A DNA stretch of 64,000 bases from Chryseolinea sp. (lineage in GTDB: Bacteria > Bacteroidota > Bacteroidia > Cytophagales > Cyclobacteriaceae): positions 62,001 through 126,000 of the forward strand of contig JAICGJ010000001.1 of assembly GCA_025923195.1 (NCBI GenBank), written 5' to 3'. Made by a program: the position numbers and the translations under genes. The notes below the pieces were generated by a model. The model ran no database searches. It was not told the DNA's origin and worked only from the letters and a program-made list of their open reading frames with translations. Shown piece by piece: positions 1 to 64,000 of this stretch (its first letter is position 1; each line of letters opens with the position of its first letter).

Positions 1-15
1 TTGATTCTGTCGCCG

Positions 16-39
16 ATCTATAAATTTATTATAGATTTG
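16..39 (+). promoter_or_regulatory. candidate nadK promoter with overlapping inverted repeat
   Basis: TAGATTTG at 32-39 matches the Bacteroidota -7 box TAnnTTTG exactly and lies 22 bases before the nadK start. An 8-bp inverted repeat (ATCTATAA at 16-23, TTATAGAT at 29-36, 5-base spacer) overlaps it and could be an operator. No TTG element is seen at the usual 19-23 base spacing, so the promoter call is only moderate. Confidence 0.4.
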
Positions 40-61
40 GATTCCCAATGCTATACTTGAA

Positions 62-934
62 ATGAAAATAGCGATTCATGGAAAAGAATTCAACCGTGCG
101 ACCGCGCCATTAATTGCCCGAATATTTGAAATCCTTATCCAGCATAAAGCTACTCTCTACGTTTCGTCAAAATTCAGTCAATACCTCAAGGCTCCCTTAA
201 CCAGAGATCACTATCACGTTTACAACCCTGGCGACGATTTAAGAGATGTACAGGTTTTTATAAGCATTGGTGGCGATGGAACGTTGCTCGAGTCCGTTAC
301 ACATATTGGAAAATTGGAGGTCCCTATTCTAGGTATCAATACTGGCAGACTAGGATTTCTTGCCACCATAAGCAAAGACCAGACGGAGGCGGCGTTACAG
401 AAATTTTTTCAAGGTGCCTTCACGCTCGACAAAAGGGCTGTGCTGAAACTGGAAACCAACAAAGACATTTTTGGACATTTCAACTTTGCCTTGAACGACT
501 TCACAGTAGTAAAAAAAGACTCGTCAGCGATGATCACTATCCACACATATATCGACGGCGAGTTTCTGAACTCATATTGGGCAGACGGTATTATCGTAGC
601 TACTCCCACAGGTTCTACGGGATATTCGTTAAGCTGTGGCGGACCACTTATATTTCCGCGCTCTGGAAACTTCGTTATAACCCCTGTTAGTCCCCATAAT
701 CTGACCGTGCGACCGATAGTCGTTTCCGACGCCGCCGAAATTAGCTTCCAGGTAGAGGGGAGAAGCAAGCGCTATTTGGTGTCGCTCGATTCAAGGATGG
801 CTTCCGTTGATTCTTCCGTACAACTCAAAGTCTCGAAAGCGGACTTCAGAGTCAATTTGGTACAGCTGGAGGGAACGCATTATTTTAAGACATTGCGTCA
901 GAAGTTAAATTGGGGCCTTGACGTCCGAAACTGA
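62..934 (+). CDS. nadK: NAD kinase
   Basis: The product (290 aa) phosphorylates NAD to NADP in the cytoplasm. It shows the family hallmarks in order: GGDG at residues 70-73 (ATP/NAD site), GINTGRLGFL at 91-100, the ND of ALND at 143-146 in place of the usual NE, and DGIIVATPTGSTGYSLS from 175 to 191. Length and motif order are normal for bacterial NadK. It heads the conserved order nadK - DUF6089 - porG - uppS - bamA - ompH of the Bacteroidota. ATG at 62 gives the full N-terminal beta strand, so the start is well supported. The following gene is 87 bases away. Confidence 0.95.
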   Translation: MKIAIHGKEFNRATAPLIARIFEILIQHKATLYVSSKFSQYLKAPLTRDHYHVYNPGDDLRDVQVFISIGGDGTLLESVTHIGKLEVPILGINTGRLGFLATISKDQTEAALQKFFQGAFTLDKRAVLKLETNKDIFGHFNFALNDFTVVKKDSSAMITIHTYIDGEFLNSYWADGIIVATPTGSTGYSLSCGGPLIFPRSGNFVITPVSPHNLTVRPIVVSDAAEISFQVEGRSKRYLVSLDSRMASVDSSVQLKVSKADFRVNLVQLEGTHYFKTLRQKLNWGLDVRN

Positions 935-1021
935 ATTGTTAGGTTACCATTGTATGGTATTTGCTGATAAAGAATGATTTAAGTGGCAGTCATTTTTTAA
1001 ACTTTCGTTTTTTTACAGCAA

Positions 1022-2086
1022 ATGAGAAAGTATATCTGCATTATCTCCACAATCCTCTTCATCTGTGCGCTATCCGAATCATCTTCAGCCCAAATGAAGC
1101 GCAGATCCATTAAGAAGAATAACAAAAGAATTTCCAATTATCGAGGCAAAAAAGAGTGGTTTGCAAAGGAGAAGCGTTATAATACGTTTGGAATCGCATT
1201 GAATGCCTTGAACTATTACGGCGACTTGGCACCAAAACCCAGCCGATTCAGCACGGATATTAGTTTTACCCGACCAGCTGTTGCGATTGGTCTCTCCCAT
1301 AGGTTTGGACCCAGATATTCCATTAGTGGCTCGTTCATGTACGGCACATTGAAGGGCAGTGATAGTAAGTCTGCAGACCCTGGAGACAGCGAAAATGCAG
1401 TTTATCGCTATCAACGCAATTTGTCATTTAGAAATAGGATCATGGAACTGTCGGTAGTGGCAAATTTTGATCTCTATCCTAACATGGCGACATATATCAG
1501 TAGAGTGAAATGGACACCTTATTGTTTTGTGGATGTCGCGGCCTTTTTACATAATCCTCAGGCGAAGGCGCCTGCAACCGACCTCCATGGCGACCCATTA
1601 CCTGAGGCTGGGAAATGGGTGGACTTGCAGCAGTTGGGTACGGAGGGTCAGAAGGCTACACTTCTTGAAACTGATGTGAATAGCGGTATTAAAGGGTACA
1701 AAAAGTTCCAGCCCGCGATACCATTTGGGATTGGGGCTCGTTTCAGATTAAATGAAGTGCTAGATTTGTCAGCTGAATTAGGCTTTCGATATCTGTTTAC
1801 TGACTATATTGACGACGTAAGTCAGAATTATGTGGACCTGGGCGTTTTTGGTGACAATGAGCTGGCAAAGGCGATGTCATACCGATCAAATGAAATAGTC
1901 GATCCAGGTTTGTTAGTCCCCAGGGGAACCAGAAATGGCGAAACTTACAACCTGTTGAACGGGTATGGACAGGAATACATTGATAACAAGAGGGGAAGCA
2001 AAAGCGACAAGGACACCTACATGGTGACCACAATTAGGCTGACATATATTTTAGGCAAGACTTTCAATCGGGCTAAATTCAGATAA
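1022..2086 (+). CDS. DUF6089 family outer-membrane beta-barrel protein (longer paralogue of PorG)
   Basis: The 354-residue product has a signal peptide (basic MRK, hydrophobic stretch, cleavage near SSSA-Q at about residue 24) followed by a very basic stretch rich in Lys and Arg (residues 25-50). The rest alternates polar and hydrophobic residues as in an outer-membrane barrel. The NYYGDL segment near residue 64 resembles the DUF6089 entry motif also seen in the next gene as NYTGDL. The pair therefore looks like a tandem duplication. The stop codon TAA overlaps the ATG of the next gene by one base (TAATG), indicating coupled translation. Family proteins include PorG of the type IX secretion system; a role for this copy is inferred only. 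Confidence 0.75.
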   Translation: MRKYICIISTILFICALSESSSAQMKRRSIKKNNKRISNYRGKKEWFAKEKRYNTFGIALNALNYYGDLAPKPSRFSTDISFTRPAVAIGLSHRFGPRYSISGSFMYGTLKGSDSKSADPGDSENAVYRYQRNLSFRNRIMELSVVANFDLYPNMATYISRVKWTPYCFVDVAAFLHNPQAKAPATDLHGDPLPEAGKWVDLQQLGTEGQKATLLETDVNSGIKGYKKFQPAIPFGIGARFRLNEVLDLSAELGFRYLFTDYIDDVSQNYVDLGVFGDNELAKAMSYRSNEIVDPGLLVPRGTRNGETYNLLNGYGQEYIDNKRGSKSDKDTYMVTTIRLTYILGKTFNRAKFR

Positions 2087-2775
2087 TGCATTGTGTACTT
2101 ATAAAACCACTCTCGTTCGTCATCGCACTAGTTATTGTTTCGTTCCCTTCACTTGCCCAACGTTCTGAGATCGGTTTTGGAATAGGAACCTTCAATTACA
2201 CCGGTGATCTGGTAAGAACCTATGATTTTAAGTACTCAAAGCCCGCGGGGACTGTTTTCTATCGCTCCAACCTCAGTAAAGTAGTTAGTTTTCGCGCCGC
2301 TATCACCGCCGGCAAAATCGGCGCGAGCGAAAAACCCATTGACCCCTTCGCCGTAAATCGCAATGCCTCTTTTGACCTTTTCATGCTTGAGGCATCCACG
2401 GTGATGGAATATCACTTTTTGAATTGGAGAGAAACAAAAAGATTTGTCAGATTCACTCCGTATCTCTTCGTCGGGCTTGGATTGTTTGGCATATCAGGTG
2501 ATGTGCAGAAAACACAAGAGTATAGTAACGTGCAGGGATCAGTTCCATTCGGCGCAGGCATAAAATATATCTATAACCCCAAGTGGTATATTTCGCTTGA
2601 GTTTGGAATAAGAAAAACCTTCTTTGACTACTTGGACAATATTTCAAAGGGTGATCCGCGCGATAAGAATTATCAATACGGCAATCCAAACGACAATGAC
2701 AACTATTACTTTTTGGGTGTCACCTTGACGCGAACCTTTTACACTATACCCTGTCCCACAAATCCTTATAAGTAG
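2086..2775 (+). CDS. porG: PorG-like outer-membrane protein, DUF6089 family
   Basis: This 229-residue protein has a signal peptide ending about SLA-Q (residue 25) and an alternating barrel-like sequence. Its size and its position immediately before uppS and bamA match PorG of Porphyromonas gingivalis, an outer-membrane component that supports the PorK/PorN ring of the type IX secretion system. The ATG shares a base with the stop codon of the longer DUF6089 paralogue. Assignment as PorG rests on family resemblance and synteny, as two paralogues are present and only one may hold the PorG role. The other T9SS-related gene in the window is gldJ at 15522. Confidence 0.65.
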   Translation: MHCVLIKPLSFVIALVIVSFPSLAQRSEIGFGIGTFNYTGDLVRTYDFKYSKPAGTVFYRSNLSKVVSFRAAITAGKIGASEKPIDPFAVNRNASFDLFMLEASTVMEYHFLNWRETKRFVRFTPYLFVGLGLFGISGDVQKTQEYSNVQGSVPFGAGIKYIYNPKWYISLEFGIRKTFFDYLDNISKGDPRDKNYQYGNPNDNDNYYFLGVTLTRTFYTIPCPTNPYK

Positions 2776-2829
2776 TTCAATTTCATTTATCCTTTCTTGG
2801 GCCCATCCGTGAATACCGATATCTTTTAT

Positions 2830-2837
2830 TAATTTTG
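2830..2837 (+). promoter_or_regulatory. TAnnTTTG -7 box before uppS
   Basis: TAATTTTG matches the -7 consensus exactly and sits 7 bases upstream of the GTG start of uppS. Transcripts from it would have almost no leader. The nearest TTG (2797-2799) is 30 bases away, too far for a standard -33 element, so this may be a weak internal promoter or chance. Confidence 0.25.
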
Positions 2838-2844
2838 GACCCCT

Positions 2845-3597
2845 GTGAAGTCCTACAAGGAACATATCGACTTTAATAATTTGCCCAGACACATTGCCGT
2901 TATCATGGATGGCAATGGCCGATGGGCAAAAAAAAAAGGCGCTATGCGTATTTTTGGACATAAAAATGCTGTGCAGGCAGTCAAGGATGTGACAGAGGGA
3001 TGTGGCGAGCTAGGAATTAAGTATCTTACCTTGTACGCCTTTTCAACTGAGAATTGGAACAGGCCCAAAGCCGAAATAGACGGCCTGATGGAGTTATTGG
3101 TGAGTACTCTCAAGCAGGAAATCAAGACCTTGATGGACAACCAGGTGAAACTGATAACCATCGGTGAAACCTCCAACCTGCCTCAAGAATGTCAGAAGAA
3201 CCTCGAATGGGCAATTGCCCAGACTAAAAATAACAGCGGCCTAACTTTGGTGCTTGCATTGAGTTACAGCGGTCGATGGGAGATCACAAAAGCCGCAAAG
3301 GCCCTGGCCATGGACATAGAGCAAGGGAAAGTCAAGGCAAATGAAATAAATGAACATCTCTTCGAAAACTATTTGCAGACCTCAGGCATCCCAGATCCTG
3401 AGCTTCTCATTCGCACCAGCGGCGAGCTTAGAGTAAGTAATTTTCTATTGTGGCAAATTGCTTATACCGAGTTGTACATCACACCCACACTCTGGCCGGA
3501 TTTCAGAAAGGATCACCTGTACGAGGCAATCTGGTCGTATCAGCAGCGTGAACGGAGGTTTGGAAAGACAAGCGAACAATTGAATCCTGTAAGTTAA
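2845..3597 (+). CDS. uppS: isoprenyl transferase (undecaprenyl diphosphate synthase)
   Basis: The 250-residue cytoplasmic cis-prenyltransferase condenses isopentenyl units onto farnesyl diphosphate to give the C55 carrier for peptidoglycan and glycans. The catalytic MDGNGRWA signature lies at residues 21-28 with Asp22. FSTENWNRP follows at 66-74, SYSGRWE at 140-146 (family: NYGGR) and the IPP-binding RTSGELRVSNFLLWQ at 190-204. The start is GTG at 2845; the next ATG would remove the strand before the catalytic Asp, so GTG is preferred. The stop is immediately followed by the ATG of bamA with no spacer, typical of the conserved uppS-bamA pair. Confidence 0.96.
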   Translation: MKSYKEHIDFNNLPRHIAVIMDGNGRWAKKKGAMRIFGHKNAVQAVKDVTEGCGELGIKYLTLYAFSTENWNRPKAEIDGLMELLVSTLKQEIKTLMDNQVKLITIGETSNLPQECQKNLEWAIAQTKNNSGLTLVLALSYSGRWEITKAAKALAMDIEQGKVKANEINEHLFENYLQTSGIPDPELLIRTSGELRVSNFLLWQIAYTELYITPTLWPDFRKDHLYEAIWSYQQRERRFGKTSEQLNPVS

Positions 3598-6276
3598 ATG
3601 AAGAGAGTTTTATTTCTGGCCATCATTTTAAGTGTTGCCCTTGATAGCTTGGCCCAATTTCGGAGAAGTCGTGCAGAGCGGCCAGGAGCTCAACCCGAGA
3701 ATAACTTAAGCTATACAAACCCCAAAGAATATACGATTGGAGGGATTGAAGTCACTGGTTTGACGGTTCTCGATAAAAATGCAATGGTATCCCTGACAGG
3801 ATTAAAGGTCGGCGATAAGGTAAAAATACCCGGTGATGCAATATCAAATGCTATCAGAAACCTCTGGAAGCACGGGCTCGTCGGAGATGTCACGATCAAG
3901 GTCGATAGGATCGAAGGGCAGAATGTTTTTCTAAACATCAACCTGGCGGAAAGACCTCGCCTGACAGGGTTTTATTTTACTGGAATTTCGAATGCACAAG
4001 AAAGCGGTCTCAAGGAAGATCTGAATCTAATCCGCGGAAAGATTGTGACCGACGCGATGGTCCGGAACACCGAAACAGGTGTGAAAAAATATTTTGTAAA
4101 GAAGGGATTTCTAAACGCAGAGGTAAAAATTGTTCAGGAAAGAGATACACTTAATAAGGATGGAATACGACTTCGGATCAACGTCAATCCCAAATCAAAA
4201 GTGAAGATCAACCAAATATCATTTGTCGGGAATGACGCGATTTCCGACGCAAAGCTGAGAAAGAGGATGAAAAAAACCCACGAGCGTCCAAAGTTCTCTA
4301 TTCATCGCGCTATCCTCAATGAAATTTTCCACCTGAATCCAAAAGAGTTTATTGACTCAAGCTATGCCGTTGGACCTACGGAACTCAATGAATTCATAAA
4401 CAATAATATTAAGTTGAATCTCTTTAGTGGGTCGAAATTTATTAAGACCGACTATGAGGATGATAAGAAGAAGGTCATAGACTATTATAATACCAAAGGC
4501 TACCGCGATGCAGAAATTCTGGTTGATACTGTGTATGCTAATGATCCTAACACGATCAACGTTGACTTTAAAGTGTACGAAGGTCCGAAGTATTACTTCA
4601 GAAATATCATCTGGACCGGAAACTATATTTACACCGACAGGCAATTGAGCACGGTGCTTGCCATCAATAAGGGGGACATCTATAACAAGGAAGTCTTGGA
4701 AAAGAAGCTTCAGTTCAATCCAAAAGGAATAGATATAAGCGGCTTATACATGGATGATGGATATTTGTTTTACCGCGGAAATGCGGTAGAAGTTGCTGTG
4801 GAAGGAGATTCAATCGATATAGAGGTGCGGATTTTCGAGGGAGACCAGGCAACTATCAATGAAGTGACGATTTCGGGTAACAGCAGAACCAGCGATCACG
4901 TCATACGAAGGGAACTTAGCACCGTTCCTGGTCAGAAATTCAGACGATCCGACATCATCCGAACCCAGCAGCGTCTCGGGCAGCTAGGCCACTTTAACCC
5001 CGCTACGATCAACCAAAACTTGGTTCCTAATCCAGCAAAAGGCACCGTCGACATTGAGTGGCAAGTAGAGGAACAATCCAATGATCAGGTAGAACTATCG
5101 GGAGGATGGGGGGGCTACTACGGGTTTGTAGGAACGCTGGGTCTAACATTTAATAATTTTTCCTTGCGCAATGTTCCTAATCTGAAGGAGTGGAACCCGC
5201 TGCCACGGGGCGACGGCCAGCGCTTGTCGCTGCGGCTGCAAGCCAATGGGCGATCCTTTCAGAGTTATAGTTTTTCATTTTCTGAACCGTGGCTTGGTGG
5301 AAGAAAACCGCATTCACTCAGCGTGAGCTTTGTGCATTCTCAATCACGATACGCAGGGGTGGGAGCCACAAGTTATAATGATTTGAACTCGACACTGAAA
5401 GCCGATAACATCTCAGTTGGACTGGGACGGGCATTAGAGTGGCCAGACAATTACTTTACACTCACCAATTCACTTGGATATGCTGTTTATACGCTCAAAA
5501 ATATCGACTACGGATTGGGCTGTACAGATTGCTCATCCTATGCTCTGACTTTCAATACCACGTTATCAAGGAATAGCATCGACAATCAAATGTACCCGTC
5601 TCAGGGCTCAAATATTTCGTTAAGTGTAACACTGACACCCCCATATTCAGCGTTCAATGATCTAGACTATTCCACTGCGACCCCCGAGGAAAAGAATAAA
5701 CTACAGGAATATCACAAATGGATGTTCGACGTCAGCCAATACCTGCCTTTAGATAATAAGAAGAAGTTGGTGCTCGAGGCAAGAGCGCATTTTGGCTTCC
5801 TGGGCGCATATAACAAGGGAAAGACGGGAATTGGGCCATTTGAGCGCTTTGTTTTGGGCGGTAGTGGTCTGGCCGGAGGTTTTAACTCGTTTGTGTTAGG
5901 AAAAGAGATCATCGGGCTTCGCGGGTATGAGGATAATCAGATAACGCCCCCGACCTACAGCACAGGAAATAGTACATCACAACAAGGGGGGATTGTCTAT
6001 GAAAAGTTGAGTCTTGAGTTGCGGTATCCGGTTACAACCGGTAATGCGGCAACCATTTATGGCTTTCTATTCACTGAAGCCGGCAACAACTGGGGCCAAT
6101 ATGAAGATTTCAATCCATTTGACTTGTATAAGTCAGCCGGGATTGGCGCAAGAATTTTTATGCCCGCGTTTGGGTTAATAGGGCTGAATTGGGCATATGG
6201 TTTTGATAGGGTACCTGGAAATGCCGACGTGAGCGGGTCTCAGTTCCATTTTACGATTGGTAATCAAATCAGATAA
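3598..6276 (+). CDS. bamA: outer membrane protein assembly factor BamA
   Basis: The 892-residue protein folds and inserts outer-membrane barrels. A signal peptide ends near LAQ (residue 20). Five POTRA repeats start near residues 44, 118, 200, 330 and 416, each opening with a beta strand and a conserved G/N (for example IEVTG, ISFVGN, VTISGN). An insertion of about 60 residues separates POTRA3 and POTRA4, which is common in this phylum. The 16-strand barrel runs from about 500 to the end and carries GLRGYED near 774, equivalent to the L6 VRGF lock motif. The C-terminus is IR rather than the classical aromatic residue. ATG directly abuts the uppS stop, and two OmpH chaperone genes follow. Confidence 0.96.
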   Translation: MKRVLFLAIILSVALDSLAQFRRSRAERPGAQPENNLSYTNPKEYTIGGIEVTGLTVLDKNAMVSLTGLKVGDKVKIPGDAISNAIRNLWKHGLVGDVTIKVDRIEGQNVFLNINLAERPRLTGFYFTGISNAQESGLKEDLNLIRGKIVTDAMVRNTETGVKKYFVKKGFLNAEVKIVQERDTLNKDGIRLRINVNPKSKVKINQISFVGNDAISDAKLRKRMKKTHERPKFSIHRAILNEIFHLNPKEFIDSSYAVGPTELNEFINNNIKLNLFSGSKFIKTDYEDDKKKVIDYYNTKGYRDAEILVDTVYANDPNTINVDFKVYEGPKYYFRNIIWTGNYIYTDRQLSTVLAINKGDIYNKEVLEKKLQFNPKGIDISGLYMDDGYLFYRGNAVEVAVEGDSIDIEVRIFEGDQATINEVTISGNSRTSDHVIRRELSTVPGQKFRRSDIIRTQQRLGQLGHFNPATINQNLVPNPAKGTVDIEWQVEEQSNDQVELSGGWGGYYGFVGTLGLTFNNFSLRNVPNLKEWNPLPRGDGQRLSLRLQANGRSFQSYSFSFSEPWLGGRKPHSLSVSFVHSQSRYAGVGATSYNDLNSTLKADNISVGLGRALEWPDNYFTLTNSLGYAVYTLKNIDYGLGCTDCSSYALTFNTTLSRNSIDNQMYPSQGSNISLSVTLTPPYSAFNDLDYSTATPEEKNKLQEYHKWMFDVSQYLPLDNKKKLVLEARAHFGFLGAYNKGKTGIGPFERFVLGGSGLAGGFNSFVLGKEIIGLRGYEDNQITPPTYSTGNSTSQQGGIVYEKLSLELRYPVTTGNAATIYGFLFTEAGNNWGQYEDFNPFDLYKSAGIGARIFMPAFGLIGLNWAYGFDRVPGNADVSGSQFHFTIGNQIR

Positions 6277-6278
6277 AT

Positions 6279-6815
6279 ATGAGGATTTGTTTAATTACAA
6301 TATTTTTTCTCATTTTCGGCCTGAATTTTGTCAACGCTCAGAGGTTCGGCTACATTGACACCGATTTCATTCTTAACAAAATGCCTGAGTATAAAAAGGC
6401 ACAGGATGAGATAAACCAGCTTTCCCAGGCATGGGAAAAGGAAGTAACGGAGATGGATAAAAAAATTGAGGGCATGTATAGCGCCCTCCAGGCTGAACAG
6501 GTGCTGTTGACGGAGGAAATGAAAAAAGAACGTACCGACGCAATTCAGAAAAAAGAAGCTGAATTGAAGGAATATCAAAAGAAGGTCTTCGGTTTTGGCG
6601 GTTTATTCTTTCTTAAAAAACAGGAGCTCATCAAACCTATTCAGGACAAAGTATGGGATGCTGTTGATAAAGTTTGCAAGGAAAACAGCCTCGCTATCAT
6701 GTTCGACAAAGCTGGGGAACTTGTGATGATATATACAGATCCACGGTACGACTATACTGATTTTGTATTAGACCAACTGGGTCTGGGTGACCCAAATGAT
6801 AAGATTAAAAACTAA
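6279..6815 (+). CDS. OmpH/Skp family periplasmic chaperone, copy 1
   Basis: The 178-residue protein starts with a signal peptide cleaved near VNA-Q (residue 20). FGYIDTDFILNKMPEYKKA then gives the family opening strand, followed by a long charged helix pair (about residues 40-110) that forms the Skp tentacles, and a return to the small beta body near the C-terminus. Skp holds unfolded outer-membrane proteins in the periplasm for delivery to BamA. It lies 2 bases after bamA and just before a second copy, the usual arrangement in Bacteroidota. Confidence 0.9.
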   Translation: MRICLITIFFLIFGLNFVNAQRFGYIDTDFILNKMPEYKKAQDEINQLSQAWEKEVTEMDKKIEGMYSALQAEQVLLTEEMKKERTDAIQKKEAELKEYQKKVFGFGGLFFLKKQELIKPIQDKVWDAVDKVCKENSLAIMFDKAGELVMIYTDPRYDYTDFVLDQLGLGDPNDKIKN

Positions 6816-6829
6816 ATTTGATTTACGAG

Positions 6830-7381
6830 ATGAGAAAACTTGTTTTACTTGCGGTGTTGGGAATGGCGGCAATCGTATCCCATGCACAAACTGCCTCTAC
6901 AAAAATTGGCTACGCAGATGTGGATTATATTTTCAACCAAATGCCCGAGTCTAAGCAAATAGATTCCGAGCTTAAGTCGCTCCAAACTCAGCTCAAAAAC
7001 CAGATTGACACAAAATATCAGGAGTTCCAAAAGAAATTTCAGGAATACAACCAGAATCTTAACAACATGATTGATGCCGTGAAGGCGAATACCGAGCGCG
7101 AACTTCAACAGATGCAGCAAAACATTGAAAAATTGCAACAAGATGCTCAGACTACCGTGCAGAATAAACAAACTCAACTGATGGAGCCTGTCTTTAAAAA
7201 AGTAGGAAAGGCAATCGAAGATGTCGCCAAAGAAAATGGATATTCCTTTATTCTTAGCCAGCAAATTGGCGGTCTTGATGTAATCCTGTATGGTGATGAA
7301 AAAATGGACGTGTCAGACCTTGTATTAAAAAAATTGGGTGTTACACCCAAACCTGCAACGCCTGCGCCAGCTCCTAAATAA
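6830..7381 (+). CDS. OmpH/Skp family periplasmic chaperone, copy 2
   Basis: The product (183 aa from the ATG at 6830) has a clear signal peptide MRKLVLLAVLG... ending near SHAQ. An in-frame TTG at 6818 adds only four residues and spoils the signal peptide's basic start, so ATG is chosen. IGYADVDYIFNQMPESKQ mirrors the opening of copy 1; a Gln/Lys-rich coiled helix follows and the protein ends in a Pro/Ala tail (TPKPATPAPAPK). It is the last gene of the bamA operon, with a terminator 24 bases downstream. Confidence 0.9.
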   Translation: MRKLVLLAVLGMAAIVSHAQTASTKIGYADVDYIFNQMPESKQIDSELKSLQTQLKNQIDTKYQEFQKKFQEYNQNLNNMIDAVKANTERELQQMQQNIEKLQQDAQTTVQNKQTQLMEPVFKKVGKAIEDVAKENGYSFILSQQIGGLDVILYGDEKMDVSDLVLKKLGVTPKPATPAPAPK

Positions 7382-7404
7382 ATAACATTTTTGTATGATT
7401 CAAG

Positions 7405-7434
7405 AAAGCCTTCTGTGTCACAGAAGGCTTTTTT
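7405..7434 (+). terminator. rho-independent terminator of the bamA-ompH operon
   Basis: AAAGCCTTCTGT (7405-7416) pairs perfectly with ACAGAAGGCTTT (7420-7431) around a 3-base loop, and the stem runs into six T residues. It closes the envelope operon before the independent LD-carboxypeptidase gene. Confidence 0.9.
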
Positions 7435-7475
7435 AATGCCGATGCCCTATTCATAAATTCAATTATTTTTAACGC

Positions 7476-8378
7476 ATGGTAAGCCCTCCATTATTACAGT
7501 CGGGAGATAAGATAGGAATCGTAGCAACAGGTCGGAGAGTCTGCGCCCAGGATATCGAGTCGGCCTGCAGGACTTTTGTCGACTGGGGACTAGATGTTAT
7601 ATGCGCGCCAAACCTTCACAGCAACGATCATTCCTACTTAGCCGGGTCAGATGAGCAGCGTATGTCCGATTTACAGGAACTTCTAAATAGTTCTGAGATC
7701 AGGGCTATCATCTGCGCACGGGGGGGATACGGTACCACAAGGATTGTGGATGACCTTGATTTTTCTGCATTGATAACAAATCCGAAATGGATTGTTGGAT
7801 TTAGTGACGTTACGGCACTTCACCTTAGACTTCATAAGCTGGGCATAAAAAGCATTCACAGCACGATGCCTATCTTTTTCTCCAGATCCGACAGCGGTCC
7901 CTCTGTTGAAAGCTTAAGACAAACACTTTTTGCCGGGATCAATACAATCTCCGCGGAACACAACAGCAGCAATAGATACGGGAAGGCTACTGGCCCGGTC
8001 ATCGGTGGCAATCTCAGCTTGATCGCCGATGCTATCGGAACTTCAGACGATCCTGACACAGCTGGAAAAATCTTAATTCTGGAGGAAGTGGATGAATATA
8101 GTTACAGGATCGACCGCATGTTAATGCACCTCAAACGAGCGGGAAAACTTGATGGCCTCGCTGGCCTGGTTATCGGTCACATGACTGACATTAAGGAACC
8201 TGAACTCGCATTTGGAGAAACGATTGAAAATATTGTTTTGAACAAAACACTGCAACTCAATTATCCGATAGCCTTTAACTTTCCCATCGGACATGAGAAT
8301 CCAAATCTTGCCTGGGTTCACGGGTCTCTCATGACACTGGATGTGACGGCGACAGGCGCGCAGCTCCTGCGTTCCTAA
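7476..8378 (+). CDS. LD-carboxypeptidase, LdcA/MccF family (peptidase S66)
   Basis: The 300-residue cytoplasmic serine peptidase would cleave the terminal D-Ala from L,D-linked tetrapeptides during murein recycling; the MccF branch instead cleaves microcin C. The nucleophile is Ser110 in GFSD (108-111), preceded by ARGGYGTTRI (81-90). The Glu of LEEVDE (203-204) and His273 in FPIGHENPN complete the Ser-Glu-His triad with the spacing expected for LdcA. No signal peptide is present. Its stop codon overlaps the stop of the convergent flavoprotein gene by four bases (8375-8378). Confidence 0.9.
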   Translation: MVSPPLLQSGDKIGIVATGRRVCAQDIESACRTFVDWGLDVICAPNLHSNDHSYLAGSDEQRMSDLQELLNSSEIRAIICARGGYGTTRIVDDLDFSALITNPKWIVGFSDVTALHLRLHKLGIKSIHSTMPIFFSRSDSGPSVESLRQTLFAGINTISAEHNSSNRYGKATGPVIGGNLSLIADAIGTSDDPDTAGKILILEEVDEYSYRIDRMLMHLKRAGKLDGLAGLVIGHMTDIKEPELAFGETIENIVLNKTLQLNYPIAFNFPIGHENPNLAWVHGSLMTLDVTATGAQLLRS

Positions 8379-9601
8379 TCGCATGAAGCAATTGCAGTTG
8401 CCGCAATGTAGGCGGTGGTCCATGCACTCTGAAAATTAAATCCGCCGGTCTCTCCATCAATATTCAATACTTCGCCAGCAAAGTAAATATTCTTTACCCT
8501 GTTGCTTTCCATCGTTGTAAGATCAACCTCCTCCAGTTCGACGCCACCACAGGTTACGAATTCTTCTTTGAATGTGGTTTTGCCCTTGATGTCAAAAGGA
8601 CATCGAATGAGAAGTTCCACAAGTTTGTTTATTTTCTTTTGCGTTAATTCAGACCAGGTCTTTGAAACATCGACCTCGGCCAGCTCACATAGCCGTTGAC
8701 TCAACCTTTGCGGAAGTGAGAACAAACTATCCGACAAAATTTTTTGTCTTGATCTCAAGGACTTATACTCAACCAGACGAAGTCTGACCTGCTCTTCGCC
8801 AAGACCGCCCGTCCAATCTACGAGTACTATAAAGTTATAACTTACGGCATGAAGATACTCCGCTGCCCACGCTGAAAGCTTAATGACGGCTGGCCCACTT
8901 AATCCCCAGTGCGTCAGCAAAACCGGGCCGCGCTGCAAAAGTTTTGTTCCCTGAATCCTGACCTCGGCATGAGGTACTGAGACGCCCATTAAGTCTTTGA
9001 ATTTTTTATCGGCGTCATTGAATGTGAACAAAGACGGTATGGGTTCCTTGACAGCATGATTTAGACGGGCTATCCAGTCATACGCTGAATGCTTCGCGTT
9101 TCCGCCTGAGGCTATTAGAATTTTTTTTGCTTTATAAATCTGACCATCAGAAGTCCTAACATTAAATCCCGCTAACGCCCGGTCTATCTGGCACACGTCC
9201 TTGGCTGTTTCAATCCGGATACCTAACCGCTGAACTTCTTTATTGAAGCAGTCAATAATAGTTTGAGACGAATTTGTGGTAGGGAATATTCTCCCGTCAC
9301 TTTCAGATTTCAACGGTACGCCTCTCGAGGCAAACCATTGCACCACGTGTTCCGCGTGATAAATCTTGAACAATTTCTTGAGTGCCTTCTCACCACGTGG
9401 ATAATGCCGGGCCAAAATAAAAGGATTAAAATCATGATGTGTAACGTTGCAGCGTCCGCCACCGGAAATCCTGACCTTTGAGAGAACTTTCGTTGATTTT
9501 TCAAGTATGATGGTCTTTAGGTCAGGCTTTTTTTGAACTGCTTGAATCGCTCCGAAAAATCCTGCAGCACCGCCGCCTACAACGATTAGGTCAAATTGCA
9601 T
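8375..9601 (-). CDS. HI0933-family NAD(P)/FAD-dependent oxidoreductase
   Basis: The 408-residue protein opens with a Rossmann FAD site GGGAAG (9-14) after strand FDLIVVG, continues with VRISGGGRCNVT near 43-54, and ends with FAGEVLNIDGETGGFNFQSA, the flavin-contact signature of the HI0933/YhiN family. Members are widespread flavoproteins of uncertain substrate, sometimes annotated as aminoacetone oxidase family. The gene is convergent with the LD-carboxypeptidase and divergent from the methyltransferase at 9705. Function beyond flavin binding cannot be read from the sequence. Confidence 0.9.
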   Translation of the reverse strand: MQFDLIVVGGGAAGFFGAIQAVQKKPDLKTIILEKSTKVLSKVRISGGGRCNVTHHDFNPFILARHYPRGEKALKKLFKIYHAEHVVQWFASRGVPLKSESDGRIFPTTNSSQTIIDCFNKEVQRLGIRIETAKDVCQIDRALAGFNVRTSDGQIYKAKKILIASGGNAKHSAYDWIARLNHAVKEPIPSLFTFNDADKKFKDLMGVSVPHAEVRIQGTKLLQRGPVLLTHWGLSGPAVIKLSAWAAEYLHAVSYNFIVLVDWTGGLGEEQVRLRLVEYKSLRSRQKILSDSLFSLPQRLSQRLCELAEVDVSKTWSELTQKKINKLVELLIRCPFDIKGKTTFKEEFVTCGGVELEEVDLTTMESNRVKNIYFAGEVLNIDGETGGFNFQSAWTTAYIAATAIASCD

Positions 9602-9630
9602 TTGACAGTTACTTATTTATTGCGTTTTAT

Positions 9631-9638
9631 CAAAGTTA
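9631..9638 (-). promoter_or_regulatory. -7 box for the HI0933-family gene
   Basis: Read on the minus strand the site is TAACTTTG, an exact TAnnTTTG, 29 bases upstream of the start at 9601. A TTG (plus-strand CAA at 9662-9664) lies 23 bases further upstream, at the loose end of the accepted spacing. Confidence 0.45.
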
Positions 9639-9674
9639 AAAACTGTCAATTCAAACAGGTACAAAGACATTGTT

Positions 9675-9682
9675 TAATTTTG
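9675..9682 (+). promoter_or_regulatory. -7 box for the THUMP-like methyltransferase gene
   Basis: TAATTTTG is an exact TAnnTTTG match 22 bases before the TTG start at 9705. No TTG is present at the -33 position. It forms a divergent pair with the box at 9631-9638. Confidence 0.35.
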
Positions 9683-9704
9683 ATCCGCGCTAACTGGAAA
9701 TCGC

Positions 9705-10916
9705 TTGATCAACTTCTTACTTTCTGCTCGGGCTCAGTCATTCATTGAAGAACATTATCACGATGACCCTACCCAGCTTCTTTTGAAATACAAATCTGTT
9801 TTTGATATCCCTACCTCGGCAATCGTTGATCAGATCGTCGGAAGAAAAAAAGCGAAAGATAAGCTCCCATCCTGGTACGCTGAAAAAAAGATAATATATC
9901 CCCGAGGACTACATATTGAACAGGCCTCCTCAGAAAGGGCGGCCCTGAACAAGGTCGAGCTGGTCAAGAAAGAATTAGGGGCCGACATGCATAAGAAAAC
10001 TTTGGTTGATCTGACCGGCGGGTTCGGAATCGACAGCTTCTTTTTCAGTCGGCGCTTTAGGGAGGTCAACTTTGTTGAGCCTGATACAATACTGCTTGAG
10101 ATTGCAAAACATAACCATGCCGTGTTGGGAGCCTCTAATATCAGGTATTATAACATGACATCGGAGGACTTCTTAAGATCATCACCCATTGATGATAGAT
10201 GTGACTTGATTTATATCGACCCATCCAGGAGGAGGAAGGGTGATCGAAAAGTGTTTTCCTTTGATCAGTGTGAACCTGACGTGGTTGCACTTCAACCGCA
10301 GATTTGGCGCACATGTAATAATCTTTTAGTAAAATCATCTCCTCTTCTTGACATTCAAAAGGGACTAAATGAATTACGGGGTGTTAAAAAAATATTTATC
10401 GTTTCCATACACGGAGAGTGTAAAGAACTATTGTTCTATTGTGAAAAATCTTTTCAGTCGGAGCCTCTTCTGGTAGCAATTAATCTAAACGACGAAAGTT
10501 CTGAGTTTTCATTTTTAGCTTCGGAAGAACGCAAGGCGGAAATCTCCTATCATGATCCGCTGATATATCTATATGAACCTAATTCATCCCTCTTAAAGAG
10601 CGGATGTTTTAAATTAATTGGCTCCCGTTTCAAATTATTCAAACTCCATCCAAACACACATCTCTACACCTCAGAAAGTTTCATTAAAGATTTTCCAGGA
10701 AGGATTTTTCAAATCACATCATACATGAAATTCGACCCTAAAAAAATACTGACTTCTTTTGAGGAAGGAAAAGCAAATATTTTAACACGAAATTATCCAT
10801 TACGTGTCGACGAAATCCGTAAGCAGACTGGCTTGAAGGATGGCGGGCCAAGATTTCTCATTGGATGCACGGGAATGAGTAAGAAATTTCTGATGGTCGC
10901 GTTTAGCGTCAAATAG
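9705..10916 (+). CDS. class I SAM-dependent methyltransferase with THUMP-like C-terminus
   Basis: The 403-residue cytoplasmic protein has an all-helical N-terminal region (1-95), a Rossmann methyltransferase core with motif I DLTGGFGID at 102-110, acidic strand FVEP that would hold the SAM ribose, and IYIDPSRR near 172 resembling the catalytic motif IV. The last ~100 residues fit the THUMP-like domain attached to this family in Bacteroidota. It is probably an RNA methyltransferase, but the target is unknown. Initiation is at TTG 9705, the only start upstream of the conserved helical region; ATG codons lie too far downstream. The 3' end overlaps the convergent TlpA-like gene by 8 bases. Confidence 0.8.
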   Translation: MINFLLSARAQSFIEEHYHDDPTQLLLKYKSVFDIPTSAIVDQIVGRKKAKDKLPSWYAEKKIIYPRGLHIEQASSERAALNKVELVKKELGADMHKKTLVDLTGGFGIDSFFFSRRFREVNFVEPDTILLEIAKHNHAVLGASNIRYYNMTSEDFLRSSPIDDRCDLIYIDPSRRRKGDRKVFSFDQCEPDVVALQPQIWRTCNNLLVKSSPLLDIQKGLNELRGVKKIFIVSIHGECKELLFYCEKSFQSEPLLVAINLNDESSEFSFLASEERKAEISYHDPLIYLYEPNSSLLKSGCFKLIGSRFKLFKLHPNTHLYTSESFIKDFPGRIFQITSYMKFDPKKILTSFEEGKANILTRNYPLRVDEIRKQTGLKDGGPRFLIGCTGMSKKFLMVAFSVK

Positions 10917-11403
10917 CCTGGAGAATCGTTTCTATAGCTACCTCGCCATTAAATTTCTTCACAAGTTTCTGATCAGAATAAATGTAAACAGATGGCGCCG
11001 GTATGGGACCAAAATTTTTGATAACATCATCCACAGTGGTGGATGCAAACTTGACATTGCCATGACCCAGTAAGTCATATGATTTTCCAAATGCCTCGAT
11101 AGAGGGCAGTTGATCTGATGATATAAAGTACAATGAATAGTCTTTGAATTCATCCAGGTGCTGCCGGATTTCTCTGGCCTCGCGTTGACAATGATCGCAA
11201 TCCGGCTGAAAAAGTATAAGAATTGCCTTTCCTTTCAGCTGACTCAGATTTATGTGAGTTCTGTCAGGAGTCAATACGGTCATTTTTGGCAAGTCATTCG
11301 TCGTGGTCGAGACGAGTTCTTCGGTGACTTTGTTTTTTGAAGGTCCTGAGCAGGATAATAACATAATTGTCAAAACCAAACTCGACAGTAGACAAAGTCT
11401 CAT
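10909..11403 (-). CDS. TlpA-like thioredoxin-fold lipoprotein
   Basis: From the ATG at 11403 the product has 164 residues: a lipoprotein signal peptide with Cys18 in LLSC, then a thioredoxin fold with active-site CDHC (69-72) and the cis-Pro region PIPAPSVYIY. It should act as an envelope thiol-disulfide or peroxidase-like reductase. An open frame reaches 34 codons further upstream, but that would bury the signal peptide. The ATG overlaps the stop of the small membrane protein gene (ATGA), so the two are translationally coupled. The 3' end overlaps the methyltransferase gene by 8 bases. Confidence 0.82.
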   Translation of the reverse strand: MRLCLLSSLVLTIMLLSCSGPSKNKVTEELVSTTTNDLPKMTVLTPDRTHINLSQLKGKAILILFQPDCDHCQREAREIRQHLDEFKDYSLYFISSDQLPSIEAFGKSYDLLGHGNVKFASTTVDDVIKNFGPIPAPSVYIYSDQKLVKKFNGEVAIETILQAI

Positions 11404-11594
11404 ATAGAAATCAATCGGATTAACGAATATAGAAAAATACATAAGATAGCGCCTGTGCCATATAGCTTTATTACCATTCGGCGGTTTTGCACCTCTTGCC
11501 ACCACAGCATCCTATGAGGTGTGATAAGCCCTATTATAAGCAACGAAAATAATACCGTTCCAGTCCATAAAAAGATGGTTTGAAGATTATCCAC
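11400..11594 (-). CDS. small two-helix membrane protein
   Basis: This 64-residue protein has two hydrophobic segments (about 6-25 and 46-62) joined by a polar loop PHRMLWWQEVQNRRMV rich in Trp and Arg. Its TGA stop overlaps the ATG of the downstream thioredoxin-fold lipoprotein (ATGA), which is good evidence that the reading frame is used. The start is GTG at 11594. The layout recalls short DUF6199-type membrane proteins but I cannot assign a family with confidence. It could be a partner that anchors or regulates the redox lipoprotein; this is inference from coupling only. Confidence 0.65.
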   Translation of the reverse strand: MDNLQTIFLWTGTVLFSLLIIGLITPHRMLWWQEVQNRRMVIKLYGTGAILCIFLYSLIRLISI

Positions 11595-11624
11595 CTTCTA
11601 AAATTAATAGAAATCCACCCACTC

Positions 11625-11656
11625 TTGGAGAACGAAGATTGTAAATATTATCTTTG
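11625..11656 (+). promoter_or_regulatory. mfd promoter
   Basis: TTG at 11625-11627 and TATCTTTG at 11649-11656 are separated by 21 bases, fitting the Bacteroidota promoter TTG-N19-23-TAnnTTTG. It is the best complete promoter match that I found in the window. Transcription would start about 11663, leaving a leader of roughly 17 bases before the GTG start of mfd. Confidence 0.65.
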
Positions 11657-11679
11657 CACCCTTTCCTTAAATTAGTGAA

Positions 11680-14600
11680 GTGAGGGTGAGCGATTTTTTG
11701 AATTATTACAAGGCAGATGGTTTCATCAAGACCGTAGCTGCGGAGATTGCTTTGCTTTCCAATACGAAAATTCAGTTGAAAGGCCTCTCCGGCAGTCTCG
11801 ATGCCGTGATACTCTCTTCGATTTTTAAAATTCACCCCCAGGACTATATCGTTGTTTTACATGACAGAGACGAGGCCTCTTACTTCCAAAATGACTTACA
11901 GAATTTATTATCGCGAGAAATTCTGTTGTTCCCGCTTTCCTACAAACGTCCATACGAGTTTGATGAAATAGAAAATGCAAACGTGCTTATGCGCACTGAA
12001 GTTCTGAATCGCCTCTCGAACAAAACAACAGCAGAGATCATTGTTACGTACCCTGAAGCCCTCGCAGAAAAAGTCATCAATAAGAGATCATTGGCCAAGA
12101 ATACTTTCTCAGTTAAGCTAAAGGAAAAACTGGACTTGAACTTTCTGGAGGAGTTCCTGCATACTTACGACTTTGAAAAGACGGATTTTGTCTATGAAGC
12201 AGGTCAATTTGCCATTCGGGGGGGTATAATAGATATCTTCTCATTCGCCTATGAGTATCCGTATCGAATAGAATTGTTTGGTAACGAAGTTGATAGTATC
12301 AGGACATTTGATCCTGGATCACAGCTGTCAGTAGAAGCTTTGCAGACAGTGAATATCATTCCAAATATTCAATCAAAGCTGATGAATGATGAACGTCAAT
12401 CCTTTTTTGAGTTCATTCCAGTAGACACACGGTTATGGTTCAAGGACTATCTGCTCACACGCGATGTGGTTCAAAAAAGCTTTGACAAGGTTGACGAGTC
12501 TTTCAACAAAATAATTCATACCAGTGCAACTCAAGTCATTTCGTCACCGGAAAGGCTAGTGGATGATGGTGCCGCGTTCGCCCGCCATACTGCAAATTTT
12601 AAATGGATTGAGTTTGGCAACCGTTTCATGGCATTCGCATCAAGAGTGTTCGAGTTCCAATCATCATCGCAGCCATCCTTCAATAAGAATTTTGAAATGC
12701 TAGCGGGGGATCTCTACGATCACCAAAATCAAGGGTTCAAAAATTTCATCACCGCCGATGTCCCTCGGCAAAATGAACGACTTAAAGGAATTTTTGAAGA
12801 GATCAATCCTCATTTGAATTTTGAGCCGCTTGATTTTTCGCTGCGACAAGGGTACGTGGATTCTCTCCTCCGTATTGTTTGCTATACCGATCATCAGATC
12901 TTTGAGCGCTTTCACAGGTATAGGGCAAAAGAGAAATTTTCAAAATCGAAGGCCTTAACCCTTCGCGAGCTCCAGACGCTTCAACCGGGAGATTTCGTCA
13001 CGCACATCGATTTTGGCATCGCCAAGTTTGCAGGCCTTGAGAAAAAAGAAACGAACGGACATGAGCAGGAGGCGATACGGCTAGTCTACAAAGACGATGA
13101 TCTATTATATGTAAGCATTCACTCACTGCACAAGATCTCTAAGTATTCGGGTAAGGAGGGAGCGCCGCCCATTATCAGCAAACTCGGTTCACAGGAGTGG
13201 GAAAATAAAAAAGCTAAAGCGAAAAAACGAGTCAAGGATATTGCGAAGGAATTGATTGAACTTTATGCCAAGAGAAAATCCGCGCCGGGTTTTGCTTATG
13301 CTCCAGACGGATTTTTGCAAGCTGAACTTGAGTCGTCATTCATGTACGAGGATACACCGGATCAGGCCAGAGCTACCGAGGACGTAAAGAAGGATATGGA
13401 ACAGCCGCATCCCATGGATCGACTAGTCTGCGGCGATGTGGGCTTTGGTAAAACAGAAGTAGCTATAAGAGCTGCTTTCAAGGCAGCAACAGAAGGAAAG
13501 CAAGTTGCTGTACTGGTACCGACGACAATTCTGGCTATGCAACACTTCCGGACCTTTAGTGAAAGGTTATCTAATTTTCCTATCACGATAGAATACATTT
13601 CCAGGTTCAAGACAGACAAAGAAATCAAACAGATCCTGGAATCAGTCAGAGAAGGAAAAGTCAACATCTTGATCGGCACTCACAGGGTTGTCAGCACTGA
13701 TGTAAATTTCAAGAACCTTGGCTTGCTAGTCATTGACGAAGAGCAGAAATTCGGTGTAAAAGTTAAGGATCGTTTAAAGGAATTGAAGGTTAACGTTGAC
13801 GTACTGACATTGACGGCAACGCCTATTCCCCGCACACTTCATTTCTCTCTTATGGGTGCGCGTGATCTAAGCATCATATCCACCCCTCCGCCAAACCGGC
13901 AGCCGGTCACAACCGAGCTTCACACGTTCAACGAGGTGGTTATACGCGATGCTATTAGTTACGAATTAAAAAGAGGGGGCCAGGTGTTCTTTGTACACAA
14001 TCGCGTGAGTGACATAGAATCCATGGCCAATAATATTTATAAGCTAGTGCCGGATTCGCGAATTGGCATCGCGCATGGCCAAATGGACGGAGACAAGCTT
14101 GAGAAAGTAATGGTTAAGTTCATAGATGGTGAATATGATGTGCTCGTGTCAACGAATATCATAGAGTCAGGTCTTGATATCCCAAATGCCAACACAATCA
14201 TGATAAATCAGGCCCATATGTTTGGAATGTCAGACTTGCATCAGATGCGCGGGCGCGTGGGACGTTCGAATAAGAAGGCTTTCTGCTACTTGTTGACTCC
14301 ACCCGCGTCGCTCCTGACTGCGGACTCAAGAAAGAGACTGGCTGCGTTAGAGGAGTTCTCAGAGTTGGGAGATGGGTTTAAGGTGGCGATGCGCGATCTG
14401 GACATTCGTGGTGCAGGAAATCTTTTAGGAGGAGAGCAAAGCGGATTTATCACGGATCTCGGATTCGATACTTATCATAAGATTTTGGATGATGCCATTC
14501 AGGAACTGAAGGAGACCGATTTCAAAGATCTTTTCAAGGAAGAACTTCATGAAAAAGCGAAGTATGTGGTTCAGGATTGTGTTATTGAAACCGACCTTGA

Positions 14601-15054
14601 GATCCTGATACCTGATGTCTATGTCAATAATATCAGTGAACGACTGCAACTGTATTCGAGGCTTGACAACATCAAGGACGAGGGGCAGCTGTCAGAATTT
14701 ACAAATGAGATCCGTGATCGATTTGGCCCTCTGCCAACGCCCGTACTCGAGCTTGTAAGTACCGTCCGGCTGCGCTGGTTAGGCGAACTCTTGGGATTTG
14801 AAAAATTATCGCTGAAGAATGAGACTCTGCGCGCCTATTTTATCACCAATAACGATAATTATTTTAGTTCGGAAATTTTTGGGAAAATCCTTTCCTATGT
14901 TCAGCAGCATCCCCGACAATTTAAGATGAGGGATACGGCCGGTAAGGCTATGCTTTTGATGAATCAAATTAAAACTGTAGATGCGGCCATTGAATTGTTA
15001 AGCCGACTTGCCGATCAGCCTATCAAATCGGCAAGTGAGATCTTATCTAAATAA
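11680..15054 (+). CDS. mfd: transcription-repair coupling factor Mfd
   Basis: The 1124-residue ATP-driven translocase removes stalled RNA polymerase and recruits UvrA. The N-terminal UvrB-like part holds IRGGIIDIFSF and RIELFGNEVDSIRTFD. The CarD-like RNA polymerase interaction domain starts near 433 (LQPGDFVTHIDFGIAKF). The RecG-like motor has Walker A GDVGFGKT at 585-592 and the DEEQ box at 686-689, then SGLDIPNAN and the Q/RGRVGR motif VI. The TRCF C-terminal domain occupies the last ~150 residues. The start is GTG at 11680, with a second GTG two codons later equally possible. The 3' end overlaps a small convergent gene by 40 bases. Confidence 0.96.
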   Translation: MRVSDFLNYYKADGFIKTVAAEIALLSNTKIQLKGLSGSLDAVILSSIFKIHPQDYIVVLHDRDEASYFQNDLQNLLSREILLFPLSYKRPYEFDEIENANVLMRTEVLNRLSNKTTAEIIVTYPEALAEKVINKRSLAKNTFSVKLKEKLDLNFLEEFLHTYDFEKTDFVYEAGQFAIRGGIIDIFSFAYEYPYRIELFGNEVDSIRTFDPGSQLSVEALQTVNIIPNIQSKLMNDERQSFFEFIPVDTRLWFKDYLLTRDVVQKSFDKVDESFNKIIHTSATQVISSPERLVDDGAAFARHTANFKWIEFGNRFMAFASRVFEFQSSSQPSFNKNFEMLAGDLYDHQNQGFKNFITADVPRQNERLKGIFEEINPHLNFEPLDFSLRQGYVDSLLRIVCYTDHQIFERFHRYRAKEKFSKSKALTLRELQTLQPGDFVTHIDFGIAKFAGLEKKETNGHEQEAIRLVYKDDDLLYVSIHSLHKISKYSGKEGAPPIISKLGSQEWENKKAKAKKRVKDIAKELIELYAKRKSAPGFAYAPDGFLQAELESSFMYEDTPDQARATEDVKKDMEQPHPMDRLVCGDVGFGKTEVAIRAAFKAATEGKQVAVLVPTTILAMQHFRTFSERLSNFPITIEYISRFKTDKEIKQILESVREGKVNILIGTHRVVSTDVNFKNLGLLVIDEEQKFGVKVKDRLKELKVNVDVLTLTATPIPRTLHFSLMGARDLSIISTPPPNRQPVTTELHTFNEVVIRDAISYELKRGGQVFFVHNRVSDIESMANNIYKLVPDSRIGIAHGQMDGDKLEKVMVKFIDGEYDVLVSTNIIESGLDIPNANTIMINQAHMFGMSDLHQMRGRVGRSNKKAFCYLLTPPASLLTADSRKRLAALEEFSELGDGFKVAMRDLDIRGAGNLLGGEQSGFITDLGFDTYHKILDDAIQELKETDFKDLFKEELHEKAKYVVQDCVIETDLEILIPDVYVNNISERLQLYSRLDNIKDEGQLSEFTNEIRDRFGPLPTPVLELVSTVRLRWLGELLGFEKLSLKNETLRAYFITNNDNYFSSEIFGKILSYVQQHPRQFKMRDTAGKAMLLMNQIKTVDAAIELLSRLADQPIKSASEILSK

Positions 15055-15275
15055 GGCTCTAAGCCAATCGCTTTATCAAAAGCATTAATCATAAGCACCT
15101 TTTGATACTTGGGCGAATAAAAAACCTCAATAAAGAAGCCCTCGGTATGGTAGAGGAAAACCTTGCAATCAGCGCAATTTCTTTGGGCCAAATAATTGCC
15201 ATAAAAGGTAATAACATCACATTTCCTTTCGAACGGCATTACTCTGAAATTTTGAAGGGTAACCATATCGGTCAT
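15015..15275 (-). CDS. small conserved-looking cytoplasmic protein of unknown function
   Basis: The 86-residue product shows a balanced, protein-like composition with alternating strands (CKVFLYHTEGFFIEVFYSPKY) and Cys34/Cys37 in a CADC pair; no signal peptide or membrane segment is seen. The predicted fold would be alpha-beta. I do not recognise the family. Its last 40 bases run antisense to the end of mfd, and the opposing frame over the same region (15102-15284) looks like non-coding sequence. The start is ATG 15275, with a second ATG three codons in. Confidence 0.55.
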   Translation of the reverse strand: MTDMVTLQNFRVMPFERKCDVITFYGNYLAQRNCADCKVFLYHTEGFFIEVFYSPKYQKVLMINAFDKAIGLEPYLDKISLADLIG

Positions 15276-15521
15276 TTTTTATGACCTCTATTCAAAATTC
15301 TGTGCCACCCTGCTTAACGGCTCAAAATGTTAATTAATCTACCTTATCATAATCCTGACTTCCCAAAAATGGATTAGTTATTCCCGAAACAATAGATTAG
15401 TATTCTTTGCGTTCATAAAGAGCTACTCACATTCTATTACTGATTGACGAGAAAACTTGCACCAACTTGGAAAACATGCTTTTATGGCGTTATTTAGCAT
15501 TCATTAAACTCTAAAAATAAA
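15276..15521. other. intergenic region upstream of gldJ
   Basis: The 246-base AT-rich gap has no convincing gene. TATTCTTTG near 15405 is one base longer than the TAnnTTTG box. Two imperfect direct repeats, GATTAGTTATTC (15372) and GATTAGTATTC (15395), lie just before it 23 bases apart and might be regulator sites for gldJ. Confidence 0.3.
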
Positions 15522-16754
15522 ATGAAGTACTCTTTCAAGGTTGTCTTGTATGTGCTGGGTGGATCGGTAGTTTTATCTGCCTGTTCACTGTTCGGCGGAA
15601 AAGGCGGAAAGCCGACAGCTCAGAATCCCGGTCAAGTAAGTACGGCCACTGGGTTGGCGTACAATGACGAAGATCAGGGAGGTTTTATGGTGAATCCATA
15701 CGAAGGACAGCCGGATGCCCCCAATATGGTATTCATCGAAGGTGGACGAGCAGTGATGGGCTCATTTGAGGAAGACGTTATGTCTTACCGTGACAATATT
15801 GAAAGAACAGTTTCTGTGGCCTCCTTCTACATGGATGAAACGGAAATTGCCAACGTGCACTGGTTAGAGTATATGCACTACCTTGCTAAAGACTCGTCTC
15901 AAGAGGCATATCAGGATGCCCTACCCGACACTACTGTATGGGTTGGGAAACTTGCATTCAATGACCCTTATGTGGAGCATTACTTAAGATATCCCGGGTT
16001 CCGCTATTTCCCTGTGGTTGGTATCACTTGGAATCAGGCAAGCAAGTTTGCTGTCTGGAGGACCCGTGCCGTTAATATAAAGCTGGCTGAGGACGCCGGC
16101 GAGGAATATGCGGAGAGTGACGGACGTATTCCACTTGAGTCAGGAATAGTTGTTCCTGCCTACAGGCTTCCTACCGAAGCGGAATGGGAATACGCCGCGC
16201 AGGCATTGATAGGTACACAGTGGTTGGAGGAATTGCAAACGCACCAACGCATTTACCCCTGGGATGGACATGCAGTTCGAAATCCGTACGGAAAGCAAAT
16301 GGGATTCATGCTTGCAAATTTTAAACGCGGCCGCGGTGACTACGCTGGTATTGCGGGCCGCCTGAACGACGGCGCATTGATCACTTCGTATATATATGAG
16401 TACCCTCCCAATGACTATGGACTGTATAACATGGCAGGAAATGTTAGTGAATGGGTTCAAGATATTTACCGCCCCATGTCATACCAGGATTTTGACGATC
16501 TGAACCCAATCCGCAGAGATGGGTTCCTGGACCCTGCTTCTGGTGCAAATTCCGGCTATAACAGTGACTTTGAGAAGAACCCACAATCATTCACATCCTT
16601 GATTACAGATCGCGCTCGTGTTTACAAAGGGGGATCCTGGAAGGATGTGGCTTACTGGATGTCGCCAGGAACAAGAAGGTACCTTGATCAGGACTCTGCT
16701 ACTGCTACCATCGGATTTCGTTGCGCTATGATCCGTGCGGGTTCCAACTACTAA
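15522..16754 (+). CDS. gldJ: gliding motility lipoprotein GldJ
   Basis: The 410-residue protein has a lipoprotein signal peptide with Cys21 in LSAC and a formylglycine-generating-enzyme-like (SUMF1) fold: MVFIEGGRAVMGSFEEDVM, FYMDETEIANVHWLEYM, PVVGITWNQASKFAVWR, YRLPTEAEWEYAA, NMAGNVSEWVQD and GFRCAMIR follow in family order. The block between the second and third motifs (ALPDTTVWVGKLAFNDPYVEHYLRYPG region) is typical of GldJ rather than GldK. GldJ is needed for gliding and for stability of other type IX secretion components. It stands alone here; gldK-gldL-gldM-gldN are not in the window. It shares a bidirectional terminator with the comF-like gene. Confidence 0.9.
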   Translation: MKYSFKVVLYVLGGSVVLSACSLFGGKGGKPTAQNPGQVSTATGLAYNDEDQGGFMVNPYEGQPDAPNMVFIEGGRAVMGSFEEDVMSYRDNIERTVSVASFYMDETEIANVHWLEYMHYLAKDSSQEAYQDALPDTTVWVGKLAFNDPYVEHYLRYPGFRYFPVVGITWNQASKFAVWRTRAVNIKLAEDAGEEYAESDGRIPLESGIVVPAYRLPTEAEWEYAAQALIGTQWLEELQTHQRIYPWDGHAVRNPYGKQMGFMLANFKRGRGDYAGIAGRLNDGALITSYIYEYPPNDYGLYNMAGNVSEWVQDIYRPMSYQDFDDLNPIRRDGFLDPASGANSGYNSDFEKNPQSFTSLITDRARVYKGGSWKDVAYWMSPGTRRYLDQDSATATIGFRCAMIRAGSNY

Positions 16755-16775
16755 GGAAACGAATACATCAAGTCT

Positions 16776-16802
16776 AAAAACCCTGGACAACAGGGTTTTT
16801 TT
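16776..16802. terminator. bidirectional terminator between gldJ and the comF-like gene
   Basis: AAAAACCCTG (16776-16785) pairs perfectly with CAGGGTTTTT (16791-16800) around a 5-base loop, followed by two more T residues. Because both arms carry A/T runs the hairpin can stop transcription from both sides. The stop codon of the minus-strand comF-like gene (16801-16803) lies directly at the stem edge, so that gene ends inside the terminator tail. Confidence 0.85.
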
Positions 16803-17502
16803 ATGCCTCAGCGATGCACGCTATGCTCAATGAACGACACCCTGCCTGAATCAGGAAGTTGCCACAGGCCTCGAGGGTGGCACCAGTAGTTATTACATCG
16901 TCAACAAGCAGAATATTTTTGTTTTGGAGCGCCTTTTCATCTCTTACACGGAAAACTTCTGTCACATTTTGCCACCGGCTTAACTTGCTTTTCCGAGTTT
17001 GTGTCTCTGTTTTTATTGTCCTTTCCAACAAGTCGTCGGAGAATGGAATTCTCAATTTTTGGGAGAGACCCTCGGCAAATTTTGCGCTTTGGTTGTATCC
17101 CCTTTTTCTCTTTCTTGATTTGTGCAAGGGCACCGGCAGGATCAATTCAAATTGCCCGCACAGACCCGCGGCTGTCATACGATCTCCATAAACATTCCCC
17201 AACAGGATCCCGAGCGCGGGCTCGTTCTTATATTTAAGGGCGTGTAAAACTGACTGTACCTTCCCGCTTTTGCTGAACTTAAGGAAGGCCATTGCATAGC
17301 GCAGAGGGATGCGGTTTGAAAGACGAGCCTTAAGGGGATTGTCCTCATCGAGATGATAATTCGTTTGAGGCATTTGCAGGATGCATCTTGTGCATATGAG
17401 TTTCTCACCCTTTACGAGGGAATTTTTACAAGCGAGACAGTAGTCTGGAAAAATTAGTGTGACAAAATCCCTGATCAATGCGGGAAGTATTGAATTGGCC
17501 AT
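16801..17502 (-). CDS. ComF family phosphoribosyltransferase-like protein
   Basis: The 233-residue cytoplasmic protein carries the double zinc finger of ComFC-type proteins (Cys22, Cys25, Cys37, Cys40), the YNQS segment of LPVPLHKSRKRKRGYNQS, and the PRPP-binding loop VDDVITTGAT at 200-209. ComF proteins support natural transformation in Gram-positive and Haemophilus systems; the role in Bacteroidota is not settled, and no other competence gene is near. Its start at 17502 lies inside a divergent region that also holds a plus-strand promoter. Confidence 0.9.
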   Translation of the reverse strand: MANSILPALIRDFVTLIFPDYCLACKNSLVKGEKLICTRCILQMPQTNYHLDEDNPLKARLSNRIPLRYAMAFLKFSKSGKVQSVLHALKYKNEPALGILLGNVYGDRMTAAGLCGQFELILPVPLHKSRKRKRGYNQSAKFAEGLSQKLRIPFSDDLLERTIKTETQTRKSKLSRWQNVTEVFRVRDEKALQNKNILLVDDVITTGATLEACGNFLIQAGCRSLSIACIAEA

Positions 17503-17517
17503 TTCGGAATATATTTG
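17490..17517 (+). promoter_or_regulatory. candidate promoter divergent from comF
   Basis: TATATTTG (17510-17517) is an exact -7 box and TTG at 17490-17492 lies 17 bases upstream. Transcription would begin near 17524, which rules out the far-upstream GTG at 17459 as the start of the following gene when this promoter is used. The promoter overlaps the first codons of comF on the other strand. Confidence 0.45.
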
Positions 17518-17584
17518 CAGTCAACGGTGTTGGTTAAATATATGCAAAACGTTCCCACATTTCAACATTCAAAAAATAGAAATC

Positions 17585-17974
17585 GTGTATAAACGAGACC
17601 TCGAACTTGAAAGAACTTGGACTTCACTGTTACTTAGCCTTGAGTCTATGATCGGAAGGAAGCCAAAGGATCTGAACGCCGTATTATTCCTAATAGGTGT
17701 TCATGAATTAGGTAGAGGCAGCCAATTGTTCAGCAAGGAGGAAAAGCAGGATCTGATGCACATAGGTATCTGCAAAGTCTTGAGCCTATCTGGCTATTAC
17801 GAGCTGGAGGGCTTGGATCGCGACGGTTGGCCTCACTGGAAGATGGTGAAGAAACTTCCGCATTTTGACTTGCTGGAGCAAGAACGTCTGTTAAAGATGC
17901 ATGTTATCGAGTATTTTGAGAAGGAGTTTGATTGGATTTCACCGAATTCTTCCCCTGGCAGTGTATCGTCCTGA
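17585..17974 (+). CDS. hypothetical cytoplasmic protein
   Basis: The open frame extends from a GTG at 17459, but that would overlap the 5' end of comF and lie upstream of the likely promoter, so I place the start at GTG 17585 (130 residues); ATG 17648 is the other possibility. The protein has VYKRDLELERTWTSLLLSLESMIGRKPKDLNAVLFLIGVHELG-type helical sequence (cut here at key parts: LERTW, GRKP, GVHELG), then a WPHWKMVKKLP segment and an acidic helical tail. It has no signal peptide. Family unknown to me; composition and length suggest a real, conserved alpha-helical protein. Confidence 0.6.
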   Translation: MYKRDLELERTWTSLLLSLESMIGRKPKDLNAVLFLIGVHELGRGSQLFSKEEKQDLMHIGICKVLSLSGYYELEGLDRDGWPHWKMVKKLPHFDLLEQERLLKMHVIEYFEKEFDWISPNSSPGSVSS

Positions 17975-18063
17975 AGTATTTTGCCTATGTGCGATTAAGG
18001 GGTTATCTTGGTGTAGTTCAACTTTCTTTATGATGTTGCGTTTTCATAATTAATGGTTTTGGT

Positions 18064-21000
18064 ATGGGAGCAGGATTAGATCGCATTCAGAAAAAGATTA
18101 AGTCATTCAACAGAAAATATTACCTCAATATTTTTGTTCGTGGAATCATTCTCTCATTATCAATTCTTTTCTCCTACTACCTGCTGGCTGCTATTCTCGA
18201 GCATAATTTATGGCTGGGACCAGTGGCCCGGCTTCTTATACTGGTGACATTCGTAGGCGTGGCGATTTTTTGTATTATCAAATTTTTGAAGGATCCACTG
18301 CAGTGGTGGCTCATTAATCGAGGACTTAGTGAGGAGCAAAGCGCAAAAGTAATTGGGGCTTATGTACCCACTGTGAAAGACAGGCTACTAAATCTCATTC
18401 AGTTGGCGGCTTCTGGTAAAAACTCTGCACTTATCTATGCGAGCATTGACCAGAGGTCAAAGGAGTTTGATCCTGTGCCCTTTGATAATTTTATTGATCT
18501 GAATGAAAACAGGAAGTATGTTAAATTTCTTCTCATACCCGTCGTCGTCATCATTGCTATTTTCTTATTCAATCGAAGCATACTGACCCAGAGCACAGAT
18601 CGCATTGTCCATTTTACACGCAAGTATTCGCCCAAGGCACCTTTTAATTTTTCGATTTCAAAATCTCTGACTGGATTTTATAACGAGGATTTTACACTAG
18701 AGGTACAGTTGACAGGAGAGGCACTACCGCGTGATCTGTACCTCATCAATGGCAATCAGCGTCTCAAGTTTGATAGGATTGCGGAAGGAAACATATTCTC
18801 TTACACTTTCGAAAATTTGCAAAGTGGGTTTGACTTCCAGTTGGAAGCGGCAGGGTTTTTTTCAGATGTATATCGCGTAACAATCGTCAATAGACCGGAG
18901 TTATCAGGGTTTAATGTTGATCTCCATTTCCCCAGATACATCGGCCGAAAAAATGAGACCTTGATGAATGCGGGGAATTTGGAAATACCTGAAGGGACAG
19001 TTGTGAATTGGAGGCTGTCCACTCAGAATGCTGACAGAGCTGCTATACTTTTTAACAGTGATGATTCCAAGAGCGCATTTCAATCGACGGATGGTGATGT
19101 ATTTACATTCAAAAAAGCATTTCAAAATCCGGATCATTACGAAATTGTTTTAGAAAATGATAAAAGTTCAAATAAGGAGAAGATATCTTATCAAATTGAT
19201 GTCATTAAAGACCAATACCCAAAGATTGCCGTCAACAACTTCAAGGACTCTGTATTGTATAAGATGGTTGTGCTAAGCGGCATTATCGGAGATGACTACG
19301 GTGTTACGAAACTCGCACTCCACTTTAAAATACGCGACGAAGATCGAAAGGAAACCTTAAGGCGAACGTTAAATATTCCCATCTCAGGTAATCAAATTCA
19401 ACAAACATTTTTCTATCCATGGACCTTGGACTCATTGAAACTGAATCCGGGAGAGCAGCTCGAGTATTTCTTGGAAGTATGGGATAACGATGGAGTTAAC
19501 GGAAGAAAGTCCACCAAGAGCGCCAATTACACTTTCTTCGTTCCTACTGAAGATAATCTGGTTGCAGAGATTAATCGCTCACAAGCAAAGACTCAGGAGA
19601 AAATTGATCAAAGCGTGGGCAAGGCGAATAAACTCCAGGAGAAAATTGAGCAGGCCAACCAAAAATTGAAGGGTAAGCAATCGCTTGACTGGCAGGATAA
19701 AAAGATGCTGGAAGATATCATTCAGCAGAAACAGGGACTGGACCAGATCATTGAGCAATTAAAGGAACAGAACAAATTGCTGGAAGAGAAGAAAGAGGCA
19801 TTTACGGAACAGGATGAGCGGATACGTCAGAAGGCGGAACAGATTCAAAAGTTGATGGAAGAACTTTTGGATGAGGAGACAAAAAAGCTCTTCGAGGAAT
19901 TGCAAAGATTATTGAAAGAAAATTCTGATATGTCGCAGCTGCAAAAGCTTCTGGACAAGCTCAATCAGAACACGAACAACCTGGAAAAGGAGTTGGAACG
20001 TACTTTGGAACTGTTCAAGCAGTTACAGTATGAAACAAAGGTTGAGAAGATTGCGCAGGATCTGAAAGAACAAATCGAGCGTCAGAAGTCGCTTTTAGAA
20101 GACACAGAATCGCTGGAAAAAAAGAATGAGGGGAAAGAGAGCAAGAACAACAAGTCGGAAGGCAAGAAGGAGGGTGACGATAAAAAAGAAGGCGACAATA
20201 AATCCGATACAACCAGTGAAGAATTGGCAAAGGAGCAGGAATCGTTGAAAGAAGAAACCCAAAAAACAGCCGAAGAGTTGGAGCAGCTAAAGAAGTTAGC
20301 TGAAGAGATTCAGCAGGACGATGAGTTGCCTTCGGAGGAAAACTCACAGGAGATAGAGGAGCAGCAGGGAGAAAGTCAGGAGATGTTAGAGCAAAATAGT
20401 CCGTCGAAATCAAAAGGAGCTCAACAAAAGGCGCTCCAGAAAATGCAAAAGATGCAGCAGCAGATGGAGGATGCTCAAAGTGCTATGACTATGGAGATGG
20501 ATATGCAGAACCTTGAAAGTCTTCGCGAGATCATTCACGGCCTTGTTAAGTTGTCGTTTGACCAAGAAAATCTGATGAAGGGATTTAATGAGCTTAATCA
20601 GAATGATCCTCGGTTCAATACAATCGCTCAACAGCAATTAAAGCTTAAGGATGATGCTAAAGTGCTGGAGGACAGCCTGTTAGCTCTTGGTAAGCGCGAT
20701 CCGTTCATGGGATCGATTGTGACTAAGGAAGTTGGCGAGTTAAATGACCACCTCGACAAGGTCATAGAGGCTAACCGGGAGCGAAGAAAACCGAAAGCAT
20801 CGAGCGAAATGCAAATGACGATGACATCCATCAATAACCTTGCGCTCATGTTGGATGACCACTTCGATATGATGATGCAAATGATGGCTAATGCTCAGCC
20901 CTCGATGGGTAAATCTAAGAAGAAAGGGCAAAAGCCCAGTTTAAGCCAAATGCAACAGCAGCTCAACGAGAAGATTCAGGAGTTAAAGGGTAGCGATAAA

Positions 21001-21426
21001 TCAGGGCGAGAGTTGTCGGAGGAATTGGCAGAAATGGCTGCAGAGCAAGAACGTATCAGAAGAGCTTTGAAGGAAATGGAGGAGAGAATGAAGGACGGAC
21101 AAATGCCGGGAGGCGATCTGCCTTCTAAGATGGAGCAAACGGAGATGGATTTAGTGAACAAACAGTTGACGGACCAATTAATCAAACGTCAGCAGGAAAT
21201 ACTCACCAGGTTATTAGAAACTGAAAAGTCAGCACGAGAGCAGGATATGGATGACGAGCGGAAGGGCGAAACGGCCAAAGAGTATGATAAAGAAATTCCA
21301 AGAGCCTTTGAAGATTATTTGCGACTAAAGGAAAAAGAAGTAGAATTGCTGAAGACAGTGCCCCCAAAGCTTTACCCTTACTACAAGAAAGAGGTGAGCG
21401 AGTACTTTAAGAGAATGGGGAATTAA
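18064..21426 (+). CDS. DUF4175 family membrane protein with long coiled coil
   Basis: The 1120-residue protein has two membrane helices near residues 27-50 and 54-78 and a third near 157-172, then a beta-rich extracytoplasmic region up to about 500. From about 510 to 1000 the sequence is dominated by Glu, Lys and Gln with heptad-like spacing, including a strongly charged low-complexity stretch near 690-720 and a Met/Gln-rich stretch near 790-830. This matches DUF4175, a family of unknown function. It leads the conserved order DUF4175 - RsbW-like ATPase - ybeY - mnmG. The ATG at 18064 has no in-frame rival that keeps the first helix. Confidence 0.85.
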   Translation: MGAGLDRIQKKIKSFNRKYYLNIFVRGIILSLSILFSYYLLAAILEHNLWLGPVARLLILVTFVGVAIFCIIKFLKDPLQWWLINRGLSEEQSAKVIGAYVPTVKDRLLNLIQLAASGKNSALIYASIDQRSKEFDPVPFDNFIDLNENRKYVKFLLIPVVVIIAIFLFNRSILTQSTDRIVHFTRKYSPKAPFNFSISKSLTGFYNEDFTLEVQLTGEALPRDLYLINGNQRLKFDRIAEGNIFSYTFENLQSGFDFQLEAAGFFSDVYRVTIVNRPELSGFNVDLHFPRYIGRKNETLMNAGNLEIPEGTVVNWRLSTQNADRAAILFNSDDSKSAFQSTDGDVFTFKKAFQNPDHYEIVLENDKSSNKEKISYQIDVIKDQYPKIAVNNFKDSVLYKMVVLSGIIGDDYGVTKLALHFKIRDEDRKETLRRTLNIPISGNQIQQTFFYPWTLDSLKLNPGEQLEYFLEVWDNDGVNGRKSTKSANYTFFVPTEDNLVAEINRSQAKTQEKIDQSVGKANKLQEKIEQANQKLKGKQSLDWQDKKMLEDIIQQKQGLDQIIEQLKEQNKLLEEKKEAFTEQDERIRQKAEQIQKLMEELLDEETKKLFEELQRLLKENSDMSQLQKLLDKLNQNTNNLEKELERTLELFKQLQYETKVEKIAQDLKEQIERQKSLLEDTESLEKKNEGKESKNNKSEGKKEGDDKKEGDNKSDTTSEELAKEQESLKEETQKTAEELEQLKKLAEEIQQDDELPSEENSQEIEEQQGESQEMLEQNSPSKSKGAQQKALQKMQKMQQQMEDAQSAMTMEMDMQNLESLREIIHGLVKLSFDQENLMKGFNELNQNDPRFNTIAQQQLKLKDDAKVLEDSLLALGKRDPFMGSIVTKEVGELNDHLDKVIEANRERRKPKASSEMQMTMTSINNLALMLDDHFDMMMQMMANAQPSMGKSKKKGQKPSLSQMQQQLNEKIQELKGSDKSGRELSEELAEMAAEQERIRRALKEMEERMKDGQMPGGDLPSKMEQTEMDLVNKQLTDQLIKRQQEILTRLLETEKSAREQDMDDERKGETAKEYDKEIPRAFEDYLRLKEKEVELLKTVPPKLYPYYKKEVSEYFKRMGN

Positions 21427-21443
21427 AATATAGAGCACAATAC

Positions 21444-21848
21444 ATGAACACTATTAGCATACAGGTTCCGTCCATCGCGGAGAATATTCGAATGATTGAA
21501 AGTTTTATAGACAATGCGAAAGAACGGTTCCAGCTTGATGATGACATTTATGGCAACATCATGATAGCCGTTACGGAGGCTGTAAACAACGCGATCAAAC
21601 ACGGTAACGCCAATGATAAAGCTAAGAATGTTTATTTGGCCCTTTCTCTCGATGATAGTATGATTCGATTCGTCGTTAAAGATGAAGGTGAAGGTTTTGA
21701 TTATGAAAACCTTCCTGACCCAACGGCGCCAGAAAACATTGAAAAGCTGGGTGGACGCGGGATTTTTTTAATGAAACACCTTTCCGATGAGGTAGATTTT
21801 AAGGAGAAGGGCAGCGTCGTTGAACTATCCTTTTACATCAATGTATAA
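21444..21848 (+). CDS. RsbW-like ATP-binding protein (HATPase, serine kinase/anti-sigma type)
   Basis: The 134-residue cytoplasmic GHKL ATPase shows the N box TEAVNNAIKHGN (Glu45, Asn49), the G1 box DEGEGFD (80-86) and the G2 box GGRGIFLMKHLSD (103-115). The short single-domain form is like RsbW/SpoIIAB, which phosphorylate STAS antagonists and bind sigma factors. No STAS protein, PP2C phosphatase or sigma factor is in the window, so the partner is elsewhere. It lies 17 bases after DUF4175 and its stop is directly followed by the ATG of ybeY. Confidence 0.9.
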   Translation: MNTISIQVPSIAENIRMIESFIDNAKERFQLDDDIYGNIMIAVTEAVNNAIKHGNANDKAKNVYLALSLDDSMIRFVVKDEGEGFDYENLPDPTAPENIEKLGGRGIFLMKHLSDEVDFKEKGSVVELSFYINV

Positions 21849-22277
21849 ATGCGTTCCCGCATTTATTTTTTTTCCGAAGACATCAAGTTTTGTCCCCCAG
21901 CCATTCGAAAGACAAGAGCCTGGTTAAGGCACGTCGTCGCAGCTGAGAACAAATCCCTTGTTGAGCTAACCTATATCTTTTGCTCGGACAGCTATCTGTT
22001 GGGCATCAATATCGAATATCTACGTCACGATACGCTAACAGACATCATAACTTTCAATACCTCGGAAAACGAGGCCGGAATTAGTGGTGACATCTATATT
22101 AGCATTGAGCGTGTTTCGGAAAACGCGGCCAAATACCAAGTCAGCTTTGCGGAAGAACTACACAGAGTTATGGTGCATGGGTTATTGCACCTGCTGGGTT
22201 ATAACGACAAGTCAGCTGGGGAGAAAAAGATCATGCGCGAAAAAGAATTTGCCTACCTATCTTTGAGAGATTTTTAA
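21849..22277 (+). CDS. ybeY: rRNA maturation RNase YbeY
   Basis: The 142-residue zinc endoribonuclease takes part in 16S rRNA 3' end maturation and ribosome quality control. The metal motif reads H110-xxx-H114-xxxxx-D120 (VHGLLHLLGYND), so the third canonical histidine is replaced by Asp. As far as I know this is common in Bacteroidota YbeY. The RHDTLTDIITF segment at 59-69 is the family's substrate strand. ATG follows the preceding stop codon directly. The gene ends 9 bases before the first parS-like site. Confidence 0.93.
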   Translation: MRSRIYFFSEDIKFCPPAIRKTRAWLRHVVAAENKSLVELTYIFCSDSYLLGINIEYLRHDTLTDIITFNTSENEAGISGDIYISIERVSENAAKYQVSFAEELHRVMVHGLLHLLGYNDKSAGEKKIMREKEFAYLSLRDF

Positions 22278-22286
22278 TGGAGGTTT

Positions 22287-22300
22287 GTTTCACGTGGAAC
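22287..22300. promoter_or_regulatory. parS-like ParB binding site 1
   Basis: GTTTCACGTGGAAC differs at a single base from the 14-base core GTTTCACGTGAAAC of the chromosomal centromere site parS; with its flanks (T before, G after) it matches 14 of 16 bases of TGTTTCACGTGAAACA. It is non-coding and lies upstream of mnmG. An identical copy is 52 bases downstream. Confidence 0.75.
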
Positions 22301-22304
22301 GAAT

Positions 22305-22334
22305 TGTGGAAATGTGGATGAATTTTGTGGGTAA
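22305..22334 (-). promoter_or_regulatory. cluster of DnaA-box-like motifs between the parS-like sites
   Basis: On the minus strand the region reads TCATCCACA (plus 22313-22321) and TTACCCACA (22326-22334), each one base from the DnaA box TTATCCACA. A third TGTGGA repeat (22305-22310) is a weaker match. Three TGTGG units in 26 bases, framed by the two parS-like sites, look more organised than chance, though no box is perfect. Confidence 0.45.
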
Positions 22335-22338
22335 GTCC

Positions 22339-22352
22339 GTTTCACGTGGAAC
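22339..22352. promoter_or_regulatory. parS-like ParB binding site 2
   Basis: This is a second exact copy of GTTTCACGTGGAAC, 52 bases (about five helical turns) from copy 1, so both would face the same side of the DNA. It ends 14 bases before the mnmG start codon. Confidence 0.75.
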
Positions 22353-22366
22353 CTCGCTGACAGAAT

Positions 22367-24232
22367 ATGTTTAAACAATATGATGTAATTGTAATTGGGG
22401 CCGGACATGCAGGCTGTGAAGCCGCAAATGCAGCCGCATCAATGGGGTCATCGGTTCTCCTCGTGACGATGAATATGAACACCATTGCCCAAATGTCCTG
22501 CAACCCTGCAATGGGTGGCGTGGCCAAGGGTCAAATAGTTCGCGAGATTGACGCCCTGGGCGGATTGTCCGGAATTGTTTCAGACAAATCAATGATTCAA
22601 TTCAGAATGTTAAATCTGTCAAAGGGGCCGGCCATGTGGAGCCCGCGTACTCAAAATGACAGAATGCGTTTCTCGGAGGAATGGCGCTTAGCTCTTGAGA
22701 GAAATCCAAACATTGACTTCTGGCAAGAAATGGTGAAAGGCCTCCTAATTGAAAATGGGAAGGTGACCGGAATTACTACGAATCTGGGCCTAAAGATCAT
22801 GGCCAAGGCCGTGATATTAACCAATGGAACATTCCTTAATGGCAAAATACATATCGGCGAAAAAAACTTCGGCGGCGGACGAGCCGCCGAAAATGCGGCC
22901 TTCGGAATAACCGAACAACTTGTGCAACTAGGCTTCGACTCGGGCCGAATGAAAACCGGAACGCCTCCCCGCGTCGACGGGCGCAGCCTGAACTATGCGA
23001 AAATGGAGGAACAGCCCGGTGATGAAAACCCTGGTAAATTCTCATTCCTCCCTCAAACACGCCCGCTCCATAAACAGGTCAGCTGCTGGATTACCTATAC
23101 AAACGAAAAGGTTCACGACGAACTTCGAAAGGGCTTTGATAAATCGCCAATGTTCCAGGGAAGAATCAAAGGGATAGGACCAAGATACTGCCCGTCTGTA
23201 GAAGATAAGATAAACCGTTTCGCTGAGAGAGAACGGCATCAAATCTTCGTTGAGCCGGAAGGGTGGAATACGATAGAAATTTATGTTAATGGGTTTTCAA
23301 CGTCACTGCCTGAGGACGTTCAGTACAAAGCACTTACCAAAATACCAGGCTTCGAAAACGCCAGAATGTTTAGACCTGGCTATGCAATTGAATACGATTA
23401 CTTTCCACCAACTCAACTTAAGTTAACCCTTGAAACGCAAGTTATTGATAATCTGTACTTTGCGGGCCAGATTAATGGCACGACCGGATATGAGGAAGCT
23501 GCGTGCCAGGGCTTGATGGCAGGCATCAACGCGCACAACAAGATTCACTCGAAAGAGCCGTTTGTATTAAAAAGGTCTGATGCCTATATCGGCGTCTTGA
23601 TCGACGACCTCGTAAACAAAGGTACACTGGAGCCATACCGCATGTTCACTTCCCGCGCGGAGTATAGAATCCTTTTACGGCAGGACAACGCAGACCTTCG
23701 ACTTACTGAAATTGGTTACCGACTGGGATTGGCATCACGCGAAAGGTTCGATGCTCTCCTGGCGAAGAAAATCGAAATCGCCCAGCTCGGAAGCGAACTG
23801 ACGAAACTCAAATTAGATCCCGATACCGTTAATGATAGCCTTGTGGATTTAAATACCTCCGCATTAAAAGAAAAAATAAGTATCTCCCAACTACTAAAAC
23901 GCCCGCAAATACAGATCACGGACCTCAAAAAAGTGAATTCTCAATTGGCGCAAGTAATTAACGCATACTCACCCGAAGTGCGGCAACAGGTCGAAATCAA
24001 CATCAAGTATGAAAGCTACATCGCAAGGGAAGAAGTCTTGGCAAAAAAACTCGGAAATCTGGAAGGGTTCAGAATTTTGCCCGATTTTGATTACGACCGC
24101 GTTAAAGCTCTTTCCTCCGAAGCACGAGAAAAATTGAAGCGATTAAAGCCAGAAACCGTTGGCCAAGCTTCCCGAATCAGTGGAGTTTCCCCTGCTGATC
24201 TATCAGTCCTGACAATCTATATGGGGAAATGA
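22367..24232 (+). CDS. mnmG: tRNA uridine-5-carboxymethylaminomethyl synthesis enzyme MnmG
   Basis: The 621-residue FAD protein (formerly GidA) works with MnmE to modify the wobble uridine of several tRNAs. The FAD site GAGHAG is at 11-16 after strand YDVIVI. SCNPAMGGVAKG, MKTGTPPRVDGRS, and FAGQINGTTGYEEAA are the family signatures, and the helical MnmE/tRNA-binding tail ends in GQASRISGVSPADLSVL. Its length is normal. The ATG overlaps nothing upstream; the TGA overlaps the next ATG (ATGA), so the three following genes form a tightly coupled unit. The plus strand is richer in C than G here, unlike the genes before it. Confidence 0.97.
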   Translation: MFKQYDVIVIGAGHAGCEAANAAASMGSSVLLVTMNMNTIAQMSCNPAMGGVAKGQIVREIDALGGLSGIVSDKSMIQFRMLNLSKGPAMWSPRTQNDRMRFSEEWRLALERNPNIDFWQEMVKGLLIENGKVTGITTNLGLKIMAKAVILTNGTFLNGKIHIGEKNFGGGRAAENAAFGITEQLVQLGFDSGRMKTGTPPRVDGRSLNYAKMEEQPGDENPGKFSFLPQTRPLHKQVSCWITYTNEKVHDELRKGFDKSPMFQGRIKGIGPRYCPSVEDKINRFAERERHQIFVEPEGWNTIEIYVNGFSTSLPEDVQYKALTKIPGFENARMFRPGYAIEYDYFPPTQLKLTLETQVIDNLYFAGQINGTTGYEEAACQGLMAGINAHNKIHSKEPFVLKRSDAYIGVLIDDLVNKGTLEPYRMFTSRAEYRILLRQDNADLRLTEIGYRLGLASRERFDALLAKKIEIAQLGSELTKLKLDPDTVNDSLVDLNTSALKEKISISQLLKRPQIQITDLKKVNSQLAQVINAYSPEVRQQVEINIKYESYIAREEVLAKKLGNLEGFRILPDFDYDRVKALSSEAREKLKRLKPETVGQASRISGVSPADLSVLTIYMGK

Positions 24233-25125
24233 CCGAAATTACACAATGCCCCATTTGTAACGGCATCAGCTTTGCTCCATTCATTACTTGTATTGATCAC
24301 GCCGTTTCACATGAAACTTTTCATTTGATCAAATGCACGGATTGTGAACTCGTCATCACAAGTCCACGCCCGACCACAGAACAAGGAAAACGATATTATG
24401 AATCTCCCGCCTATATATCACACAGTAATAAAGCGCAGACATTCATTGACAAGATCTATGTTACTGCTCGGACGTTCACATTAAAATGGAAGATGTCTAT
24501 CGTAGATAAACATGCCGCACCTTCACGTCAAAAAGCCCTGCTTGACTTCGGAACTGGCGTCGGTCAATTTTTGAAGCTTGCCAAATCGAATGGATGGGAT
24601 GTCGCTGGTGTCGAACCCTCAGAAATCGCCCGTCAGAAAGCACCAGATATTATTTCAAAAGATATCAGAGCTTCGCTAGATGAAATCACACACGGCAAAC
24701 AAAGATTTGATGTTATCACAGCATGGCATGTGATGGAGCATGTTCACGAACTCAGCGCAACGATTGAGACCTTAAAAAAACTTCTTCGGGAAAACGGGAC
24801 GCTCATCGTCGCGGTACCCAATCATCGCAGTTGGGATGCCCACCATTACAAACAAAATTGGGCAGCCTATGATGTCCCCAGACACCTTTGGCACTTTAGC
24901 GTGAAAAGCATGACCCGATTTCTCGAAAACCATTCGCTGAGAGTGACTGGCATAGTACCGATGCGGCTAGACGCATTTTATATTAGCCTGTTAAGCGAAA
25001 AATACCGCACCGGATCCTATACTATCCGAAGTGCAGCCACTAGTTTTACAAACGCCTTGCGCAGTAATCGCTATGCCAAAAAGTCAATGGAGTACTCCAG
25101 CTTAATATATATTGCTCATCGATGA
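24229..25125 (+). CDS. zinc-ribbon class I SAM methyltransferase
   Basis: The 298-residue protein starts with a zinc ribbon (Cys7, Cys10, Cys36, Cys39), followed by a methyltransferase core with motif I LLDFGTGVG at 104-112, acidic EP near 128 and the WHVMEHV segment that stands for motif IV/post-I in this family (Methyltransf_23-like). Proteins of this shape often modify sugars or small molecules, but the substrate is unknown. Start and stop codons overlap both neighbours by ATGA. A parS-like sequence, GTTTCACATGAAAC, lies inside the coding region at 24304-24317. Confidence 0.85.
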   Translation: MTEITQCPICNGISFAPFITCIDHAVSHETFHLIKCTDCELVITSPRPTTEQGKRYYESPAYISHSNKAQTFIDKIYVTARTFTLKWKMSIVDKHAAPSRQKALLDFGTGVGQFLKLAKSNGWDVAGVEPSEIARQKAPDIISKDIRASLDEITHGKQRFDVITAWHVMEHVHELSATIETLKKLLRENGTLIVAVPNHRSWDAHHYKQNWAAYDVPRHLWHFSVKSMTRFLENHSLRVTGIVPMRLDAFYISLLSEKYRTGSYTIRSAATSFTNALRSNRYAKKSMEYSSLIYIAHR

Positions 25126-26828
25126 ATCTAGCACGTCACAGCTATCTGATTCTTTATTCGATATTCGCCCTTTCATGCGCACGACAAACTGCACCTACGG
25201 GTGGACCAAAGGATTCTATTCCTCCCACCCTTATTTCGTCACAACCACGTTCGAATGAACTTAACTTTAAAGGTAAGACAATTCAGCTAGCGTTCTCTGA
25301 ACATATACTGCTCAATAATCCCAGAGATCAAATCATAATAACGCCAGACCTAGGCAAACCTGTTAATGCCACTTCCCGCAAAAATCAAGTGACCATCATC
25401 CTAGAAGATGATTTGAAACCCAACACTACCTACTCCATCAATTTCCGGGAGGCCATACAGGACATAACTGAAAAAAATCCTGCTGCCATGCTCAAACTAG
25501 CGTTCAGCACTGGCAGCTATATTGACTCGCTAGCAGTTGAAGGCAATGCTTTTGATCCACTAAGCGCCAAAGAAATTAAGGATGCTACGCTGGCGCTCTA
25601 TGAAAACGATACATTCAATATATTTAAGCATAGACCAACTTACGTCACCAAGTCGGACGCCAAGGGGCTCTTCAAAATTGAAAATCTTAAACCGGGCAAA
25701 TACTTTTTATACGGTTTCGAAGACAAGAACAAGAATCTCATTGTCGATAGCAAAACAGAATCTTATGGATTCTTACAAGAACCATTACAACTTGAAGAAA
25801 ATATCCGCGGGCTGAAAGTCCCGCTCGTGCGCCTTGACGGCAGACCATTAAAGTTAACCAGCAGCAGGCCGTCCGGCACTTATTTTAACATAAAGGCCAC
25901 GAAGAGTTTAAGCCACTACCAAATTACCACAACTGAACAAGAAACAATAATATCCTCCTTTGGCGAAGACCTTGCCAATATCCGCGTTTACAATACGTTC
26001 GAAGACAAAGATAGCGTCTCTATTCGCTTCACCGCCCTTGACAGCATCTCAAACACAATTGACACGACACTATACGTAAAATTCCTGAAACGGCAAGTGA
26101 CTCCGGAGGGCTTCGAACTAAATCTCGATAAATTCGAAGTCATCGGCACCAAGGGCGTTATAAGGGGGCAAATTCAATTCAACAAGCCAGTGTTAGCTGT
26201 AAACTTCGATAGTATTTTCTATCGAATCGACTCCACCCAAGTCATTCCCTTCAACGCTCAAAATATTCGCTGGGATAGTCTACGCAATATTCTCTTCATT
26301 GAAAAAACTTTCGATAGAAATCTCCTTCCCAAAGAAACTCCATCAACCTCAACTTCGGAACAAAGAAGAAGTGTCGCCGCATCCCCAATTCGACCTGCCG
26401 CAAAAACCTCTAAGACCTCAAACAAGAATCAATTCTACATGGGTAATGCGGCATTCATAAGCATTGAACTCGATAGTTCAAAAAGGGCAGTCAATAGCTA
26501 CCCACCAAGCAAGCTTGAAGACACAGGCATCATTCTCGTAGAAGTTCAAACGCAAGCACCACACTTCTTCGTCCAATTGTTGTCCAAGGATTTTCAGATG
26601 CTGCGCTCTGTGGCCAATTTGAGAAAATTCAATTTTGAGGACCTTAAACCCGGTGACTATCAATTGCGTTTAGTTATAGATGAAAACAACGATGGGCGGT
26701 GGGATCCTGGCAACTTTTATCTCAAGCGACAACCCGAGGAAATCCTTTTCTATAAGAACGAAAAGGGTTCTCCTTTGATAAATCTCAAGGCCAACTGGGA
26801 ACTCGGCCCATTGTTAATAAAACACTGA
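25122..26828 (+). CDS. Ig-like (Big_5) domain lipoprotein
   Basis: The 568-residue protein is a lipoprotein with Cys19 in ALSC. The mature start contains TAPTGGPKDSIPPTL, a signature of a Bacteroidota surface/periplasmic family whose first domain is Ig-like Big_5 (about 32-130: IQLAFSEHI, LKPNTTYSINF). A carboxypeptidase-regulatory-like or prealbumin-type segment follows (GLFKIENLKPGKYFLYGFEDKNKN near 180-205) and a second such motif near the end (FNFEDLKPGDYQLRLVIDENNDG). The middle holds a Ser/Thr-rich linker near 405-430. Function unknown; envelope location is well supported. It ends the mnmG unit. Confidence 0.82.
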   Translation: MNLARHSYLILYSIFALSCARQTAPTGGPKDSIPPTLISSQPRSNELNFKGKTIQLAFSEHILLNNPRDQIIITPDLGKPVNATSRKNQVTIILEDDLKPNTTYSINFREAIQDITEKNPAAMLKLAFSTGSYIDSLAVEGNAFDPLSAKEIKDATLALYENDTFNIFKHRPTYVTKSDAKGLFKIENLKPGKYFLYGFEDKNKNLIVDSKTESYGFLQEPLQLEENIRGLKVPLVRLDGRPLKLTSSRPSGTYFNIKATKSLSHYQITTTEQETIISSFGEDLANIRVYNTFEDKDSVSIRFTALDSISNTIDTTLYVKFLKRQVTPEGFELNLDKFEVIGTKGVIRGQIQFNKPVLAVNFDSIFYRIDSTQVIPFNAQNIRWDSLRNILFIEKTFDRNLLPKETPSTSTSEQRRSVAASPIRPAAKTSKTSNKNQFYMGNAAFISIELDSSKRAVNSYPPSKLEDTGIILVEVQTQAPHFFVQLLSKDFQMLRSVANLRKFNFEDLKPGDYQLRLVIDENNDGRWDPGNFYLKRQPEEILFYKNEKGSPLINLKANWELGPLLIKH

Positions 26829-27142
26829 CAACGTGTTGATAGCTTCCGTAAACCAGGAGTTTCAACCGTTCATAATTTGATTGTAACGATTTCGTCATTA
26901 TTGATGTTCACAAAACAAGCTTTACACACATCGGTTAACATTCGGTTCCATACACACAAATTCTATCCACACACTTACAGCAATGTTGAACAGTCACCAA
27001 ACCATTGAAAATTAGTTACTTGTCACTCCATAGATATCCACATGAATTCAACGGGTAAAAGGCAGCCAACTAGTGAACATTTCAACATTGTTAACTATAT
27101 TAATAACATATATATTAAATAATAGTAACAAGTACCAACTGC
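26829..27142. other. candidate chromosomal replication origin (oriC-like intergenic region)
   Basis: The 314-base gap carries no gene but has origin-like features. DnaA-box-like sites, each one base off TTATCCACA or its relaxed form TTWTNCACA, are CTATCCACA (26963-26971), ATATCCACA (27034-27042) and CTTTACACA (26920-26928); weaker ones are CCATACACA (26948-26956) and ATGTTCACA (26903-26911). Two TACACACA repeats lie at 26923 and 26951. At the right end an almost pure A/T stretch (about 27090-27127) could serve as the unwinding element. There is no perfect DnaA box. The two parS-like sites and mnmG are 2.6-4.5 kb to the left. The identification is inference. Confidence 0.45.
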
Positions 27143-29035
27143 ATGCGGATAACATTGATCCTCTTACTTTTAGCAACGCTAACCCAGGCTCAGAACCAGG
27201 ATGATATCCAGCTGGCTAATGAATACCTATTAAAAGGCGATAAAAAGAAAGCACTGGAAATGTTTAAGGAGCTTGCTAAACAAGAAGCTAATCATCCATA
27301 CATATATAACAACTACTTCAATTTGTTGCTCGATATTAGTGCATTTGATGAGGCGCAAAAATTTCTTCAAAAGCTTTCTAAGAAAGATCCTCTGAATATT
27401 CAATACAATTTGGACCATGGACTTATTTTCGTACGATCTGGAGAGCTATCTAAAGCTGACAGATATTACAAAGATCTGATATCCGAAAATAAGAGCAACG
27501 CACAGCGCATTAAGATGATGTCGGATTTCTTTATGGCAAGGTCGCTCGTCGATTATGGCATTCAGGCATTAAGCGATAGCAGGCAAGCCTTAGGAAATCC
27601 TTATTTGTTTTGTCTGGAGCTGGCCATGCTCCATCGCATCAAGGGAAATCAGGACAAAATGGTGCAGGAATATTTGAGCTACGTAACGCAGAGCTCTGCC
27701 AATATTCAATACGTTAAAAATGTTATGCAGGCGTTATTGACCAAACCTGAGGAATTAGAAAGCCTGGAAAAACTTCTTTATGAAAAAATTCAGGCTCATC
27801 CAGATGTAGAGGTCTACTCAGACTTATTGATCTGGGTAACGATGCAACAAAAAAACTTTTATGCTTCATTCATACAGGCGCGTGCGTACGACAAGCGATA
27901 TAGGAGGGAAGGAGAAAAATCCATGGAGGTTGCACGTGTTGCCTTGGACAATGAAGATTACGACAATGCCTTAAAGGTATATCGTTATGTTATTCGTGAA
28001 TTTCCCAATACACAAACCTACTTGCTGGCAAGACTGGGCCTCATCCGAACACGCGAAGCACGGGTTAAAAAATCTTTTCCTGTAAATAAAGATTCGGTCC
28101 AAATTCTTATTGACGATTATAGAGACTTCACAAATCAATATCCGGACAACGTTAACTCACTGGAGGCAGCCAGAAGCGAGGCGCTGCTCTTTGCCAACTA
28201 TCTGGATCAAAAAGATTCTGCTATCCACATCATCAGCAAACTTCTTTTGAATCCAAGAACATCGCTTCATCTGAAATCAAAAGCTAAGCTTGATTTGGGT
28301 GATATATACTTGCTAAAAGGAGAACCATGGGAATCAACTTTGCTGTATTCGCAGGTTGAGAAAGTGCAAAAGGAAAATCCTATCGGATATGAGGCCAAAC
28401 TCAAAAATGCGAAGTTATCGTATTACAAAGGTGATTTTCGTCTTGCTCAGGAACACCTGGACATATTAAAGCAGGCCACAACAAGGGAAATAGCGAATGA
28501 TGCACTAGACCTGAGTATGAGGATCAAGGAAAACATTGCTTTCGACTCTGTCGGCGAAGCATTGAAACAATATGCATCAATAGAATTACTGCTTTATCAA
28601 AATAAAAATGAAGAAGCCCTTAAACAGATTGAATTATTGAAAGAAGGCAGGGTACAAAAATCGCCAAATGTGAAAACTGGAGGCGCGATATTGTCGAACC
28701 AGACCGATTCTACCCTGAGCATTTCCAATCAGACCATATTGGATGATGTCTACTGGCTGGAGGCTAACATCAGAATGCGTCAAGGTGAGTTCGAAAAATC
28801 CATTGGCCTGTTGGAGAAGATCATTCAGGACTATGGCGATGACATACTGGCTGATGATGCGTATTTCCTGCGAGCTGAAATCTATGAACGTCAACTTTCT
28901 CAAAAGGACAAGGCAATGGAGATTTACAGGGAATTCCTGAATAAGTATCCAGGCAGCGTGTACGCAGCTGAGGCGCGTAAGAGATACAGATCATTACGAG
29001 GTGATTTTAATGGTCAAGAACAACCCCAAATGTAG
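27143..29035 (+). CDS. secreted tetratricopeptide repeat protein
   Basis: The 630-residue protein has a signal peptide ending near TQA-Q (residue 16) and is helical throughout with TPR units, for example ANEYLLKGDKKKALEMFKEL at about 25-44, FVRSGELSKADRYYKDLI near 98-115, and C-terminal MRQGEFEKSIGLLEKIIQDY and QKDKAMEIYREFLNKYPGS. The C-terminal repeats resemble the YbgF/BamD-type TPRs used in envelope complexes. It is likely periplasmic and a protein-protein scaffold; the partner is not evident. The start ATG directly follows the AT-rich region, leaving little space for a usual promoter. Confidence 0.85.
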   Translation: MRITLILLLLATLTQAQNQDDIQLANEYLLKGDKKKALEMFKELAKQEANHPYIYNNYFNLLLDISAFDEAQKFLQKLSKKDPLNIQYNLDHGLIFVRSGELSKADRYYKDLISENKSNAQRIKMMSDFFMARSLVDYGIQALSDSRQALGNPYLFCLELAMLHRIKGNQDKMVQEYLSYVTQSSANIQYVKNVMQALLTKPEELESLEKLLYEKIQAHPDVEVYSDLLIWVTMQQKNFYASFIQARAYDKRYRREGEKSMEVARVALDNEDYDNALKVYRYVIREFPNTQTYLLARLGLIRTREARVKKSFPVNKDSVQILIDDYRDFTNQYPDNVNSLEAARSEALLFANYLDQKDSAIHIISKLLLNPRTSLHLKSKAKLDLGDIYLLKGEPWESTLLYSQVEKVQKENPIGYEAKLKNAKLSYYKGDFRLAQEHLDILKQATTREIANDALDLSMRIKENIAFDSVGEALKQYASIELLLYQNKNEEALKQIELLKEGRVQKSPNVKTGGAILSNQTDSTLSISNQTILDDVYWLEANIRMRQGEFEKSIGLLEKIIQDYGDDILADDAYFLRAEIYERQLSQKDKAMEIYREFLNKYPGSVYAAEARKRYRSLRGDFNGQEQPQM

Positions 29036-29051
29036 AAAGGTGTGTACGTTG

Positions 29052-31286
29052 TCACATATTCCACCAGTAGGTAAATTTAATCACTAGTGCCCTGTTCTTC
29101 ACGGCGAAATTATCGGGTAAATAATTATCAGTATAAACAATAAATAAGTCAGACGCAGGCTTATATCGCCATTGAAGTCGAGTATTTAAATTCACGTTGT
29201 TTTGTTGCTCGTTGTACTGCGCGAAGGCTGTAAAAAATAGTTTATTGGTAAGCGTCACGTCAAGGCGCGGCCCGATGAGCCAGAAAGTCTTTGTATTCCA
29301 GGGGGAGGGCAAACGAATGTCGTTGTAATTGAAACCTAGCGCAAAGCTTAGGTATGGTTGAAAACGATACCCTAGTTCACCACCTAGGTTTAGCCTCTTT
29401 CCGTCTGCATAGTAACCGCCACCACGAGTTGAAAAAGAATAAGTAAAAATGCTTTGCGGCTTTGACACGAAGTCCACGCCGAAGGAATTCCAACGATGCT
29501 CGGTGCCCGCTTCCAAATAAGCAAGTCCCGAGTTTGTTGGATCAAAAGGTTGAAGAAGCAAAACATAGTTGTGCGCTACCCACCCCGTTAGAACGCTCTG
29601 CTTTCTGAACGTTACTGTATATGACACGAATGATTCATTATCGGTCTGGGCAAATGAGTCGTTAAAAAAATAGGTTGAACTTGCTTTGGGTCCATGACTC
29701 AGTACGTTTTTGCTTTTTGGAAAAAATAAATAAGCGACCTGTGGATTGATTTTGATGAAGTTTTTTCTCGGAACATATCCAACCTCAGCGTTGTAATTTT
29801 CACCAACATATTCATGTTGCCAGCTTACCGTTAGCCGCCTGCTCGAATATTGCAAGTTGGCAGCATGTGTCCATTCGTTTTCTTTCTTCTCAGGATTAAA
29901 TGATTTTAGAACGAGTGCCTTACCGGTCCATAAATTATTGGAAGAGGCAAGGTTGTACTCAAGCCCGAGATTCCTATTGAACTCCGAAAAAACCGGCGAG
30001 GAAGGATCGTCGCTGGGAGTGTAGTTCATGGATTCCTTGTTAATAAAAATTACACCGACGTTCGATCGGGAAAAAATTCGTCGTTGCAAAGCAAAGACTG
30101 TAAAATTTTGACGTGGTAATGAAATGTCCGAGACTTCGGCGGTCTGCATATTCATCGCACCGATTCTCCAATTCTTATCCAGCTTGCCGCTAAAGCGCGC
30201 TCCGTATTCGATGGGTATCTGATACGAAGTATCCTTCCGGCTTAGGTTTCCCAGACTGTCTGTTCGCTCAATGGAAGTGCCAAGTCCAATCCGCCGTGAA
30301 AAAAAAGGACGTATCGTGGCATAACCAAAATTTGCAAAGAGGTCGGCATTCTCTAGAAAGAACTGTCTTCGCTCCGGAAAAAACAATTCAAACCGATCCA
30401 GGTTTGTTACCTGACGATCGACCTCGACTTGAGAAAAGTCGGGGTTAATTGTTAGATCAAGATTCAGAGAAGAGGTCACTGCAATTTTAGCATCTAGTCC
30501 GATTTCCTTCCTATAAGAGCGGTCTGTCTCTCTTTCATAGTCTTTCGAAGTGCCTCCTAATACGTAGGGTATTATGGAAATGTTTGAACCCGCCGGCGGC
30601 GGGGGCTTATCCCACACCAAGATACCGGTGTAGGCTAGGGATGCCGTTGGAAACTGCCGGGGGACTGGCGCCCAGCTGGACTTTTCAGTTGTTTTCAGAT
30701 CCATTCTGCTAAAATTTATGCCCCATTTGGTAATTCCTTTTTTGTAACGAATTGTCTTGAATGGTATCGAGGCTTCGAAAATCCATTTATCATCATCTTT
30801 CTTAACAACCGATGTCCACTTGTTGTCCCAGCTTAGATCTACTTTTCCACCCTCATACATAAGACCGTCCCACTGCGCGCCAGCGGCATTTGCTCCAAAG
30901 GAAAAACCATTGGTTTGATCATCGAACGTGTCCATAAACAATAGGAAATTATCATTCTTGCCGAAGACAAAATCGCGCCTCAGGGACTCCACAAAATACC
31001 TGCCGGGCAACAGATGGAAACATGTCGCAATAAGATAGAGATTGTGTTCGTCGTAGGTCATGCGAACCTCTGTCCTAACACGGGCCATACTGGTATCCAT
31101 GGGAAGGACCATAAAAAAATCCGTGGCGACGTCGGCTTGAAGCCAACTTTCCTCATCCATGATGCCGTCGATCTTGATTTCACCTGAGGATGGTCTAATG
31201 TTAAGTTGGAAGGTCTCGTTTTTCTTCTGAGCTTTTAGATAAAAGCAAGGCGATATCAGAAGAACGACAATGAGGATAATTTGCAT
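29052..31286 (-). CDS. DUF5916 outer-membrane protein with CBM9-like N-terminal domain
   Basis: The 744-residue protein has a signal peptide to about residue 19, then a carbohydrate-binding family 9-like domain (about 33-215: IKIDGIMDEESWLQA, VRMTYDEHNLYL, FEASIPFKTIRY, WGINFSRMD). The DUF5916 part follows with the typical FSQVEVDRQVTNLDRFELFFPERRQFFLEN region and a long alternating barrel-like C-terminal half ending in FTYWWNM. A short Pro-rich PPPPAG stretch links the two. Such proteins are common in Bacteroidota and are thought to be outer-membrane barrels; some are linked to glycan or metal uptake but none is well characterised. It is convergent with the TPR gene, 16 bases away. Confidence 0.85.
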   Translation of the reverse strand: MQIILIVVLLISPCFYLKAQKKNETFQLNIRPSSGEIKIDGIMDEESWLQADVATDFFMVLPMDTSMARVRTEVRMTYDEHNLYLIATCFHLLPGRYFVESLRRDFVFGKNDNFLLFMDTFDDQTNGFSFGANAAGAQWDGLMYEGGKVDLSWDNKWTSVVKKDDDKWIFEASIPFKTIRYKKGITKWGINFSRMDLKTTEKSSWAPVPRQFPTASLAYTGILVWDKPPPPAGSNISIIPYVLGGTSKDYERETDRSYRKEIGLDAKIAVTSSLNLDLTINPDFSQVEVDRQVTNLDRFELFFPERRQFFLENADLFANFGYATIRPFFSRRIGLGTSIERTDSLGNLSRKDTSYQIPIEYGARFSGKLDKNWRIGAMNMQTAEVSDISLPRQNFTVFALQRRIFSRSNVGVIFINKESMNYTPSDDPSSPVFSEFNRNLGLEYNLASSNNLWTGKALVLKSFNPEKKENEWTHAANLQYSSRRLTVSWQHEYVGENYNAEVGYVPRKNFIKINPQVAYLFFPKSKNVLSHGPKASSTYFFNDSFAQTDNESFVSYTVTFRKQSVLTGWVAHNYVLLLQPFDPTNSGLAYLEAGTEHRWNSFGVDFVSKPQSIFTYSFSTRGGGYYADGKRLNLGGELGYRFQPYLSFALGFNYNDIRLPSPWNTKTFWLIGPRLDVTLTNKLFFTAFAQYNEQQNNVNLNTRLQWRYKPASDLFIVYTDNYLPDNFAVKNRALVIKFTYWWNM

Positions 31287-31375
31287 AAAGCAATTTCAAC
31301 CTTGCAAATTAAATAATCTCTCACTTTTAGATGAGAGGTATAGAAAATAGAAAGGCAGAATGACAAATGCGATTA

Positions 31376-31867
31376 TTAAATCGCAGAGTTTGGTGGTAGC
31401 ACACAAACACAGTCGCCAATTGTAATTCTTCCAGATTGAAATACTTTTGCGGTTATCCCGCCGTGTCCTCTCATGGCATTATAGCCGCCTAATCCTAAGG
31501 ATTTTTCCATACGAGAACAGGGATGACATTCGCCCGAATACTCAAGTATTGCTTCGCCTATCTTAAATTGCTTTCCTTTCAGCGCCAACAAATTCAGGCC
31601 ACTAACAACTATGTTTCGCCTGGTGAGCGTCGCAGGAATCTCATCCAATCCAAGTAATGTTGCTATTGTCCTTAAATGCTCTGCCTGGATCAATGTTACT
31701 TGGCGATTACCGCCAGGATTGTCATAATGATCGCCCTGAAGGCCAAACCCTCTGATCGCTTGAACGGCAGGAACTGCTTCAGCCGGCGTCATTCGTTCAC
31801 AGCGAATAGTTAGATATTCAATTCTACCGGTTCGGGGGTAGGTATTTTGTAGTTCTTGAAGCGTCAT
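31376..31867 (-). CDS. MOSC domain protein
   Basis: The 163-residue cytoplasmic protein has the MOSC (molybdenum cofactor sulfurase C-terminal) fold with GLQGDHYDNPGGNRQVTLIQ near 42-61 and the conserved cysteine region GECHPCSRME near 111-120. Stand-alone bacterial MOSC proteins such as YiiM handle molybdenum cofactor-linked reduction of N-hydroxylated compounds. It is divergent from the marR gene, with 94 bases between, and may share its control region. Confidence 0.88.
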   Translation of the reverse strand: MTLQELQNTYPRTGRIEYLTIRCERMTPAEAVPAVQAIRGFGLQGDHYDNPGGNRQVTLIQAEHLRTIATLLGLDEIPATLTRRNIVVSGLNLLALKGKQFKIGEAILEYSGECHPCSRMEKSLGLGGYNAMRGHGGITAKVFQSGRITIGDCVCVLPPNSAI

Positions 31868-31922
31868 TTGAGTGTAAACGATAAGTTATAGACTAAAAAA
31901 TTCATCCATTTTTATTTCATAG

Positions 31923-31954
31923 TATGCATGCATAACAAAATTTATTTACCTTCG
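31923..31954 (+). promoter_or_regulatory. palindromic operator and promoter of the marR-fad operon
   Basis: TATGCATGCATA (31923-31934) is a perfect 12-base palindrome. TACCTTCG (31947-31954) matches 7 of 8 bases of the -7 box, 7 bases before the marR start, which puts the palindrome across the -33 region. A repressor bound here would block polymerase, as expected for MarR autoregulation. Confidence 0.5.
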
Positions 31955-31961
31955 TCCTCCT

Positions 31962-32444
31962 ATGCGAAAAGAAGAGACTGTAGATCATAATATCAAGTCC
32001 GCATGGCATGCTATTGCCCGAATGTATAACCAGCAGGCAAGCAAATATGAAGTGACAACTTCAATAGGCTTCGTCCTATTAAACATTCATTCGGATGAAG
32101 GGACACCTGCCACCAAAATAGCTCCACTAATGGGCCTTGAGGCCAGAAGTCTCACCCGCATGTTAAAAACCATGGAGGAGAAGGGACTCATTTACCGGGT
32201 GCCTGATCTTGTCGATAAAAGATCCGTGAGAATTTACCTCACGGACTTGGGAAAACAAAAGAAGGAGCTTTCACGCGCTTCTGTCTTAATGTTTAACAAC
32301 AGGGTCCGCGAAATTATTCCAGAGCATAAATTGAGGGTCTTCTTTGACGTAATTAATGAGATCAATCTGTTGGCGTCTAATGAAAAATTTGATCCCTCCA
32401 TGTTCAAGTTGCCGAAGAATCACAAGGACGTTCCCCACAATTAA
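31962..32444 (+). CDS. MarR family transcriptional regulator
   Basis: The 160-residue winged-helix repressor has the helix-turn-helix in GTPATKIAPLMGLEARSLTRMLKTMEE (key parts TKIAPLMGL and SLTRML, about residues 47-72) and the wing LVDKRSVRIYLTDLG at 85-99 with the conserved DKR. It is transcribed with fadN (5-base gap), so it most likely controls the beta-oxidation operon in response to a fatty acyl-CoA or fatty acid. The palindrome at 31923 is its probable operator. Confidence 0.9.
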   Translation: MRKEETVDHNIKSAWHAIARMYNQQASKYEVTTSIGFVLLNIHSDEGTPATKIAPLMGLEARSLTRMLKTMEEKGLIYRVPDLVDKRSVRIYLTDLGKQKKELSRASVLMFNNRVREIIPEHKLRVFFDVINEINLLASNEKFDPSMFKLPKNHKDVPHN

Positions 32445-32449
32445 ACAAT

Positions 32450-34849
32450 ATGAATCGTTCAATCCGTAAAGTCGCTGTGCTTGGTTCAGGTGTAATGGGA
32501 TCCGCCATCGCCTGTCACTTTGCAAATATTGGCTGCCAGGTCATTCTCCTGGACATTGCGCCAAGCGAATTGACAGACGAGGAAAAAGAGAAAGGGCTGA
32601 CGTTGGACAATAAAATAGTAAAGAACCGGATCGTTCAGAGTTCGTTTGATCGCGCGCTCAAATCGAATCCGGCACCCTTGTACAGTAAGCGATTTATCTC
32701 CAGAATAACATTGGGCAATTTCACCGACGACCTTGCCAAGATCAAGGATTGCGATTGGACTATCGAAGTTGTCGTCGAAAATCTCGACATCAAAAGGAAA
32801 GTTTATGAGGAAGTTGAAAAGCACAGAAAGCCTGGGACGCTTATCACGTCGAACACGTCCGGGATACCGATTCACCTGATGACCGAAGGCAGAAGTGAGG
32901 ACTTTAAAAAGAACTTCTGCGGCACGCATTTCTTTAATCCACCGCGCTATCTCAGACTGCTGGAAATTATTCCCACTCCATTCACAGATCCTGCTACCAC
33001 GAGTTTTCTGATGAACTACGGTGACCTGCATTTGGGGAAGACCACGGTGTTGTGTAAGGATACACCAGCCTTTATAGCGAATCGCATCGGTGTGTACAGT
33101 ATTATGAAGGTGCTGGACTCGATGCGGAAACTTGGATTGAACATTGATGAAGTTGACCGACTAACGGGTCCAGTGCTCGGGAGGCCGAAATCGGCAACCT
33201 TCAGAACAACGGATCTGGTCGGCCTTGACACCATGATCAAAGTAGCTACTAACCTTCATAAGGCGTTGCCAAATGATGAAGAGCGCGACAGGTTCGTGGT
33301 GCCCGAATCATTAGTGAAAATGGAACAGCAAAAGTGGCTTGGCGATAAAACAGGTCAGGGGTTCTATAAAAAGACGAAGACCGCCAAAGGTGAAACTGAA
33401 ATTCTCACGTTGGATTTAAATACGTTAGAATATGGACCTAAGGCTAAAGCGAAATTTGCGACGCTTGAAAGCACGAAGTCAATCGATAATTTGAAACAAC
33501 GCCTCCCCGTTTTATTAACAGGTAGTGATAAGGCAGGGGAGTTTTACAGGGATTCACTATATGCAATTTTCAGTTACGTTTCCAATCGAATACCCGAAAT
33601 AGCAGATGAATTGTATAAAATAGATGATGCGGTATGCGCGGGCTTTGGTTGGGAGTTAGGACCCTTTGAAACGTGGGATGCCGTGGGTGTTGAAAAAAGC
33701 ATGAAAGCGATTGAGGCATCTGGAAAGAAAGCCAATGATTGGGTATATGAGATGATATCTTCCGGAAAGAAGTCTTTTTACACCATCGAAAACGGTCAGA
33801 GAAAATATTACGACATCCCCTCTAAGTCTTACAAACTTATTCCAGGCAAAGAAGAATTTATCATCCTTGAAAATTTGGCGGAGAACGTAGTTTGGCAAAA
33901 CGCTGAATCAAAAATAATTAACCTCGGTGACGGTGTCTTGAATTTTGGCTGGCATAGCAAGAGTTACACGTTAGGTAGTGCCGTAATTGAAGGACTTAAC
34001 AAAGCAATTGACCTGGCAGAGAAAGATTATACTGGACTGGTCATTGGTCATCAGGGTGCAGATTTTTCCTTAGGTGCCAACCTTGGACTCGTTTTCATGT
34101 ATGCTATCGAGCAAGAGTATGACGAGATTGATTTCATGGTACGTCAGTTTCAGAACACGGTAATGCGAATTCGCTACTCGTCAGTGCCTGTTATGGTGTG
34201 CCCACAGGGGAGGACTTTAGGGGGCGGTTGCGAGATGACCATGCATGCTGACATTGCGCAAGCTGCTGCGGAGACCTATATCGGACTAGTAGAGGTTGGC
34301 GTCGGATTGATACCCGCCGGCGGGGGCACCAAGGAATTTGTAAAGCGGGTGAGCGAATCGTTTGAAGAGGGAGATGTCGAATTAAATGCGGTGCAAAATG
34401 CGTTCATGACAATAGCGACGGCGAAGGTGGCAACCTCTGCCGAAGAGGCAAGAGAATTGGGAATACTTCGAAAGACAGATAGGGTATCCGTTAACAAGGA
34501 TCGCCAGATCAAAGATGCGAAAACCGCTGTGATCGAATTGGCGGAGTCGGGGTACACGATGCCGGTCCAATCCAGGAATATTAAAGTTCAGGGACGCGCT
34601 GGGTTGGCGTTGTTCACGGCTGGGGTATACGGAATGCGAATGGGAAATTATATCTCGGACCACGACCAAAAAATTGCCTTAAAAATAGCGAACGTCATGT
34701 GCGGCGGTGATTTGACAGCACCCCAGGAGGTAAGTGAGCAGTATTTGTTGGACCTCGAACGTGAGGCTTTTGTTTCCCTCACCGGTGAAAAGAAAACATT
34801 GGAACGGATTCAGTCAATATTAACAGGTGGTAAGCCATTGAGAAATTAG
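32450..34849 (+). CDS. fadN: 3-hydroxyacyl-CoA dehydrogenase/enoyl-CoA hydratase, FadN type
   Basis: The 799-residue bifunctional enzyme performs the hydration and NAD-dependent oxidation steps of fatty-acid beta-oxidation. The dehydrogenase is N-terminal: GSGVMG at 12-17, CGTHFFNPPRYLRLLEIIP near 162-180, and GFYKK at the end of its C-domain. The enoyl-CoA hydratase is C-terminal (about 480-720) with HQGADFSLGANL and GRTLGGGCEMTMHAD, then PAGGGTKEF. This order is the reverse of E. coli FadB and the same as Bacillus subtilis FadN. The fadN-fadA-fadE order also matches B. subtilis. It sits between marR and fadA with 5- and 2-base gaps. Confidence 0.93.
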   Translation: MNRSIRKVAVLGSGVMGSAIACHFANIGCQVILLDIAPSELTDEEKEKGLTLDNKIVKNRIVQSSFDRALKSNPAPLYSKRFISRITLGNFTDDLAKIKDCDWTIEVVVENLDIKRKVYEEVEKHRKPGTLITSNTSGIPIHLMTEGRSEDFKKNFCGTHFFNPPRYLRLLEIIPTPFTDPATTSFLMNYGDLHLGKTTVLCKDTPAFIANRIGVYSIMKVLDSMRKLGLNIDEVDRLTGPVLGRPKSATFRTTDLVGLDTMIKVATNLHKALPNDEERDRFVVPESLVKMEQQKWLGDKTGQGFYKKTKTAKGETEILTLDLNTLEYGPKAKAKFATLESTKSIDNLKQRLPVLLTGSDKAGEFYRDSLYAIFSYVSNRIPEIADELYKIDDAVCAGFGWELGPFETWDAVGVEKSMKAIEASGKKANDWVYEMISSGKKSFYTIENGQRKYYDIPSKSYKLIPGKEEFIILENLAENVVWQNAESKIINLGDGVLNFGWHSKSYTLGSAVIEGLNKAIDLAEKDYTGLVIGHQGADFSLGANLGLVFMYAIEQEYDEIDFMVRQFQNTVMRIRYSSVPVMVCPQGRTLGGGCEMTMHADIAQAAAETYIGLVEVGVGLIPAGGGTKEFVKRVSESFEEGDVELNAVQNAFMTIATAKVATSAEEARELGILRKTDRVSVNKDRQIKDAKTAVIELAESGYTMPVQSRNIKVQGRAGLALFTAGVYGMRMGNYISDHDQKIALKIANVMCGGDLTAPQEVSEQYLLDLEREAFVSLTGEKKTLERIQSILTGGKPLRN

Positions 34850-34851
34850 TT

Positions 34852-36027
34852 ATGGATGCATACATAGTTGCAGCAAAACGAACGGCAAACACTAGGGCAA
34901 AGCGGGGTGGATTTCGATTCACGCGCCCCGATGATTTTGCCAGCGAGATTATAAAAGGACTCGTGAAGTCCATTCCAGGACTGGAAAATAAAATGGTCGA
35001 CGATCTGATCGTTGGAAACGCAGTACAAGAAGCGGAACAAGGAATGCAAATGGGTAGGATGATTGCCTTATCGGCACTGGGTATAGAAAACGCCGGGATG
35101 GTGATCAATCGTTACTGTGGATCCGGCGTAGAAGCAATTCACTTGGCGTCAGCTAAGATCCAAGCAGGTATGGCAGAATGCATTATCGCCGGTGGGACCG
35201 AATCAATGTCCCTTGTGCCTGTCATGGGTTGGAAGACAGCCTTGAACTATAAAATAGCCAAGGAGAATCCAACTTACTACACTAGCATGGGGCTCACGGC
35301 TGAAGAGGTTGCTAAGCAATACAAGGTTTCCCGTGAGGATCAGGACAAATTCGCGTATGAATCGCACATGAAGGCCCTGAGAGCCCAAGATCAGGGAATC
35401 TTCAAGGAGGAGATCCATCCAATCACAATACAGGAAGTTTATGTCGACGAAGATGGGAAGAAGAAAACGCGCGACTTTGTTGTAGACATGGATGAAGGAC
35501 CACGCCGTGATACCAACCTGGAAGCTTTAGCCAAACTAAAACCTGTTTTTGCACTCGGAGGATCTGTTACTGCGGGTAACTCTTCGCCGACCACTGACGG
35601 CGCGGCATTCGCAGTGGTAATGTCAGAGAAGCTCATGAATCAGCTTCACTTAAAGCCTGTTGCAAGAATGCTTAGCTACGCCGTTGCAGGAGTTGACCCT
35701 AAAATAATGGGGATTGGTCCAGTCGCTGCGGTTCCAAAGGCGCTTAATAAGGCCGGAATGAAAATGAAAGACTTGGATCGCATTGAATTGAACGAAGCTT
35801 TTGCTGCTCAGTCTCTGGCAGTGGTGCGTGAATTAGACATTGATCCAGCGAGATTAAACGTTAACGGTGGGGCTATTGCCATCGGTCACCCCCTTGGAAG
35901 CTCTGGTGCAAGACTGTCTTTGACCTTGTTTAATGAATTAAGGAGAAGCCAAAAGAAATACGGAATGGTCACTGCATGTGTTGGTGGCGGACAAGGGGTT
36001 GCAGGTATCTATGAGTTATTGAATTGA
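34852..36027 (+). CDS. fadA: acetyl-CoA C-acyltransferase (3-ketoacyl-CoA thiolase)
   Basis: The 391-residue thiolase cleaves 3-ketoacyl-CoA in the last beta-oxidation step. The acylated nucleophile is Cys89 in NRYCGSG (86-92). His346 in [10 protein letters not shown] and Cys376 in ACVGGGQG supply the other catalytic residues. The length is typical. It begins 2 bases after fadN. No peroxisome or membrane signal is present, so it is cytoplasmic and probably complexed with FadN. Confidence 0.95.
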
Positions 36028-36077
36028 CCTGGGATTGATACATGAACGATAAATCCTATCGCATCTAATATAAAGTT

Positions 36078-37880
36078 ATGAGCAAAGCAGTCGAGCAGTC
36101 GAAAGCAATTAAGGGTGGAGAATTCCTGATCAGAGAAACCCCAGCAAGTGACATATTCATTCCGGAGGAGTTCAACGAAGAACAAAGAATGATTCGTCAG
36201 CAATGCAGGGATTTCCTGGATAAGGAAGTGTTCAACAGGCTTGATGAAATTGATTCCATGAAAGATCCTAATCTGATGCCGTCATTGCTGGACAAAGCAG
36301 GTGAGCTCGGTCTGTTGGGCACTTCCGTTCCACCTGAATACGGAGGATTCGGCATGGACTTTAATACAACGATGTTAGTGGCTGAAGTTATCGGTGGGGG
36401 ACATTCCCTGGCCGTAGCCCTTTCAGCGCATACAGGCATCGGTACGCTCCCCATACTGTACTATGGAAACGAAGAACAGAAGAAAAAGTACCTTCCGAAG
36501 CTTGCAACCGGCGAATGGAAAGCCGCATACTGTCTGACAGAACCCGACTCAGGATCTGATGCAAATTCAGGAAAAACCAAAGCAACCCCATCCGGGGATG
36601 GCAAGTATTATACCATCACCGGACAGAAGATGTGGATCACCAATGGAGGCTTTGCCGATGTATTTATTGTTTTTGCAAAAATTGAAAATGATAAGAATCT
36701 CAGTGCTTTCATCGTGGAGAAATCCTTTGGCGGAATTACGATGAATGAAGAGGAGCATAAGATGGGCATCAAGGGCTCATCCACGAGGCAGATATTTTTT
36801 AATGACTGCAAAGTTCCCGCGGAGAATCTACTCTCTGAAAGGGAGAATGGTTTTAAGATAGCAGTGAACATCCTAAACATAGGCCGCATCAAGTTAGGAG
36901 TAGCCGCCATAGGGGGATGCAAACGAACAATTTCGCTCGCAACGAATTACGCCAAAGAAAGAAAACAATTCGGCACTACTATATCAAATTTTGGAGCCAT
37001 CAAGCATAAGCTCGCGGAAATGGTAACAAGGGTCTTTGCCTCGGAATCGGCCTGCTATCGCGCCGGACAAAATATCGATGATGCTTATAACGCTCTAGTA
37101 AATGCGGGTAAAGAGCCAGCACAGGCAAAACTAAAGTCCTTAGAAGAATTTGCCATTGAATGCGCTATACTAAAAGTGCATGGTTCTGAGGCGCTAGACT
37201 TCGTCGTAGATGAGGGTGTGCAGATCTATGGAGGTATGGGCTATTCGGCCGACGCTCCTATGGACCGCGCTTATCGGGATGCACGTATCAATCGAATTTT
37301 CGAGGGCACAAATGAAATAAACCGGATGCTTACCATCGATATGCTGGTAAAAAGGGCTATGAAGGGAAGCATCGATCTAATGGCTCCCGCCATGGCAGTG
37401 CAGAAGGAACTTATGGCGATACCGGATTTCAGCGCGTCAGCCGATGACGGAATTTTTAGTAAAGAAAAGATGGTCCTTTCCAATCTGAAAAAAGCAGGTC
37501 TAATGGTAGCAGGGGCGGCAGTTCAGAAATATATGACGAAACTTTCGGAGGAGCAGGAGGTGCTAATGAACCTGGCAGATATCCTTATCGAATGCTATGT
37601 AGCTGAGTCAGCTTTACTGCGCGTCGAGAAATTGATATCCATTCGTGGCGAACAAGCAGCCGAGATACAAAAACAAATGGTTCTAATATATCTGCATTCT
37701 GCAGTTGAGAGAGCGGCTAACGCAGCCAAGCATGCCATTCTTGCTTTTGCTGATGGTGATGAGTTAAGACTAATGCTATTGGGACTGAAGCGATTTACGA
37801 AGATCGACCCATATAACTTAAAGGAGGCCAGAAGACATGTAGCAAACTATGTTATCGAAAAAGGTGAGTATCCTTTCTGA
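36078..37880 (+). CDS. fadE: acyl-CoA dehydrogenase, FadE type
   Basis: The 600-residue flavoprotein catalyses the first beta-oxidation step. LTEPDSGSDANSGKTKA near 154-170 and GQKMWITNGGFADVF give the FAD/substrate strands, and RIFEGTNEINRML near 413-425 is the C-terminal signature. The length, longer than the usual 380-400 residues, reflects an extra C-terminal helical domain of about 170 residues, as in B. subtilis FadE and mitochondrial VLCAD. It lies 50 bases after fadA and closes the operon before a weak terminator. Electron acceptor proteins (EtfAB) are not in the window. Confidence 0.93.
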   Translation: MSKAVEQSKAIKGGEFLIRETPASDIFIPEEFNEEQRMIRQQCRDFLDKEVFNRLDEIDSMKDPNLMPSLLDKAGELGLLGTSVPPEYGGFGMDFNTTMLVAEVIGGGHSLAVALSAHTGIGTLPILYYGNEEQKKKYLPKLATGEWKAAYCLTEPDSGSDANSGKTKATPSGDGKYYTITGQKMWITNGGFADVFIVFAKIENDKNLSAFIVEKSFGGITMNEEEHKMGIKGSSTRQIFFNDCKVPAENLLSERENGFKIAVNILNIGRIKLGVAAIGGCKRTISLATNYAKERKQFGTTISNFGAIKHKLAEMVTRVFASESACYRAGQNIDDAYNALVNAGKEPAQAKLKSLEEFAIECAILKVHGSEALDFVVDEGVQIYGGMGYSADAPMDRAYRDARINRIFEGTNEINRMLTIDMLVKRAMKGSIDLMAPAMAVQKELMAIPDFSASADDGIFSKEKMVLSNLKKAGLMVAGAAVQKYMTKLSEEQEVLMNLADILIECYVAESALLRVEKLISIRGEQAAEIQKQMVLIYLHSAVERAANAAKHAILAFADGDELRLMLLGLKRFTKIDPYNLKEARRHVANYVIEKGEYPF

Positions 37881-37905
37881 AAGACGTTTATTAACCTAGA
37901 CTGAG

Positions 37906-37941
37906 AAAGGTCGGTTCTGAATGCGGAGCTGGCCTTTTTTT
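37906..37941 (+). terminator. probable terminator of the fad operon
   Basis: AAAGGTC (37906-37912) can pair with GGCCTTT (37931-37937), allowing one G-T pair, with a run of seven T residues at its end. The loop is 18 bases, so the hairpin is weaker than the others in the window. Confidence 0.5.
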
Positions 37942-38061
37942 ATGTACGGATCCAGGTTTTCACTGTTCATTTTTCAACAGCGATATTCTAAAAAACTTAA
38001 TTTCCGCACAAATACGCTGCATTTTAGCTGTTGCATGATATTTGGTATCCACTTCAAATCT

Positions 38062-38355
38062 ATGCAACACAAAAACTCAACTTCTACTGTTCTCATCGTC
38101 CTGCTGATCGTTTTCACTTTTCCCATTTGGATTGGGATCGCAGGAGGTCTATTTGGAATTGTTGTGGGAATCTTTGGGGCAATTTTTGGTATTATTGCCG
38201 GGGTGTTTGGCGCGGTCTTCGGGACAATCGGCGGAGTGTTTGGATGGCTGTTTAATTGGGATTGGCCGTTTGGTGGATTTTTTCATTGGAATATCCTCAC
38301 CATTCTTATTATTGCAGTGATCATTGTGCTGGTAAGCAGGTCGCGAAGAGCGTAG
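38062..38355 (+). CDS. small glycine-zipper membrane protein
   Basis: From the ATG at 38062 the protein has 97 residues. After a short polar start come two or more membrane segments in which Gly recurs every three to four positions with Phe and Ile (GIFGAIFGIIAGVFGAVFG and similar), a glycine-zipper pattern suited to tight helix packing or oligomerisation. An aromatic WLFNWDWPFGGFFHW linker leads to a last hydrophobic helix and a basic RSRRA tail. An open frame continues 47 codons upstream but its sequence is unlike a protein. Function unknown. It ends 1 base from the convergent gene. Confidence 0.65.
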   Translation: MQHKNSTSTVLIVLLIVFTFPIWIGIAGGLFGIVVGIFGAIFGIIAGVFGAVFGTIGGVFGWLFNWDWPFGGFFHWNILTILIIAVIIVLVSRSRRA

Positions 38356-38356
38356 C

Positions 38357-38764
38357 TCAGGTAACGGGATGTTTGTTATACAAATTGTTATTCAAAAAAT
38401 ACTTTGAATACATCGGGTATTTGTTGACTTCGCGAAGTTCGGGCTTCGAACGATTCACAAACACAACCTTATATTGAAATTCATACCCCTTCTCAACACG
38501 TACATCTTTCTTCACGACATACCATTTTTTATCCCAGGGATTAAGAACTTTTACCTCCAAATGAAAAAGTCCGGGCGTGCTCCTCACTCTTAAATATTTG
38601 CCTGGTTGCTTACTATACAACTTACCATTAACGTAAACTTGCATGCTTGCACCCTTTTCGACTTGAACTGCGATACCGGAATCATATGCCCATAATTGGA
38701 TGCTCATCATAAGCATAGCCACCGCCCCTAACATTTTCATAACAGAATTGTTTATGTTATTCAA
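38357..38764 (-). CDS. small secreted protein of unknown function
   Basis: The 135-residue product has a signal peptide (MKMLGAVAMLMMSIQLWA from Met9, cleavage near WAY) and a single beta-rich domain with ASMQVYVNGKLYSKQP and VKVLNPWDKKWYVVKKDV, ending in a basic, Asn- and Tyr-rich tail. The pattern loosely resembles the N-terminal domain of DUF4476 proteins, but I cannot assign it. Met9 (38740) is the alternative start and gives a more usual signal peptide. It faces the glycine-zipper gene tail to tail with a 1-base gap. Confidence 0.6.
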   Translation of the reverse strand: MNNINNSVMKMLGAVAMLMMSIQLWAYDSGIAVQVEKGASMQVYVNGKLYSKQPGKYLRVRSTPGLFHLEVKVLNPWDKKWYVVKKDVRVEKGYEFQYKVVFVNRSKPELREVNKYPMYSKYFLNNNLYNKHPVT

Positions 38765-38776
38765 TGCAAGGTTTGT

Positions 38777-38946
38777 GCCACCGTTTCAACTAATCACTCA
38801 GCATTTTATCTTTTTATTACACCAAAAATGGGAGATTTCTCTCGGTAAAAAGCTGGCCGCGGCCTGGTTATCAGCCTACGGCATCAACAAAAATAGCCAT
38901 AAGCCCTAACGACAAGGATGCACGGATTCTTTGTTAAACGGTGGCA
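38777..38946. repeat. 11-bp inverted repeat framing a 170-base intergenic segment
   Basis: TGCCACCGTTT (38777-38787) and AAACGGTGGCA (38936-38946) are perfect inverted copies. The segment between them holds no gene and contains the palindrome GGCCGCGGCC near 38860. It may be a small terminal-repeat element (MITE-like relic) or a structured untranslated RNA. No target-site duplication is obvious. Confidence 0.4.
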
Positions 38947-38996
38947 GGCTACCGATAGTGCATTACAGGCTCTGGCAGAGAACCGAATCCCCAAGC

Positions 38997-39605
38997 CTAT
39001 GAGTTTCTCCACTTTATAGTACACCCAATTGCCTTGGTATTGGTAGTGCCAATGGATTTACCTGCAAGCAACGCATCAACGGCTTCTTCGACATATTTCT
39101 TGGTGGCAGCGGAAGCATCGCGGCTGTTATTGTCAATGGTGCCTATGTAAGCTACTTCGAACTTGTCATCTGACTTTTGCAGCACAAACACATGGGGCGT
39201 GTTGGTTGCGCCAAATGACTTGGCAACGTTCTGGGATTCATCTATGAGATATGGGAAATCATAATTTTTGCGCTTTGCTTGCGAGGCCATCGCCTCAAAT
39301 GAATCTCCCGGTGAGATTTGGGGGTCATTCGCATTAATCGTTATAACGGGAAAACCCTTTGCCGCATATTTCTTATTTAATGATATGATTCTGTCATTAT
39401 AAGCCTTTGAGTAAGGACAAGTGTTGCAGTCAAAAATTACGATGACTCCTTTACCACTTTTGTAATCGGAAAGAGCAACCATCTTACCATCTACATTCTT
39501 CAATTTAAAGTCTGCTACCGCGTCCCCAACTTCATACTTGAAGGACTTAGCAGACAACAGTACCAACAGCAAGCCAACAAGTCCCAGAATCTTAACTTTT
39601 TTCAT
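38997..39605 (-). CDS. exported redoxin/AhpC-TSA-like thioredoxin-fold protein
   Basis: The 202-residue protein has a signal peptide (to about residue 20) and a thioredoxin fold with CNTC at 60-63 in FDCNTCPYSKAYNDR, where the related Bacteroidota family usually shows CNHCPY. VALSDYKSGKGVIVIF is the strand before it and NTPHVFVLQ holds the cis-Pro region (TPH). It belongs to the redoxin (AhpC/TSA) superfamily of thiol peroxidase-like proteins, in the periplasm. It lies 35 bases after the TlpA-like gene and is probably cotranscribed with it. Confidence 0.87.
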   Translation of the reverse strand: MKKVKILGLVGLLLVLLSAKSFKYEVGDAVADFKLKNVDGKMVALSDYKSGKGVIVIFDCNTCPYSKAYNDRIISLNKKYAAKGFPVITINANDPQISPGDSFEAMASQAKRKNYDFPYLIDESQNVAKSFGATNTPHVFVLQKSDDKFEVAYIGTIDNNSRDASAATKKYVEEAVDALLAGKSIGTTNTKAIGCTIKWRNS

Positions 39606-39640
39606 AGGGCATTAATTTGATTTTATATTGATCGTGTATA

Positions 39641-40126
39641 CTAATTGAGGGAAGCAATAAGTTTTTCAATTTCACCCTCCTTCAATTCCTTTTCCACAAA
39701 CTTTCGTTTGCCGGTTTTGGGATTGAATACAAGCGTCGCCGGAATCGCACCGCTCCATCCTCTGTCAACCTTGTCTATCCACGAATTATAGTCGATCTCA
39801 TCAAGTAACAACACCTCCGACTTGATGTTCTTGCGGGCTATGAATTCATTGACTTTTTCCACTTTATCGGCATAGTCGAGGTTGATAAGAGTGATTTTAG
39901 CATTAAATCTATTTTCAGTATTTAGTTTTTCCAGGAGTGGAAGCTCTTTTATACAAGGCGCGCACCACAGTGCCCAAAAATTCAATACTTGGATTTGATC
40001 GGATTTCGTCTGCAAAATTTTCTGGAGCTCATCAAATCTTATCACCGTGGCACTTTGCGCCATAAGAGCCTTTTCGACAAAAAAGAACACGGTTACCGCC
40101 ATTATTAATTTGCCCCAAACTCTCAT
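39641..40126 (-). CDS. TlpA-like thiol-disulfide reductase
   Basis: From ATG 40126 the protein has 161 residues with a signal peptide ending near LMAQ (residue 24), then a thioredoxin domain with WCAPC at 54-58 and AIPATLVFNPKTG holding the cis-Pro. It should reduce disulfides of periplasmic or cytochrome-type proteins. An open frame reaches 22 codons further but adds polar residues before the signal peptide; ATG 40138 is another option. It forms a pair with the downstream redoxin. Confidence 0.87.
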   Translation of the reverse strand: MRVWGKLIMAVTVFFFVEKALMAQSATVIRFDELQKILQTKSDQIQVLNFWALWCAPCIKELPLLEKLNTENRFNAKITLINLDYADKVEKVNEFIARKNIKSEVLLLDEIDYNSWIDKVDRGWSGAIPATLVFNPKTGKRKFVEKELKEGEIEKLIASLN

Positions 40127-40254
40127 TTTTGAATGCATAAGAATATCAGTTTTTTTAGAACATGAAGTGTCGTCAACCTTATATAAATCCATTATAATTC
40201 AAGTACTTAGAATTAAAAAAAAACAGTCAAAAAGAATTCCACAAATCTGAGCAC

Positions 40255-40263
40255 TTATCCACA
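40255..40263 (+). promoter_or_regulatory. perfect DnaA box in a divergent intergenic region
   Basis: TTATCCACA is an exact consensus DnaA box inside the AT-rich 289-base gap 40127-40415. TGTGGACAA at 40332-40340 is a near match on the other strand. A single perfect box is expected about once per 130 kb on one strand by chance, so this alone does not prove an origin. The gap also holds the promoters of the two divergent genes; TCATTTTG at 40403-40410 is a 7/8 -7 box for the plus-strand gene. Confidence 0.3.
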
Positions 40264-40415
40264 TCAAGGGTGTATGAATCATTAACATCAACATTATCAA
40301 TTAGTTATAAGGAATTTTTTCAATGGTTTCTTGTGGACAACTTGAAAAGGAGTTTTAGACATCGATATAAAGAAGAATATTTTACGGCTCAATGTAATGC
40401 TTTCATTTTGAACAT

Positions 40416-41363
40416 ATGAAACAAGAAAACAATCTAATCTGTCGCCTTTTTAATGTCGCCTTCCCGATCATTCAGGCAGGTATGGTTTGGTGCAGTGGGT
40501 GGAGGCTAGCCTCTGCGGTTAGCCGCGCGGGCGGATTGGGTCTAATTGGTTCAGGGTCCATGTATCCAGAAATTTTGCGTGAGAATATTCGGAAGCTTAG
40601 GAATTCCACGGAAAAACCATTCGGTGTAAACGTCCCATTGCTCTACCCAGAGATAGACAAGATTATGAGGGTGATCGAGGAGGAGGAAGTGAAAATTGTT
40701 TTTTCGTCAGCGGGGAACCCAGAAAAATGGACGGGATTTCTAAAGGATCGTGGTATCACGGTAATTCATGTTGTCTCGAGTGTTAAGTTTGCAAAAAAAG
40801 CCCAGGAGGCAGGAGTCGATGCTGTCGTTGCCGAAGGGTTTGAAGCCGGAGGGCATAACGGCAGAGAGGAAACTACAACCTTCGTTCTGTTGCCGATGGT
40901 GCGCGACGCGATCTCAATTCCTTTGATCGCTGCGGGGGGAATTGCAAGTGGCAGAGCCATGCTTGCGGCTGAAGTGCTGGGAGCGGATGGATTTCAGGTC
41001 GGGACGCGCTTCGCCGCTAGCGAGGAATCTTCTGCACATGTCAATTTTAAGAAACGCATCACAGAGCTGACTGAAGGTGACACCCTCCTAACGTTGAAAC
41101 AACTTACTCCAGTAAGGCTGGTCAAAAACAAGTTTTTTAATCAGGTGCAGAACGCAGAGCAAAACGGTGCGTCTAGAGAGGAACTTAAATTGCTGTTGGG
41201 AAGAGGCCGATCTAAACTCGGAATGTTTGAGGGGGATCTCGAGGAAGGCGAATTGGAAATCGGACAAGTATCATCTATGATAAAAAAGATCCAACCAGCT
41301 GCTGAGATATTATCTGAAATGTGGAATGAATACAAAGCATTGAGAAAGTCCCTGTGTCACTGA
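40416..41363 (+). CDS. nitronate monooxygenase family flavoprotein
   Basis: The 315-residue FMN-dependent TIM barrel belongs to the 2-nitropropane dioxygenase/FabK superfamily: PIIQAGMVWCSGWRLASAVSRAGGLG at the start (PIIQAGM, AGGLG), AVVAEGFEAGGHNG near 139-152, and IPLIAAGGIASG with the phosphate-binding GTRFAASEES. The nitronate monooxygenase and FabK enoyl-ACP reductase branches look alike at this level; absence of a fatty-acid synthesis neighbourhood favours the first. The 3' end overlaps the VOC gene by 10 bases. Confidence 0.85.
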   Translation: MKQENNLICRLFNVAFPIIQAGMVWCSGWRLASAVSRAGGLGLIGSGSMYPEILRENIRKLRNSTEKPFGVNVPLLYPEIDKIMRVIEEEEVKIVFSSAGNPEKWTGFLKDRGITVIHVVSSVKFAKKAQEAGVDAVVAEGFEAGGHNGREETTTFVLLPMVRDAISIPLIAAGGIASGRAMLAAEVLGADGFQVGTRFAASEESSAHVNFKKRITELTEGDTLLTLKQLTPVRLVKNKFFNQVQNAEQNGASREELKLLLGRGRSKLGMFEGDLEEGELEIGQVSSMIKKIQPAAEILSEMWNEYKALRKSLCH

Positions 41364-41752
41364 ACTTTACTAAAATCAAGGAAACCTGTCTCTATGTGCA
41401 CGATCTTGAAAAGATTCGAGAATTCTATCATAATGTTTTAGAGCTTCCCATTATAAACTATGACCCGGGTAAACATATTTTTTTTAGACTGGGGAGTTCT
41501 GTCCTGTTGTGCTTTAACCCGGACGATTCCAAAAACAAGATTACTCCACCAGCGCATTTCGGAGGAGGTAAGCAGCATGTGGCATTTGAAGTTGCCCTTT
41601 CAGAATACTTCAATACAAAGGAGGAGCTACTCTCCAAGGGTATCAAGGTCACAGATGAAGTTGTATGGAAAAGCGGGGCGGAATCTTTCTACTTCGAGGA
41701 TCCCGAGGGAAATATTCTTGAGATAGTACCTGACAAGGGAATCTGGGATTAA
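41354..41752 (+). CDS. VOC family (glyoxalase-like) protein
   Basis: The 132-residue metal-binding protein has the two beta-alpha-beta-beta-beta modules of the vicinal oxygen chelate fold: ETCLYVHDLEKIREFYHNVLELP at the start (LYVHDL, FYHNVL), HVAFEVALSEY near 74 and FYFEDPEGNILEIV near the end, with candidate ligands at His74 and the Glu of NILEIV. It could be a lyase, dioxygenase or resistance protein; the substrate is unknown. The GTG start overlaps the previous gene by 10 bases, implying coupling. The stop shares TTAA with the convergent small gene. Confidence 0.85.
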   Translation: MSLNFTKIKETCLYVHDLEKIREFYHNVLELPIINYDPGKHIFFRLGSSVLLCFNPDDSKNKITPPAHFGGGKQHVAFEVALSEYFNTKEELLSKGIKVTDEVVWKSGAESFYFEDPEGNILEIVPDKGIWD

Positions 41753-42015
41753 ATCTGAATATTAGCCCTTACCTCGGTACCCCTGGTTTCGGGGATTTTA
41801 TTATTCTCATTTTTCGTTGCCGGTCGGTAGGCATTATCATACCAGTCCTCATAGTCTTTGTATTGAAGGCAGCGCGGCATAAGCTTGCCATCCACTAGAA
41901 TCTTGATCAGGAGATCAGGATTTATCGTTTCCATGAGTATTGTCTTCTGATCGCTTGGTAAAGTGGAGATCTCCACGAACTCGATACCTTTATAGATTGT
42001 CGAATTAACTTTCAT
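41749..42015 (-). CDS. small hypothetical protein
   Basis: The 88-residue product begins with a KVNSTIYKGIEFVEI strand, has a helical middle (LPSDQKTILMETINPDLLIKIL in part) and a polar, basic C-terminal tail. No signal peptide or membrane segment. I do not recognise it. It ends tail to tail with the VOC gene, the two stop codons lying within the four bases TTAA. Confidence 0.55.
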   Translation of the reverse strand: MKVNSTIYKGIEFVEISTLPSDQKTILMETINPDLLIKILVDGKLMPRCLQYKDYEDWYDNAYRPATKNENNKIPETRGTEVRANIQI

Positions 42016-42090
42016 AGTTTTGGCTTAGTACGGAAATATTCTATTTAACAGAATTTATGTCCTATGGTTTAATTCGCTGGCGAAGTTAAT

Positions 42091-42155
42091 CAGAAATTTT
42101 TCTGACTATCATAGCTGTTAGAATAAATTTTAAACTTTTGATACTGCGGAGTATC
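42091..42155 (+). promoter_or_regulatory. two short hairpins in the recG leader
   Basis: CAGAAA-TT-TTTCTG (42091-42104) is a perfect inverted repeat. GATACT (42140-42145) and AGTATC (42150-42155) form a second stem with loop GCGG that ends 4 bases before the recG ATG and could cover the ribosome entry site. No standard -7 box was found in this gap. Confidence 0.3.
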
Positions 42156-42159
42156 GTGC

Positions 42160-44253
42160 ATGGCAGCATTTTTTACTACATCGATTGAATTTCTCAAGGG
42201 TGTTGGCCCACAACGCGCTGCCTTGCTCAACAAGGAGTTATCGATCTCTACTTTTGCCGACCTGATTCAATATTATCCATTTCGATATGAAGATCGTACA
42301 AAGTTCTATAACATCACCGACATCCAAGATGAAATGCAGTATGTGCAGATCAAAGGATTCATTAAGAAAAAAGAAGTAATAGGAACAGGATTCAAGAAAC
42401 GGCTGGTTGTTGTCGTTGGAGATCAAACCGGCGAAATTGAGTTGGTTTGGTTTCAGGGTATCAATTGGATAAGCGATAAGCTCAAACCAGGCATAGAGTA
42501 TGTTGTGTTTGGCAAGCCGACACGCTTTGGCAGTAAATTTAATATAGCCCACCCGGAAGTAGATGTCGCACTGGAAAAAAACAGCCACACTGGATTCTTG
42601 CAACCGGTCTATTCAATACCTGAAAAGCTGCGGGTAAAGCACTTCGATAGCAAGGCGTTGTCCAAGTTCATTCAAGAGCTGTTGAAACATTCTTCTGAAA
42701 AGATCCGGGAAACATTACCGCCCTCCATCATAGTGTCTGAGCATCTTATTTCTAAGAGGGACGCCTTGTACAACATTCATATGCCTCAATCCCAAGAATG
42801 GCTTGCCAAGGCGCAGCATCGTTTGAAATTTGAGGAGCTGTTTTACGTACAACTGCGCCTCCTTAAAATGAAGTTGCTCAGGCAAAGCAAGTTTGGAGGG
42901 CAAATATTTCAGAATACAACCCTGTTAAATAAATTTTACAAAGAACAATTGCCATTCACGCTGACAGACGCACAGAAAAAGGTAATCAAAGAAATCTACC
43001 TTGACTTAAAATCGGGTAAACAAATGAATCGCCTTCTGCAGGGAGATGTAGGCAGCGGTAAGACAATCGTCAGCTTTATTTGTATGTTAATTGTACTGGG
43101 CGACGGGGCACAATGTGCGCTGATGGCTCCTACGGAAATATTGGCGCAGCAACATTTCAAAAACTTGAAAGATTTTGCGGACCGCATGCAGATTTCCATT
43201 TCGCTCCTAACAGGCTCAACAAAAAAATCTGAACGTAAATTAATTCATGAGAATTTACAAAACGGAAGTTTACAGATACTTGTGGGGACTCATGCTCTAC
43301 TGGAGGAAGAAGTTAAGTTTCATAATTTAGGCCTTTCCATTATCGATGAGCAACATCGGTTTGGCGTGGCGCAGCGTTCGAAGTTGTGGCAAAAAAACAA
43401 AAACATTTATCCGCATATATTGGTGATGACCGCTACACCAATTCCACGAACATTAGCCATGACGTTATATGGAGATCTTGAGATTTCCGTAATAGATGAA
43501 CTTCCCGTCGGACGAAAACCGATCAAAACAATCCACAAGTATGACGCACATCGTCTTCACGTAAACCAGTTTCTCAGGGACCAGCTAAGTATGGGCAGAC
43601 AGATCTATTGCGTCTATCCCCTGATTGAAGAGTCCGAAAAATTAGACTTGAAGCATTTGATGGATGGATACGAAAGTATTGTTCGCGCTTTTCCGGATGT
43701 AGCGGTTGGAATCATCCATGGTAAGATGAAGCCGGAGGCCAAGCGTTATGAAATGAAGAGATTTTCGAGTGGCGAAACCAAGATCATGGTAGCTACTACA
43801 GTAATTGAGGTTGGTGTTGATGTACCGAATGCAAGTGTAATGGTGATAGAAAATGCTGAGCGCTTCGGACTGTCTCAACTACATCAATTAAGAGGCAGGG
43901 TCGGGAGGGGTGCCGAGCAATCCTATTGTATCCTTATGACAGATTATAAGCTGGGTGCAGATTCGAGATTAAGGATTGATACGATGGTTAGAACAAACAA
44001 TGGCTTTGAAATTGCAGAAACGGATCTTAAACTTAGAGGGCCTGGCGACTTGCTGGGAACCCAGCAGAGCGGTGTCCTCGATCTGCTCATCGCAGACCTG
44101 AGCAAGGATGGAAAGCTCCTACAACGGGCACGTGAAAGAGCCATAGATGTTCTGGAGGATGATCCCGAACTTTCAAAGCGTGAAAATGAGGTAATTCGTG
44201 TACAGGTTGAATCCATGCGAAAATCCACCGTGAATTGGAGCAGAATAAGTTAA
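42160..44253 (+). CDS. recG: ATP-dependent DNA helicase RecG
   Basis: The 697-residue enzyme regresses stalled replication forks and branch-migrates recombination intermediates. The N-terminal wedge/OB domain includes FLKGVGPQRAALL and ADLIQYYPFRYEDRT. The motor has Walker A GDVGSGKT at 295-302, the DEQH box at 396-399 in IIDEQHRFGVAQR, TATPIPRTLA, GVDVPNAS and QLRGRVGRG (motif VI), and the TRG-like end GPGDLLGTQQSG. Length and motifs are normal. It is monocistronic or leads the lipoprotein gene 50 bases on. Confidence 0.96.
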   Translation: MAAFFTTSIEFLKGVGPQRAALLNKELSISTFADLIQYYPFRYEDRTKFYNITDIQDEMQYVQIKGFIKKKEVIGTGFKKRLVVVVGDQTGEIELVWFQGINWISDKLKPGIEYVVFGKPTRFGSKFNIAHPEVDVALEKNSHTGFLQPVYSIPEKLRVKHFDSKALSKFIQELLKHSSEKIRETLPPSIIVSEHLISKRDALYNIHMPQSQEWLAKAQHRLKFEELFYVQLRLLKMKLLRQSKFGGQIFQNTTLLNKFYKEQLPFTLTDAQKKVIKEIYLDLKSGKQMNRLLQGDVGSGKTIVSFICMLIVLGDGAQCALMAPTEILAQQHFKNLKDFADRMQISISLLTGSTKKSERKLIHENLQNGSLQILVGTHALLEEEVKFHNLGLSIIDEQHRFGVAQRSKLWQKNKNIYPHILVMTATPIPRTLAMTLYGDLEISVIDELPVGRKPIKTIHKYDAHRLHVNQFLRDQLSMGRQIYCVYPLIEESEKLDLKHLMDGYESIVRAFPDVAVGIIHGKMKPEAKRYEMKRFSSGETKIMVATTVIEVGVDVPNASVMVIENAERFGLSQLHQLRGRVGRGAEQSYCILMTDYKLGADSRLRIDTMVRTNNGFEIAETDLKLRGPGDLLGTQQSGVLDLLIADLSKDGKLLQRARERAIDVLEDDPELSKRENEVIRVQVESMRKSTVNWSRIS

Positions 44254-44303
44254 TGGCCGACATTCGTGGTAATTTTCTTAATTTCAACCATTAACTCGAC
44301 GTC

Positions 44304-45071
44304 ATGAATCTTAGAAAGAAGATCTACCTATTTGCAATTGTTGTGTGCTTTGGAGGATGCAATAAAGCCAATGAAGACACGCTTTTTAATAATCCAGCTG
44401 CGGAAGGTTTTGACCTGGCGAATTCTGACCCTGCCGCTGTGGAACTTGCTGACAGTATTATGGAGGCAATGGGTGGATGGAAAAATTGGCAGAATACGAG
44501 ATATATCTCATGGAATTTCTTTGGTAACCGAAATCTTGTCTGGGATAAAAAGGAGGAACGTGCGCGCATAGAATCCCTCAAGGATTCCATAACCTATGTA
44601 GTTGATTTAAAAACGCTAACGGGCAAGGTGTGGGTCAAAGGCCAACTAATTTCTGAACCTGACTCGTCGAATAGAATGCTTCAAAAAGCGAAAAGCATGT
44701 GGATCAACGATTCTTATTGGCTTGTCATGCCTTTCAAGCTGAAAGATACAGGAGTTACCTTAAAGTATCTGGGAGAGGATACGCTCAAAACAGGCGGCCG
44801 TTGCAACGTGCTTCAACTTACGTTTAACAATGTGGGCGATACGCCACAGAATAAATATCACATCTATGTTGATCTGGAGGATAACCTTGTAAAGCAGTGG
44901 GCATATTTTAATAATTCGACGCAGGATAGCGCCAACTTTGTTAGGCCTTGGGATAATTATAAGAAATATGGCAACATCTTGCTTTCGGCGGATCGTTCTG
45001 ACAGCAGCGGGCCGAGAAACGTTGCAGTAGACCAGACGTTGAATGAGAAGATTTTCAGTGAGTTGAACTGA
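44304..45071 (+). CDS. DUF6503-like lipoprotein (LolA-type fold)
   Basis: The 255-residue protein is a lipoprotein with Cys19 in FGGC. The opening ADSIMEAMGGWKNWQNTRYISW and LGEDTLKTGGRCNVLQLTF recall the DUF6503 family and the general outer-membrane lipoprotein-sorting (LolA-like) half barrel. It likely sits in the envelope; ligand and role unknown. No catalytic motif is evident. Confidence 0.7.
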   Translation: MNLRKKIYLFAIVVCFGGCNKANEDTLFNNPAAEGFDLANSDPAAVELADSIMEAMGGWKNWQNTRYISWNFFGNRNLVWDKKEERARIESLKDSITYVVDLKTLTGKVWVKGQLISEPDSSNRMLQKAKSMWINDSYWLVMPFKLKDTGVTLKYLGEDTLKTGGRCNVLQLTFNNVGDTPQNKYHIYVDLEDNLVKQWAYFNNSTQDSANFVRPWDNYKKYGNILLSADRSDSSGPRNVAVDQTLNEKIFSELN

Positions 45072-45208
45072 CACAAGTCCAAGTAGTCTGATTCACATGC
45101 GTTTTACACGTATCACTCAAGACCAGTTAATCTTACAATTTCGTTCCGTCCGAACATGTGATACAACGTCGGGTGTTTTCATTTACGCGAAACTATTAAT
45201 TTTAAAAG

Positions 45209-45730
45209 ATGACACGAGCCGATCTTACTACCGTTCCCGATTTTCATAAACGTTACGTTGAACATGTAAAGGATTATGATATATTGGAAGCGTTAAAAAT
45301 TTCTTCAAGTGAGACTTTGGAATTAGTAAAGTCAATCCCTGAGTCAAAAGGTGATTACCGGTATGCCCCCGGCAAGTGGAGCATAAAGGAATTGTTGTGC
45401 CATATGATGGATACCGAACGTATCTTGGCGTACCGTGCATTGCGTTTTGCACGAAATGATAAAACCCCGTTATCCGGATTTGAAGAAAATGATTACGCCC
45501 CTGAGGCAAATGCTCAAAATAGAAAAATCGGGATGATAGCGGATGAAATGCAACGATTGCGCCTCACAACGATCGACCTGTTTGCAAATTTTACAGGTGA
45601 AATGTTAAAACGGAAAGGACTTGCTAACAACCTTGAGCTTTCTGTGCTCAATTTGGGCTATATTATTTCAGGCCACGAATCCCATCATCGCAAAATCCTA
45701 AAAGAGCGGTACATGTCCCAGATTCAATGA
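45209..45730 (+). CDS. DinB family protein
   Basis: The 173-residue cytoplasmic protein has the four-helix DinB/YfiT-like fold. RYAPGKWSIKELLCHMMDTER at 51-71 supplies His65, and the C-terminal helix SGHESHHRKIL supplies His156 and His160, together the three-His metal site. Many relatives use it for bacillithiol or other thiol transfer reactions, often in stress response. The TGA stop overlaps the ATG of the PBP4-type gene by 4 bases. Confidence 0.88.
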   Translation: MTRADLTTVPDFHKRYVEHVKDYDILEALKISSSETLELVKSIPESKGDYRYAPGKWSIKELLCHMMDTERILAYRALRFARNDKTPLSGFEENDYAPEANAQNRKIGMIADEMQRLRLTTIDLFANFTGEMLKRKGLANNLELSVLNLGYIISGHESHHRKILKERYMSQIQ

Positions 45731-47016
45731 CGAGAGCCGTAGTCATTTTAGTGGTACTATCGTGGTGCTGTTCATGCTCACCACTTTCAAAAAAGTCTTT
45801 GTCCAAGACTTTTAGAATGACTGACGAAAAATTTCAGGACCACACCGGGTTTGCCTTATATGATCTTGAGAAGGAGAAGATGATATATGAGTACAAATCG
45901 GGTCACTATTTTACACCGGCGTCTAATACAAAGATCTTTACCCTATTCTCTTGTCTTTCCCTGTTAGGCGATTCAGTCCCTGGTCTTAAATACATTCAGA
46001 CGAGTGACTCGCTTATTTTTTGGGGGACAGGCGATCCGTCATTCCTGTATAAGGAAGTGCATAATAATGATCGTATCTTTTCTTTTTTGAAATCGGCGAC
46101 GCAACCACTCTATTTTTCTGAAAGCAATTTTCAAACAACCGGGTTTGGCTCAGGTTGGGCTTGGGACGACTACAACGATTATTATTCTGCAGAACGATCG
46201 GCATTTCCCATTTACGGCAATTTGGTATCAATAGATTCAAAACCTGGAGAACTGTTGGTGCAGCCTTCGTACTTCAAGAACTATATAAAGAGAGGGTCTC
46301 AAGAGGAAAAACCAAAACTAATACGAAGAGCGGAAAGCAATGAATTTACTTTCCACTCCGGTTTATCACAAAGGGAATTTCAGGCCGACGTTCCATTCAA
46401 GGTCGCTGGAGAGTTGACGGCAACGCTGCTTTCGGATACGTTGAACAAGATCGTGCGCCTTATTGAGAGACCAATACAAGAATCTACTCGTACTTTATAT
46501 AGCCTTCCCGTTGATAGCCTCTACAAAATTATGATGCAGGAGAGTGACAATTTTATCGCGGAACAGTTGTTATTACTGTGTAGTCAGGCTATAAGTGATT
46601 CGTTGAAACCAGAAATCGCAATACGCTTTGTCAAAAAGACCTTTCTTAATGATTTAAAAGACGAGCCAAGATGGGTCGATGGCTCGGGCTTATCGCGTTA
46701 TAATCTATTTACGCCCCGTTCTATCGTTCAAATGTGGGAAAGAATATATTCCCGGATGCCGCGCGAACGCCTTTTTGCGCTTTTGGCGACGGGAGGCCAA
46801 TCTGGAACGATTAAACGTTGGTACAGTGCAGAACAGCCATATATCTTTGGCAAAACGGGCTCATTGAGCAATAATCATTGTTTAAGTGGGTTTCTAGTAA
46901 CAAAAGAGGGGAAGACTCTGGTTTTTTCTTTTATGAACAACAATTTCACGACGTCCGTCAATGAGATCAGGAGTCATATGGAAAGTATTTTAAGAACCAT
47001 CTATGAAAGGTATTAG
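45727..47016 (+). CDS. dacB: D-alanyl-D-alanine carboxypeptidase/endopeptidase, PBP4 (S13) type lipoprotein
   Basis: The 429-residue penicillin-binding protein trims or cuts murein cross-links. The three active-site motifs are SNTK at 66-69, SDN at 273-275 and KTG at 376-378, in the order and spacing of PBP4. DGSGLSRYN at 318-326 is the family's DGSGLS mark. It is shorter than E. coli PBP4 and lacks much of the inserted domain. The start VVLSWCCSCSPL includes a plausible lipobox, so it may be anchored to the membrane. It overlaps DinB by 4 bases and the GH3 gene by 14. Confidence 0.88.
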   Translation: MTRAVVILVVLSWCCSCSPLSKKSLSKTFRMTDEKFQDHTGFALYDLEKEKMIYEYKSGHYFTPASNTKIFTLFSCLSLLGDSVPGLKYIQTSDSLIFWGTGDPSFLYKEVHNNDRIFSFLKSATQPLYFSESNFQTTGFGSGWAWDDYNDYYSAERSAFPIYGNLVSIDSKPGELLVQPSYFKNYIKRGSQEEKPKLIRRAESNEFTFHSGLSQREFQADVPFKVAGELTATLLSDTLNKIVRLIERPIQESTRTLYSLPVDSLYKIMMQESDNFIAEQLLLLCSQAISDSLKPEIAIRFVKKTFLNDLKDEPRWVDGSGLSRYNLFTPRSIVQMWERIYSRMPRERLFALLATGGQSGTIKRWYSAEQPYIFGKTGSLSNNHCLSGFLVTKEGKTLVFSFMNNNFTTSVNEIRSHMESILRTIYERY

Positions 47017-48259
47017 GATCTATTTATTAATAGTTGCAATTGCTGGCAGTTCATTCCAAACGGAAGGTCAAGTTCTGGACAGCCTTGATATAAAAATCGG
47101 ACAAATGATTTTGATTGGATTCCCAGGTCCGGCAGTTGATCATTACGTCTTAGAAGAGGTAAGGCACGGCAAAGTTGGTTCCATCATCATTTTTGAAAAA
47201 AATATTCCCCCAACTAACTCATTCGTAGGGCTAAAGAAAATGATTTGGACTTATCAACAGGCAGCACCGATTCCACTCTTTGTTAGCATTGATCAGGAAG
47301 GCGGCAGAGTGAATCGCTTAAAAGATAAATATGGTTTCCCCAGGTCAATTACGGCAGCTGCCATGGGCAAGTCACCCACACTTGATTCTGTCCGATTCTA
47401 TTCTCAATCAACAGCCTCCACGTTGGCAGGACTAGGAATAAACATAAATTTTGGCCCCGTGGTGGATCTTGCATCGAATCCCAATAACCCCATTATTGCT
47501 AAGTATGGAAGGGCTTTTTCTGCGAATGAGGATTCAGTGACTCTTCTCGCCAAGGAGTTTATTAAAGAGCACCACCGATACAATGTGCTGACGGCACTAA
47601 AGCATTTTCCAGGTCACGGTAGTTCCAAAGATGACACCCACTTGGGTATTGCTGACGTGACAAATACATGGGAAGCACGCGAACTTAAACCCTATGAAGT
47701 TCTTATCGATTCAGGCTATGTCGATGCGGTTATGACTTCACACATTGTGAATAAAAAACTGGACAAACACGGCCACCCAGGTACACTTTCGACAAGCGTG
47801 CTGGACAGCATTCTTCGAAAGCAGTTGAAATTTAACGGCGTTATTTTCACTGATGATATGCAAATGCACGCCATCACCAAGCACTATGGCCTGGAAGAGG
47901 CAATCAAATTGGCAATTGTAGGCGGCGTGGACATCATGACGTTCTCGAATAACATCCAGGGGAGCGACCAGCGTACGGTCGACAAGGTACATTCAATCAT
48001 CAAGGACATGGTCATCAAGGGTGTTATAAAAGAAGATAGAATAGACGAAAGCTTCCGACGAATAATGCAATTAAAGAACCGACTAGACCAGGGCAATGAT
48101 GTTATTGAGTATCAACAGGCGTTGGAAAAAACAAATCGTGAACTGGAAGACGCGAGGAGACAGATTCAACTGGCAAAGGATTCGATATCGTCGGCCAGGG
48201 AAGAAGTAGCTCCGGAGGAACCCGCCAGCAAGAAAAAAAAGCGTAAGCGAAAGGATTAA
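47003..48259 (+). CDS. glycoside hydrolase family 3, NagZ-like beta-N-acetylhexosaminidase
   Basis: The 418-residue protein has a signal peptide (to about residue 22), then a GH3 barrel with SIDQEGGRVNRL near 94-105, the NagZ acid/base loop KHFPGHG starting at Lys200, and the nucleophile region FTDDMQM (Asp284/285). Signal peptide and KHFPGHG with SSKDDTHLG suggest a periplasmic or surface hexosaminidase acting on murein. The C-terminal 60 residues are unusual: a Glu/Gln-rich coiled coil followed by a Lys/Arg-rich tail. It shares 14 bases with the PBP4-type gene and its stop overlaps that of the convergent peptidase. Confidence 0.88.
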   Translation: MKGIRIYLLIVAIAGSSFQTEGQVLDSLDIKIGQMILIGFPGPAVDHYVLEEVRHGKVGSIIIFEKNIPPTNSFVGLKKMIWTYQQAAPIPLFVSIDQEGGRVNRLKDKYGFPRSITAAAMGKSPTLDSVRFYSQSTASTLAGLGININFGPVVDLASNPNNPIIAKYGRAFSANEDSVTLLAKEFIKEHHRYNVLTALKHFPGHGSSKDDTHLGIADVTNTWEARELKPYEVLIDSGYVDAVMTSHIVNKKLDKHGHPGTLSTSVLDSILRKQLKFNGVIFTDDMQMHAITKHYGLEEAIKLAIVGGVDIMTFSNNIQGSDQRTVDKVHSIIKDMVIKGVIKEDRIDESFRRIMQLKNRLDQGNDVIEYQQALEKTNRELEDARRQIQLAKDSISSAREEVAPEEPASKKKKRKRKD

Positions 48260-50643
48260 GGGGTCTTGTTTTTTTGCTTCAAATTTGCATCAAATAGTTT
48301 AAGGATTCTTTTGTACTCGTCAGTCCAACTGCTGGGCTCGGAGAACGCATGGTCTTCCATAGGATAGATCGCGAGTTCCCAATTTTCCTTTCCGAGTTCT
48401 ATCAACCGTTGTGATAGCCTGACAACATCTTGGAAATGCACATTGGTATCGACCATTCCATGACAGATCAACAACGCGCCCTTTAAACCGTCGGCATAAT
48501 AAATTGGTGAGCTTTTCGCATAGGAGAGGCTGTCCTGGTAGGGCGTATTCAATATACATCCCGTGTAGGCGTGATTGTAGTGTGCCCAGTCCGTTACAGG
48601 CCTCAATGCTGCACCTGCGGCAAAGACATCCGGCGCGGTAAACATGGCCATTAGCGTGATAAATCCTCCGTAAGAACCACCGTAAATCCCTATTCTTTTC
48701 GGATCAATACCGTATTCATCAACAAGTAGTTTAGCAGCATCAATATTGTCCGTCAGATCTTTTCCGCCCATACGCCGATAAATGCCCGTGCGCCAATCAC
48801 GACCGTAACCTGCACTTGCGCGGTAATCGATATCAAGGACTGTATAGCCGCGGTCGACCAAAAGATTGTGGAACATGTATTCTTTGTAGTAATTGCTCCA
48901 CCATTTATGTGCATTTTGGAGGTAGCCTGCCCCATGTACAAATAGTATGGCGGCGCCGTTGGGTTGTTGGGGCTGATATAGGCGACCATATACTTCAGCA
49001 TTGTCCCTTGCTTTAAATGTAATGATCTTAGGATCTCGCCACTGATAAGATTTGAATTCGGATGTGAGCGAGTTAGTAATTTGTCTCGCTTTCGCACCCG
49101 GTTTGTTCTCCATCAGAAATAATTCCCAGGGCTTATTGCTGTACGAGTAACGAAATGCAATTGTTTTTTCGTCAGGAGAGATCTCTACCTCATGGGCGCC
49201 CGGCATGGTCGTAAGCTGTTCAGCCTTACCCCCATTTACCGGTATACGATATAAGTGTTTCTCACCAGGGTGAACTTCATTCGTGATCACATAAAAATAT
49301 TTCCTGCTTTTCGAAAGATTAACCTGCTGTACTTCATACTTTCCCGAGGTAAGAGCCTGTTTCTTCTTTGTGGTGACGTCAATTGTATATAAATGAGAAT
49401 AGCCCGTTTCCTCGGAGGTGAACCAGATCGTCTTATTATCCGCGAGCCATCCCATCGGCGACAGCTCGCCAAATCCCTTGCTTGTTGGGCCGCCGACCCA
49501 TGCAGAATCATGTTGCCTGTCTAGCAGCGACAGGGTTTGCGTATGCGGATCCAGCAGCATGATCCAGCAGTCTTTGAAGTCCAATGAACGTATGACTACC
49601 ACGCAATTCTTCCCATTACCCGACCAGCTAATCACGGAAAAATTGATGGGTCGCTGGGTGGCTCTGGTACTGGCTGAGCGCTTAACGGCATAGTCGTTTT
49701 CATATTCCAAAGGATCGGTTATACCAGGTATATTATCGGTCCTGACCTTATAAACTGTGTCCTTTGGGACATGATAAATGAAAAGTTCGCTGGATGAGAG
49801 CGGTTCACCAACCTTCGTCCTTGAGTTAATATTTTCTGTAAATCCAGATGCAGTTACATAATTTGGAACAATAGTCTTCTTGGGACTGGAATTCTTAGAT
49901 ACCTCATAGAGGACAAACTGCTCATCGGGGCTTAGCTGTACCATGTCGACGAGTTTGTCGTCAAGGTAAATTGGCTTTGGCTTTTTAGGCTGCTCGATTT
50001 GCTTATTCTTTTTTTTCAGTTCATGTCTGGCAGTCCTTTCTCTCAATACCTGAAAGTGGGCAAGTTGGTCATCTTTTAACCATTTCTCCTGGTCGGATAA
50101 CTGCGACGATGGTTTCGACCCTTTTTCAAAATTTGTAAACTGAGTAAACTGTCCACTTTTTGAATCCCAACCATAGGCATCGTGTCCGATTGTAAAAATG
50201 ACTTTGTTTTCATCGCCCGAAAAATAAGGACCGAATTCCTTAGCAATTGTATTTGTGATCTGAGAGATTTTTCCGGTAGAGACATCATACAAGAATATGT
50301 CTCCATGCTTTTCATACGTCATTTTAGTATAGGCGCGATTGAAACATCCATATCGTGCCGGCAAATTCTGTCTCTCCAGCCGGGAAAGTTTGTGAGGAAC
50401 CGGATTTTGAATTGTAACCGAATAAAGAGAATCAGAAAGTGCGCCTTCAGGATTCCAGTAGAAATTGATCGTTTTACTGTCCGGAGACCAAAAAATATTA
50501 TTAGGTGCTATTCCAATCCACCTAGGATGACGCATTATTTTCTCTACGGTCAGCTCGTTGAGAGATTGTGCTTTCAGGGAGGTCGTGAATAACAAAAGGA
50601 TGAAGCACCAACGAATCATGAAAGAAGAAGAATTAATGGCCAA
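48256..50643 (-). CDS. S9 family prolyl oligopeptidase, DPP4-like
   Basis: The 795-residue exported peptidase has a signal peptide, a seven-to-eight-bladed beta-propeller region (about 30-560, with repeats such as WSPDSKTINFYW, YFSGDENKVIFT, SPDEKTIAFRYS) and a C-terminal alpha/beta hydrolase domain with nucleophile Ser657 in GGSYGG. The later Asp of CHGMVDTNVHF and His of EDHAF complete the triad. DPP4-type enzymes remove N-terminal dipeptides after Pro and support peptide use in Bacteroidota. A short CxxH stretch is absent from the propeller. It overlaps the GH3 gene by 4 bases at the stop codons. Confidence 0.92.
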   Translation of the reverse strand: MAINSSSFMIRWCFILLLFTTSLKAQSLNELTVEKIMRHPRWIGIAPNNIFWSPDSKTINFYWNPEGALSDSLYSVTIQNPVPHKLSRLERQNLPARYGCFNRAYTKMTYEKHGDIFLYDVSTGKISQITNTIAKEFGPYFSGDENKVIFTIGHDAYGWDSKSGQFTQFTNFEKGSKPSSQLSDQEKWLKDDQLAHFQVLRERTARHELKKKNKQIEQPKKPKPIYLDDKLVDMVQLSPDEQFVLYEVSKNSSPKKTIVPNYVTASGFTENINSRTKVGEPLSSSELFIYHVPKDTVYKVRTDNIPGITDPLEYENDYAVKRSASTRATQRPINFSVISWSGNGKNCVVVIRSLDFKDCWIMLLDPHTQTLSLLDRQHDSAWVGGPTSKGFGELSPMGWLADNKTIWFTSEETGYSHLYTIDVTTKKKQALTSGKYEVQQVNLSKSRKYFYVITNEVHPGEKHLYRIPVNGGKAEQLTTMPGAHEVEISPDEKTIAFRYSYSNKPWELFLMENKPGAKARQITNSLTSEFKSYQWRDPKIITFKARDNAEVYGRLYQPQQPNGAAILFVHGAGYLQNAHKWWSNYYKEYMFHNLLVDRGYTVLDIDYRASAGYGRDWRTGIYRRMGGKDLTDNIDAAKLLVDEYGIDPKRIGIYGGSYGGFITLMAMFTAPDVFAAGAALRPVTDWAHYNHAYTGCILNTPYQDSLSYAKSSPIYYADGLKGALLICHGMVDTNVHFQDVVRLSQRLIELGKENWELAIYPMEDHAFSEPSSWTDEYKRILKLFDANLKQKNKTP

Positions 50644-50716
50644 GATAACTTAAAAGAGATTATATGCTACAAGCGGATATGTGCATCATTGGTATTATTA
50701 CTCGGATGGCTTAATA

Positions 50717-50745
50717 AAAAAATGCCCGGTATGTACTCAGGCATA
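50717..50745 (-). terminator. terminator downstream of the Tat-exported TIM barrel gene
   Basis: On the minus strand ATGCC (plus 50741-50745) pairs with GGCAT (50723-50727) and is followed by seven T residues (plus A run 50717-50723). The stem is short, so the call is moderate. Confidence 0.5.
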
Positions 50746-50771
50746 GGCGATCAATTGGTCATTGAGAGCAA

Positions 50772-51608
50772 TCAGAAGTCTATCTTCTGCAGGTAGTCGA
50801 AGTCATACTTCATGCTTTCAAGGGCCGTACTGGCGTACTCCTCCTGTTCAACAAAAATGTGCTTGACACCCGATTTTTTTGAGTTCTTGAGGATTTCCGC
50901 AACTTTAATTTGTCCCTTCCCGAATTCGGTGCTTTGTTTCTTGACTGGGTCCATGTCTTTCAGGTGCCAAAGCGCAAAGCGGCCTGGAAACCTATTAAAA
51001 TACGCCAGGGGGTCATTTCCCGAAGCAACAACCCATCCCAGATCCAACTCCATTGTCACCAGTTTAGGGTCGGTGTTTTCCAACAAAACTTCATACAGCA
51101 CCTGACCGTTTTCTTTCTCAAATTCATACTCATGGTTATGGTAACCGAATATGATACCTGATTTCTTACTATCCTCGGCAGCCTTCGAAAAGGTTTCCGC
51201 GACTTTTTTGTAGTTATCAACGGTCTGGCCTTTTGAAGGTAAAGACGAGCATATGAGATAATCTTGGCCGGCTTCCGCGGCGGCGTCAATAGAACGTTGC
51301 CAATCCTTATCAATGTGTACATGTCCGCTTCGCAAAGTCATACCCAAGTCGGAGGCGACCTTTTTTATTTCCTTCGGCTGGAGGCCGTAATAATTTCCTT
51401 TCTCACTTCGCGCAGATTCAAGTTCTTTATAACCTATTTTGGCCAGGGCCTTCAATGTCCCCACGGCATCCTCCAGCATTTCCTTCCGAACGCTGTAGAG
51501 TTGGATTCCAACATTTCTTAGCTTCTCGCCTTTTGTCATGGTCGGTAAAAGAAACGCACCAGCTGCCACTCCACACGTTACCTTTAGAAATTCTCGTCTC
51601 GTCTTCAT
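50772..51608 (-). CDS. Tat-exported sugar phosphate isomerase/epimerase (AP endonuclease 2-like TIM barrel)
   Basis: The 278-residue protein starts with a twin-arginine signal, MKTRREFLKVTCGVAAG, ending near residue 27. The TIM barrel of the xylose isomerase-like family follows, with LRNVGIQLYSVRKEM, GYHNHEYEFE, TMELDLGWV and WHLKDMDP providing His and Glu residues that normally bind a divalent metal. Enzymes of this type act on sugars or inositols in the periplasm. Substrate unknown. Confidence 0.9.
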   Translation of the reverse strand: MKTRREFLKVTCGVAAGAFLLPTMTKGEKLRNVGIQLYSVRKEMLEDAVGTLKALAKIGYKELESARSEKGNYYGLQPKEIKKVASDLGMTLRSGHVHIDKDWQRSIDAAAEAGQDYLICSSLPSKGQTVDNYKKVAETFSKAAEDSKKSGIIFGYHNHEYEFEKENGQVLYEVLLENTDPKLVTMELDLGWVVASGNDPLAYFNRFPGRFALWHLKDMDPVKKQSTEFGKGQIKVAEILKNSKKSGVKHIFVEQEEYASTALESMKYDFDYLQKIDF

Positions 51609-51746
51609 TTCATTAAATAATGTTAACTCACCACATGTAAATTATAATATTTTTAGCTGTCGTTCACGGTAGTTCCGAAAAGGTACCACTTTGCCCTCTA
51701 TCTCAGAATGAAATATTACAGAAGGAGAAACGGGGTGATCAAACTA

Positions 51747-53054
51747 TTATTTCTTGTGCATACTCATATAGTCCAGGGTCACATTTAGCATCGCTCTTAA
51801 CCCGATGAGCATGCCTCGTTCGTCGATCATAAAATCTGGCGTGTGATGGGCGGGAACGGTTCTCGGGTCCTGATCAGGAACCATTGCTCCGACGAAGAAA
51901 AAAAGCCCGGGAACTTTTTGTTGGAAAAAAGCGAAGTCCTCGGCTCCCGTTACCGCATTAATGCGAAGGACATTTTCTTTTCCAGCGGCACGTTCCAGGC
52001 TGCCAACCATTTTCTCTGTCAGGGCTGGATCATTATAGGTGATAGGCGTTTTATTATCGATTTGTACTTCCGCGGTTGCCCCACCGCTTTCTGCAATCTT
52101 AGTTGCCGTCAGCTTGATCTTCTCATGGATTTTCTGCCGCATATCCTCATCAAGTGTCCTTATAGTACCCCCCATCGTGGCTTCCTCTGGGATAATGTTT
52201 TCTCGAATACCGCCATTTATTCTTCCAACGCTAATGACTACGGCCTCCTTTGTAAGTTCTGTCTGGCGACTGACGATTGTTTGCAAACCATTTATGATCT
52301 GGGCTGAAATTGCAATGGGATCGATACCCATCCAGGGCGCCGCCCCGTGACTTTGTTTGCCTTTCACTTTGATGGTAAACCAATCCGACGCGGCCATCAT
52401 ACCCGCTGGCCTGTATGTAATTCTGCCCAGGGGGCTTATGGACTGGATATGCATTCCAAAGATTACATCCACTTTAGGATTTTCCAGCACACCCTCTCTT
52501 ACCATCAGACCTGCTCCGCCCTCTTCTCCCGGAGGAGGACCTTCCTCCGCGGGCTGAAAGATAAATTTAACCGTTCCTTTCAGGGATTCCTTGTTTTTAG
52601 ATAGGATCTCCGCAGCGGCCATAAGAACCGCCACATGAGTGTCGTGCCCGCAAGCATGCATGACTCCGGTCTCCTGATCATTGAAAATCGCTTTCTCTTT
52701 TGAGGCAAAAGTCAATGAGTTTCTCTCTGTAACAGGCAAAGCATCCATGTCTGCGCGCAATGCTATGACAGGCCCGGGTTTCCCGGATTTGAGCAACCCT
52801 ACTACACCAGTTTTCGCGATTCCAGTTTGAACTTCCAGGCCTAATTTCTTCAAATGTTCGGCTACTATGGCGGCCGTCTTTACTTCGCGATTCGACAATT
52901 CAGGAAATTGATGGAAATGCCTGCGCCATTCTACCAACTTGGGTTCCATCTCTTTCGCCTGCTGATCAATTTTTGCCTGCAACTTGGAACTCATTTGTGA
53001 ATGCGCGCTAACCACAATGAAAAGGGATACTATGGTCCAAAAATAGTTCTTCAT
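51747..53054 (-). CDS. M20 family metallo-peptidase/amidohydrolase
   Basis: The 435-residue exported enzyme has a signal peptide ending near AHSQ (residue 20) and the two-metal M20 site: HFHQFPELS at 46-54, ALRADMDALP at 98-107, HACGHDTH at 133-140 and PAEEGPPPGEEGG at 168-180. It belongs to the aminoacylase/IAA-amino-acid-hydrolase-like (M20D) group and is likely to remove acyl groups from amino acids or peptides in the periplasm. No partner is obvious in the 139-base gap to the TIM barrel gene. Confidence 0.92.
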   Translation of the reverse strand: MKNYFWTIVSLFIVVSAHSQMSSKLQAKIDQQAKEMEPKLVEWRRHFHQFPELSNREVKTAAIVAEHLKKLGLEVQTGIAKTGVVGLLKSGKPGPVIALRADMDALPVTERNSLTFASKEKAIFNDQETGVMHACGHDTHVAVLMAAAEILSKNKESLKGTVKFIFQPAEEGPPPGEEGGAGLMVREGVLENPKVDVIFGMHIQSISPLGRITYRPAGMMAASDWFTIKVKGKQSHGAAPWMGIDPIAISAQIINGLQTIVSRQTELTKEAVVISVGRINGGIRENIIPEEATMGGTIRTLDEDMRQKIHEKIKLTATKIAESGGATAEVQIDNKTPITYNDPALTEKMVGSLERAAGKENVLRINAVTGAEDFAFFQQKVPGLFFFVGAMVPDQDPRTVPAHHTPDFMIDERGMLIGLRAMLNVTLDYMSMHKK

Positions 53055-53402
53055 GTCGTACTTCTATTAGTGTTCAAAAACAAGGTAGATATTTAGGTGG
53101 GTGCACCAAAACTAAAACTGTAGAATGGCGAAAAATAAAATTTAGGAAGTCCGCGCGAGTAAAATGGCGGCGAGCAAAGAGGCTATATGAAAAGATAGTC
53201 ATCCTAAATTCCTTTATCATTACACTTGCGGGCTGGAGGGAAAACAGCAGAATTTCTTACAATAAGCCAGTAACAAGGTTTGCACATGCGTAATTGGCAA
53301 TTTATCCCGTTTAAACCCGTGAAATGGATTTTTTATTGGCTCTTAAAATGATTAGATCAAATTTTCGTTTTTTTACGGCTGGTAACACACCTTGATCTGC
53401 GA
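53055..53402. other. 348-base intergenic region
   Basis: No gene, tRNA or standard promoter was found. A 9-base inverted repeat, AATTTAGGA (53139-53147) and TCCTAAATT (53202-53210), encloses 54 bases and may be a structured leader or regulator element. GGTGCACC near 53099 is a perfect 8-base palindrome. Confidence 0.4.
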
Positions 53403-54401
53403 ATGCCAAATCTGAGCTTAATATACTTTTTACTGATATTTTATTCCGGTCCGTTAATTGGGCAGCGCATCACCACAGATGAAGAAAGGATTGAGGAATT
53501 AAACCTTGAAGGCCCTTTACCTGAAAAACTCCTCAGGACTCGTACGGCTTGCTTTTACCACTACACCCTAACTCCAAAAGAATTGCAGGAGGTTCAGTTG
53601 ACTTTTCAGAGAACGGGAATAGACGCTATCATCCACTTTGAACTGGACAAGCTTTTTGCAAGCAAGGATGTTACGAAAGCCTTTATCGATTACCTGGCAA
53701 AGCGAGAGATTTCCAATTTGGTGTTTATCGAGAAGAGTGATGAGGATTACCGGATAACAATAACAACCTTTTCCGCTCAAGAAAACATTTTGAGCCCCAG
53801 GCAACCAGCGTGGTCGACCTCGAACCGGCTTCTGACAGAAGCGCTGAAGACACTTAACAGGGCCGCAGCTAACAGTCAGAAAAAGCAAAACCTTCTGATT
53901 AATGATATGCCAGAAACGGATGCCACAATTGATCCTATTGTAGGAAAGCGGAATGAATTCTATGCAACGGATCTTACTGTCGATCCGCTGGCTGTTCCCA
54001 AAACCGGCGACGAGGCTATCGACAAAGAGCTGGAGGAAATATTTAAGAATAACTACCCCTTAAAGTTTAAGATGACTGAACCCGGCGTTCCGGAAAAGGA
54101 ATTGAGGCGGCAGGGTCAACTATACGTTATGGGATTTATTTATACCAGGGGATCAGTAGCCAAAGAGTTACTGGGTTACGATATGAGCAAGTCGGAAAGC
54201 GCATTGCTATCTGTAACCTACCCTGAGGGTCAGCAGCAGCTAAAGAATCTTCCTTCTAATACAACGATCTTTAAATTCTATTTCAAGCACATTGATTCTG
54301 GAAATGTGTTCCTGGGAACAAAGTGGGATGCAGACACCACCTGGCAGCAGGCATTGCTCAATCACATCAGAGGAATGAAAAATGAATTGAGGATAAATTA
54401 G
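53403..54401 (+). CDS. exported protein of unknown function
   Basis: The 332-residue protein has a signal peptide to about residue 20 (ending IGQ) and no obvious domain. An alpha/beta pattern at 45-170 (TGIDAIIHFELDKLF, ISNLVFIEKS, DYRITITTF) and a second one near 250-330 (GFIYTRGSVAKELLGYD, TTIFKFYFKHIDSGNVFLG) suggest two related halves. An IFKNNYP segment near 216 recalls a domain seen in other Bacteroidota envelope proteins. Family not recognised. Confidence 0.6.
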   Translation: MPNLSLIYFLLIFYSGPLIGQRITTDEERIEELNLEGPLPEKLLRTRTACFYHYTLTPKELQEVQLTFQRTGIDAIIHFELDKLFASKDVTKAFIDYLAKREISNLVFIEKSDEDYRITITTFSAQENILSPRQPAWSTSNRLLTEALKTLNRAAANSQKKQNLLINDMPETDATIDPIVGKRNEFYATDLTVDPLAVPKTGDEAIDKELEEIFKNNYPLKFKMTEPGVPEKELRRQGQLYVMGFIYTRGSVAKELLGYDMSKSESALLSVTYPEGQQQLKNLPSNTTIFKFYFKHIDSGNVFLGTKWDADTTWQQALLNHIRGMKNELRIN

Positions 54402-54539
54402 CGCTGATCCGTACTTTAGAATCTTACAGAAAATATTCCAACCCGATTATTCTTGTTTTTTCTCCTGACATAGGCTTGTCATTCTCAACTTGTTAATTCG
54501 CAATTAACAAATATCTCCTCCTCGATAGATCAATTTATC

Positions 54540-55640
54540 ATGAGCCAGCCATTAAAATACATGTACGATGTACAATTTTTTGAGCAACTCTGTCCCCTCC
54601 TTATGGAGGTAATTCCGGGCTTTGAAGAAAGGAGGTTCGTCTATCGCGTGTTTGATACAAACTGGCCGGATCTCGAGCTGAAGCAACGCACCAGGCAGGT
54701 AACAAAAGCACTGAACGAGTGCTTACCGGCAGATTACACTCAAGCCATAGAAATAGTAATTTCGATTTGTCGCCTCGTCCGGCAAAAATTGCCGGGGCTC
54801 CAAATCTACCCGCTGATTTTTTTGCCTGACTACATAGAGTTATATGGAATTGAATATTTTACTTCATCCATGCGGGCTATCGAAGAGACAACCAAGTTGG
54901 TCAGCGCCGAGTTTGCCGTTCGCCCTTTCATAGAACGATACCCTCGAGAGACGATGAAACACATGCTCAATTGGTCTAATCATGCTGACGCAGCCGTAAG
55001 GAGATTGTCTTCGGAGGGATGCCGACCACGGTTGCCCTGGGCTAAGGCTTTGCAGCAGTTTAAAAAAGACCCTTCAGCGATTTTACCAATTCTTGAAAAT
55101 CTGAAGACAGATCCTTCTGACTTTGTAAGACGTAGTGTCGCTAATAACCTTCATGATATAGCAAAAGATCATCCTGAAATCGTTCTCGACCTTGCCCAGA
55201 AATGGCGTGGTGCTTGCCCGGAAACAGATTGGGTCATCAAGCACGGATGTCGCACACTGCTGAAACAAGGTCATGCTCAGGTATTGGGTTTGCATGGATT
55301 TAAGGCCAGGGCGAAGGCGCAAATAAAAAATTTATATGTATTGAATAAAGTGCGAATAGGACAAAGCCTCAGCTTTCGGTTCACATTTATTAACAAAGAG
55401 AAAGCGTCAGCAAAGTTCCGAATCGACTATGTAATTGAGTACTTGACGCGTCAGGGAAATATTTCCCGCAAAATTTTTAAACTTACTGAAAATTATTTCA
55501 AGCCTGAGGATGAAGTTCATTTCGACCGGCAGAAGTCCTTTAAGGACTATAACACTCGGAAGCATTACAAAGGAAGGCACTACCTCAGGATTCTGGCTAA
55601 CGGAACAGAATTAGGAGCATGCGAATTCTTTGTAATTTGA
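54540..55640 (+). CDS. DNA alkylation repair protein, AlkC-like HEAT-repeat glycosylase
   Basis: The 366-residue protein is helical up to about residue 260 with HEAT-like repeats (for example MLNWSNHADAAVRRLSSEGCRPRLPWA near 141-167 and DPSDFVRRSVANNLHDIAKDHPEIV near 190-214). This is the AlkC/AlkD DNA alkylation repair fold, which excises alkylated bases without flipping them. The last ~95 residues (IGQSLSFRFTFIN, DYVIEYLTR, GRHYLRILANGTELGACEF) are beta-rich like the C-terminal Ig-like domain of AlkC. It precedes the DUF763 gene by 33 bases on the same strand, suggesting an operon. Confidence 0.85.
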   Translation: MSQPLKYMYDVQFFEQLCPLLMEVIPGFEERRFVYRVFDTNWPDLELKQRTRQVTKALNECLPADYTQAIEIVISICRLVRQKLPGLQIYPLIFLPDYIELYGIEYFTSSMRAIEETTKLVSAEFAVRPFIERYPRETMKHMLNWSNHADAAVRRLSSEGCRPRLPWAKALQQFKKDPSAILPILENLKTDPSDFVRRSVANNLHDIAKDHPEIVLDLAQKWRGACPETDWVIKHGCRTLLKQGHAQVLGLHGFKARAKAQIKNLYVLNKVRIGQSLSFRFTFINKEKASAKFRIDYVIEYLTRQGNISRKIFKLTENYFKPEDEVHFDRQKSFKDYNTRKHYKGRHYLRILANGTELGACEFFVI

Positions 55641-55673
55641 TTTTGTTTTACACACTAATCTTGCCAGTATATT

Positions 55674-56882
55674 ATGCCGCGTTCAGGTTACGCAGATCTT
55701 CCACTTCACTACGGCCGCGTTCCGATTTGGCTTGCTGAACGTATGACCAAATTGGGCGGGTCGATCGTCGAGGCTTTGGTGTTGGAGTATGGGCGACCGG
55801 AAGTTCTGAAGCGACTTAGCGATCCATTGTGGTTTCAGGCATTTGGATGCGTACTAGGAATGGATTGGCACTCTTCGGGTATTACAACCTCTGTGATGGG
55901 CGCATTGAAGCGTGCTATTAATCCGATTTCCAAGGAGCTCGGTATCTATGTCTGCGGTGGGAGGGGAAAATATTCACGTGAAACGCCAAATGAACTCTTG
56001 AAAATTGCAAATCTGACCGGGTTGGATGGCGATGCACTTGTACGGGCAAGTAAGCTCACAGCAAAAATAGATAACACCGCCGTTCAGGATGGGTTTCAAT
56101 TGTACCTTCACAATTTTATTCTTACTAACTCGGGCGAATGGGCGGTTGTTCAACAAGGGTTAAATGATATTTCGGCAACCGCAAGGCGTTACCATTGGCA
56201 CTCAATCAAACTCACTCGCTTTATTGTCGAACCTCATGCCGGTGTATGCGGCGAAAATCAAGGTCAAATACTTAACCTGACCGATAACAACGCATCGGCT
56301 ACACGTGACAGTATCATGCAGATGACTTTGGAAAACCCGGATAGAATGTTGGGAGAAATTCGCAAGATGGTCATGCCCCGTCATCACGAAGTCAAGAGTA
56401 CGGATGTCAATTTAAAGAGACTTGGCGCGGTTTTGACAATTGCGCATGAGACACAACCTAAGGATTTCGAGTCTTTGCTCTTACTTGAAGGCTCCGGTCC
56501 GCGTACTATCCAATCCCTTACTTTGGTAAGCGAAATCATTTACGGAACCCCTTCACGGTTTGCCGATCCAGCCCGTTATTCTTTCGCCCATGGAGGTAAG
56601 GACGGACATCCGTTTCCAGTTCCGCTCAAAGTATATGATGAGACGATCGCTGTTCTAAAAAATTCGGTTGAAAAAGCCAAGATCGGGTTTACCGAAAAAC
56701 AAAAGGCCATACAACAACTTTCGATCATGGCAAAAAAAGTTGAGGACTCGTTTGTGCCTCGTCCTTTTTTTGAGGAGATGGTCGCGAAGGAACGCGAAGA
56801 GTCTTACAAGTATGGTGGGATGACCGTTCTTGGGAAGGCACAACCTCAGCGTAGGAAAGGTCAACAATTGAAGCTCTTTTAG
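55674..56882 (+). CDS. DUF763 family protein
   Basis: The 402-residue cytoplasmic protein fits DUF763 well: RSGYADLPLHYGRVPIWLAERM at the N-terminus, WHSSGITTSVMGALKRA near 64-80, GVCGENQGQILNLTDNNA near 180-197 and PFPVPLKVYDETIAVL near 306-321. Family members occur in thermophiles, archaea and some Bacteroidota and have no assigned function; a DNA-linked role is often suspected. Here the gene follows an AlkC-like repair gene closely. A parS-like string TATTCACGTGAAAC occurs in the coding region at 55971-55984. Confidence 0.85.
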   Translation: MPRSGYADLPLHYGRVPIWLAERMTKLGGSIVEALVLEYGRPEVLKRLSDPLWFQAFGCVLGMDWHSSGITTSVMGALKRAINPISKELGIYVCGGRGKYSRETPNELLKIANLTGLDGDALVRASKLTAKIDNTAVQDGFQLYLHNFILTNSGEWAVVQQGLNDISATARRYHWHSIKLTRFIVEPHAGVCGENQGQILNLTDNNASATRDSIMQMTLENPDRMLGEIRKMVMPRHHEVKSTDVNLKRLGAVLTIAHETQPKDFESLLLLEGSGPRTIQSLTLVSEIIYGTPSRFADPARYSFAHGGKDGHPFPVPLKVYDETIAVLKNSVEKAKIGFTEKQKAIQQLSIMAKKVEDSFVPRPFFEEMVAKEREESYKYGGMTVLGKAQPQRRKGQQLKLF

Positions 56883-56977
56883 ACCTGGCGGCGTCAGTCA
56901 CAGAGCTTTACAAAACGAAAATTGCTTTCGTCCTTTCGAGTCGATTCCTCAATCTCTGAATCAAGAGGCCCAATAAA

Positions 56978-57694
56978 TCAATATGCTGTACTGAAGACGA
57001 TATTCATCTTCGTATAGTAAACTGTTGTTGTGCCTTCGAATGCGGAATCGGTACCGACCAGCAGCCAGATCTCTCCCGCGCTATTGGTTTGTGCAATAAA
57101 CGGTTGTGCTGAATATGAGGCGTTCGTTCTGGAGATAAGCTTAAATCCATGACCTCCAGATGGAGTTGCAATATCACCCAGAACTATGACATTTGATCCA
57201 GGCGTGCTTTGATTGCCCTTATCAAGGTTCAATACATACTGATTACTTTGGACGACTTTGGCAGGCTCAACCGAACTAGCACCGGCTTTTAGATAGACGC
57301 TATCACCCGGCGAGCCGCCCACTCCGACCGATCCTCCTGGAGCATCAGAAGCAAGTTCGATTTCGAAAACCAAAGTATAATTAGTGTTTGGAATGAGGCC
57401 GGCAATCTTCCTTTTTATAAACATGAAAAGATCGTCGCTGTGATTGTTCCCTGACATCATGATGGATTTCTTCGCTCCCAGGTTCGAAGGGAGGTCAGTG
57501 TAAGCAAACTTAAGTTCATAGAAGGCTGAATCTTCATGGTTTGCCGGAAGGTCGGCGAAATCGCCTTCCCAACCGTCCTGTGATTTGCTAAAATCAAATG
57601 AGGCTGTAAAAACAGAAATGGAGGGATTGTCGTCTGAAAAAGAGCAACTTGAAAGAACGATAAGCAAGAAGGAAGAGATATTCCTGCAACACAT
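56978..57694 (-). CDS. lipoprotein of unknown function
   Basis: From ATG 57694 the protein has 238 residues with a lipobox LSSC near residue 17. The mature part contains FDFSKSQDGWEGDFADLP and ASDAPGGSVGVGGSPGDSVYLKAGASS, a Gly/Ser-rich beta-type sequence common in Bacteroidota cell-surface lipoproteins. A TTG at 57706 would add four residues. No enzyme motif is visible. It is monocistronic, with the epimerase gene's end 81 bases upstream. Confidence 0.65.
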   Translation of the reverse strand: MCCRNISSFLLIVLSSCSFSDDNPSISVFTASFDFSKSQDGWEGDFADLPANHEDSAFYELKFAYTDLPSNLGAKKSIMMSGNNHSDDLFMFIKRKIAGLIPNTNYTLVFEIELASDAPGGSVGVGGSPGDSVYLKAGASSVEPAKVVQSNQYVLNLDKGNQSTPGSNVIVLGDIATPSGGHGFKLISRTNASYSAQPFIAQTNSAGEIWLLVGTDSAFEGTTTVYYTKMNIVFSTAY

Positions 57695-57775
57695 GATCAA
57701 TAACAATTTTCAAACGGTTAGACACAAAGGGCTCAGTAATAGTTGGAGCCTGGCTATTTTTTGTCAACCCTTTCA

Positions 57776-58705
57776 CTACATCGTTTGACTTTTTGTGTTG
57801 TTCATATTCTCGCGGTACCATGCAACTGTTCTTGCGAGGCCCTCATGCAGACTTACCGTCGGCTTCCATTTCATCAGACTGTCGGCTAATCTGATATTTG
57901 CTATCCTGGTCTTCTCGAGAGGGCGATCTGCAACGGCATTGAATTGCGGCATGACATCCGGCTTGGTCAGGTCCACAATTCTTTCGACGACGTCGCGAAT
58001 GGTGTAAGTCTGGCCTGAACCAAAATCAATTATTTCCCCCTCGATTCCTGGTGCGACAGCGATTTGGACCAGTCCCTCAACAACATCGTTTACATAAATC
58101 CAATCGATGTCTCTTTTGCCACTCGACAATTTTGGTGCAGTGTTTTGAAGGAGAGCGTTTGTAACATACGGTATCAACTTAGTCGTATCTTTTTGATCGG
58201 GGCCATAGACCATGTATAGGGTTGCCGTTACGACTGGCGTGTTATAAAGATTGAAGAACATTCGACTATATCCGGTAGCCGCCCATTTTGCCGCTGAGTA
58301 CGGAGAGCTAGGAAAATCATTGCTGTTAATATCGGGTTCCTCCATAGATCCTACTGTCACCAGGCGGTCACACTTATACTCGGTGACTAAGGTCAGGAGG
58401 TTTACCGTGCTCATTAGATTACTTCTGAGTGTGGGTTCGACCTGATTCATGGCCCTGTTTCCAGTGACCAGGCTGGCCAAATGGAACACAATATCGGGCC
58501 TCACGTGAGTAAAAACATTTCTGAGACGCTCCATGTCCGAAACGTCGGCCTTGGTCCAATGAATGCCGTCTCGTTCTGAGCCGGTCTCGTGTCGGGACAA
58601 CGCATAGATTACGCAGCCCATGGTTTTCAGACGCCTGATTAGGTGTGACCCAATAAAACCGCTGGCGCCTGTCACTAAGATCGTTTTTCCGTCAAGTTTA
58701 TTCAT
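57776..58705 (-). CDS. NAD-dependent sugar epimerase/dehydratase (extended SDR)
   Basis: The 309-residue cytoplasmic enzyme has a Rossmann NAD site TGASGFIG at 12-19, catalytic Tyr136 and Lys140 in YSAAK with Ser120 in VGS, and VYGPDQK near 167 as in UDP- or GDP-sugar epimerases. Its start directly follows the stop of the DUF4910 gene with no gap, so the two are coupled. It probably works on a nucleotide sugar for surface glycan synthesis; the exact sugar is unknown. Confidence 0.88.
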   Translation of the reverse strand: MNKLDGKTILVTGASGFIGSHLIRRLKTMGCVIYALSRHETGSERDGIHWTKADVSDMERLRNVFTHVRPDIVFHLASLVTGNRAMNQVEPTLRSNLMSTVNLLTLVTEYKCDRLVTVGSMEEPDINSNDFPSSPYSAAKWAATGYSRMFFNLYNTPVVTATLYMVYGPDQKDTTKLIPYVTNALLQNTAPKLSSGKRDIDWIYVNDVVEGLVQIAVAPGIEGEIIDFGSGQTYTIRDVVERIVDLTKPDVMPQFNAVADRPLEKTRIANIRLADSLMKWKPTVSLHEGLARTVAWYRENMNNTKSQTM

Positions 58706-59977
58706 TTAGGCCAGTTTTAACAGATTATGCTGTTCAAGTAAATCAGCTGCCTTTACCAGCAGTCTATATTCCAGTTTTGACTTTTCAGAGATGGTGAATA
58801 ATGAATTATTGCCATCCGATAAATTAAGTATCCAAAGAAGCGCAAGCTGCATCTGCTTATTGTCCAATGATTGATCATTCATTGCTTTGTACAATCCGCG
58901 CTTTCCGAGTTGGGGTTCACCTTTCGGATTAAGATTTATGTAGGTTGGGGCTTTTTCTAAATGGTCGATGACGGCAAGACAGATCTTAAACGAATCTTCG
59001 AGGCTGTCAGGCGTAACAAAGCTAGTATTGTCTGCGGAAGTGTGATATTCTGGATATGTGCTGAAAACCGACCGAGTGAAACATCCCACCGGCAAATTAA
59101 ATCCCGGAGAGCAAAACTGTCTTTCATCGTAGCCATAAGGAGAAAAGTCCAAAATGCGAGCGTTTTCCTTTTTTGACAAAACCTGTAAGAATGCGTTGTC
59201 AATGAGGCTGTCACCTTTTCGACTCTTTTTGTAATGCACGTTTCCGCCATCACCAACACCGCTAAGAATAAATCCTCCCTTAATTTTTTCCGTCTTCTTT
59301 TCATTTAACGAAAGCCAGGCGATTGATCCAATTGTGCCAGGCATAAATAGAAATCGGTAAGTATAGTTCGTTTTGCGCTTCAAAACTGCCTTTGCAAGTT
59401 CCACCGCTACTGCTATTCCTGATAAATTGTCGTTGGCCATGGATGGATGACAGATATGCGAGGAAATAACGATCTCTTTATCGGTTGTACCTATCTTGAT
59501 GCACTCCGCGATGGTCATGGAACCATTTTCCAGCGACGATTCGATGACGACTTCATATTCATCGTCGTTCATATTCAATAGATCGGCATGCCTCATACAA
59601 AATCCCCAAGTCCGGTCGTAGTAGGTCGTTCGGTATGGTATGACGTCGGGCTGGTCCGGTAGTGTAAATATGTGTTTCTTTAACTGTGATAATGGCATTT
59701 TTGCCCTCACCGGAACACTGTAATTCACGACATGCAGGTTGCAATCTTGAAAATCTATGATTTTTCTTCCATTGCTGTCCTTGATGTAGGCCTCGGAGAT
59801 ATTCCACTCATCGGGCACCTCCCAATCCAGCACATTGGTGCCTGATGGGATCTCAGTGATTTTCAATGGGATCTCACTTCCTATTATGGCAAGGCTCTCC
59901 CGGACACCATCCCCGGTAATGCTCCTGCATATGGGAAAGAGATCACTTATCAGTTCATGCATGCGAATTCCATCCAT
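58706..59977 (-). CDS. DUF4910 domain (M28-like aminopeptidase) protein
   Basis: The 423-residue protein fits the DUF4910/DUF2172 group, which has an M28-like zinc peptidase fold split by an inserted domain: MHELISDLFPICRSITGDGVRESL at the start, ISSHICHPSMANDNLSG near 171-187 (His and Asp ligands), GDGGNVHYKKS and YPEYHTSADNTSFV with His ligand. A winged-helix-like tail ends the protein. Such proteins are often encoded near nucleotide-sugar and surface-polysaccharide genes; here the next gene is an epimerase. The substrate is unknown and could be an amide on a sugar rather than a peptide. Confidence 0.82.
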   Translation of the reverse strand: MDGIRMHELISDLFPICRSITGDGVRESLAIIGSEIPLKITEIPSGTNVLDWEVPDEWNISEAYIKDSNGRKIIDFQDCNLHVVNYSVPVRAKMPLSQLKKHIFTLPDQPDVIPYRTTYYDRTWGFCMRHADLLNMNDDEYEVVIESSLENGSMTIAECIKIGTTDKEIVISSHICHPSMANDNLSGIAVAVELAKAVLKRKTNYTYRFLFMPGTIGSIAWLSLNEKKTEKIKGGFILSGVGDGGNVHYKKSRKGDSLIDNAFLQVLSKKENARILDFSPYGYDERQFCSPGFNLPVGCFTRSVFSTYPEYHTSADNTSFVTPDSLEDSFKICLAVIDHLEKAPTYINLNPKGEPQLGKRGLYKAMNDQSLDNKQMQLALLWILNLSDGNNSLFTISEKSKLEYRLLVKAADLLEQHNLLKLA

Positions 59978-60256
59978 GTTGTTCTTGGCCCAATTACGCC
60001 CTGAAAGACCCGGCCAACCTTATTTATAACTCTAAGAAACCCACCAAGGCAAAGAATGTTTGTACAACCTTCTGCAGACCCAACAGAATTCGCCTATTTC
60101 ACTAAAGAAATCGTTTGTGGGTGGTGTGCTGGAAAAATTTTTCTTTGGTCAACGGAATACAGTGTCGATAGATAGACTACAATCTAAGCGGTTTCGTCTA
60201 CTCCTGGTGGAACCTCTTTTGAAATCTTTCGTTCTTTTGAAAAACCCTATTTCTAC

Positions 60257-62626
60257 ATGAACTATTCTACAGATAACGTTTTTCCCTTTTCATCGGTACT
60301 CAATCTCCGGTTGTTGATTGAATATTGGGAGCGAAGCATTCAAAGCGGAGTGGTGCCAGGATTTGGTGAGAATCTCTTGAGATCCATCAAAGCGGCACCT
60401 GAACTAAGGGAGCCAATCTATCACTCTTCGATCATCGAGAAACATCGGACGTTGATAAATTTCTTGATAACCGCCGTGATTCCTCCGGCCAATCAGGACA
60501 CAGATATTTCCGCTGCCATTTTTCCATTTGATTTTAAGGCGCTCTACAGCACCCCTGCTTTCGAAAGAGCTCTTAATCTGAATGAACTTAGTAATTGTGT
60601 GACCACGAATTTGCCTAATAATCAGATGGTTCTGGGCAAGACTGTGAAGGCATGTTTAATGATCCTTGAAAAGTTTTACGATGTAAAAATCGGGTTGGAA
60701 AAGCCGATACACTTTACCGTTCGAAATGCGGTAACTGGCCTTGACAAGGTATATCGTGTAGAGATCAATCATCAGTTTTGTGAGATAATCTCAAAAGGGA
60801 AAATAAAACCGATAGAAAAACATGTTCTGAAATTCTTAACCGAAAAAATGTATGATGTTGATCTTTGGATGCAATACATCCGGCCCGACGATTTTGAATT
60901 TCAAGGGTTCATGGTGATGCGTTTGGTCGATGTCACAGAACAGGAGATGCTTTCTTCAATCAAGTACGATTTACTGAAAAAAAATGCAGTCGAAGATCAA
61001 GAGAGTTTTGCCACCATTCAACACAAACTCAGGTCTCTATTTGGCATCAATGAGATCAGGTTAGGTCTTGCATATTGCGATTCTGATAACAATCTAATAC
61101 TTACCAACGCTGCTTCTGAGGGATGGAGAAGCCTTATCGATCAATCGCTAAGCAGCGTGCCTTGCACCGATTACAGAGGGTCCGTATATGAAAGAAGCTG
61201 GACCGAAAAACGATACATTACTGTCGAGAACTTGAGTGAATATCCTTATCGCTCGAAGGTAGAAGAAACATTGCTGGAGCGTGGAATTAAGAATCTTTTG
61301 TTGGCGCCGCTGGTCGATGGTGAGGAAACCATCGGTATGGTAGAACTCGCGACTCCAAGTCCAGGTAAGCTAAACGCCATCAGCGCTCACAAAGTGGAAA
61401 ATATAATGCCGATGTTCACTGCCGCCGTAAAAAGAGTAAAGGAGGAGATGGCCACGGAGGTTCGTGCCATCATTCAGGAGGAATGCACGGCCATACATCC
61501 CAGTGTGCAGTGGCGCTTTTTCGAAGCAGGAACGAACCTCTTAAAGAGACGAAAGATCGACGCGAAAGCCTCTCTGGAGGAAATTGTGTTTAAAGATGTT
61601 TACCCTTTGTATGGGTTGGCTGATGTTCGCAATTCTTCAATTGAGAGAAATCTGGCGATTCAAAAGGATCTGCAGGAAAATCTGGAATTGGCAAAGGAGC
61701 TGTTGAAGAAGATCTATGCAGACAAGAGATTCCCTTTGGTTGAAGAAGTAATTTACAAAGCGGAAGAACAGTTGAAGAAAATATCTCGTGGTCTTGCGTC
61801 AGGAGATGAGAGCAATGTGCTGGAATTTTTAAAAACAGAGATTAACCCGCTTCTGGAACATTTTGAATTGCACGAATCACTAAAAGAATTCATTGCAAAT
61901 TATCGCAGTCGCCTGGATCCTCAATTTGGTGTCGTTTACAGACGACGAAAATCATTTGAGAAGAGCTTGTCCGTAATTAATCAGGCCATTGCCCTGCATC
62001 TTGATGAGGCGGAGGAGGAAGCTCAGACCATGTTTCCTCATTATTTCGAAAAATACAAAACGGATGGAGTTGAATTTACTTTGTATGTAGGCAGTTCGTT
62101 GGTAAAAGATCAGTCCTTCGACACTTTCCATTTAAGAAATTTCCATCTTTGGCAACTGCTAACCATGATTGGTATACATCAAAAGATTGCCGCTATAAAG
62201 CCCACCTTGGAAAATGAACTAGATATTACACAACTTATTTTGGTGCATGACCAGCCAATCTCGATACGCTTCCGTCCTGATGAGAAACAGTTTGATGTGG
62301 ATGGTGCCTATGATATTCGTTACGAAATAGTGAAAAAGAGAATAGACAAGGCGTATATTAAAAATACAGGCGAACGGTTGACGCAACCTGGGAAAATTGC
62401 TGTTGTTTATAACCAAACCAAAGTTGAGGAGGAGTATAAAAGATATTTCAAATATCTTGTAAGTAAAAAAATGGTGAATGGCAAACTGGAGGTTCTTGAA
62501 CTTGAAGAACTTCCAGGGGCAAACGGGTTAAAGGCATTGCGCATGCAAATTTCACCAGACATTCAGGAAGCGCGGCTGCACGAAAGTTTCCTTCAGGATG
62601 TTGAGGAGGCTCTTCGCCTTCAATAA
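60257..62626 (+). CDS. large GAF domain protein without output domain
   Basis: The 789-residue cytoplasmic protein has one GAF domain around 250-395 (SFATIQHKLRSLFGINEIRLGLAY, GSVYERSWTEKRYITVENLS, GIKNLLLAPLVDGEETIGMVELA) with long helical flanks and no kinase, cyclase or phosphodiesterase motif. The C-terminal 300 residues are mostly helical. Related Bacteroidota proteins of this size exist but without known function. The GAF ligand and downstream partner cannot be told from this sequence. It lies 279 bases from the DUF4910 gene, in a gap that shows no clear promoter. Confidence 0.78.
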   Translation: MNYSTDNVFPFSSVLNLRLLIEYWERSIQSGVVPGFGENLLRSIKAAPELREPIYHSSIIEKHRTLINFLITAVIPPANQDTDISAAIFPFDFKALYSTPAFERALNLNELSNCVTTNLPNNQMVLGKTVKACLMILEKFYDVKIGLEKPIHFTVRNAVTGLDKVYRVEINHQFCEIISKGKIKPIEKHVLKFLTEKMYDVDLWMQYIRPDDFEFQGFMVMRLVDVTEQEMLSSIKYDLLKKNAVEDQESFATIQHKLRSLFGINEIRLGLAYCDSDNNLILTNAASEGWRSLIDQSLSSVPCTDYRGSVYERSWTEKRYITVENLSEYPYRSKVEETLLERGIKNLLLAPLVDGEETIGMVELATPSPGKLNAISAHKVENIMPMFTAAVKRVKEEMATEVRAIIQEECTAIHPSVQWRFFEAGTNLLKRRKIDAKASLEEIVFKDVYPLYGLADVRNSSIERNLAIQKDLQENLELAKELLKKIYADKRFPLVEEVIYKAEEQLKKISRGLASGDESNVLEFLKTEINPLLEHFELHESLKEFIANYRSRLDPQFGVVYRRRKSFEKSLSVINQAIALHLDEAEEEAQTMFPHYFEKYKTDGVEFTLYVGSSLVKDQSFDTFHLRNFHLWQLLTMIGIHQKIAAIKPTLENELDITQLILVHDQPISIRFRPDEKQFDVDGAYDIRYEIVKKRIDKAYIKNTGERLTQPGKIAVVYNQTKVEEEYKRYFKYLVSKKMVNGKLEVLELEELPGANGLKALRMQISPDIQEARLHESFLQDVEEALRLQ

Positions 62627-62667
62627 CATTTTATCGCAGTTTCTTATCTTAGCTGTACAATCGGTAC

Positions 62668-63195
62668 ATGTTCAGGATAATTATCGCTATTCTATTCGTC
62701 ACAACTACAAGCTGCAAGGAAGTTTCGTACAAAGGACCCCAGCCGAAAGGGAAACCAGCACTCCGGGAAATTCCCCGGGAACTGAGGGGAAAATATTTGC
62801 TTGTAGGAGAAAATGAGACTGATACGGATACACTTATAATAGCCCGCAACGGATACTTTATTAGCAGCGACTCTACCAGCGGCGTTCTAGGAGATAGCCT
62901 TGTGCTGAAAAAATACAAGGGTTATTATTTTTTTAGTGATAACGAAAACCCTGAGTGGCTCCTGAGGATTATCAAAAAAGAGCGAAACGGCGACTTGTCG
63001 TACATGCACATGGATCGCGGTGAACAATCCTTTAATGATTTTCTTGTTGAATTAAACAGGGAGATCAAAATTGATTCCAGTGAAGTCGATGGTAAAGTGT
63101 TGTATCAGATCGATCCAACTCCGAGGGAACTTCTGTCTCTAATAAAGAAAGGCTATTTTAGGAAAACGGTAACCATTAAAAAATTGAGAGATTGA
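62668..63195 (+). CDS. lipoprotein of unknown function
   Basis: The 175-residue product is a lipoprotein with Cys16 in TTSC. After a Pro/Lys-rich linker comes a mixed alpha/beta domain (GKYLLVGENETDTDTLIIARNG, GYYFFSDNENPEWLLRIIKKER) and a basic C-terminus. Function unknown. TATCTTAG at 62645-62652 is a 7/8 -7 box. It ends 1 base from the convergent channel gene. Confidence 0.65.
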   Translation: MFRIIIAILFVTTTSCKEVSYKGPQPKGKPALREIPRELRGKYLLVGENETDTDTLIIARNGYFISSDSTSGVLGDSLVLKKYKGYYFFSDNENPEWLLRIIKKERNGDLSYMHMDRGEQSFNDFLVELNREIKIDSSEVDGKVLYQIDPTPRELLSLIKKGYFRKTVTIKKLRD

Positions 63196-63196
63196 A

Positions 63197-63949
63197 TCAA
63201 TATGCATCTAAAAGCTTTTTACGTTTCTTCGATGTTCGAGCGTGAAAAATGAGCATGATGGGGGTGTATAAAAAATAAGTGAATCCGGATATCTGTCCTA
63301 CCCACGGACTACTTCTAAATATAATGGTAAGCATTACGGACAGGCCTGGCACGGCGGCCATCAACAAATTCGAAATCATACTCGTTTGGGTATCGAACCT
63401 TTCGATCCTGCTGAGCTGCAACAGGTGGGACTTCTTCAACGCGTAACGATACATGAGCATTAACACAACGAATATACTGGCGGCCCCCATACCATAGATA
63501 ATCATAAGATTTGCAGTATCCCCGCCACTTAGCATTTGCGAAATTTCGATTAACAGGAATTGCTCATTGAGAATTCGCCCCATCACCAGGAACAGAAGAA
63601 ATTTACAGAGAAACTTCAATGGGTAGACGTAGAACAATACGATGATTAGGAAAAGGGTATTCAGAACAATTATCGCCGGATTCCGAAAGCCATAGCGATA
63701 AAAAAAGACGAAGTGTTCATGCCATATCAGGACGATGAGCACGATACACGCGCAAAATGGGAGAAGCTCCCAAACGAACTTCTTTATCTGATCAAAATTT
63801 ACGGGGGCGCTAGTGGAAATAAGAAGCAGGGTGATTGCAAGCGCAAACACGCCGTCACTTAAATTTTCCAAACGTCCGGTTTCTTCACCACGAAAGCGGA
63901 ACTCCTTGTTCATACCAATGTAGTGCTTACCCAGGGCTTCGCGAATCAT
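63197..63949 (-). CDS. TMEM175-like (DUF1211) membrane channel protein
   Basis: The 250-residue protein has six likely membrane helices. The first helix reads RLENLSDGVFALAITLL (26-42), matching the R-xxx-FSD-GVFA-AITLL signature of bacterial TMEM175 potassium channels except that Leu30 replaces the Phe of FSD. The Ser31-Asp32 pair is kept. These channels lack the classical selectivity-filter loop. The C-terminus is basic. ATG 63949 is chosen; Met13 is the alternative. Confidence 0.82.
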   Translation of the reverse strand: MIREALGKHYIGMNKEFRFRGEETGRLENLSDGVFALAITLLLISTSAPVNFDQIKKFVWELLPFCACIVLIVLIWHEHFVFFYRYGFRNPAIIVLNTLFLIIVLFYVYPLKFLCKFLLFLVMGRILNEQFLLIEISQMLSGGDTANLMIIYGMGAASIFVVLMLMYRYALKKSHLLQLSRIERFDTQTSMISNLLMAAVPGLSVMLTIIFRSSPWVGQISGFTYFLYTPIMLIFHARTSKKRKKLLDAY

Positions 63950-64000
63950 TTGGAGAGTAGGTTATTAAAGAAAGCTACAAATCCGCAGATAGCAGATCAA

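Follow-up and report, generated by a model that had tools for sequence, protein, structure and literature searches.

The 314-bp intergenic gap at positions 26829-27142 is very probably the chromosomal replication origin (oriC) of this Chryseolinea-like member of the Cytophagales, with an estimated probability of about 0.9. The window, i.e. the whole stretch of DNA that was analysed, is 64 kb long and comprises bases 62001-126000 of contig 1 of a 6.57 Mb genome assembled into 379 contigs. The assignment is based on computed properties: the position of the gap, its cluster of DnaA-like boxes, a weak duplex, conservation, and the GC skew and coding polarity near the gap in relatives. From these, we infer that DnaA binding, unwinding and initiation occur at the gap in this species. 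The gap has a GC content of 34% and is delimited by the stop codon of a gene for a Big_5 (Ig-like) protein at 26828 and the ATG of a tetratricopeptide repeat (TPR) protein gene at 27143, coordinates that confirm the extent given in the original prediction. As an origin it is of an ordinary type, and its gene neighbourhood is conserved. The relevant features are:

22286..22301, plus strand: parS-like site TGTTTCACGTGGAACG in the ybeY-mnmG gap, with parS at the equivalent place in relatives
22338..22353, plus strand: second parS-like site, CGTTTCACGTGGAACC
22367..24232, plus strand: mnmG (gidA), conserved origin neighbour
25122..26828, plus strand: Big_5/DUF2141 (Ig-like) protein gene, left border of oriC in much of the order
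26829..27142, unstranded: candidate oriC, intergenic between the Big_5 and TPR genes
26920..26928, plus strand: weak DnaA-like site CTTTACACA, a single mismatch to TTWTNCACA only
26950..26958, plus strand: ATACACACA, second of the paired TACACACA repeats, weakly DnaA-like
26963..26971, plus strand: predicted DnaA box CTATCCACA, one mismatch; TATCCACAC/TATACACAC preserved among relatives
27034..27042, plus strand: predicted DnaA box ATATCCACA, one mismatch
27079..27128, unstranded: probable DNA unwinding element; no 50-bp duplex elsewhere in the 64 kb is less stable
27143..29035, plus strand: TPR protein gene, right border of oriC in much of the order
27144..27152, minus strand: predicted DnaA box TTATCCGCA overlapping the start codon of the TPR gene and oriented towards the A/T tract

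A box consensus resembling TTATCCACA is expected, since domain IV of DnaA retains the GGRDHSTVIHA signature. No perfect DnaA box is present in the gap, as the original prediction had recognised, and the gap's own boxes are weak. The prediction had placed three sites one base from consensus; this holds for CTATCCACA and ATATCCACA, each of which deviates from TTATCCACA by one base, but not for CTTTACACA, which comes within one base of the loose consensus TTWTNCACA only and is three bases off TTATCCACA. The paired TACACACA words are present as described, at 26923 and 26951. One box had been overlooked, TTATCCGCA on the minus strand just beyond the right end of the gap, and many relatives carry boxes of the form ATGTGBATAA at the equivalent position. 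Together, the gap and the TPR start contain three boxes that differ from TTATCCACA by no more than one base where 0.17 are expected, a cluster beyond chance and the sole 344-bp stretch with three such boxes in the 128-kb contig. With the loose consensus, five sites are found at the gap, a number reached at just two other places in the window, including 40071-40415.

At the right end of the gap, adjoining the boxes, lies the weakest 50-mer of the window (starting at 27079), an easily unwound A/T-rich element. Positions 27091-27124 contain just two G/C among 34 bases, which bears out the nearly pure A/T tract noted earlier. The basal unwinding system consists of a DnaA box, a spacer with a length peak at 10-13 bp, and DnaA-trios (PMC8287927), and was scored here as a DnaA box followed by a spacer of at most 16 nt and at least three DnaA-trios. 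Many relatives contain this arrangement at a fixed spot by the A/T tract, and in about 12 of them it takes the form of TTATMCACA, an 11-nt spacer and trio-type (C/T)TA-ATW-RTA repeats. The window species, unlike these relatives, has a degenerate form of the motif (p=0.77 for the best match), with the trio run interrupted and the box at this spot decayed to TAGTGAACA, and because of this decay it is not claimed for this species. Among the congeners in the genome collection, which include Chryseolinea serpens and C. lacunae, these two species and the complete genome G001 show a change of the TPR start codon from ATG to ATC or TTC, while a GGATAAC remnant of the overlapping box is kept. The open frame in these three loci extends back across the A/T tract as far as an ATG next to the final DnaA box. 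Translation there may therefore include the unwinding tract, or an alternative start may be used.

The gene order ybeY-parS-mnmG-methyltransferase-Big_5-[gap]-TPR is found in all Chryseolinea examined, in other genera and in one other family, and the order with its gap is kept across much of the Cytophagales. The gaps of relatives measure about 290-550 bp, and the arrangement persists where the TPR protein is merely 41-47% identical. Boxes are likewise enriched in these gaps, with 165 observed versus 6.2 expected over 29 genomes, 28 of which are individually significant. Among 22 named loci from Cyclobacteriaceae and Fulvivirgaceae the count is 63 (3.5 expected), and 19 additional members of the order yield 85 (4.3 expected). 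The gap of G040 holds 13 boxes, three of them perfect. In an alignment of the genus and its sister genera, box positions are preserved column by column. Exceptions to this conserved position are G038, G039 and G058, which keep the TPR gene next to a gap without a box, the Big_5 neighbour being evident in the latter two; several genomes in which no Big_5 gene was found next door likewise lack boxes. Homologues of the TPR protein in Flavobacteriia have neither the mnmG/Big_5 neighbours nor boxes, so that the TPR gene alone is no marker of oriC and an extension of the origin locus to the Flavobacteriia was rejected. The persistence of both neighbourhood and box cluster across much of the order favours the origin reading.

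GC skew was sampled from complete relatives, with a resolution of tens of kb rather than 314 bp. In G017, the skew changes from minus to plus at 1.76-1.84 Mb, with a local minimum at about 1.776 Mb and the gap at 1.750 Mb, and the reverse switch occurs at 4.1-4.4 Mb. In G034, the local minimum at 3.753-3.755 Mb is close to the gap at 3.763 Mb. The sign switch thus lies 8-26 kb from the gap in these two genomes, in both of which the opposite switch is close to the antipode. The GC skew of G001, from the same genus, is too weak for locating the origin; its coding-strand polarity peaks at 1.88-1.98 Mb, with the gap at 1.985 Mb, and switches again at 5.8-6.2 Mb, which fits the terminus. Less clear are G040 and G034, in which one of two polarity measures favours other places, the G040 signal being noisy. 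The strand polarity of tRNA genes was uninformative as an origin marker in three complete genomes. A search for 16S rRNA returned copies in only two of nine genomes; in G001, two minus-strand 16S rRNA operons on the left side of the gap agree with the origin but are too few. Overall, a compositional or coding-polarity switch near the gap in complete relatives, together with the conserved neighbourhood and boxes, supports the original interpretation as oriC.

The two parS-like sites, reported previously as lying 4.5 kb from the gap, were recovered at 22286 and 22338, and parS is found within about 5 kb of the gap in the relatives examined. Between both sites, the ybeY-mnmG gap (22278-22366) also contains the minus-strand DnaA-like words TCATCCACA and TTACCCACA. 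A third parS-like word with three mismatches, CGTTTCACATGAAACT, occurs at 24303-24318, close to where the methyltransferase gene that follows mnmG begins. The dnaA gene is located megabases from the gap in the complete genomes G001 and G017, and on a different contig in the window genome, as anticipated by the prediction that it would not adjoin the origin. A large distance between oriC and dnaA is common in Bacteroidetes (PMC4755523). The parB gene is also far from the gap; in G001 it is positioned at C1:6043271, nearly opposite the origin and close to the expected terminus.

The gap resembles bacterial origins that have DnaA boxes, an unwinding element and a nearby parS but are unlinked to dnaA, as reported for Bacteroidetes (PMC4755523). 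The common features are the box cluster, an A/T-rich tract for unwinding, parS no more than 5 kb away, mnmG (gidA) nearby, the skew switch close by in relatives and a distant dnaA. It differs in that the boxes of the window species are weaker than usual and in that its borders are formed by the Big_5 and TPR protein genes. In the proposed mechanism, DnaA supplied by the distant gene would bind the degenerate boxes of the gap together with the inverted box over the TPR start codon. The resulting DnaA oligomer would open the A/T tract (27079-27128) as the place of helicase loading, and replication would depart bidirectionally from the gap. The chromosome copies would be separated by ParB, bound at the parS sites 4.5 kb from the gap.

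The boxes might instead constitute a DnaA-controlled promoter of the TPR gene, with the origin elsewhere nearby, given that they are situated directly upstream of this gene and one overlaps its start codon. This explanation is improbable: the 8-13 boxes and the extreme A/T tract in many relatives go well beyond the needs of a promoter, the skew switches within 8-26 kb of the gap, and no second cluster of at least three boxes exists in the 128 kb. A further, unlikely candidate for the true oriC is the gap between the thioredoxin-like and nitronate monooxygenase genes (40193-40415), which harbours the window's single perfect DnaA box as well as its second weakest 50-bp duplex. It contains a DnaA-box module 13 kb from the candidate oriC, in which two head-to-tail boxes are followed by an IHF-like site and then by a third box in inverted orientation:

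40235..40340, unstranded: DnaA module, not oriC
40235, plus strand: module box AATTCCACA
40255, plus strand: module box TTATCCACA, a perfect DnaA box without a second example in the window
40295: module IHF-like site TATCAATTAGTTA
40332-40340, minus strand: module box TTGTCCACA

The perfect TTATCCACA at 40255, TTGTCCACA and AATTCCACA are conserved across all Chryseolinea examined. Still, the module has three boxes only, and in much of the family it is a single-copy element that in other genera is distant from the origin neighbourhood. Its distance from the TPR gap is 73 kb in G267 and 186 kb in G232 (module at 0.650 Mb, gap at 0.836 Mb). The TPR gap retains boxes of its own in both genomes, and in G232 there are nine, four of them perfect. 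In addition, the strict module pattern is absent from G017 and G034, in which the skew still marks the TPR gap. Because the module is this far from a TPR gap that itself keeps its boxes, the 40193-40415 gap was rejected as oriC and is given very little probability. Least credible is a chance cluster of DnaA-like words in A/T-rich intergenic DNA, which would suit the imperfection of every single site in the window species but is refuted by conservation and by the box counts (3 versus 0.17 expected in the window; 165 versus 6.2 over 29 genomes).

The module is best considered as an element separate from the gap at 26829-27142. Its strict pattern was defined as TCCACA, 11 nt, TTATCCACA, 60-76 nt and TGTGGA, about 100 bp in total. 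A scan of 391 genomes from the host's family found it in 220, with one copy per genome among the matches listed, and a control with the reversed pattern gave no match. In a class-wide sample it was found in 7 of 395 genomes, all from the host's family. Furthermore, 22 of the 41 modules read carry the IHF consensus WATCARNNNNTTR in the inner region, mostly at one offset, compared to 0.9% of shuffles. The flanking genes vary by lineage, being either thioredoxin-like and nitronate monooxygenase genes, thioredoxin-like and ClC channel genes, or convergent transglycosylase-like and ClC channel genes (gene names in the latter two sets were read from translations), so the module is not simply a promoter.

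In its minimal form, the datA site of Escherichia coli has three DnaA boxes, all of them essential, and a single IHF site (PMC10380432, PMC5742627). Like datA, the module is a single-copy intergenic element with three DnaA boxes and one predicted IHF site between them, whereas it differs in length (about 106 bp versus 187-262 bp for datA), in box spacing and orientation, and in phylum (PMC5742627, PMC10380432). By analogy with datA, which promotes the hydrolysis of DnaA-bound ATP and limits initiation, the module could be a datA-type site that titrates or inactivates DnaA after initiation, a Bacteroidota counterpart of E. coli datA probably of independent origin; we regard this assignment as tentative, its chance falling somewhat short of even. 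A classification as DARS was rejected, as boxes 1 and 2 are arranged head-to-tail and 20 bp apart, unlike the head-to-head boxes I and II of DARS; the inverted box of the module is 76-78 bp off.

No paper describing the gap origin or the module in Cytophagales was found in the literature search, which was weak for datA since the term also matched 'data'. Replicative oriC plasmids of Cytophaga hutchinsonii are mentioned as cited work in PMC5891637. The family-wide DnaA-box module looks new for the phylum Bacteroidota, and the module at 40235-40340 is a more novel item than the origin. With this separate three-box module, the question whether a datA-like site controls DnaA in Bacteroidota becomes directly testable. 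For much of the Cytophagales, the origin is placed at one conserved intergenic gap, and an origin so placed is of use for orienting assemblies, for growth-rate estimates based on read depth and for designing oriC plasmids.
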